DNA of 32,510 nucleotides from Candidatus Raymondbacteria bacterium RIFOXYA2_FULL_49_16 (GCA_001789205.1 MFYT01000077.1:1-32510); one strand, 5' to 3'. Positions 1 through 32,510 are shown, counted from the first letter of the stretch. The notes: generated by a model from the letters alone, not told the origin. Numbers and translations are program-made.

Positions 1-988
1 TTGCCGTGTCAACCCCGGTATGGCCGCCAATGAGAAAACCATTGTCTGGCGTCTGGCGTATGGTACGGCCACATTCAGAAGTGGTGTCGCTGCCAACGGC
101 TTTTTCCCATACCAGGTCTCCCTGCACATCGAGCCGGACAAGGTAGATATCGGTATAATCATTGGTCTGCCCTGTCATGATGAACCCATTGCCGGTTGTT
201 TGGCGTATGCAATACGCCCCGTCATTTACTTCGCTGCCGCCAAAAGTCCTTGTCCATTGAGTGTCGCCGGCAGCGTTTGTGCGGACCACATATGCATCAG
301 ACCCTCCGGCGCCGAATGAATAGGTAGCACCGCAAAAAATAAATCCGCTGTCAGTTGTCTGCTCTACCCACCGCACCCAATCGTTCCGTTGCCCTCCAAC
401 TGTTTTGGACCAGAGTATGTTGCCGTTTGCATCCAGTTTAACAAGATAGGCGTCGCTGTTTCCATTGGAGGACGCGTATCCGGCGGCTATGAACCCATGG
501 TCAAACGTTTCCTGGACAGCATACAGGACTTCAAGGCGGCCATAGGATGTATCTCCTGCTATTGTTTCCCAAATCAACACACCCAGAGAATCGGTCTTAA
601 TCACATAGCCATCGGCCCTGTTGCTGGCCGGATTTTCAGAGACACCGGCGATAATGAAACCGCGGTCTGATGTCTCCTGTATGCAATTGCCCACTTCGTC
701 CCTTGCCCTGTCGTCGTACCGCTGGGTCCATAGGATGTTTCCCGCGGAATCAGTGCGGACAATATACAGGTCGCCGTTGCAATGCGAGCAGCAGCAATGG
801 CCGGTCATGGCAAAACCATGGTTGCTGGTCTCGCATATACTGTGTGACCTAATGCCGGATTGATCACCCGACTTGGCAGGCAGGCTATCTTTGGCGATTT
901 CCTTTGTCCAGCCAACCGCGGGTTCCTGTGCAAAGCACCAAAACGACGCAACAAAAAGGAATGCAACGATATAGTGGTACTGTTTCAT
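1..988 (-). CDS. Exported WD/propeller-like repeat protein, 3' end missing
   Basis: Starts at 988 and reads open without a stop to base 1, so about 329 codons are visible and the C-terminus is outside the window. The first residues form a signal peptide (MKQYHYIVAFLFVASFWCFA, then QEPAVGW). The rest is a run of roughly 50-60-residue repeats of the pattern W.K..GG...D.A..I.QT.D.GFI..G.T.S...G..DAYLV+.DA.G...W, as in bacterial secreted proteins predicted to fold as beta-propellers (delta-60/SBBP-like). A Cys/His cluster (HCCCSHC) sits in the first repeat. A strong Shine-Dalgarno (AAGGGGG) precedes the ATG and overlaps the stop of the upstream gene, 10 bases away, so the two are co-transcribed. 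A T9SS sorting domain may lie beyond the edge, but this cannot be seen. The exact function is unknown. Confidence 0.8.
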   Translation of the reverse strand, partial: MKQYHYIVAFLFVASFWCFAQEPAVGWTKEIAKDSLPAKSGDQSGIRSHSICETSNHGFAMTGHCCCSHCNGDLYIVRTDSAGNILWTQRYDDRARDEVGNCIQETSDRGFIIAGVSENPASNRADGYVIKTDSLGVLIWETIAGDTSYGRLEVLYAVQETFDHGFIAAGYASSNGNSDAYLVKLDANGNILWSKTVGGQRNDWVRWVEQTTDSGFIFCGATYSFGAGGSDAYVVRTNAAGDTQWTRTFGGSEVNDGAYCIRQTTGNGFIMTGQTNDYTDIYLVRLDVQGDLVWEKAVGSDTTSECGRTIRQTPDNGFLIGGHTGVDTA

Positions 989-998
989 GTGCGCCCCC

Positions 999-2537
999 TT
1001 ATTTTAGCAGTGTCATGGATTTTGAAAATACGCGGCCGCTTGTTTTTAAATACAGTACATACATGCCGCTGGGCAATCCTGAAGCGTTCCATATAACAGA
1101 ATTACGAATTATGAATTTTGAACTATTGATATTTGAAGATAAATCAGCTACCTCTTTGCCCCGTATATCGAATATCTTCAATTCAGGAGTTGTAATTTTT
1201 AATTTTGCATTTGTCCCGAGCCCTGCCGGAGGGTTTGTAATTGTTATTTTTACCATTGGATTGAACGGATTGGGACAGACGGAAAGAACGGGTGTTCCAT
1301 TGGTTTTTCTGGCCGCATTCTGTCCGGCCAAGGCAGCGGTTGTATCGATACGGAATACGTGGATGACCGGCTGCGGTTCGCCCGAGGTCTTGACCAGCGT
1401 TTGGGCGACATACAACAGGCCGCGCTGGCGGTCGTATGCCAGGCCTCCTGGCGAGAAATAATTATCCTCCATGTTAAGATTTCCGCCTCGGGGACCTAAT
1501 TTCTCACCGGTAAAACAGAGGTCCAGGTTTTTCCGGGCATACCACCGTATGTCCCACTCGTTCCTGGAGCCCTGAACAACCTCGGAGAGGTCGGTTGGAT
1601 CGTAAAAGAGAAGCGTGGGATACATGCCAGCGCCAAACGGCCCGCTGAAATAGCTGAAGTCAAGGCTGTAATTCTGTGTACAATACATGACGACCGCTGA
1701 CCGCTGGCCATAGGTCAGCCAGGCGCCAGCCTTATACCAGCTGCATACGGAAAACCCTTTATCGGATTTGCCGGTAAAATGCATCAGCGGTGTGCCGTCG
1801 AGTGTATCTCCGGCCGGAGGAGGATTGCCGTTTTCCCATGGCGCGCAGGCGAAAAGATTTGGTCCTTCGGCGCCCCAGTTGCGCATACGGCCGCACGCGA
1901 GGGTCTTTCCCGGGACATATTGGTCAGCCCAGTCCTTGGGTATTTCAAACATATAATGGCCAATGTCCCATTGCGAGTAGGTGCCCAGGCGCCAGAATCC
2001 CGCGGTATTGGGATTGGAAAGCGATACATCGAGCCAGGCCATATGCACCTGATTTGGCAGAGCGGCATAATCATTGCCAATATTCGCATATAGTTTTCCC
2101 GAACTCTGTTGCCCCTGGGCGGAAAGATATGCGAGGCCCCAAACACCCATTCTTTGATAATCCGGAAGCCCGGTGAATGGATCCGCAAAAGGCTGCACTG
2201 GAGACGTACGGGGGAGATCAGTATAACTTTTTGTGGCTGAAAAACCTGGAACAGGAATAGTCACTTCGGTTATATAATTGCCGGATGCATGGCCTGCACC
2301 GAACAATGAACCAGGGTATCCATCGTTCGTTCCACTTGGATCGCCATCTGGATAATACGCAAAAGCATCGCCGCCATACCCAAACCGGCCGTAGTCACCG
2401 ACCGAGGCCCCGGCGTTGAGCGTGAATGCTCCTTCGTAAATCAAATTTTCGGGATACAATGCATTGACACGGTCTTGCTGGGCAGACCCTGCCAAAGGAA
2501 ACAGCATCACTGCCAAGAGCAAGGATAGCAATCGCAT
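999..2537 (-). CDS. Exported protein of unknown function with T9SS sorting domain
   Basis: 512 residues. Residues 1-19 are a signal peptide (MRLLSLLLAVMLFPLAGSA, then QQ). The body (about 25-400) is rich in Trp, Tyr and Gly, with phrases such as GRFGYGGDAFAYYPDGD and a late GGLAYDRQRGLLYVAQ. That resembles a family of bacterial secreted proteins with propeller-like strands, but I do not recognise a defined enzyme. The C-terminal ~90 residues are a type A T9SS sorting domain: CPNPFNP, KIFDIRGKEV, WNASGLPSGMYVLYLK, ending KSMTLLK. Two AT-rich heptamer-repeat stretches are part of this domain (see repeats). The start has a GGGGGG-type ribosome site 4-9 bases upstream. It is the first gene after the 2613-2642 terminator and probably has its own promoter in 2538-2612. 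The product is probably anchored at the surface or released. Confidence 0.85.
   Translation of the reverse strand: MRLLSLLLAVMLFPLAGSAQQDRVNALYPENLIYEGAFTLNAGASVGDYGRFGYGGDAFAYYPDGDPSGTNDGYPGSLFGAGHASGNYITEVTIPVPGFSATKSYTDLPRTSPVQPFADPFTGLPDYQRMGVWGLAYLSAQGQQSSGKLYANIGNDYAALPNQVHMAWLDVSLSNPNTAGFWRLGTYSQWDIGHYMFEIPKDWADQYVPGKTLACGRMRNWGAEGPNLFACAPWENGNPPPAGDTLDGTPLMHFTGKSDKGFSVCSWYKAGAWLTYGQRSAVVMYCTQNYSLDFSYFSGPFGAGMYPTLLFYDPTDLSEVVQGSRNEWDIRWYARKNLDLCFTGEKLGPRGGNLNMEDNYFSPGGLAYDRQRGLLYVAQTLVKTSGEPQPVIHVFRIDTTAALAGQNAARKTNGTPVLSVCPNPFNPMVKITITNPPAGLGTNAKLKITTPELKIFDIRGKEVADLSSNINSSKFIIRNSVIWNASGLPSGMYVLYLKTSGRVFSKSMTLLK
1100..1214 (-). repeat. Two in-frame degenerate heptamer tracts in sorting domain
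   Basis: On the plus strand 1100-1134 divides into five 7-mers: AATTACG, AATTATG, AATTTTG, AACTATT, GATATTT. 1180-1207 divides into AATTCAG, GAGTTGT, AATTTTT, AATTTTG. They encode the SSKFIIRNS and KLKITTPELKI segments of the sorting domain of the 999-2537 protein. Seven is not a multiple of three, so three units give a seven-residue peptide period while the frame stays open. Confidence 0.65.
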
Positions 2538-2612
2538 GCGCCCCCCTTCTTTTTTTACTTATTTCACCAACAAGGCTTTGCTCAGTTCGTTATGCGCTTA
2601 ATAACAGCCTTT

Positions 2613-2642
2613 AAAAAATGGGGTTGATATGGTACAACCCCA
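2613..2642 (-). terminator. Rho-independent terminator after the alpha/beta hydrolase gene
   Basis: TGGGGTTG (2619-2626) and CAACCCCA (2635-2642) form a perfect 8-bp stem with an 8-base loop. On the minus strand the stem is followed at once by six T (2613-2618). It lies 53 bases past the stop of the 2695-4839 gene. It therefore ends the upstream two-gene transcript and separates it from the 999-2537 gene. Confidence 0.8.
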
Positions 2643-2694
2643 ACGAACTACAAACTAATTTTTTAGCAGCATCCGTCGCAAGCAGCTGCCGCCA

Positions 2695-4839
2695 TTATCG
2701 TGTAAGAACGATTTTATTTACCAATTGCCTGTTGCCGAGCCTGGCTTTGATTATATAGACGCCGCTTGGCTGGTTGGACGCGTCCCACAGTATTGAATTA
2801 CGGACTACGGATTTTGAATTACGGACGTGCGGTGAGAAATCCTTGACAAGTTCGCCTTTAAGATTAAAAACCTTTAATTCATTTATAATCTGCGATTCAT
2901 AATTCGTGATCTTTATTTCAGTCGTTGGATTGAACGGATTCGGGGAAACTGTGATGCACATATCATTGGTTTTTAATGATTGGGCCGCTACCTCAGAAAC
3001 AGGATCAACCGGGACCATGATAAAGCGGCTGCCGCCGGTGTTCTGGTCGCCTGATTTAATCTGAAAATTCCTGAATGTAATCAGATTAAAACTGTCTGCT
3101 GTAATTGTATCAATCTGAAACACGGTATTTGTATCATTCACAGCAGTGTTTTTAACAATATAATCCGCACCTTCGGTGACAACGAATTGCTGGAGCTTGC
3201 GGGGGGTTATGTCAGCTGTGTTGTCGCCGGTAAGCGAGGCTATGACAATCTCGTACCGGTTAATCTGGTCCACCTGGTTCTGGTAGTTGCCAACTTTATA
3301 ATACGGAGTGCTCCAGATGAGGTGTTTGTTGAAAATATAAAAGATGGAATCCGTAACATCTGGCAGCGGCAGAGCTGGATTGCCGGATACGTTTGAAAAA
3401 GCCAGGAAAGAATTGTTCTTATGTATGGTACTCAATTGCGGTTGGCCGCTCACGAGTCCGCCGCAGTCGTGGCCGGAAGCGCCTTGGCATCCGCCGTTCC
3501 AACCGCGCCGTGAGGCATTCAAATTTGTATAATAATTCCTGCCTTGCTGCGGCCAAGTCACACTGCCGTCTTTCCCTCCGCTGCAGAATGTTATCCATGG
3601 CAGTTCCATTCCTTCCATGGAAAGGACCATCTGTTCTACATTAAGGAATTGATGAAGGATCATCCCACCATATGCCTGCTCAAGCCTTTCGCTGCGCCAG
3701 CCTGTGAAATGGACCTTTATATCATCGTTGGTGTGCGATCCCCATCGCGCCTCGCATTGCCGCAGCCATGTCCAGGTTGTTTCCAGAAAATTCGTCGGCG
3801 GAACTTTGCCATCACCATAAGCGAAAAAATCAGGATAGTATTGCAAGAACAGCAATGTGCCTCCGCCGCCCATTGAACCGCCGGCAACATATATCTGGTT
3901 GGTGTCTATTCTATTGGCATAATATGGCTCTACCTGGATCATCCATTTCAGGAAATTCATTATCCGGGCCTGGACAAAATTAACAACAGGCCCCTGGTCT
4001 GATATTGGGCTCGAACCGGTTGGCGCGTATTTACTTGTGTCAAACTGATAGGTCTGGCTATAGCCGAACCACCAACTGCCTGTTTCGCACGCTTTTACTT
4101 CTATGCCGTCCGAATTCCACGCGGCATAATTCTGGGTATAGCGGATGGTGCCATCCATTCCTTCAATGGTCAGGCGAAGGTCGACCTTGTCAGAGGTAGT
4201 GGCATAGTTTTGTTTGACACCAACCCAGAATGGCCACGCATAGGTGCCGCTATATGTGGGGTTAAACGAATCAACGTCAGTATACAGCAGATAGAGACGC
4301 GCGCATTTTATCCCTGACTGGTATAAGAGCACTGGCGCTGCGTCTTGGACTGTTTCGGTAATAGCACCAATGGCATTGCCAGCGCCAATGGACTTGTCTT
4401 CAACGCCGCCAACCACGGCCGTGACAGCGTAATAATAGGTACCGGCAACATGTGTGGTGAAAACAGCCACGCCGGTCCCGGCTGGAATCTCCGTCACGTT
4501 GCCTGTTAAGGACGTATCGAGCGGTACAACGACATTCCTGCTGACCGAGCATGGCGGGGTCAGCAATTGCATGTCAGACCTGTCCGCATTGGTGGCAAGG
4601 TGCGCCAGGACCCTGTTGAACGAGGAGTTCGGGGCGACTTCATATCTTTTATTGGCCGTTGTCAGGTCGCCGGCTGTTATGGGCGCCGTGCTCCTGTAAA
4701 TAATATAATTTTGCCCGTTTGTCACTTCATCCCAGGTAAGAAAAACCTGGCCTGAACGAAAAAAGCCCGTCATATTGGTTGGGGTTGCGCCGAACAAAGA
4801 AGCTGATAAGGTCAAGGCAAATAATAGGACTCGTACCAT
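2695..4839 (-). CDS. Exported alpha/beta hydrolase (esterase/peptidase-like) with T9SS sorting domain
   Basis: 714 residues from the ATG at 4839, chosen because GGGGAGGG precedes it and a signal peptide (MVRVLLFALTLSASLFGA) starts there; a longer frame upstream lacks both. Residues about 20-130 look like a fibronectin-III-type domain (TWDEVTNGQNYIIYRS). The middle holds a serine-hydrolase core: nucleophile elbow GGSMGGGG (G-x-S-x-G), a later SGGKDGSVTWPQQG segment suitable for the acid residue, and GASGHDCGG suitable for the His. This is the layout of secreted prolyl-oligopeptidase/PHB-depolymerase-like esterases, but the substrate is unknown. The C-terminus is a T9SS type A domain (SPNPFNPTTEIKI ... 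WDASNQPSGVYIIKA ... NKIVLTR). It lies 32 bases downstream of the SGNH hydrolase gene, in the same transcript. Confidence 0.85.
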   Translation of the reverse strand: MVRVLLFALTLSASLFGATPTNMTGFFRSGQVFLTWDEVTNGQNYIIYRSTAPITAGDLTTANKRYEVAPNSSFNRVLAHLATNADRSDMQLLTPPCSVSRNVVVPLDTSLTGNVTEIPAGTGVAVFTTHVAGTYYYAVTAVVGGVEDKSIGAGNAIGAITETVQDAAPVLLYQSGIKCARLYLLYTDVDSFNPTYSGTYAWPFWVGVKQNYATTSDKVDLRLTIEGMDGTIRYTQNYAAWNSDGIEVKACETGSWWFGYSQTYQFDTSKYAPTGSSPISDQGPVVNFVQARIMNFLKWMIQVEPYYANRIDTNQIYVAGGSMGGGGTLLFLQYYPDFFAYGDGKVPPTNFLETTWTWLRQCEARWGSHTNDDIKVHFTGWRSERLEQAYGGMILHQFLNVEQMVLSMEGMELPWITFCSGGKDGSVTWPQQGRNYYTNLNASRRGWNGGCQGASGHDCGGLVSGQPQLSTIHKNNSFLAFSNVSGNPALPLPDVTDSIFYIFNKHLIWSTPYYKVGNYQNQVDQINRYEIVIASLTGDNTADITPRKLQQFVVTEGADYIVKNTAVNDTNTVFQIDTITADSFNLITFRNFQIKSGDQNTGGSRFIMVPVDPVSEVAAQSLKTNDMCITVSPNPFNPTTEIKITNYESQIINELKVFNLKGELVKDFSPHVRNSKSVVRNSILWDASNQPSGVYIIKARLGNRQLVNKIVLTR
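2796..2917 (-). repeat. Two in-frame degenerate heptamer tracts in sorting domain
   Basis: Plus-strand 2796-2830 reads AATTACG, GACTACG, GATTTTG, AATTACG, GACGTGC. 2876-2917 reads AATTCAT, TTATAAT, CTGCGAT, TCATAAT, TCGTGAT, CTTTATT. They encode VRNSKSVVRNS and KITNYESQIINELK of the 2695-4839 protein. These are the same two positions of the sorting domain as in the neighbouring genes. Confidence 0.7.
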
Positions 4840-4871
4840 GAAACCCTCCCCTTGTTGAGAATTAACGCCCC

Positions 4872-5942
4872 TTATTTTGTCAATAAAACTTTTTTCGCTA
4901 TGCGTGCGCCCCCGGCAGTCGCTTTGATTATGTAGACGCCGCTTGGCTGGTTGGAAGCGTCCCATACAAAAGAATTACGAATGTCCGGTGTCAAGCTCTT
5001 GACCAGTTTTCCAGAAATAGTATAAATGCCTAATTCGTAATCCGTAATTTGAAATCTATAATTTTCCAAAGTAATGCATGTCCGGGGGTTAAACGGATTG
5101 GGCGAGCACGTGATCTGGAACTGGCTTTTATCAGCTACAAAGCAAGTTGTTGTCTTTGTTGTATATTTATACGGAATATATTGATTCAATTCCGGCTTGT
5201 TAACGGTAACCCATGCCATGTGTTGCAGATATGCTTTTGTCGCGGAATCTATGGTGGCTCCGGTATAATAAGTGCCAAATGATGTCAACCCGGTCGGGTC
5301 TTCTCCAAAAAATGCCGCAAAGAAAACACACGCACCGAGATATCCGCCTTCAGTAGACTGATGATACCCATCGGTGTACCAGAGCGGAAAAGACAGATCT
5401 TCCTTGATGACCGTGTCAAAGGCGAATCCAACCGGCGAGACCAATGCCCCAAGAGAGGTCACTGCGTTCATATATATTTGGGATATGGTGTCCTGTCTTG
5501 ACGGAAACCAGACAAGATTGGTGGAATCATATCTGGGTTTTTGAGTGACATATGCCCATGTCATGTAAAAAACAGATTTTGCCCCTGCAGCGGTCACAAC
5601 CTGATTAAATGAATCAGCGTATAAACTGAATTTTGAATCTGAATAATCCACCTGATATCCCTGGAGAACCACATAATCGTAATTTCCTACGCGTATTTCA
5701 TGCAGTGTGGTGGTATCTGCCCATTGGCCTTCCAAGCGCGTACCCCCCTTGATTATTTCCTTTGTATACACATGGTAGCCTCTTTCCCTGGCAAAGCTAC
5801 GCACAAGTGTTGTGGGCAGCCGCAAGGAAAAACTGTTGCCAATAAACAGGATACGCGTGGAATCTTGGCATGGGGCAGGTGCGCATAGAAACAAAAGGAG
5901 CGCGATTAAAGCCGGAAAAAAGACAGACTGAGCGAATTTCAT
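4872..5942 (-). CDS. Exported SGNH/GDSL-type hydrolase (DUF4886-like) with T9SS sorting domain
   Basis: 356 residues. The signal peptide spans about 1-25 (MKFAQSVFFPALIALLLFLCAPAPC, then Q). RILFIGNSFSLRLP is an SGNH block I with the nucleophile Ser in GNSFS. VLQGYQVDYS and later WYTDGYHQSTEGGYLGACVFFAAFFGEDPTG carry the later blocks, including the D-x-x-H pair. This is the usual DUF4886-like layout of esterases that deacylate carbohydrates or lipids; the substrate is not evident. The C-terminal ~85 residues are a T9SS sorting domain (CSPNPFNPRTCITL ... ISGKLVKSL ... WDASNQPSGVYIIKA ... KKVLLTK). The domain is nearly identical in wording to that of the next gene, so the two probably share a recent origin. 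GGAGG sits 8 bases upstream of the ATG. It is the first gene of the minus-strand cluster. Confidence 0.85.
   Translation of the reverse strand: MKFAQSVFFPALIALLLFLCAPAPCQDSTRILFIGNSFSLRLPTTLVRSFARERGYHVYTKEIIKGGTRLEGQWADTTTLHEIRVGNYDYVVLQGYQVDYSDSKFSLYADSFNQVVTAAGAKSVFYMTWAYVTQKPRYDSTNLVWFPSRQDTISQIYMNAVTSLGALVSPVGFAFDTVIKEDLSFPLWYTDGYHQSTEGGYLGACVFFAAFFGEDPTGLTSFGTYYTGATIDSATKAYLQHMAWVTVNKPELNQYIPYKYTTKTTTCFVADKSQFQITCSPNPFNPRTCITLENYRFQITDYELGIYTISGKLVKSLTPDIRNSFVWDASNQPSGVYIIKATAGGARIAKKVLLTK
4973..5066 (-). repeat. In-frame degenerate heptamer tract in sorting domain
   Basis: Plus-strand 5032-5066 divides exactly into five 7-mers: AATTCGT, AATCCGT, AATTTGA, AATCTAT, AATTTTC. They encode LENYRFQITDYEL. 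A shorter relic (AATTACG, AATGTCC at 4973-4986) encodes IRNS. Both lie at the positions used in the two neighbouring sorting domains. Confidence 0.7.
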
Positions 5943-6299
5943 ACAAAGCCTCCATCTTTTGGGGTACTTAATTTATAGAAAAAATACATTAAAAATGGAC
6001 CAAATGCTTCGACTAATTATTGGAAAGAATAACAAAATCTTTGAAACACGCGAAAAAAGTGGAAAACCAACCAAATCTGGTACAAAATATTACCAAAATT
6101 TAATAATGGTTATTTTTTGGGATTATTAATGCTAAGTCGTTGATAAGTAAAGTAATAAGAGTAGAATTTTCAATGTTGCCCAATAAAAACCTTATTGTAT
6201 CGTGATCCCTGAATTTACGCATGCACGATAAAAATGGTAACTGATTTTTTACCGTAAAAACAAGTATATTTATGAGAGAACAATCAACAAAGGGAATAC
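5943..6299. promoter_or_regulatory. AT-rich divergent intergenic region
   Basis: 357 bases between two divergent start codons, so it should hold promoters for both the minus-strand exported-protein operon and the plus-strand EFR1 gene. It is visibly AT-rich. TATATT (about 6265) precedes the plus gene but lacks a good -35 box. TATAAA on the minus strand near 5975 is an equally weak candidate. I see no open frame, RNA gene or strong palindrome beyond a 5-bp GGTAA/TTACC pair near 6236. Confidence 0.4.
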
Positions 6300-7079
6300 A
6301 TGAAAACGGTACTTTATTATTTTTCGGGCACGGGCAACTCTCTATGGGCCGCGCGAATGCTTGCCCGCGAACTGCCCGATGCGGAGATTGCGCCCATGCC
6401 TGCACCGGGCCTTGAAACAGTTTCTGTTGACGCACCTGTGATCGGCCTGGTCTTTCCAGTGTACATCTGGGGCCTTCCAGCGCGAGTCAGACATTTTGCG
6501 GACAAACTGAAGGGTAACGGGTCACCCTATATCTTTGCCATTGCGACCAACGGCGGCCAGGTGGCAAATACACTGGTGCAGCTGCAACAGCTCATGGCGC
6601 GGAACGGGCGCGAACTCGCGTCAGGTTTTGACCTTGTGATGCCCTCTAATTACATCCCTTGGGGCAGTCCCGGACCCAGACGGGTATGGGAACCGCGATG
6701 CAGCGCGGCACTGGAGAAACTCTCACGGATAGCGGGCATTGTCCGGTCCCAGGAAAAGAGGCCTGTTGAAAAAGGCCCGCTGTGGCACAGGGTAGTATTC
6801 ACACTCCTGTACAAACTGAGCCACAACCAGATTCCCAAAATGGACAAGAGCTTCTGGGTCGATGAAAAATGCAATTCGTGCGGGATTTGCGTGAAAATAT
6901 GTCCGTCAAAGAACATCACCATGTCCGATACAAAGCCTGTATGGAACCATGGCTGCGAACAGTGCCTGGCGTGCATCCAATGGTGTCCTAGGCTGGCGAT
7001 TCAATTCGGCAAGAAGACGCCGCGATACGAGCGGTATCATCACCCTGAGATAACGCTGAGGGACATGATAGGCAAGTAG
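6300..7079 (+). CDS. EFR1-type flavodoxin-ferredoxin fusion protein
   Basis: 259 residues. The N-terminus MKTVLYYFSGTGNSLW is a flavodoxin phosphate-binding loop (SGTGNS, residues 9-14). Residues up to about 150 are the FMN-binding flavodoxin fold (VFPVYIWGLPARV, FAIATNGG). The C-terminal quarter has two [4Fe-4S] motifs: C191-x2-C194-x2-C197-x3-C201-P and C219-x2-C222-x2-C225-x3-C229-P. This is the architecture of EFR1-family Fe-S flavoproteins, which are small cytoplasmic electron carriers common in anaerobes. The redox partner is not identified by context. AAAGGGA lies just before the ATG. No terminator with a U-run is visible after it. The next gene, a glycosyltransferase, is about 140 bases downstream and need not be linked in function. 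Confidence 0.9.
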   Translation: MKTVLYYFSGTGNSLWAARMLARELPDAEIAPMPAPGLETVSVDAPVIGLVFPVYIWGLPARVRHFADKLKGNGSPYIFAIATNGGQVANTLVQLQQLMARNGRELASGFDLVMPSNYIPWGSPGPRRVWEPRCSAALEKLSRIAGIVRSQEKRPVEKGPLWHRVVFTLLYKLSHNQIPKMDKSFWVDEKCNSCGICVKICPSKNITMSDTKPVWNHGCEQCLACIQWCPRLAIQFGKKTPRYERYHHPEITLRDMIGK

Positions 7080-7220
7080 GTTTTCCGTCAAGCCCTGCCC
7101 GGGCAATTCTTCTTGTCATGTCATGCCGCTATAAACCAATGAATGGCGCATGTACAGGCCTTTTTTCCCTCCTTTTCCTCCTTGCCTCTCTTGGTGTCCT
7201 CAGGGTATTTTTCTTGTAGC

Positions 7221-8663
7221 ATGAACATCCTTGTTTTCAACATCGCCCGCATGGGCGATCTGATTGAATCCATTCCCGCCATGATCACCCTGCGGCACAC
7301 ACATCCTGATGCGCATATCACCCTTGCCGTGTTACCCGAATACGCCTGGCCCGCGGGCCTTATTCCCGGCATTGACGCGATATGCTATTTTGATACACGC
7401 AAACCCTTGCAGCCTTTTTGCGAACCCTCGTACGACGCCATATATAATTTTTCGTATTCAACGCTGGCAGCGCAAGTACTCAGCCGTATTGCCGCGCCCC
7501 AACGCATTGGCATGCTGCTCACCGCGGCCGGACGGCCGCAGTTTTCCGATCCGGCAACAGCGTATCTTTGGAACTTTATCAATACACCGGGAGCGCCTAT
7601 TTTCAACTTTTCAGACCTGTTGAGACATTCGGTCGCGGCTGGCCCCATGGAACCGGCCTTTTATCTCAAGGAAGGGGCGGCGAACCCGGCACTTGGCAGC
7701 GGAATTCTCGCTCAGCATGGTATTGATCAACGCAGGCCCTTGGTATGCATGCAGACCACGGCGGCCGACCCGTATCGTGCAGTGCACGAAGACGTGTTCG
7801 CGGAAGCGGGCCGGTTTCTTTCCGGGCATTGCCAGGTTGCGGTGCTTGCCGCCCCGGCTGAACGCACGCGCGCTGAGCGCATAGCCAAACGGGCGGGAGC
7901 AATCCCGCTTGTCTGCGATCTTGACGGTCTGCTTGGCGTTCTCTGCCATACGGCGCTGCTGGTCACCTGCAACACAGGTCCCATGCACCTTGCCGCAGCC
8001 ACTGGCGTGCGCTGCCTGGTGCTTTCGTGCGGCACGTCCCAGCCCGCCTTTGACGGACCCTATGGTCACGGTCATGTGATCTTATCCGCCGCCAGGGAGT
8101 GCCATCCCTGCAGACAGGGTATGCGATGCAACGATCCTGTGTGCACCCGCGATTTTGATCCCGCAACAGTGGCCGCGGCGGCGCTTTCCATGGTGCAAGG
8201 CGGGCCGCTCCCGGATCCGGCGCGCATGTTCGCCACTCACTGCGGCCAATGCGGATGCTGGTTGAACGGTCATTATCATGCTGCCAGGCGTTTTCTGCTC
8301 TCGGTCATTGGCGCCATGCCCATTGTCGCATGCGGGGAAGAGGAACGGGGAGCAGTGCCTGAGGAAATTTCGCAGTTTGCGCGCCTTGTGGCAGACGGGA
8401 CCAGCATGCTCCGGCAGGCCATTGCCGCCATGCAGCAGGGACCCCAGCGGCAGACGCTTGTTGATATTGCGGCTGCGATAAAGAGCATTGACGAACACGT
8501 TGCTCGCATTTCATTCAAAGACAAGCAGTGGCAAAGTGTTGTTGGTTTTTACAAGGCCCTGGTGGAAAATTGTGTTGCAGAGCGGCCATGGGAAATGCTC
8601 AGGGAGTTGTACGCGGTTTTTACGTTATACAATGCGAGATTGCAGGAATTGATTGGCGACTAA
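7221..8663 (+). CDS. Glycosyltransferase family 9 (ADP-heptose:LPS heptosyltransferase-like)
   Basis: 480 residues from the ATG at 7221. This start is chosen because MNILVFNIARMGDLIESIPAM is the usual beginning of the family; the open frame extends to an ATG at 7143, but the extra 26 residues resemble no part of the family and have no ribosome site. The first Rossmann half binds the acceptor. The second carries VCMQTTAADPYRAV, and TCNTGPMHLAAATG at about residue 248 is the nucleotide-sugar binding signature. It is followed by the GPYGHGH...CHPCRQ...C...CTRDF segment seen in this family. About 150 residues beyond the normal end, with a CGQCGCW cluster, form an extension without a recognised domain. 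Role: addition of heptose or a related sugar to lipopolysaccharide or another envelope glycan, at the cytoplasmic face. Confidence 0.85.
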   Translation: MNILVFNIARMGDLIESIPAMITLRHTHPDAHITLAVLPEYAWPAGLIPGIDAICYFDTRKPLQPFCEPSYDAIYNFSYSTLAAQVLSRIAAPQRIGMLLTAAGRPQFSDPATAYLWNFINTPGAPIFNFSDLLRHSVAAGPMEPAFYLKEGAANPALGSGILAQHGIDQRRPLVCMQTTAADPYRAVHEDVFAEAGRFLSGHCQVAVLAAPAERTRAERIAKRAGAIPLVCDLDGLLGVLCHTALLVTCNTGPMHLAAATGVRCLVLSCGTSQPAFDGPYGHGHVILSAARECHPCRQGMRCNDPVCTRDFDPATVAAAALSMVQGGPLPDPARMFATHCGQCGCWLNGHYHAARRFLLSVIGAMPIVACGEEERGAVPEEISQFARLVADGTSMLRQAIAAMQQGPQRQTLVDIAAAIKSIDEHVARISFKDKQWQSVVGFYKALVENCVAERPWEMLRELYAVFTLYNARLQELIGD

Positions 8664-8716
8664 TCGGCCTGAACATGACATTCTGATATAGACCGGGGGA
8701 TTCCCGGGAACGGTAC

Positions 8717-9664
8717 TCAGTCCCCGAGCTTCTTCATCCAGTAATCAATCAGGTCTTTCAACGTATCGGTAAGCTCTATTTCCGGTTTCCAGCCAGTATC
8801 GGCTGCGATCTTCGCGTTGCTGCCCACCAGCAGGGGAATGTCCACGGACCGTTCGAGTTTTGTATCAGACCGAATCTCGATGTCAATTCCTGTGCGGCGG
8901 ATCATTTCCTCGACAATCCAGCGCAGGGGCTGCGCTTTACCCGAAGAGATATTGTATGTTTCGCCCACCTTTCCCTGCTCAAGCAATACATGGTAGGCGC
9001 GCACCACGTCGCGCACATCGAGAAAATCGCGTTCTATTTCGATATTTCCCGTATAAATTACCGGTTCGAGATCGTGGAGCCGGATATCAGCGAGTTTTTT
9101 CGCAAAGCTGGGAAGGGCGAAGGTTTCAGCTTGGCCAGGACCCGTATGGTTAAAGGGCCTGGCAACAATGGTCTTGATACCGTAGGATTTCCGGTATTGG
9201 CCCGCGATAAGTTCAATGGCCGCCTTGCTTACCGCATATGGCGATTCAGGCTTGAGCGCATGGGTCTCGGTCCTGAAGGCCTCCTCGTTCATGGGCGAAC
9301 CGTAGACTTCGCCCGATGAAACCATGAGCACCTTTGTTGGCACATTTTCGACCCTGATCGCCTCAAGCAAATTGAGGACCTGGTTTACATTGGCCTGGAT
9401 GGTGGCAACGGGCTGTTCGAGGGAATAGCGGACAGAACTGATGCCTGCCAGGTGCAGCATTTTTCTTGGGTGCGTCTCTTTGATCATGGCGCGGACCGCG
9501 TCGGACGAACCCAGGTCGCAGTCTATATAGCGCACCCGGTCTGACTGCAGCTGGTCTGTATTTTTAAGGTCAACGCAGACCACCTGATAGGTGGTGTGTT
9601 CGAGGAAGAAGGTGAGCGCATGGCGGCCGGCAAAGCCGTTTGCGCCGGTAATCAGCATGGCCAT
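8717..9664 (-). CDS. rmd: GDP-6-deoxy-D-mannose reductase-like sugar epimerase/reductase
   Basis: 315 residues, an extended short-chain dehydrogenase/reductase. TGANGFAGRH (residues 6-15) is the NAD(P)-binding G-x-x-G-x-x-G loop. The catalytic set is Ser116/117 in MVSSGEVYG and Y143-x3-K147 in SPYAVSKAA. RPFNHTGPGQ (about 169-178) is characteristic of GDP-4-keto-6-deoxy-D-mannose reductase (Rmd) and close relatives, which make GDP-D-rhamnose for envelope glycans. A GDP-mannose 4,6-dehydratase is the closest alternative, but the length and the FNHTGPGQ wording favour Rmd. The start at 9664 is supported by AAGGGAACCTCA directly upstream. It is convergent with the glycosyltransferase (53 bases between stops), and both fit polysaccharide synthesis. 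Confidence 0.8.
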   Translation of the reverse strand: MAMLITGANGFAGRHALTFFLEHTTYQVVCVDLKNTDQLQSDRVRYIDCDLGSSDAVRAMIKETHPRKMLHLAGISSVRYSLEQPVATIQANVNQVLNLLEAIRVENVPTKVLMVSSGEVYGSPMNEEAFRTETHALKPESPYAVSKAAIELIAGQYRKSYGIKTIVARPFNHTGPGQAETFALPSFAKKLADIRLHDLEPVIYTGNIEIERDFLDVRDVVRAYHVLLEQGKVGETYNISSGKAQPLRWIVEEMIRRTGIDIEIRSDTKLERSVDIPLLVGSNAKIAADTGWKPEIELTDTLKDLIDYWMKKLGD

Positions 9665-9690
9665 TGAGGTTCCCTTTTTGTTCTTCTATC

Positions 9691-9720
9691 AAAATAACAT
9701 GTTGACGTAAACAGCTTCAA
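9691..9720 (-). promoter_or_regulatory. Candidate promoter of rmd
   Basis: On the minus strand TTGAAG (9715-9720) and TATTTT (9691-9696) are 18 bases apart, about 27 bases upstream of the rmd ATG. This is a visual match to a sigma70-type promoter only. Confidence 0.35.
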
Positions 9721-9994
9721 AGGATAAATGCACAAAGAAAAATTACGGAACAGCAATCATTGCACCCGGTAGTTAACTATGAGTCAAGTAATGATCCATT
9801 CTATCTGACCTTCATGCTGGTTTGCACACAGTTACTGATGAGCTGAATAAATAACCACTACCTGGCATGCCGTGTCTAAGCGCATAAGGCGCTGATTCAA
9901 TGACCTGCTGGTTCTGATCTGGAGGTCTGCGATATAGGCAAGGACATGGAAAAAAGTTCCTGGAATTGAAGAAAAATAAAAAGTATTGACTACT

Positions 9995-10015
9995 TTAAGT
10001 TAATGATTAACTTAA
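9995..10015. promoter_or_regulatory. Perfect 21-bp palindrome, operator-like
   Basis: TTAAGTTAA, then TGA, then TTAACTTAA: two perfect 9-base arms around a 3-base centre. It sits four bases after TTGACT (9986-9991) and about 212 bases before the start of the giant gene. Size and symmetry suit a dimeric repressor site. No regulator is encoded nearby. Confidence 0.5.
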
Positions 10016-10118
10016 GAATGGCATATTTGTTAAATAAGGAATAGATATTGCATAACTAGTTTGGAATATTGGTCAAATGTGATGTAAATAACAGAATTTA
10101 TTAATTATGATGTATAAT

Positions 10119-10187
10119 ATATCATGGAAATTTCAATATTTACTAAATATTGTAGATAAAATAACACATAAAGCCATGATATTGAAA
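10119..10187 (+). promoter_or_regulatory. Overlapping alternative hairpins upstream of the giant gene
   Basis: Three perfect inverted repeats overlap: ATATCATGG (10119-10127) with CCATGATAT (10174-10182); TTTCAATAT (10131-10139) with ATATTGAAA (10179-10187); and CAATATTT (10134-10141) with AAATATTG (10145-10152). They share bases, so they cannot all form together. They end 40 bases before the ATG. The region is AT-rich, so chance pairing is possible. Confidence 0.35.
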
Positions 10188-10226
10188 CATATATAACTAA
10201 TCAAATGTTTTATTGAGGTATATTTT

Positions 10227-13200
10227 ATGAAGATAAAGATTGATTTATTAGTTTATACTGTTTTTTTAGTTACAGTATATTCATTTGCTGCCACTCAATG
10301 GATTCAGACCGATTGGTCAGGCGGTAACGGCCAAACAGCATGGACAAATCCAGCGAAATATTTATCAGACAATGGTAATGTTGAAATCCATAATCCATCT
10401 GGAGAAATAAGTATTCAGGTGCAAATTAATACAGGGGATGGTGCTGATGGCACTCTGACAGTCACTTCAAGCACGGGTACAAACTACACTTTTTCAACTG
10501 CCGCGAACTATTCGTTTTCCAATACAAATGCGATGGGAATAAGCAGCGGCAGCGCGAAATTGACCACCCTTTCGGCGCCCTTTGCGTCCAATCTACTATT
10601 GTGGATGGCCGCGGATTCCATTTCCGGGAAATCGGATGGGGATTCAGTGGATACGTGGAGAGACTTAAGCACGAGCGGAAACAATGCCACGCAAAGCACA
10701 AGCTCTAAAAGGCCGGTTTATAAAACCAATACGCTTAATGGAAAACCAGTCTTGCGGTTTAGTGGCGCCCAGGAACTATCCACCGCCACGGGCAATGCCT
10801 TGGGCGATTTTACTGTTTTTGTGGTTTTCAAAGCAACTGCGATCGGAGGAGGGTACGACCGGGTGCTTGATAAAGATTACGCCAACGGGTTCTGGCTTGG
10901 CAGAAACAGTTCCACGGTGAATTCTTTTGGCGGGGGAATAGAAGAAAGCGGTTCGCCTTTTGGCATTTTCGGGAGTTTTCCTGACAATAACTGGAATGTC
11001 CTTGGTTCAATACGGAGTGGAACCACCCATTACCTATATAATAACGGTTCCGCTCTGGCCAACAATACTGTTTCCGGCGTCACGACCAATACCGCGGTCT
11101 ATGGCATTGGCGGAAGAAACGCCAATTATTTTACCGGGGATATTGCCGAAATCCTGGTGTATGGCACGGCCCTTTCAGCTGAAGACCGCAAGGTCATAGA
11201 GGCCTATGTGGGGCAGAAATACAACCTTTCCATGCCACCCTATATCACCACCGATCCTACGGTCACTAACAATAGCGGGTATATTTTCACTTCAGCATTA
11301 TCGGCTTTTTCAGAAACCGCCACAAAGACAAATAGCGCGGTCCAATACATCCTAAGCAGCGACAATGGCAGTACATGGAAATATTGGACAGGCAGCGCTT
11401 GGGCTGTTTCCAATGGTACCTACAGCCAAAGCAACCCCGCTTCCATTATCAATACTAATATCAGCACTCTGGCAAGCAGCGGCACTTTGAAATTTAAGGC
11501 GTTTCTGCATTCTAATGATGGTAACAATACTCCCTATTTGGACAATATTAATATTGGCGGGGCATCGGTCACAGTCAACGAATATACCTATCTTACTGCG
11601 GCAACAACCAACGCCGGAGCCACCGCACTATCAGTTAATAACGGCGTCAATTTCAGCGACGGTGATGAAATCCTGATTATCCAGATGCAGCACGCCACAG
11701 ACGCTGGTACATACGAATTCAGGACCATCGCATCAGGGGGCGGTACAAATACTTTGACGCTGGATTCTGTTTTGGCGAACAGCTATTATTCCGGGACATT
11801 GAACGTTGCCTCTGCCTCTGCCGCCCAAGTAGTACGGGTGCCTAACTTTACTACTGTATCCATCCAAAGCGGGGCATCAATCATTTGCCCTGCATGGGAC
11901 GGGTATACCGGCGGCATTATCGCTTTCCGCGTCCGGGCCACGCTTACCGTTGAAGGATCAATTAGCGCGAATGCGTGCGGTTTTCGGGGCGGCCGCTATG
12001 GCGGGACCGACGGCTACAAGGGAGAGAGCTATCCTGGGGGCAATCCCACTGCAATTATTGGCGGGTATAATAATGGATGCGCTAATTCCGGAAGGCAGCC
12101 AAACGGGGGCGCGGGCGGCACGTATGTAAATGGCGGCGGCGGCAGTTACGGGACCGCTGGAACCGATGGAGAGCCATTTACCACATGCGTTGGGGTCGCT
12201 GGATATACCTATGGAACAGCTGATTTGTCCACTATTTTCCTGGGGAGCGGCGGCGCGGGCGGCCATCCCAACAGCGGTGAACCGCAGGGTGGAAATGGGG
12301 GTGGCTTAATTTGGATAACCGGGACAGCCATAAACGTTACCGGAACAGTTTCAGCCGACGGCCAGAATGCGTATGACGCGATCCCGCCCGCTACCGGCCA
12401 ATGGGGCGCTGGCGGCGGATCCGGTGGTTCGATCTTTTTACGCGGTTCAGGTTTGACATTGGGTACTGGTCTTGTTACCGCCGCGGGCGGGGCCCAATAT
12501 AATGGACAAAATGCGGCAGGTGACGGCGGCAACGGCGGCAGCGGCAGGATCCGGGTCGAGTATGTCACTCTCTCCGGCACTGCCAATCCAAGCGCGTCCG
12601 CCAGCCTGATAACCATTGTTAATTCAACCAATCTAACCTCTTCGATATACGATATGGGCGCTAATGCCAGCGGGCCGTATTTTATTAATTGGAACGAAAC
12701 GTTGCATGGCCAGACAATACAGGTGAAAGTAAGGACAGACAATAATTCTTCAATGTCCGGGGCCATGGCTTTTAGTTCCGCTGATAATGCGGTAAACGGC
12801 GGCAGCGTTGGATCGCTTAATTCCGTGGTTCGCAGACAGCGTTATGTGCAATATCAGGCCATTTTAAACACTTCGGACGGCATGAATGTGCCCAGTTTTC
12901 AGGATATTACCCTTGAAATGAACAGCCGTCCAGATAGCTTTGATTTGACCAGTCCGGTACACGGTTCTGAACTGGCTACGGTGCTGCCAGGTTTGGATTG
13001 GCAGGATTCCTATGACTCCAACACTGTATCGGGTGATGCGGTAAGTTATATCCTGGAAATAGACGATGATTCCAATTTTGCCAGTATCAATGTACGCAAG
13101 ACTGGTTTAAGTCTCAGCAGTTACACCCTGACCGGCGGCGAGGCCTTGACGGACAATGTGACCTATTACTGGCGAGTGTTTGCCAAGGACAACTATCCCG

Positions 13201-16200
13201 ATTCCACCCGCAGCGCTTCAGTGCGCCATTTCTTTACCGATGCCGGGGGAAACCAAGCCCCCACCCTTTCCACGCCTTTGGGTCCGGTAAACAATACCGA
13301 ACTCTCCGGCGCCGGTTCCATTACCTGGACGCGCAATGATGTTGATCCGGGAGATACGCTTTTATATACTATACAAATAGATAATAATATCTCCTTCGCT
13401 TCGCCGGAGATCAGTCAAGCCAGCATCACCGGCGTCAGCAAGGCGCTGAATACATTCACCAATTACGCTAATTTGCAGGACAACTCCATATATTATTGGA
13501 TCATCCAAGCCAAGGACCCGAGCAACGCTGTTTCCGGGTATACCCCGCTGGGAGGGCAATATTTTTTCTTTAATAAACAGAACGACGCCCCTTTGGTCTG
13601 CACATCCTTGAGCCCGGCAAGCGGTGAAGCGAGCGGCAATACGTATTTGAAATGGCGTTCCGCTGATCCTGACTCGCAGGGACTTTCCCGGGACACGGTC
13701 AAGGCCACTTTGGAGATTTCCGCGAATTCGTCTTTCAGCATCATAGTGAGCACTACTACCGGGATAGCGCAGGACAGCATTCAATTGAGCACGGTGACTA
13801 ATTATTCCAGCCTGAATGACAATACCGGTTATTATTGGCGGTTGATCTCGATCGATAATCACGGTTTGATTGGAGATACCACTGACGGGACCGCCTATTT
13901 TTATCTGAACAAGACAAACCAGATCCCCGCCGCGCTTGTTTTGGCCTTTCCTGCCATTCGGGATACTGTATTGACCCCTGACACGCTGCGGTGGCATACG
14001 GCAATTGACCCGGATTCTTTCGCCATTTTCACCTATAATATCAGAATCTATAAGAAAAGCGGCGATGTTCTTTTATACAATAAATATTGGATTAGTGACA
14101 CTTTTACCGTGATAACCATGGTGGATTCCTTCCGTGCATATGCTTCCAGAGATAGTTTTTATTGGCAGGTACGGGCCCGCGATCAGTACGCGGCCACTTC
14201 CGGCTGGAGCGGCGGGGCAAGCCAGGTGTTCTTTTTCCGTTCCACCCAAGCCGTGGCGCCGTCCCTTTCTAGCCCGGTTGGCGGCGTAAACGCGTATCCG
14301 ACATCGTTGCTCCAGTGGACTGCCGCTCTGGATATTGACAAAGGACCTGAAGATAGCCTGTTGTATACACTGCAAATTGATTCATCCGGCGATTTCTCCA
14401 CAATCGTCAGCGCCTCCCAGAACATCAACGGGCTGAATAGAACCCTTTCCACAGTGGCCAGTTACGCCAATCTGGTACAGGACAAGAAGTATTACTGGCG
14501 GGTGTTTGCGGTGGATAACCACGCTGAAAAGGGCGATACCAGCGCATCTGACAGTTTCTTTTTTACCGCGTCTAACGACGCGCCGCCAACGCCGGCCAAC
14601 TTGACTCCCGTCCTGGGGTCCTCGCTGGGCGCCTCGGGAACTCTTTCATGGAACGCCTGTGCGGACCCTGAAGGTGATACGGTCTTTTACCAGTTTCAAA
14701 TGTCCGCCAGCGCTGGATTTACGTCCCTTTTCCAGAACGATTCCGGCATCACAAGCACCAGCCGTACCATAAAGCTGATGAGCGCGTATCCGGTCTTGCA
14801 GGACGGGGCCGTGTATTATTGGCGCGTGCGCGCCCAAGATAATAATTTCGCGTTTTCAAGCTATTCCAGCACCAACACCTTTGTCTTTGCCAGTACAAAA
14901 CCGACCGTTGCAACCGACCTTTCACCAGCCGGAGACGAGGAAGTTTCCGGCGCCGATAGCCTGAAATGGACGGCAGGGGCTGACCCTGATACGCTGGACA
15001 CGTTTACTATAAACCTTGAAGTAGACGACAATGCTGATTTCAGTTCACTGACATTGAGTCAACACACTATCGCATCCAGCGCGACGGGCGTGCGTCTTTC
15101 CTCGCTGAGCAGCTACAACAACCTACAGGACAATACTGAGTATTACTGGCGGGTCTACGAGATAGACACCCATGGAAAGCATTCAGATACGACCGGCAAC
15201 GCCAGGTTTTATTTCAACAAAGCCAATAATGCGCCCGTGTCCGCGGATTTGGCAAGTCCTGTTTCCCATGAGTCAATCGATGGAGGAGACACCCTGAAAT
15301 GGGGCCCTGCCACTGATCCGGACCGGAATGACACGGTACGATATATTATCCAATTGACTACAGGCTCTTTTACGGCGCCGGCGGTCCAGGATACCACGAC
15401 TGATACCTTGTGCCGGATGGACGGTCTGAATGGATTTACGGATTTGAACGACAACCAGTTTTATTCCTGGCGGATTGTTGGTCTTGATAATCACGGCTTG
15501 ACGGGCGGCATTTCTGACACGGGTGTGTTGTATCTGAATAAAATAAACGACCTTCCGCTTACGCCGTCATCGCTGCTTCCGGCACCGGGAAGCCAGCGCA
15601 ATCCAAGCCAGGGTTTCAGTTGGACAGGAAGCGATCCTGACTCAGGGGATGTCCTGCATTACGGGTTTCAGTTGTCGGCCAGCAGCGGTTTCGTCCAAGT
15701 CATCTTCGCGAAGACCGGAGGCGAAAATTTTCTAAATACCACCATTGCCCTGAACGCCTTTCCTTCGTACCATGACAGCTTGCGGAAGGACAGCGCATAT
15801 TTTTGGCGGGTGAAGGCATATGATAATCACGGTGATAGCTCGGCGTGGAGCGCCCCTGTCAGTTTTACCTATGATCCCGCGTACTTTGAGATCGACACCG
15901 GCGCTGGTAATCCGCATGATACCATCACCTCCTCCGCCATTGCCACGGACAAGGTCGCACTCTCTATCAACGTCAAAGCGCATGGGTGGGAGAATAGCAT
16001 TATCAAACGCATTACGGTCAGCGCGCTGGGTATGGCCCATGAGGTAACGGACATTTCCTCTGTGTTCTTGTACCGGGACGCGGACCGCAACGGCAGTGTG
16101 AACATAGGTACGGACCAAGCTCTGGGATTTGGTAATTATAGTGTTGACAACGGCGCCCTTTCCTTTGACATCAGCCGCACCATTGTTGCCGGAGATTCAG

Positions 16201-19200
16201 AGCAATATTTAGTCTCGTATAACCTCAATGGCAATGCCTCTGACGGCGAGACATTTACCGCGCGGATCTCTTCAGGCGCGGCTATTAGCGCCGTGGGGGA
16301 AACCAGCAATGACACCTTGGTCTCTTCTCAGGCGTCGTTGCCGCGAGGGACCATCAGGCTGACCACGCCGCGTACGTTTGAAATCATCAGCCAGCATGCC
16401 AATGCCGAGACTGCGGGCGTGGGTTTTTCACTCACTCTCAGGGCGCGGGACAATGCGGGCCATATTGCCACTACGTATACGGGAAATCATACCATCAGTT
16501 TCAGCACAACGGCGTCAGCCGCGCCTCTGGGCCAAAGCCCTGCGCTGCCCGTATCCCAGGCCGTCATTTTCACGGCCGGGATAGGGACCACGACCGTTGC
16601 TTTTAAAATGGTGAAAGCAAGCGCGTCGTTCACCCTTTCAGCCTCTGAAACCACCGGGCCTTTGGGAACAACGGACAGTATTGATATCTATCCTGCGGCT
16701 TTGTCCTTTGTCCAGGCGCAGACAATGCCTGGTTCCGGCAGCGCATTAACCACAGCGGATCTTACCGCTGACGACAGCCTTATGGTATATGCGGCCGGGT
16801 ACGACAGCATGGGTAACTTCAAGCAAAACGTCAGCGTCACGTGGCAGGGAACAGGTGTGGTAACGGCGTTCAGCCAGATGAACGATACGGCCACTGTTTT
16901 TCGGGCCGTTGCCGCGGGAACTGGCTCTATAATCGCGGACCATGAAACAGCGCGTGACGACACCAGCGGGACCGTGATAGTGACCGCTGGCGCGTTGCAT
17001 CATATCGGTATTCGCGACTCGGCAGGCAATGCCGGCTTGTTGGTTTCAGCTGTGGGCATGACGACAACAGACACCTTGACGGTATATGCGGCAGGGTATG
17101 ACGCTGACAGCAATTACCTGTCAGACACGCCGGTCTCCTGGAGCGCTACCGGAATTCTTACACCCTGGCTTTCCGCTGCATACGGCGCATTTACTTCATT
17201 GATACCGCAGAACAGCGCTTCAGGACGCATCATTGCCAGCCATGCCTTGGCCTTTGATGACAGCACAGGTGTGATAGCAATAACCGCCCCCATCTCAAAT
17301 ATCAAAATCCGGAACGCGGCAGGCGGCGGAGGCAGCGCGATCGATTCATTGACAGTAAGCGCAGATGATTCAGCTTCCGTATATTGCGCGGGATACGACG
17401 GCGCGGGTCATTATATCGACGACGTTACGGTTTTTTGGAATGGCGCGGGCACAGCGGCCGGCAGGTTGGTCTCAGCGACCGGCAGTGGCACCTTATTCCG
17501 GCCCAAGACGGCCGGGGCCGGACTGATAGTTGCCCAGCATTTAAGCGGCTATCACGATACCGTGCGGACAACAGTGGTCCCCGGCAGTCTTTCATATGTG
17601 GCAATCAGGGACTCCGCAGGCAACCAGGGGAGCGTCATCACGGCCAAAGCCATCACCTCTGTCGAAACGCTTACCGTATGGGCAGCGGGCTACGATTCTG
17701 ACAGCAATTATATTTCCGATACGCCGGTCGCCTGGAGCGCCACTGGCGCACTGAGCGGGTGGCTATCCGGCGTAACGGGCGCAAGCGTGTCCCTGCAGCC
17801 CCGGAGCAGCGGAAGCGGGATAATAGTGGCGGATCATGCGACAGCGCGTGACGACAGCACTGGGACCATCACCGTGACGGCCAACCTGGTTTTGCTGAAA
17901 ATCCGTACAGCCCCCAATGGCAATGGCGCGGAGTGTGGCGACACGGCCATTACCGCGGATGACAGCTTGGTCTTGTACGCTGCGGGATATGACGGACAAG
18001 GGGCGTACATCGCGGATTGCATTGTAAACTGGGGTCTGACAGGACGGTTGGCGCATCTTTCAAGCACCTTTGGTTCAACTACCGTTTTTTACGGGGATTC
18101 GCTTGGCAGCGGCCGGGTCTATGTCCGGCATGCGAGTGCTGGGAGCGACAGCACCGGGGACATAACTGTCAGCGCAGGAGCGCCTGCGTATATAAGCATC
18201 AGTCCGGCGGGTGATACGGCGATCACTACAGACAACACCATGCAGTTCAGCACAATGGTACGCGACGCCGACCGGAATGCGCTGACCGGCGTCACTGTGG
18301 CTTATTCCTCGTTGGACACGCTGGGATCGATCTCTGGTACGGGCTTGTATAATCCAGCGAGGACCGGGACAGGACGGGTACGGGTCACTATGGACAGCTT
18401 GGCGGACACGTCAGGGTATATTGTGATTTCCGCGGGCGCGCTGGTCAGGGTGGAAATCTCGCCTGCCAATCCGGTGATTACAGCGGATAGTTCTTTACAA
18501 TTTATACTTTCAGGATTTGACGCTGACGGCAACGCAGTTTCCCTGACAGGCGTTTCCTGGAAATTGGGCGCTGCCATGGGAAGCATCGCTGGCAATACCG
18601 GTCTGTATTCCCCTGCAGCCGCGGGAACTGTTTTAGTCATAGGGACACATGGGTTCTTGTCCGATACGGCGCACCTGACGGTCAACCCCGGCGAAGCGGC
18701 AACATTGACAATCCGTACAGCTCCCGATAACACCGGGATGCAGGTCAATAATTATGATATCGCCATCGGTGATACGGCTGTCTTCTTTGCGGCAGGCTTT
18801 GACTGGCACGGCAATTTTACCGGCAATGAAACCGTGTCCTGGACCGGTACGGCAATGGTAAGTTCCGCTATACTTCCCGGTACGGGCGATTCAGTGAAAA
18901 TAAGTTCGCTGAGCAGCGGGACTGGCGTTCTCATCGCCTCCAACGGAAGCGCCACAGACAGCACAGGTCTCATTACCTTTTTACAGGGCGGCTTGGACAG
19001 CCTGGTCATTACGCCCTATGCCTGTACTGTTAAAGCGGACAGTATGTTGCAGTACAGCGTGACCGGACTTGATTCCGCCGGCAGCCCCGCGGCAGCAGGG
19101 ACAATTTTCTGGAAAGTCCTCGGGGATATCGGCAGCATATCAGCCACGGGCCTGTTCAATCCAGGCCGCCAGGGAAAGGGCAGGATAGTAGCCACCTCCT

Positions 19201-22200
19201 CCCTGGGCAATGTCAGTGACACCACCGACAGTATCATAGTGGTACCAGGTGCGTTGTACCGCCTGTCGTTGGCCCCCGAAAGCCTTATCCTGCGGATCGA
19301 TACTGTTTATAATTTGATATGCAGCGGCTTTGACGTGGACAGCAATTCTGTGACAATAGACACTGTTCCCACGTATTATGTCAGCAATAGCATTGGCACG
19401 GCCAACAGCTCCGGCCTTTTTACGCCTTCCCGCGTGGACACGGGTAATGTCCTGGCCCGGGTCAGAGGAGCAGCGTCAAATCCAATCCGCGTGCAGGTGC
19501 GTCCTGGGCCTTTGGCCATGGTGCGCGTACGCGACAGCGCGAACGGCACGGGCGGTTTCATGGGCAGCTGGATCATTGCAAAAGATGACACTCTCCGCTT
19601 GTTCGCCGCTGGATATGACGCGGATACCAATTATATCAGCGACACAACAGTGATGTGGATTCTGACCGGAGCGCTTAACGGCAGAGCGGCAAGCACGAAC
19701 GGGCCTAGCATAACCATTGTGCCGGACAGCATAGGCGTGGGCGGCATAACCGTTGTACACAACGTTGTGCAGGGCCAGAGCATCACGGGCGTGGAAATAG
19801 TGGATGGCGACCTTCAGTATTTGACGCTTTCTCCGTTGTTCGATACTATTGCCGCGGATACGCAGATACAATTCTCCGTTGCTGGCAAAGACGCGCACAA
19901 CCAGACAACCAGCGCTGGTACGATTACCTGGAGTCTTTTGGCCCCGGATTCCATAGGCTGTCTTGATCCGGCCAATGGATTGTTTGTACCAAAGCGGCCG
20001 GGCAAAGCGGTGGTCAAGGCCTCCTCTTCGCTCAATACCATGGCCATATTCTCCGATACCTTGCATATTGTGGCCGGCAGGCTGATACGCCTGGTCATCA
20101 AACCTGATTCTGGTAACATGAACGCTGATACAAACCTGCGGTTTGATGCCATGGGCTATGATGCGGACAGCAATGTCCTTGATCTAAGCCGGAGTATGGC
20201 AACGTGGTCTTTGAGCGATACCCTGGGAACCATTGACAGCGCTGGTAATTATGATCCGCAACGGCCAGGTACGGTACAGGTTGTGTATACAATCGGCGCT
20301 GTGTCCGATACAACCGGTGAATTCACTATTTCAACCGGCAGACTTAATCGTGTGGTCCTGAAACCGGACACGGCTGTGGTGACAGCCGACTCCAGCCTTG
20401 CGCTTTTAGCATATGGCATGGACGCCGATAGCAACCAGAAAACCATTGCAAGTAGCGTCTTCCTCTTGGCCGATTCCTTGGGAAGCATTGATTCAAACGG
20501 CGTGCTGACGCTGCACCGCGCAGGGAAGGGCCTTGTGGTGCTCGCCTATGGGGATTTCCGTGATACCCTGCACCTTACCGTAACAGCGGGAAGGCCGGAT
20601 TCACTTATTGTCCAGCTACCCAGCGTACGGGTCATTTCACTCAAAGACTCATTAAAAATAAATGCGCTTCTTTTTGACGCACAGGGGAACCTAATGCCCC
20701 CCGGCGCCAGCATAGAATGGCATGTATTCCCCGTTGCGGTGGCGCATATCGACAGTTCGGGGACCTTGTATCCTGATTCGGCGGGCGCATGCCGTATCAT
20801 CGCGCGCGCCGGTGCATTGGCCGATACCAGCGATACTATCGAAATTACGGTTCCCCTGCTTGATTCAGGGACTATTGCGGTTACCCAGTATCTTTCCATC
20901 GAACTGCCCGTGGTTTCAGGAGGAGCCTATGTGAAATCCGGGGAAAATCCCGATATGGGCGATTACCAGGACCTTCCCGGCTTCAATCAATTAAGCCCGG
21001 TACTCGATTTCAGCGGGTCAGCGCCCCGCGCATTCACGCAGCCTGTCATCTATCGTTTTGATCTCGACAGTCTTGACCTGGGTCAGGCCTTCGCGGATAC
21101 GGAGGCGGTCAGGATATACCGTTTCAATGCGGTGCGAAGGGTCTGGGAGGTTGTGTTTGGAACGGCTCCGGATTCCCTGCACATCCTCTCTTTTGCAAGT
21201 GAAACGCTTTCAACCATTGTCGTGGGTGTGGATACGGCAGCTCCAGCCCTGAACGATTCGACAAACGCCGCCGCCCCGCATGAAACAGGGAGCGTCCTTG
21301 CCATTTCCGGACGGGTGACCGACAACATAGCGAATGTAAAAACGGCTATCTATTTCCGCAGGGGCGATGCGGCTGGGTTTGATTCCGTGGAGGTCTATCC
21401 TGATACGGCGGGACAGTATGCCTATACGCTGTCTGGCGACAATCTGACCAGCGCAGGCCTGGAATATTTCATCGTGTGCGACGATGGCGTCAACCGGACG
21501 ATCAGCGCGCGGGAGAACGTGGCAGTGCGGGTGCGGAATACCGTCATGCGCGACGTGTTCCCCGCTGATGAATACCGGTTGTTCAGTCTGCCGTCAGAGC
21601 CGGACAATGCTTGGTGCGGCAGGGTCCTTGGCAGCCTTGGGCCCTATGCAGCGAATTGGCGCGCCTATTCATGGGAACATGGCGCGTATGTGGAGTATGG
21701 CACAGGAAATTTTGATTCACTCAGGACCGGCAGCGCATATTGGTTGAGGACAAAAAACCAAGGTGCGCGTATCGCTGTTGATAGCGGTACAGTCTGTCCG
21801 GTGACCCAATGCTTTAGCATACCGTTGGCACCTGGAGCATGGACCGCCATAGGCAATCCCTTCTCTTTTCCAGTGACTTGGTCATTAATCGAAGATTCAA
21901 CCGGGACCGCTGGCCCGCTTGTCGGTCCGTATGCATACGCTGACGGGAATTGGGTGTCTCCCGAGCAAGTCACGGTACTTGAGCCGTGGCAGGGGTATTA
22001 TGTTAAAAACACGGGCACGCAGACAATTACCCTGAAGGTCCCGCCAAACAGCGGCAGCGCAACGGCGAAAAGCCACGCTGTTCGCGGCAAGAATAGCGTC
22101 ATGCTGGAATGGCAAGTTTCGGGCGACAATTGGCAAGACAAGGGCAACCTGTTTGGTTTTGGGCCGGAGAAGGAATATCCCAAACCCCCGGCCATGGTCG

Positions 22201-22814
22201 ACGCCATGGTCCGTACCGTGTTTGGCAAAGGGCTTATGTGCGCTTTTAGCGAGCCAAAACACGGCGGTCATGCCTGGACAGCATCCATATCGGGTCTTGC
22301 CGAGGGCCAGGAGTATGTGTGCACTGTCAATGGCCTCGGCCTTCTTCCCGATTCATTGGGGGTTTGTGTTACTGATTATACGCGGGGTCTTAGGGCCGAT
22401 CTGAAGAGCGCTGGCGGGTATTCGTTTACCGGCCTGAAGAACGAGAAGGCCCGGACAGTGGAGATACTTGTTGGGACCAGCGCGTATATTGCTTCGCATA
22501 CGGCCGGGCTCAAGGATGTTCCGGCAACACTCATGGTATGGCAGAACCATCCCAATCCGTTCAACCCCGCGACCGTTATAGAATATGCGGTACCCGTTTC
22601 GGCGAAGACCCTTCCTGTATCACTGCGCGTGTTTGACGCAAAGGGTTCGTGCGTTGCTGTTCTTGTTGACGAGCGCAAGGAGAGCGGTTATTACCGCGCT
22701 GTGTGGGACAGCAGGGACGCAAAAGGCCGTATGCTTGCAAGCGGCCTCTATTTTTACCGCGTGTCCGCGGGCAGCAAGGTCAGTACCGTTAAAAAGATGT
22801 TATTGGTCAAATGA
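10227..22814 (+). CDS. Giant multi-domain exported repeat protein with T9SS sorting domain
   Basis: 4195 residues, more than a third of the window. Order of parts: signal peptide 1-21; LamG/concanavalin-like domain about 122-336 (WMAADSISG ... DIAEILVYGTALSAEDR); Gly-rich beta region about 450-795 with AgmC-like GGNGG turns; nine ~108-residue Fn3-like repeats 901-1881 (YYWRV.A.DN, DPD); a region with an EF-hand-like loop (DADRNGSVNIGTD, about 1950); fifteen Ig-like repeats about 2158-3543; a C-terminal module with YRLFSLPSEP and GAWTAIGNPF; and a T9SS domain about 4105-4195 (NHPNPFNP ... SGLYFYRV ... KKMLLVK). There is no catalytic motif. Inference: a surface fibre or adhesin, possibly glycan-binding. 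GAGG at 10215 sets the start. The first ~80 codons are AT-rich, unlike the rest. The stop overlaps the next frame. The product should cross the outer membrane through T9SS. Confidence 0.9.
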   Translation: MKIKIDLLVYTVFLVTVYSFAATQWIQTDWSGGNGQTAWTNPAKYLSDNGNVEIHNPSGEISIQVQINTGDGADGTLTVTSSTGTNYTFSTAANYSFSNTNAMGISSGSAKLTTLSAPFASNLLLWMAADSISGKSDGDSVDTWRDLSTSGNNATQSTSSKRPVYKTNTLNGKPVLRFSGAQELSTATGNALGDFTVFVVFKATAIGGGYDRVLDKDYANGFWLGRNSSTVNSFGGGIEESGSPFGIFGSFPDNNWNVLGSIRSGTTHYLYNNGSALANNTVSGVTTNTAVYGIGGRNANYFTGDIAEILVYGTALSAEDRKVIEAYVGQKYNLSMPPYITTDPTVTNNSGYIFTSALSAFSETATKTNSAVQYILSSDNGSTWKYWTGSAWAVSNGTYSQSNPASIINTNISTLASSGTLKFKAFLHSNDGNNTPYLDNINIGGASVTVNEYTYLTAATTNAGATALSVNNGVNFSDGDEILIIQMQHATDAGTYEFRTIASGGGTNTLTLDSVLANSYYSGTLNVASASAAQVVRVPNFTTVSIQSGASIICPAWDGYTGGIIAFRVRATLTVEGSISANACGFRGGRYGGTDGYKGESYPGGNPTAIIGGYNNGCANSGRQPNGGAGGTYVNGGGGSYGTAGTDGEPFTTCVGVAGYTYGTADLSTIFLGSGGAGGHPNSGEPQGGNGGGLIWITGTAINVTGTVSADGQNAYDAIPPATGQWGAGGGSGGSIFLRGSGLTLGTGLVTAAGGAQYNGQNAAGDGGNGGSGRIRVEYVTLSGTANPSASASLITIVNSTNLTSSIYDMGANASGPYFINWNETLHGQTIQVKVRTDNNSSMSGAMAFSSADNAVNGGSVGSLNSVVRRQRYVQYQAILNTSDGMNVPSFQDITLEMNSRPDSFDLTSPVHGSELATVLPGLDWQDSYDSNTVSGDAVSYILEIDDDSNFASINVRKTGLSLSSYTLTGGEALTDNVTYYWRVFAKDNYPDSTRSASVRHFFTDAGGNQAPTLSTPLGPVNNTELSGAGSITWTRNDVDPGDTLLYTIQIDNNISFASPEISQASITGVSKALNTFTNYANLQDNSIYYWIIQAKDPSNAVSGYTPLGGQYFFFNKQNDAPLVCTSLSPASGEASGNTYLKWRSADPDSQGLSRDTVKATLEISANSSFSIIVSTTTGIAQDSIQLSTVTNYSSLNDNTGYYWRLISIDNHGLIGDTTDGTAYFYLNKTNQIPAALVLAFPAIRDTVLTPDTLRWHTAIDPDSFAIFTYNIRIYKKSGDVLLYNKYWISDTFTVITMVDSFRAYASRDSFYWQVRARDQYAATSGWSGGASQVFFFRSTQAVAPSLSSPVGGVNAYPTSLLQWTAALDIDKGPEDSLLYTLQIDSSGDFSTIVSASQNINGLNRTLSTVASYANLVQDKKYYWRVFAVDNHAEKGDTSASDSFFFTASNDAPPTPANLTPVLGSSLGASGTLSWNACADPEGDTVFYQFQMSASAGFTSLFQNDSGITSTSRTIKLMSAYPVLQDGAVYYWRVRAQDNNFAFSSYSSTNTFVFASTKPTVATDLSPAGDEEVSGADSLKWTAGADPDTLDTFTINLEVDDNADFSSLTLSQHTIASSATGVRLSSLSSYNNLQDNTEYYWRVYEIDTHGKHSDTTGNARFYFNKANNAPVSADLASPVSHESIDGGDTLKWGPATDPDRNDTVRYIIQLTTGSFTAPAVQDTTTDTLCRMDGLNGFTDLNDNQFYSWRIVGLDNHGLTGGISDTGVLYLNKINDLPLTPSSLLPAPGSQRNPSQGFSWTGSDPDSGDVLHYGFQLSASSGFVQVIFAKTGGENFLNTTIALNAFPSYHDSLRKDSAYFWRVKAYDNHGDSSAWSAPVSFTYDPAYFEIDTGAGNPHDTITSSAIATDKVALSINVKAHGWENSIIKRITVSALGMAHEVTDISSVFLYRDADRNGSVNIGTDQALGFGNYSVDNGALSFDISRTIVAGDSEQYLVSYNLNGNASDGETFTARISSGAAISAVGETSNDTLVSSQASLPRGTIRLTTPRTFEIISQHANAETAGVGFSLTLRARDNAGHIATTYTGNHTISFSTTASAAPLGQSPALPVSQAVIFTAGIGTTTVAFKMVKASASFTLSASETTGPLGTTDSIDIYPAALSFVQAQTMPGSGSALTTADLTADDSLMVYAAGYDSMGNFKQNVSVTWQGTGVVTAFSQMNDTATVFRAVAAGTGSIIADHETARDDTSGTVIVTAGALHHIGIRDSAGNAGLLVSAVGMTTTDTLTVYAAGYDADSNYLSDTPVSWSATGILTPWLSAAYGAFTSLIPQNSASGRIIASHALAFDDSTGVIAITAPISNIKIRNAAGGGGSAIDSLTVSADDSASVYCAGYDGAGHYIDDVTVFWNGAGTAAGRLVSATGSGTLFRPKTAGAGLIVAQHLSGYHDTVRTTVVPGSLSYVAIRDSAGNQGSVITAKAITSVETLTVWAAGYDSDSNYISDTPVAWSATGALSGWLSGVTGASVSLQPRSSGSGIIVADHATARDDSTGTITVTANLVLLKIRTAPNGNGAECGDTAITADDSLVLYAAGYDGQGAYIADCIVNWGLTGRLAHLSSTFGSTTVFYGDSLGSGRVYVRHASAGSDSTGDITVSAGAPAYISISPAGDTAITTDNTMQFSTMVRDADRNALTGVTVAYSSLDTLGSISGTGLYNPARTGTGRVRVTMDSLADTSGYIVISAGALVRVEISPANPVITADSSLQFILSGFDADGNAVSLTGVSWKLGAAMGSIAGNTGLYSPAAAGTVLVIGTHGFLSDTAHLTVNPGEAATLTIRTAPDNTGMQVNNYDIAIGDTAVFFAAGFDWHGNFTGNETVSWTGTAMVSSAILPGTGDSVKISSLSSGTGVLIASNGSATDSTGLITFLQGGLDSLVITPYACTVKADSMLQYSVTGLDSAGSPAAAGTIFWKVLGDIGSISATGLFNPGRQGKGRIVATSSLGNVSDTTDSIIVVPGALYRLSLAPESLILRIDTVYNLICSGFDVDSNSVTIDTVPTYYVSNSIGTANSSGLFTPSRVDTGNVLARVRGAASNPIRVQVRPGPLAMVRVRDSANGTGGFMGSWIIAKDDTLRLFAAGYDADTNYISDTTVMWILTGALNGRAASTNGPSITIVPDSIGVGGITVVHNVVQGQSITGVEIVDGDLQYLTLSPLFDTIAADTQIQFSVAGKDAHNQTTSAGTITWSLLAPDSIGCLDPANGLFVPKRPGKAVVKASSSLNTMAIFSDTLHIVAGRLIRLVIKPDSGNMNADTNLRFDAMGYDADSNVLDLSRSMATWSLSDTLGTIDSAGNYDPQRPGTVQVVYTIGAVSDTTGEFTISTGRLNRVVLKPDTAVVTADSSLALLAYGMDADSNQKTIASSVFLLADSLGSIDSNGVLTLHRAGKGLVVLAYGDFRDTLHLTVTAGRPDSLIVQLPSVRVISLKDSLKINALLFDAQGNLMPPGASIEWHVFPVAVAHIDSSGTLYPDSAGACRIIARAGALADTSDTIEITVPLLDSGTIAVTQYLSIELPVVSGGAYVKSGENPDMGDYQDLPGFNQLSPVLDFSGSAPRAFTQPVIYRFDLDSLDLGQAFADTEAVRIYRFNAVRRVWEVVFGTAPDSLHILSFASETLSTIVVGVDTAAPALNDSTNAAAPHETGSVLAISGRVTDNIANVKTAIYFRRGDAAGFDSVEVYPDTAGQYAYTLSGDNLTSAGLEYFIVCDDGVNRTISARENVAVRVRNTVMRDVFPADEYRLFSLPSEPDNAWCGRVLGSLGPYAANWRAYSWEHGAYVEYGTGNFDSLRTGSAYWLRTKNQGARIAVDSGTVCPVTQCFSIPLAPGAWTAIGNPFSFPVTWSLIEDSTGTAGPLVGPYAYADGNWVSPEQVTVLEPWQGYYVKNTGTQTITLKVPPNSGSATAKSHAVRGKNSVMLEWQVSGDNWQDKGNLFGFGPEKEYPKPPAMVDAMVRTVFGKGLMCAFSEPKHGGHAWTASISGLAEGQEYVCTVNGLGLLPDSLGVCVTDYTRGLRADLKSAGGYSFTGLKNEKARTVEILVGTSAYIASHTAGLKDVPATLMVWQNHPNPFNPATVIEYAVPVSAKTLPVSLRVFDAKGSCVAVLVDERKESGYYRAVWDSRDAKGRMLASGLYFYRVSAGSKVSTVKKMLLVK
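12927..15875 (+). repeat. Nine Fn3-like coding repeats of about 108 codons
   Basis: Units begin near 12927, 13262, 13588, 13921, 14256, 14581, 14899, 15232 and 15551. Each has APxxxxxLxPxxGxxxxxxxxLxW near its start, a DPD or DPDSxD acidic turn, a strand like YTIQIDxxxxF, and YYWRVxAxDNHG near the end. They have diverged at DNA level, so this is an old array rather than a recent expansion. Confidence 0.8.
16698..20855 (+). repeat. Fifteen Ig-like (BIG-type) coding repeats of two length classes
   Basis: Units start near 16698, 16993, 17287, 17587, 17884, 18181, 18442, 18691, 18988, 19249, 19507, 19807, 20077, 20338 and 20590. A long class (~99 residues: IRDSAGN, VYAAGYD, VSWSATG) and a short class (~86 residues: ISPA, ITADSSLQF, W.L.D.LGSI...GLY.P.R.G) alternate in the order L5 S2 L1 S2 L1 S4. 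Most carry a G-(Y/F)-D-x-D-x-N acidic loop. Confidence 0.75.
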
Positions 22815-22828
22815 GAAAGGTGCTTGCC

Positions 22829-24316
22829 ATGAAGAAAATACTGTTCATTTTTATCATCCTTTGCATCGCTGCGGGGCGGGCTGTGCTTGCTACGGTTGTT
22901 CCAGGCAGGATACTGGTTAACTCCGCCGGGAATGTGCGCGCAAAAAGCAGCACTGACGCGGCCATTGTCATGAAGGTCGCGCAGAACGACACGGTCTTTT
23001 TCAGTGAAAAAGAGGGGGACTGGTATCATCTGGTGTCCGAGGACGGCACTATTGAAACAGGCTGGATGTTCAAATCCATAGCCCAGGTGCTTACCGAACC
23101 CGTGGCGGTTACTCCGGCAAAGCCGGGAGCGCCCGGAAAAATACTGATTATCTCAGCGGGCAATGTGCGTGAAAAGAACAACACCGACGCCCCCATTGTC
23201 TTGAAGGTCGCCCAAAACGACACGGTCTTTTTCAATGCCATCCAAGGCGATTGGTACCGGATTGTGTCCTCGGACGGCGGCATGGAAACAGGCTGGGTCT
23301 TCAAGTCCCTGGTCAAGGTGCTGCAAGAACCAGGCCCCGCGCTTCCCGTTGCTTCTCCTAGCGGAACCGCCGTAGCGGTTCCGGAGCCAGGACCAGAGTT
23401 CCCGCTTGCCGCCGCCGCACCCGCAACGCAAGCGCTGCCCAATGGACAAAAGAGCGGCCTTCTTTCAGTAGTCTTTGACGAGAACAGCGCGCACGATTCC
23501 CTGCAGGTCGTATTCACTTTTGACACGCTTCCCGTGTTCATTGCCAGCATGTCCAGTACTATGCCGCCCGCGCTCACTATCGACTTTTTAAACGCCGATG
23601 TGAAAGCGTTCCCCGAAGATTTGTCGCCCCGGAGCCCGGTCACGCAGATCTTTGTCACCGTGGATTCATCGGTCCCGGAAAAAAGAAAGATGCGCGCGGT
23701 CATCGAGCTCGAAGAAACGCGCGGCATCAACGTCATCAAGGACGGCAACCGGGTGATCGCGTGCGTCTCGTTCTGGCGCGAGGGTGAAATAAAGTACTAT
23801 GTCAACACTTATTCGGTGGTTCCCCAGGACATGGGGTTCGATGTGGTCATTGAACTCGATTCAATACCGCCCATGGTCCCCCGCTATACCGCTAAAGACT
23901 CTTCAGCTGTTATCTATGAATTCTTTTCGACGTGGAACCGGGGCCCAACGTCGCTGGAGAGCGCTTGCGCGCCGCTGCGGAACATTGAGGTGCGGCACTA
24001 TCGCACTGACGAATTGCTCATGACGCAGTTTGTGCTGAAAACAGACGGAAGCGCGCTCGATTTTCCCGTGCGGCAGGAGGGAAGGAATTTTATCATCTCG
24101 TACCGCCGCGAACCTGATTTCAAGCGGTATATTACTTGGAAAAATCCCTATGTGTATGCCGCCGTAGGGGGCGTGGCGCTGGCGGGCGTGCTCATCGGCG
24201 TGCTTGCCGGAGGCGGAGACGATACTCCTCAGACAAGCGGCAATTCCAGCAACAATGGCAACACCGCGGGCGGAGGAACGACTGTGCCGTCAATTACGAT
24301 ACAGCCGCCGGATTAA
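22829..24316 (+). CDS. Two-SH3b, AMIN-like envelope protein with C-terminal membrane segment
   Basis: 495 residues from the ATG at 22829. The frame also opens at 22811, overlapping the giant gene's stop as ATGA, but GAGAAAGG at 22813-22820 and the signal peptide (MKKILFIFIILCIAAGRAVLA) favour 22829. Residues about 24-90 and 100-167 are two bacterial SH3 domains (NVR.K..TDA.IV.KVAQNDTVFF ... GDWY ... ETGW.FKS), near copies of each other. A Pro/Ala linker follows. About 208-310 is an AMIN-like beta domain, then a further beta-rich part. Residues 441-463 are hydrophobic (AAVGGVALAGVLIGVLAGGG), followed by a Gly/Asn/Thr tail. SH3b and AMIN domains usually bind or sit near peptidoglycan, so an envelope role beside the giant protein is likely but inferred. 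The stop overlaps the convergent HNH gene. Confidence 0.8.
   Translation: MKKILFIFIILCIAAGRAVLATVVPGRILVNSAGNVRAKSSTDAAIVMKVAQNDTVFFSEKEGDWYHLVSEDGTIETGWMFKSIAQVLTEPVAVTPAKPGAPGKILIISAGNVREKNNTDAPIVLKVAQNDTVFFNAIQGDWYRIVSSDGGMETGWVFKSLVKVLQEPGPALPVASPSGTAVAVPEPGPEFPLAAAAPATQALPNGQKSGLLSVVFDENSAHDSLQVVFTFDTLPVFIASMSSTMPPALTIDFLNADVKAFPEDLSPRSPVTQIFVTVDSSVPEKRKMRAVIELEETRGINVIKDGNRVIACVSFWREGEIKYYVNTYSVVPQDMGFDVVIELDSIPPMVPRYTAKDSSAVIYEFFSTWNRGPTSLESACAPLRNIEVRHYRTDELLMTQFVLKTDGSALDFPVRQEGRNFIISYRREPDFKRYITWKNPYVYAAVGGVALAGVLIGVLAGGGDDTPQTSGNSSNNGNTAGGGTTVPSITIQPPD
22898..23330 (+). repeat. Tandem duplication of the SH3b-coding unit
   Basis: Two units about 231 bases apart are similar at DNA level, for example CGACACGGTCTTTTTC in both (about 22988 and 23219) and closely matching stretches encoding KVAQND. 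This suggests a fairly recent duplication within the gene. Confidence 0.7.
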
Positions 24317-24909
24317 AGACGTTTTGCATCGCCAAGCTTGGCGGTCTGCGTTGGAAATTTTGCGATGAGCCATTTCAGGACTTCAACCTGCTGATCGCCT
24401 GGTGCGCGCCGGATTTGAGCGAGCAGTTTGGAGGCTGTGGGACGCACAAGTGTCACATTAGAGGCGCCTTCATTACAGACAGAACATATAGCTCTGAGGT
24501 TCGATGGATCGTCACCACCGCCCTGCGATTTATCGATGATATGTCCGATATGCAGGCGGGTTTTTCTTGATGGATCGTATGGATGAGGTTCGCCCGCAGC
24601 CGCGCCGCACATCTGGCAGGTGAAACCGTTCCGATCCAGGACCAATGCCCTGGTTTCTTTTGAAATGCTGCGTTGAAAGGCAGGCTGGGGTTTGCGATCA
24701 AGGAGAAGGTATTCGCCAGGGTGCAGATCGCTACGGTCGTTATTAGTAAGGATCTTGTAACCTTCTTCTGTCCGGAGTTCACGGATACGGCGGGCCCATT
24801 CTGTGATTCCCCCTGCGACTTTCCTTAATTCTTCGACCCTCATTTTCCGGCCGATGTTTGCAAGAAAATGCTTCCGCAATTTAGCGCGCGCGCCAGTGCT
24901 ATCTTTCAT
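24313..24909 (-). CDS. HNH endonuclease, probable restriction enzyme of the R-M cassette
   Basis: 198 residues. The C-terminal half is an HNH domain with a structural zinc site: C98-x2-C101 and C142-x2-C145, LHIGHII with H120/H123, DDPSNLRA with N137, and the GG-D-P-x-N-L-R-x-I-C signature. The N-terminal ~80 residues (basic, with VEELRKVAGGITEWARRIRELR and a later PGEYLL) look like a winged-helix DNA-reading part. It starts one base after the methyltransferase stop with AAGGTGG as ribosome site, so the two are made together. Its place beside a C5-methyltransferase and Vsr makes it the likely cutting enzyme; this is inference from context, and the target site is unknown. Its TAA overlaps that of the SH3b gene by three bases in opposite directions, so there is no room for a terminator between them. 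Confidence 0.8.
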   Translation of the reverse strand: MKDSTGARAKLRKHFLANIGRKMRVEELRKVAGGITEWARRIRELRTEEGYKILTNNDRSDLHPGEYLLLDRKPQPAFQRSISKETRALVLDRNGFTCQMCGAAAGEPHPYDPSRKTRLHIGHIIDKSQGGGDDPSNLRAICSVCNEGASNVTLVRPTASKLLAQIRRAPGDQQVEVLKWLIAKFPTQTAKLGDAKRL

Positions 24910-24910
24910 A

Positions 24911-25870
24911 TCAAGCCACCTTTTTGAATAATGCCGGTTTTTTTATGCAAAGGGATATTTCCAGGCTGATAGACTCAGCAACAGGGGGGGGGAAGGCGTT
25001 TCCTATTTGCCGGTAAGCCGCTGTCTTACGGCCTGAGAATTGCCAATCATCAGGGAAACCTTGGATGCGCGCGGCCATACGGGGCGTAAGTTTTGGATTT
25101 CCAATAAAATTACGCACTGGCGCTTCATCGGCGAGGCTTGTACCATCAACGCCAAGTTGAAGCCATGCCTTTCTTGATCTGGTAGGGCCAAGGTCAGGAC
25201 CGCCATGCTTAGTCGATCCTCCCACAAGCGTGGGTGCAATGCCTTTTGCTTTTTTTTTCCATTCCAGAGCGCCATGCCACCCATTCTGCTTCATCAGATC
25301 ATAAAGCAACTCACCGACCGTGGGCAAGGATGCTGGTGAAATTGCAGGCCAACAGAAAGATTTTTTTATATCTTTCCGTATAGCAATTATGATAACCCGT
25401 GTTCTGTTCTGGGACACGCCAAAATCGCATGCGTTAACAGCACAGATTTCAGAGGAATATCCCATTTCGAATAATTTTTTGAGGATATGCTTCCGGTATT
25501 TCATGAAGGAAGGGCTAAGAAGCCCTTTCACATTTTCAAGCATCACAGTTTTGGGCATGCATTCGCTTACCAAACGTATGGCTTCAGGAAAAAGATCGCG
25601 GGAGTCGAATTTACCAAGCTGCTTGCCTGCCACGGAAAACGGCGGGCACGGCACTCCTCCGGAGAGCAAGTCTATGCCGGAGTATTTTTTTGCCGAAAAA
25701 TCATGGACATCTCCTTCGAAGATATTCCAACGAGGCCGGTTTATCCGCAAGGTTTCGCATGCATGCTTATCTATTTCTACCAGGACTTCGTGATGAAATC
25801 CTGCTCGTTCCAACCCGAGGGCTTGGCCGCCTGCACCTGCGCAGATTTCAATACACCGGAGAGTTTCCAT
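24911..25870 (-). CDS. DNA (cytosine-5-)-methyltransferase
   Basis: 319 residues, short for the family. Motif I is CAGAGGQALGLERAG (10-24). Motif IV is GGVPCPPFSVAGKQLG with catalytic Cys75 (PCP where most members have PCQ). Motif VI is LENVKGL with E112. Motif VIII is QNRTRVIII. Motifs IX-X are near 265-297, including RQIGNAFPPPVAESI. It transfers a methyl group from S-adenosylmethionine to carbon 5 of cytosine in a target not predictable from sequence; the region between VIII and IX is the target-recognition part. It sits between vsr (3-base gap) and the HNH gene (1-base gap), forming a type II restriction-modification cassette. The three Pro codons of motif X are read from a run of nine C, a possible slippage site. 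Confidence 0.9.
   Translation of the reverse strand: METLRCIEICAGAGGQALGLERAGFHHEVLVEIDKHACETLRINRPRWNIFEGDVHDFSAKKYSGIDLLSGGVPCPPFSVAGKQLGKFDSRDLFPEAIRLVSECMPKTVMLENVKGLLSPSFMKYRKHILKKLFEMGYSSEICAVNACDFGVSQNRTRVIIIAIRKDIKKSFCWPAISPASLPTVGELLYDLMKQNGWHGALEWKKKAKGIAPTLVGGSTKHGGPDLGPTRSRKAWLQLGVDGTSLADEAPVRNFIGNPKLTPRMAARIQGFPDDWQFSGRKTAAYRQIGNAFPPPVAESISLEISLCIKKPALFKKVA
24984..24992 (-). repeat. C9 homopolymer in methyltransferase motif X
   Basis: Nine G on the plus strand, nine C in the coding strand, giving the PPP of GNAFPPPVAE. Gain or loss of one base would frameshift the last ~25 codons and change motif X. Confidence 0.6.
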
Positions 25871-25873
25871 GAT

Positions 25874-26278
25874 TTATGAAAGGAATTTCTCCAATTTTAA
25901 TTTAACCTTAGACTCATTTTTCAACTGGCACTCCCAGATTACCAGGGTTTTCCAGCCTGTTTTCCGCAGGGCTTTACTATTGCGCTTGTCCCGTGCAACG
26001 TTTGCCAGGAGCTTCGGATTCCAGTATCCTTTGTTACTTTTCGGCTTCCGGCCGTCAATGCACCGGGTATGGCAATGCCAGAAACATCCATGAAGAAATA
26101 TAACTTTTTTCATTCTGCGGAAAACAATGTCCGGTTTGCCGGGTAAATCTGCGGAATAGAGGCGGTACCGGCAGCCTAACGAGGATAATAGTTTCCGGAG
26201 AAGCAGTTCGGGTTTTGTGTCCCTGCTTCGGATGCTGCTCATTATCAAACTGCGTTTACAGGGATCAAATACATCCAT
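25874..26278 (-). CDS. vsr: Very short patch repair endonuclease
   Basis: 134 residues, a normal length for Vsr. The N-terminus MDVFDPCKRSLIMSSIRSRDTKPELLLRKLL is the family opening, which supports the start at 26278. LPGKPDIVF carries the catalytic Asp50. FLHGCFWHCH (61-70) and the CIDGRKPKSNKGYW segment match the zinc-binding and DNA-contact parts. The end has TLVIWECQLKN. Vsr nicks next to T in T:G mismatches that arise by deamination of 5-methylcytosine, so it protects sites modified by the adjacent methyltransferase. It is the first gene of the cassette, 46 bases downstream of the ferritin-like gene on the same strand. No terminator is visible between, so some read-through from the hydrogenase operon is possible. 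Confidence 0.92.
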   Translation of the reverse strand: MDVFDPCKRSLIMSSIRSRDTKPELLLRKLLSSLGCRYRLYSADLPGKPDIVFRRMKKVIFLHGCFWHCHTRCIDGRKPKSNKGYWNPKLLANVARDKRNSKALRKTGWKTLVIWECQLKNESKVKLKLEKFLS

Positions 26279-26324
26279 ATGCAGGCCGCTAGGCGCCAGA
26301 AATCAACTGATACAGAACAGACTT

Positions 26325-26825
26325 TTATTGTTTGCCCTTGAGTCCGCCGAGTATTTTGGTCAGAATGACGATATGCTTGAGCTCTTCGTCGATCAGTTTC
26401 TCAATGTCGCTTTTGCCCAGTTCCGCGGGAATGGCGTTTCTCATGGCAGAGTAGAAAACCACGGAATCCTTCTCGAAGTTCATGGCAATGCCAATCACTT
26501 CAATCGGGGTGTCGCATACCTTTGCCAGCGCGCGCGGGTCCTTGTTCTTGATGAACACATGGTTGTCCGCGGCTGCCTTGAGATAGAGCGTTATTTCATT
26601 GTTGGGATCGTACGTGTTGTCCTGGGCCGCTGTTGCGGGCAGGTTTTTCCGCAGGTTCGAGAAGATGGCAATGTGCTGGTCTTCCCATTTGGCAAGTTCT
26701 TCGAGGGTTGTTTTAATTGACTGACCGGCCGAGGATTGCGCCGCAGCGGTGTAAAATTCTTTTCCGTTCTTTTCTATCTCAACGCCTATGCCAAAGACCT
26801 GGTCTGCATTGAATTCCTGTGACAT
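26325..26825 (-). CDS. Ferritin-like (rubrerythrin-type) di-iron protein
   Basis: 166 residues from the ATG at 26825, chosen because TAAGGAGAAC stands just upstream; an ATG 13 codons earlier lies inside the hydrogenase gene. It is predicted all-helical with two E...ExxH-type halves: GVEIEKNGKEFY and WEDQHIAIF in the first, NFEKDSVVFY and DEELKHIVIL in the second. These are the carboxylate/His ligands of a rubrerythrin-like di-iron site. No C-terminal rubredoxin domain is present, so it is not a full rubrerythrin. Likely roles are peroxide or oxygen protection, or iron handling. Its ribosome site includes the stop codon of the hydrogenase large-subunit gene, so it is made with the hydrogenase. 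Confidence 0.8.
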   Translation of the reverse strand: MSQEFNADQVFGIGVEIEKNGKEFYTAAAQSSAGQSIKTTLEELAKWEDQHIAIFSNLRKNLPATAAQDNTYDPNNEITLYLKAAADNHVFIKNKDPRALAKVCDTPIEVIGIAMNFEKDSVVFYSAMRNAIPAELGKSDIEKLIDEELKHIVILTKILGGLKGKQ

Positions 26826-26839
26826 GGATTGTGTTCTCC

Positions 26840-28123
26840 TTAATGGGTTGAGCAGGAAATGCACGGGTCGTACGCACGCACCAGCATTTCGAGCATGAAC
26901 TGGAGTTCCTCTTTTCCCACGTGTTTGAACTCGGGCACCAGCTTTTCAAAGTCTTTCTGAATGTTGCCGTGGTTCTGGTTGGTGGGAATGACGCAGTTGG
27001 CCATGAGGCACTTGCCGTTCTTGTCGTATTCGTATTCGTGGAAGAGAATGCCGCGCGGCACTTCAACAGCGCTGGCGCCTTTGCCGGCCTTTACCTTGAT
27101 ATCGGGCTTGACATATTTCAGGCCTTTGTCGAGGATCCAGTCGATGTTGGCGATGGTGCGTTCGACCGCGTACACGGATTCAACCACCTGGGCAACGGTG
27201 TTCATATAGGGGTTGTGGCATGCGGCAGCGCCAAGCCCGAACATGCTTGCCACTGTTTTTGAAAGCGGCGAGAGCTGGGCGTAGTTGTTGTTGTAGCGCG
27301 CAAGGGCCGAGGCAGCATACGATTCGCGGTTGAACTTGGTCCACTTTGCCGTTGACTGTGGGTTCACATATTCGTTCACCACAGTGCGGTAGTTGCTCAC
27401 GGGAATGGGAGCTTTCACATCGCTCGATTTGATCATGCCATCGTAAAAGGCGTATTCAGAGGGGCTGGTAAGACTGATGTACTCGGTTTCGCGCGTGAAG
27501 TTGGGGATTTTTCCAGCCACGGAAAGCACCACGCCTGCCACGGCCTTTAGGTCTTCGACCGCTTCTTCGTAGCGTTTTTTGAGCGTGACCAGTTCTTTTT
27601 CCGTGGGCAGCATGGTCCAGCCGCCAACCGTAGTGCGGATGGGATGGGTGGTACGGCCGCCAATGATATCGCAGAGCTCGTTTGCCAGCCTGTGAAGCTT
27701 GATGATGAGCAGCACAGCCTCTTTGTGCGTGCCCACAAGCGGAACTACGCTGTTTACCCTGAAATAGTCGGGCACTGCCAGATAGCCCGCGTGGAGCACA
27801 TGGCTCTGCAGGGTCTCGCCGTGCAGCAGAATTTCCCGCAGGCGGGTGTCCTGCTCCGAAAGGGTGATGCCCATGGCAGCTTCAGTGGCCTTGAGCGAGG
27901 CAAAGGTATGGCCGATTGAGCAGATGCCGCAGATGCGCGAGGTAATGGGCGCCAGGTCCATATAGTCCCTGCCCACAACCATGGCTTCAAAAAAGCGCGG
28001 GGCCTCGGGCACCTGCCATTCTATTTTTTTAATGACGTCGTTGTCCACGACCACATCTATGTTGCCGTGGCCTTCGACGCGTGTTACGTGGTGTACGTGA
28101 ATATGCATGGATTTGTCGCTCAT
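26840..28123 (-). CDS. hydA: [NiFe] hydrogenase large (alpha) subunit, group 3b type
   Basis: 427 residues. It carries the NiFe active site: the N-terminal pair R63-I-C65-G-I-C68 and the C-terminal D419-P-C421-I-S-C424-S-T-H427. HHVTRVEGHGNI is the usual start region of cytoplasmic large subunits. Length and operon order match the alpha subunit of the heterotetrameric NAD(P)-linked hydrogenases (sulfhydrogenase type), which interconvert H2 and NAD(P)H in the cytoplasm. The reading frame stops directly after His427, so there is no C-terminal peptide for a maturation protease to remove; most large subunits have one. ATG overlaps the stop of hydD (ATGA). Confidence 0.92.
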   Translation of the reverse strand: MSDKSMHIHVHHVTRVEGHGNIDVVVDNDVIKKIEWQVPEAPRFFEAMVVGRDYMDLAPITSRICGICSIGHTFASLKATEAAMGITLSEQDTRLREILLHGETLQSHVLHAGYLAVPDYFRVNSVVPLVGTHKEAVLLIIKLHRLANELCDIIGGRTTHPIRTTVGGWTMLPTEKELVTLKKRYEEAVEDLKAVAGVVLSVAGKIPNFTRETEYISLTSPSEYAFYDGMIKSSDVKAPIPVSNYRTVVNEYVNPQSTAKWTKFNRESYAASALARYNNNYAQLSPLSKTVASMFGLGAAACHNPYMNTVAQVVESVYAVERTIANIDWILDKGLKYVKPDIKVKAGKGASAVEVPRGILFHEYEYDKNGKCLMANCVIPTNQNHGNIQKDFEKLVPEFKHVGKEELQFMLEMLVRAYDPCISCSTH

Positions 28124-28866
28124 CCTTTCACCTCCGGGTCTGCGGAGAACATGGTGAACATGTCAAAGATCTGTTTGACAGTCAGATTGTTCTCTTTGAG
28201 TACTTCGTGCATTGCGTTTTTGTTGGGATTGGGCATAACACCGCGGCAGCCTTCGCAGGGCGAATTGTTCGACGGGCAGATGGCGTTGCAGCCCGCGCGG
28301 GTGACTAGTCCAAGACAGACCTGGCCTTTCTGGAAGAGACAGACGTTTTCGCGGAATTTGCATTCCACGCATACCGGGTATTCGGGAAGCGCAGGCACAT
28401 GGCCAAGCACCAGGGATTTCACCACCTCCACGACCTCTTTGCGGTTGACCGGGCAGCCGGGAATATAGGCGTCGACCTTTACCACTTCGTCCACAGCCTT
28501 GGTGGCTGCGGTGCGAAGGTGGGGCATGTTCCAATCCTTGCCATACACGGTCTTTTGCACGTTTTCGAGGCTGGGATTCAGGTTTTTCAGCTTGTTGACA
28601 CCGCCGCTGGTTGCGCACGAACCATAGGCGACCAGCAGTTTCGAGCGTTTGCGGATGTCTTTGAGACGTTCTTCGTCCTCGGGCCGGGTGATGGAGCCTT
28701 CGATGAACGAAACGTCGTATTTTTCAGCAGTACCGGTGAGCACTTCGCGGAATTCGACCACGTCAACGACATTGACCAGGCCGACGATGTCTTCTTCGAG
28801 GTTTGCTATCTGCAGCTGACATCCTTCGCAGCAGGCAAAATCAAAAAACGCTACTTGTGGTTTCAT
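28120..28866 (-). CDS. hydD: [NiFe] hydrogenase small (delta) subunit
   Basis: 248 residues from the ATG at 28866, supported by ATGGAGGCAA upstream and by the family start MKPQVAFFDFACCEGCQLQ. Proximal [4Fe-4S] ligands are C13 and C16, with further Cys in YGSCATSGG and IPGCPVNR. A Cys-rich C-terminal part (CVECK, C.F.KGQVCLG, AGCNAICPSNNSPCEGCRG) binds the remaining clusters. It passes electrons between the NiFe site of HydA and the flavin/Fe-S subunits. There is no twin-arginine signal, so the enzyme is cytoplasmic. The frame could be extended 18 codons upstream, but that lies inside hydG. Confidence 0.9.
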   Translation of the reverse strand: MKPQVAFFDFACCEGCQLQIANLEEDIVGLVNVVDVVEFREVLTGTAEKYDVSFIEGSITRPEDEERLKDIRKRSKLLVAYGSCATSGGVNKLKNLNPSLENVQKTVYGKDWNMPHLRTAATKAVDEVVKVDAYIPGCPVNRKEVVEVVKSLVLGHVPALPEYPVCVECKFRENVCLFQKGQVCLGLVTRAGCNAICPSNNSPCEGCRGVMPNPNKNAMHEVLKENNLTVKQIFDMFTMFSADPEVKG

Positions 28867-28867
28867 A

Positions 28868-29710
28868 TTATATTGCCTCCATGAGGCCTCGTACTGCCTC
28901 GAGGGTGAAGACCGGACCATCCTGGCACACGTAGCAGCCGTTGATCTGGCAGTGGCCGCATTTGCCCACGCCGCACTTCATGTGCCGCTCCAGGGACATG
29001 ATAATGTCCTTGTCTTCGAATCCCATGGTTTTGAGTTCAAGAATGACGAATTTGTACATAATGGGCGGCCCTACGATGAGCGCTCGCGTGTTTTTCGTGT
29101 TGAGCTTGTCTTTAATTTTTGGAAACAGAGTGGTGATGACACCCGTGTTGCCGGTCCATCCTGGGGCGGGCCGGTCCACTGATTCTAAAAACACAATGTC
29201 CTCGCGCTTTGCCCAATCGGCAATCTCTTTTGTAAAAAGCCGCTGCGTGGGGTCAGTGCAACCAAAGAGAATGTAGATGGCGCCGTAGTTTTTCCGGTTG
29301 TCGAGTGCATACTGGATTGCCGAACGCAGGGGAACCAGTCCAATGCCGCCTGCCACAAAGAGCAGGTCTTTGCCGCGCAGGTCTTCCATGGGAAAGTCTG
29401 TGCCAAAGGGGCCGCGCAGGCCCAGGGTTTCGCCGGCCTTGAGCGTGTGGATCATGCTGGTCACTTTACCTACGTTGCGGATCACCATTTCAAAGGTGCC
29501 GTTGCGTGTGGGTGAGGAGGAAAGTGAGATGGGCGCTTCGCCGATTCCGGGAATGGAAAGTTCGGCAAACTGGCCGGGTTTGTGGCCAAGGTCGCCGTTG
29601 GCAAGTTTGAACTCAAAATAACGGTCACGCTGGGTCATGGCTTCGGTCCGCACGATGGTGCAGACCTGGGGCAGATAAAGGGAGGAATCTTTTTTATCGT
29701 GTGCACACAT
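28868..29710 (-). CDS. hydG: Hydrogenase gamma subunit, FAD/NAD(P)-binding reductase
   Basis: 280 residues. The N-terminal beta-barrel binds FAD (GQFAELSIPGIGEAPISLSSSP; the family has R-x-Y-S here, so APISLSS is the equivalent). The middle Rossmann part has FVAGGIGLVPLRSAI for NAD(P). The C-terminus has a [2Fe-2S] motif, MKCGVGKCGHCQINGCYVCQDGPVF. This is the ferredoxin-NAD(P) reductase-like diaphorase subunit of group 3b hydrogenases, related to the dihydroorotate dehydrogenase electron-transfer subunit. Position between hydB (3-base gap) and hydD (1-base gap) confirms the assignment. Confidence 0.9.
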   Translation of the reverse strand: MCAHDKKDSSLYLPQVCTIVRTEAMTQRDRYFEFKLANGDLGHKPGQFAELSIPGIGEAPISLSSSPTRNGTFEMVIRNVGKVTSMIHTLKAGETLGLRGPFGTDFPMEDLRGKDLLFVAGGIGLVPLRSAIQYALDNRKNYGAIYILFGCTDPTQRLFTKEIADWAKREDIVFLESVDRPAPGWTGNTGVITTLFPKIKDKLNTKNTRALIVGPPIMYKFVILELKTMGFEDKDIIMSLERHMKCGVGKCGHCQINGCYVCQDGPVFTLEAVRGLMEAI

Positions 29711-29713
29711 GGT

Positions 29714-30745
29714 TTATGCCCCCTTTCCGTTCATTTCGTTTATCACATCAATGGGGAGGGCAATGCCGGCAACGCAGGCCTGGCCGCAGCGGCCGCAGCC
29801 CACACATCCGGGCATTTGAAAGCGCTCCTTCAGGTATTTCATTTTCCTGAAAATGCGGTGGCGGAGACGATCTTCGGGGTTTTTACGGAAATTGTGCTCG
29901 CCAGCCACTTTTGCAAAGCCCTGGAGCATGCAGCCGTCCCACGACCGTACCCGTCTTCCCTCGAGAAGCGAGAGTTCGATTTCATCCGACACGTTGAAAC
30001 AGTAGCAGGTGGGGCAGACCAGAGTGCACGAACCGCACGAGAAGCAGCGCTGCGCGCGTTTGGCAAATACCGGGTCTTTTTCCTTGTTATTCAGGAAGTC
30101 GGAAACAGCGTTGGGATCCATTGAAAGCGTTACTTCTTCCTTGGGCGCTTTTTTCCGCTCTTCCATTTTTTTCTGAACAGCGGCGTCCGCAGTTTTGGCC
30201 TGTGCCTTTGCAATGAGCGATTTGCCTTTGTCGGTGACCACTTCAATGGCAAAGGTTTTATCGCCAAGATCGACAAGCATGAGGTCGCACGTTTTGTACG
30301 CAAGTGCAGTGACAAACGGTGAAGTAAACCTGTTTTTATATGGCTGAACAGGATATATCCCAATAACCGTAATGTGTGGCCTGCGCTTGAGATAGGGGGT
30401 GTCGGGTTCGCCTTCGGAGAAGGTTTTGTCCAGCAGGGCGATTGCAGCGCAATCCGCGGGGTGCATGCCAATGACCACCCGGTCCTGTTCATCGTAGATT
30501 GGCGCGTACGAACCCGCGTCAAGGGGTTTGAACGAAAGCAGTTGCTCCTTCAAGGGCAGGAAATATTTTTTTGGCGGCAGGATGGTCTCGGTGTAGTCAA
30601 GGCAGAGTTCGCCGGCGGATTCGAGCGTGTCGAAAGCAAAACTGTTTTCTTTCTGCTTGACCCCAACGATCTCCTGCTTGTTTTCCTTTATCAGCGCATC
30701 CACAAAGGCGTGAAAGGCTGACTGCGGCATGTGCAGGACTTCCAT
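29714..30745 (-). CDS. hydB: Hydrogenase beta subunit, 4Fe-4S electron-transfer protein
   Basis: 343 residues. The N-terminal two thirds match the beta subunit of sulfhydrogenase / anaerobic sulfite reductase A-like proteins (DYTETILPPKKYFLPLKEQL, GMHPADCAAIALLD). Two [4Fe-4S] motifs follow near residues 231-250 (CFSCGSCTLVCPTCYC) and 310-325 (CVGCGRCGQACVAGIALPID). A basic Lys/Glu insertion (KKMEERKKAPKEE) lies before the first cluster. It relays electrons between the gamma subunit and the hydrogenase core, and in archaeal relatives it contributes to sulfur reduction. First gene of the operon; TGAGG precedes the ATG at 30745. Confidence 0.88.
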   Translation of the reverse strand: MEVLHMPQSAFHAFVDALIKENKQEIVGVKQKENSFAFDTLESAGELCLDYTETILPPKKYFLPLKEQLLSFKPLDAGSYAPIYDEQDRVVIGMHPADCAAIALLDKTFSEGEPDTPYLKRRPHITVIGIYPVQPYKNRFTSPFVTALAYKTCDLMLVDLGDKTFAIEVVTDKGKSLIAKAQAKTADAAVQKKMEERKKAPKEEVTLSMDPNAVSDFLNNKEKDPVFAKRAQRCFSCGSCTLVCPTCYCFNVSDEIELSLLEGRRVRSWDGCMLQGFAKVAGEHNFRKNPEDRLRHRIFRKMKYLKERFQMPGCVGCGRCGQACVAGIALPIDVINEMNGKGA

Positions 30746-30806
30746 AATACAGTTACCTCACTGGTTTAAGGTAGGATGGATAGGTTAGCTATTTTAATGA
30801 ATGAAT

Positions 30807-30836
30807 AATATAAAATAAAATTCAGGCTAAAGTAAA
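30807..30836 (-). promoter_or_regulatory. Candidate promoter of the hydrogenase operon
   Basis: Minus-strand TTTACT (30831-30836) and TATATT (30807-30812) are 18 bases apart. This would start transcription near 30800 and leave a leader of about 55 bases. It is a visual match only, in AT-rich DNA. Confidence 0.4.
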
Positions 30837-30843
30837 TATCATA

Positions 30844-30859
30844 TGTGAAAATAATCACA
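30844..30859. promoter_or_regulatory. TGTGA-N6-TCACA palindrome upstream of hydB
   Basis: TGTGA, AAATAA, TCACA. This is the exact consensus half-sites and spacing of CRP/FNR-superfamily sites, and it is also close to the Rex site TTGTGAA-N4-TTCACAA. It lies 99 bases upstream of the hydB start and just before the candidate -35 box, centred near -51. Control of an NAD(P)-linked hydrogenase by a redox regulator such as Rex would make sense. Confidence 0.55.
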
Positions 30860-31246
30860 GCAAAAGGGCAGAAAATTGGTGTTTGGAGGGAGGTATATGT
30901 GAAACGCCTCACAATAACCAAGGTGTAAATTGAGGTAACGTATTATAAATCAAGAGAATATGGCAAAGGACCTTGCCCCGAAAGTTTTGGTTCATGGAAT
31001 GTTTGTTTCCTCCAGGTTGAGGAGACGGAAAAGCCACTGTGTACTTTTTAAACCGATTTTCTGTCCGGAAGAAATCAATGAAAAAAGCAATGTCCGGTAT
31101 TTTCCTCGGAAACGAATCCGATATTGTGACTTTTGTGTAAAATTTAGAAGGAGAAATCGAATATATAGTCGAAGCAAAAGCTGCGGCCCACAAACACCTG
31201 CTCGTATTTGAATTCAATTTGCTGGAGGAAATAGAAAACAATATTG

Positions 31247-31324
31247 TTAGGTGGTCTCGGCGTTATCCCTCAGAAATTCCAGCTGTTCCTGGGCAACGGG
31301 CATGATGCGGACATCGAATTGCAC
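31247..31324 (-). pseudogene. Truncated RelE/ParE-type toxin relic
   Basis: A 25-codon frame (GTG at 31324, TAA at 31247-31249) begins two bases after the antitoxin stop. It reads VQFDVRIMPVAQEQLEFLRD, the first strand and helix pattern of RelE/ParE toxins (V.I.P.A...LE.L). It then stops, so the remaining ~70 residues of a normal toxin, including the active site, are missing. Assignment rests on a short stretch and on position. Confidence 0.45.
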
Positions 31325-31326
31325 GG

Positions 31327-31629
31327 TTATTCCTCAGGCGCGAGCAATGACTGGTTCAGCTTCTTTCCTTTGCCCTTTGCCGACTCCTGGAGACCTTGTT
31401 CGACCATTTTAAGGGCCTTCTTGTTCTTGTAGAGCCATAACTCTTTAGCGGGTATTTCCACAACAGGCCGCAGCAGCACGTCGCCGTCCGCGCCCTGGAA
31501 TATCCTGAAACGGGAAATACCCTTGAATATGGAGTGCGCAACTTCGCCGATAGACAGACGCTTGCGCTCGTCGATGGATTTGGTGGCCACCTCGGTAAAG
31601 CTCTCTGTTATCTGAATTGTTTGCGGCAT
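31327..31629 (-). CDS. Type II antitoxin-like protein
   Basis: 100 residues. The sequence has the form of antitoxins paired with RelE/ParE toxins: an N-terminal part (MPQTIQITESF) and a middle RFRIFQGADGDVLLRPVVEIPAKELWLY. The C-terminal helix KKALKMVEQGLQESAKGKGKK is typical of a toxin-binding tail. AAGGAG is placed well before the ATG at 31629. A strong promoter with an inverted repeat between -35 and -10 lies directly upstream, as expected for autoregulation. The downstream toxin is cut short, so this is probably an orphan antitoxin. I infer the family from pattern, not from a full alignment. Confidence 0.6.
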   Translation of the reverse strand: MPQTIQITESFTEVATKSIDERKRLSIGEVAHSIFKGISRFRIFQGADGDVLLRPVVEIPAKELWLYKNKKALKMVEQGLQESAKGKGKKLNQSLLAPEE

Positions 31630-31653
31630 ATCAGATCTCCTTCCTTGCTATAT

Positions 31654-31682
31654 AATATACATTATTTCCCATAATGTTTCAA
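31654..31682 (-). promoter_or_regulatory. Antitoxin promoter with operator in its spacer
   Basis: Minus strand: TTGAAA (31677-31682), a 17-base spacer, TATATT (31654-31659). The spacer itself is CATTAT-GGGAA-ATAATG, an inverted repeat with perfect 6-base arms (31660-31676). It lies 25 bases upstream of the antitoxin ATG. A bound dimer would block RNA polymerase, the usual design of TA autoregulation. Confidence 0.7.
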
Positions 31683-31760
31683 GTGGGCAACACCCACATA
31701 CCCTGCTCCATAAAACGGAGCATAGTCCACAACAATTCTTTTTTCGGTAAATTTTCCACT

Positions 31761-31800
31761 TGTGACAGGTTTTGTCACATCTGATCGTTATATTTATACG
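31761..31800 (+). promoter_or_regulatory. TGTGACA/TGTCACA palindrome and possible promoter before the IS91 relic
   Basis: TGTGACA (31761-31767) and TGTCACA (31773-31779) are perfect 7-base arms with a 5-base centre. TTGTCA (31772-31777) and TATACG (31795-31800) are 17 bases apart and could drive the transposase. The interval 31630-31905 shows no gene. A GC-rich pair (GCGCGGGAAAGCGCGC, about 31890) lies just before the transposase start. Transposon ends are not recognised. Confidence 0.35.
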
Positions 31801-31905
31801 CATGTGCCCCTGAAACGTGTGATGCAAAAATTTGCGCGTAGAAATGATGCCTCTGACAGCTGATTTTGAAGCCTCTGTCCTGCACCATGCGCGGGAAAGC
31901 GCGCG

Positions 31906-32510
31906 GTGCTATGTGAAATAACTCAGGCTGCCCAAAAAGTATATCGCCCCCGAGAACCCGACACCTCTCCCTTCTTCAAGGTTATAACCAGCCATTTTGA
32001 CGCGTTTGAAAGACTGTATCCGGAGAGGTTCCAGGGAAAATACGGTTTCTGGCGTCCAGTAATACGTTCGTCCCTCGATAAATTCCTGAAATGTGGGGAC
32101 CTGAAAGAAGGCTTTGCCCGTGTTCGCTGCCCGGATTGCGGCGAGGAATTTTTCGTGGCCTATTCATGCCGGCAAAGGTCCTGCTGCCCCTCATGCGACC
32201 AGAAACGGGCCCTTTTGCTGGGAATTCGGCTTGTGGACGAGGTCATTGCCCAAATCCCTCACAGGCAATGGGTTTTTACCATACCCAAGCGTTTCCGCGG
32301 CTATTTCAGATATAATCGGAAACTGCTGGGGAAACTCTGTAAGGCCGCCTACGAAGCTTTTTTTGAAGCCATGGCTGCCGAAGTTGGCGATGATGTTATT
32401 TTCCCCGGCATGGTTGCCGCTGTCCAGACCTTTGGCGACCTATCCAATCCATGACAATGACCTGTTCAAAGCCGGAATCCCGAGAAACTTTCAGATATTC
32501 GACCCACTCG
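31906..32510 (+). pseudogene. IS91-family transposase, internally deleted and frameshifted, runs off the right edge
   Basis: From the GTG at 31906 the frame reads an IS91-type N-terminus with a zinc-binding domain (RVRCPDCGEEFF, SCRQRSCCPSCDQKR) and then PHRQWVFTIPKRFRGYFRYN and VAAVQTFGD. It stops at 32452-32454. In the next frame, from about 32438, YPIHDNDLFKAGIPRNFQIFDPL continues to the end of the window. That wording belongs to the C-terminal part of the family, before the YYGWYS region. The segment between, normally over 100 residues and including the HUH histidines (F-H-P-H-x-H), is missing. The element is therefore dead by itself. It is a rolling-circle-type mobile element remnant next to the broken TA pair. 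Confidence 0.75.

Follow-up and report, generated by a model that had tools for sequence, protein, structure and literature searches.

How does a repeat whose unit is not divisible by three come to lie within coding sequence, and how does it come to occupy the same places in the export signals of several proteins? The stretch of DNA analysed here (the window: contig 77, 32,510 bp, one of the 112 contigs that make up a 5.43 Mb genome) raises both questions. An earlier note on this DNA claimed that, in three neighbouring genes, two fixed positions of the C-terminal T9SS sorting domain (CTD) are built from degenerate AATTnnn heptamers, and offered repeated insertion or gene conversion of the domain as explanations.

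Sorting domains and heptamers of the window

All three genes pass the curated Pfam and NCBIfam cut-offs for a T9SS type A sorting domain at the protein C-terminus (Table 1), and the open reading frames (ORFs), sorting domains and peptides attributed to them (SKFIIRNS in gene 1, NYESQIIN in gene 2, ITDYEL in gene 3) stand in the sequence as described. The end of the gene 2 ORF would be 4965 if an upstream ATG were used. Elsewhere in the window, a 4195-residue ORF (10227–22814) carries at its end a FlgD_ig/T9SS-like domain, which is free of arrays, as had been said of it.

Table 1. Features of the window discussed in the text, with positions counted from its first base.
Feature	Position	Strand	Basis
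Gene 1, predicted secreted protein with C-terminal T9SS type A sorting domain	999..2537	-	PF18962, 28.0 bits (cut-off 27); TIGR04183, 25.4 (cut-off 23)
Gene 1, sorting domain	1002..1274	-	Profile match (C77:1002-1274)
Gene 1, loop 2 array, three units, + strand AATTACG AATTATG AATTTTG (coding SKFIIRNS)	1100..1120	-	Tandem Repeats Finder; sequence
Gene 1, loop 1, AATT units at 1194, 1201 and 1239	1194..1245	-	Sequence
Gene 1, loop 1 extra insert CCTCCGGCAGGGCTCGGGACAA / CCTYCGRCARRGCTCGGGACAA (PPAGLGTNA)	1211..1232	-	Pattern search
Gene 2, esterase/prolyl-oligopeptidase-like passenger with sorting domain	2695..4839	-	PF18962, 33.3 (cut-off 27); TIGR04183, 31.3 (cut-off 23)
Gene 2, sorting domain, both arrays in inter-strand loops	2698..2946	-	Profile match and beta-sandwich model
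Gene 2, loop 2 array, four degenerate units (RNSKSVVRNS)	2796..2823	-	Sequence; no significance taken alone
Gene 2, loop 1 array, degenerate (ITNYESQIIN)	2876..2911	-	Sequence
Gene 3, DUF4886 passenger with sorting domain	4872..5942	-	PF18962, 31.6 (cut-off 27); TIGR04183, 29.9 (cut-off 23)
Gene 3, sorting domain	4875..5105	-	Profile match
Gene 3, loop 2, one unit (IRNS), 21 bp shorter than in genes 1 and 2	4973..4983	-	Sequence; loop lengths
Gene 3, loop 1 array, five units (NYRFQITDYEL)	5032..5066	-	Tandem Repeats Finder; sequence
Giant protein, C-terminal FlgD_ig/T9SS-like domain, array-free (contrast)	22544..22814	+	Profile searches; sequence inspection

The exact division of three stretches into five units each held for one of them: positions 5032–5066 (AATTCGT, AATCCGT, AATTTGA, AATCTAT, AATTTTC) give five fair units, whereas 1100–1134 (AATTACG, AATTATG, AATTTTG, AACTATT, GATATTT) give three good and two poor units, and 2796–2830 (AATTACG, GACTACG, GATTTTG, AATTACG, GACGTGC) four fair units and a last that is not one. 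Similarly, of the two positions said to be filled in all three genes, loop 2 of gene 1 and loop 1 of gene 3 are clear, but the arrays of gene 2 are degenerate and loop 2 of gene 3 holds a single unit.

Tandem Repeats Finder matched 1099–1126 (period 7) and 5031–5064 (period 14) and left 2796–2830 in gene 2 unreported. Under synonymous resampling, in which each codon was redrawn among its synonyms, the best 28-nt lag-7 identity was reached by 5 of 2,000 resamplings for gene 1 (unusual), by 71 of 2,000 for gene 3 (borderline) and by 377 of 2,000 for gene 2 (not unusual). By this comparison, gene 1 is the one convincing case when the window is judged by itself.

The heptamers as a DNA repeat

Candidate sorting domains number about 430–550 in the 5.4 Mb genome and take up at most roughly 2.5% of its bases. 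A pattern search of the genome found (AATTnnn)4 at 12 places per strand and (AATTnnn)3 at 31, with 0 matches to the reversed pattern used as a control. These 31 places merge to 19 arrays, 16 of them in CTDs (13 genes; binomial 2e-23 if CTDs make up 2.5% of the genome). The other three lie in an intergenic stretch beside metK (C64:61522), in the linker of a PreT/GltD-like oxidoreductase (C64:123705), where the array is in frame and relatives have unrelated linkers, and in another gene. About 18 CTDs carry arrays, many of them attached to unrelated passengers, so the phenomenon is not confined to three neighbouring genes; C79:2575 and C36:10988, where AATT pairs occur by chance, were excluded from the carriers. 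Several CTD candidates lie <500 bp from contig ends (for example C5:80, C9:93, C14:128, C79:115 and C83:296), and repeats there may break the assembly.

Across 160 CTDs, AATT pairs at lag 7 numbered 48 against 7.2 ± 2.6 expected from synonymous resampling (maximum 19 among 1,000), and pairs at lag 14 numbered 35 against 5.4; lags 6 and 8 showed no comparable excess in these CTDs, and the 7-bp excess was absent from 280 kb of background stretches of the genome. Because the lag-7 pairs so exceed what synonymous resampling yields, the heptamers are a DNA repeat and are not peptide-driven, which agrees with the earlier note, as does the existence of intergenic copies. Their head-to-tail 7-bp unit beyond chance, together with the extragenic copy beside metK, places them with SSR/STRR-type repeats, the variation in unit number being that seen between paralogous loops in one genome of the family.

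Translation of all 64 possible units accounts for the form of the encoded peptides. An AATTnnn array reads N-x-x-[FL]-x-I-x in any frame and on either strand: in every frame because the period, 7, is not divisible by three, and on both strands because AATT is self-complementary. The unit AATTACG gives NYELRIT, which is stop-free, and AATTCGT gives NS*FVIR; loop 2 therefore needs other units in one phase. In the phase where a final T would create TAA, 0 of 21 units have one, compared with 16 of 56 elsewhere (P = 0.004). This beta-strand-like reading probably explains why the repeat is tolerated in coding sequence: AATT core and period of 7 amount to a built-in beta-strand-like code, and the case shows how a repeat with a unit not divisible by three can still enter a gene. 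It also calls for caution, since a NYELRIT-like peptide in an FCB protein may reflect repeat DNA rather than a motif.

Two loops of the sorting domain

Loop 1 precedes the strand LKIFNIRGK and loop 2 precedes WDAS. Units in loop 1 are always of the AATTACG type on the coding strand (35:0 against the reversed orientation), and those in loop 2 are always the inverse (0:21). The earlier note had missed this fixed inverted orientation, as well as a GC palindrome located in these loops and the recurrence of the arrays in other phyla.

Loop lengths in carriers are quantised. Loop 2 is mainly 16, 23, 26 or 33 residues long (two lengths, misread by the motif, were assigned by eye as 23 and 33) and loop 1 mainly 20 or 29, with steps of +7 (three units), +9 and +10 residues. 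In the window, loop 2 has 23 residues in genes 1 and 2 and 16 in gene 3, a gap of three heptamers; three units make 21 bp, and the proposal that changes by three keep the frame fits these lengths. Palindrome-free loop 1 measures 20 residues in carriers against a median of 19 in ordinary CTDs, and the arrays have therefore taken the place of loop sequence as much as they have added to it. Such countable changes can be followed between strains.

The palindrome, 27–30 bp long (CCCGCTTCGC...GCGAGGCGAGCG), recurs almost unchanged in about ten loops whose CTDs have otherwise diverged. It sits in the same two loops as the arrays, in constant orientation relative to the heptamers, adds 9 or 10 residues in frame and folds at −17 to −20 kcal/mol. 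Relatives outside CTDs (CTCGCTCGCCTCGC...GCGAAGCGGGC) occur at C3:414, C9:145921, C29:16775, C42:52920 and 62593, C61:5016 and C93:4073; some share longer flanks and thus point to a broader family of repeats in the genome. The additional insert in loop 1 of gene 1, CCTYCGRCARRGCTCGGGACAA, has its only other exact-pattern copy in a CTD (C40:8774-8795), with two weak matches elsewhere.

A structural model of the gene 2 domain (pLDDT 81) places both arrays between strands. Its best PDB match is 8glk_D, a T9SS NucA substrate complex (E 4.5e-3, TM 0.62–0.68; no match fell under E 0.001), and the CTDs of RgpB (5ag8) and mirolase (8qb1) also match; the domain is accordingly modelled with the Ig-like beta-sandwich fold of solved T9SS CTDs. 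By comparison with RgpB, in our own mapping, loop 1 is s2-s3 and loop 2 is s4-s5, and both lie away from the C-terminal hairpin that has been proposed as the T9SS recognition signal (PMC4804311). Within CTDs, what separates the inverted arrays is the domain's own sequence, and inspection by eye revealed no target-site duplication of the kind expected of a MITE.

Origin and spread of the arrays

In the only genome of the same order that was searched, 452 CTD candidates were found, with one lag-7 pair in the best 30 and (AATTnnn)4 absent. The pattern (AATTnnn)4 is present in 28 of 61 genomes of a phylum set (our own included) and in 11 of 30 named FCB genomes, with control matches mostly none; Calditrichaceae MAG_33 is the richest, having 308 per strand in 6 Mb (control 0). 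Among the loci read in other genomes, most arrays are intergenic and the prevailing unit varies by genome; inverted pairs lie 19–84 bp apart in several genomes, and inverted pairs number 17 in total against 11 direct ones. In-frame arrays were found in CTD loop 2 and in linkers directly before the CTD in a Cloacimonadota MAG, in a CTD of a Melioribacter-like MAG (THNYQLSIINYQLPSGVY) and in CTD loop 1 of a Calditrichaeota MAG. As these use different units in three other lineages, sorting domains have captured arrays more than once, a natural repeated experiment on which T9SS signal loops tolerate insertion. In-frame arrays also occur in other coding settings: an E2 dihydrolipoyl acyltransferase-like gene has three AATT arrays in interdomain linkers (G080:C140:141300-142900, 398-1008), and a transporter-like gene has three in a loop, where they encode a NSELGILNSEL-type peptide run (G011:C21:44100-45800, 755-901).

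Codon usage bears on how the arrays came to be shared within our genome. Where carriers have identical residues, they share the codon at a rate of 0.76 in loop 1 and 0.58 in loop 2; the rate is 0.42 in the inter-loop strand, 0.44 in the WDAS-PSGVY flank and 0.41 in the tail, and 0.33–0.40 in other CTDs. Codon identity is also raised N-terminally in carriers (0.54 against 0.41; as high in 0 of 300 random sets), and masked-core identity is somewhat higher among them (0.54 against 0.41), a likeness that makes some shared ancestry likely.

The strongest rival is whole-domain duplication or gene conversion, by which one array-bearing CTD would have been copied onto many passengers, arrays included. 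It would account for that core identity and for the orientation fixed in both loops; in addition, with loops included, the nearest neighbour is also array-labelled for 18 of 20 labelled CTDs (random 2.3). Synonymous sites tell against it: identity between the two arrays is near background (0.42 against 0.38, a value reached by 19 of 300 random sets), as is that of the tail (reached by 48 of 300). A quick loop-masked tree on few columns likewise groups no carrier clade (16 changes against 17.3 when shuffled), and a well-supported branch of it joins a carrier with its array-free neighbour gene. Old domains that hold similar array DNA make a recent conversion of the whole domain unlikely, although domain conversion was one of the two routes first suggested for this locus, and insertion or copying limited to the array is favoured.

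Much less probable is the idea that the inverted arrays, together with the palindrome, are maintained because they form an mRNA or DNA hairpin controlling the expression of exported proteins. The two arrays are indeed mutually inverted, the palindromes do fold and relatives have closely spaced inverted pairs, mostly intergenic. Against this, carrier CTDs fold with energies only slightly below those of others relative to synonymous resampling (mean z −1.1 against −0.5), most CTDs do without arrays, and pairs elsewhere are of mixed orientation. Hardly credible is a beta-sandwich preference for N-Y-E-L-R-I-type peptides from which the 7-bp period would follow: the peptides are beta-like and occupy structurally equivalent loops, but the period vanishes on synonymous resampling, copies exist between genes, and in 80 CTDs of named FCB genomes (retrieved with a single CTD as query) the peptides were missing, bar one Cloacimonadota array, so that the comparison proposed beforehand as a refutation did not turn up the same peptides with other codons.

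Taken as a whole, the explanation we consider probable is that the AATTnnn family entered, or was copied between, the two CTD loops after the domains had diverged, and was tolerated as beta-like peptide. The heptamers belong to this family, mostly intergenic in other FCB genomes, whose arrays would have reached the two type A loops by insertion or array-limited copying. Site s2-s3 would take up coding-strand AATTACG, giving a NYELRIT-type peptide, and site s4-s5 the inverted form, giving a RNSKFVIRNS-type one. A loop of the Ig-like sandwich could accept an alternating beta-like heptapeptide, stop-making units and phases being absent; units would then be gained and lost in threes (7 residues), and a REP-like GC palindrome has come to lie within the arrays of these loops (adding 9 or 10 residues). 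The effect on export may be near-neutral, because the C-terminal s6-s7 hairpin is spared.

The constant orientation in each loop is unlike fully independent random insertion and suggests either an array-bearing ancestor with local homogenisation or templated inverted copying; together with the modest core likeness, it leaves room for an old array-bearing ancestor that was refreshed locally. Two further candidates were rejected. Templating of the loop 2 array by loop 1 of the same gene disagrees with the unit orders (by eye, in three CTDs), and a mobile cassette of loop 1, beta2 and loop 2, although protein identity in the middle is 0.57 against 0.34, finds no support at synonymous sites. A bolder extension of the favoured explanation, which we regard as doubtful at best, makes AATTnnn an actively copying family that forms inverted self-copies within ~100 bp by strand switching and that, with the palindrome, would serve FCB bacteria as a generator of module-by-module variation (7, 9 or 10 residues) on the surface of the export signal, a slow contingency system for sorting domains.

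Intergenic heptamers, coding palindromes of Rickettsia and in-gene repeats of Borgs are already known, and AATTnnn arrays in sorting domains are a variant on these; among the best matches listed, a literature search gave no account of AATTnnn arrays or of repeats in T9SS sorting domains. The heptamer TAACTGA is intergenic in Beggiatoaceae, Cyanobacteria and some Bacteroidetes (PMC4679880), G-rich heptamers occur in Xanthomonas and Nostoc (PMC4692102), and three tandem heptanucleotides of Calothrix are mentioned in a citation within the latter source. AATTnnn resembles these in its 7-bp unit, its direct arrays and its mostly intergenic location, and reversed TAACTGA reads LSVISYQ, also predicted as beta; unlike them, it has a self-complementary core, often forms inverted pairs, and its coding copies are concentrated in CTD loops and not avoided. 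Borg repeats, too, are tandem DNA inside genes, often for exported proteins, and make new peptide, but their units are all divisible by three and their product is mostly disordered (PMC9879509), whereas the 7-bp unit rotates the frame and its product is beta-like.

The GC palindrome recalls Rickettsia palindromic elements, which a review (PMC10969869), after Ogata et al. (2000, 2002), describes as small in-frame inserts that are tolerated in protein genes of many unrelated kinds. The likeness is one of behaviour: our palindrome is near-identical, in frame and in several genes, as Rickettsia-type elements are, and tolerated. Those elements are ~150 bp long, compared with arrays of 7-bp units and a 27–30 bp palindrome here, concentrated in two loops of one export-signal domain. 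In size (20–40 bp) and in having several copies per genome, the palindrome also resembles repetitive extragenic palindromes (REP; PMC3733652), from which it differs in that about ten copies lie inside coding loops, within heptamers.
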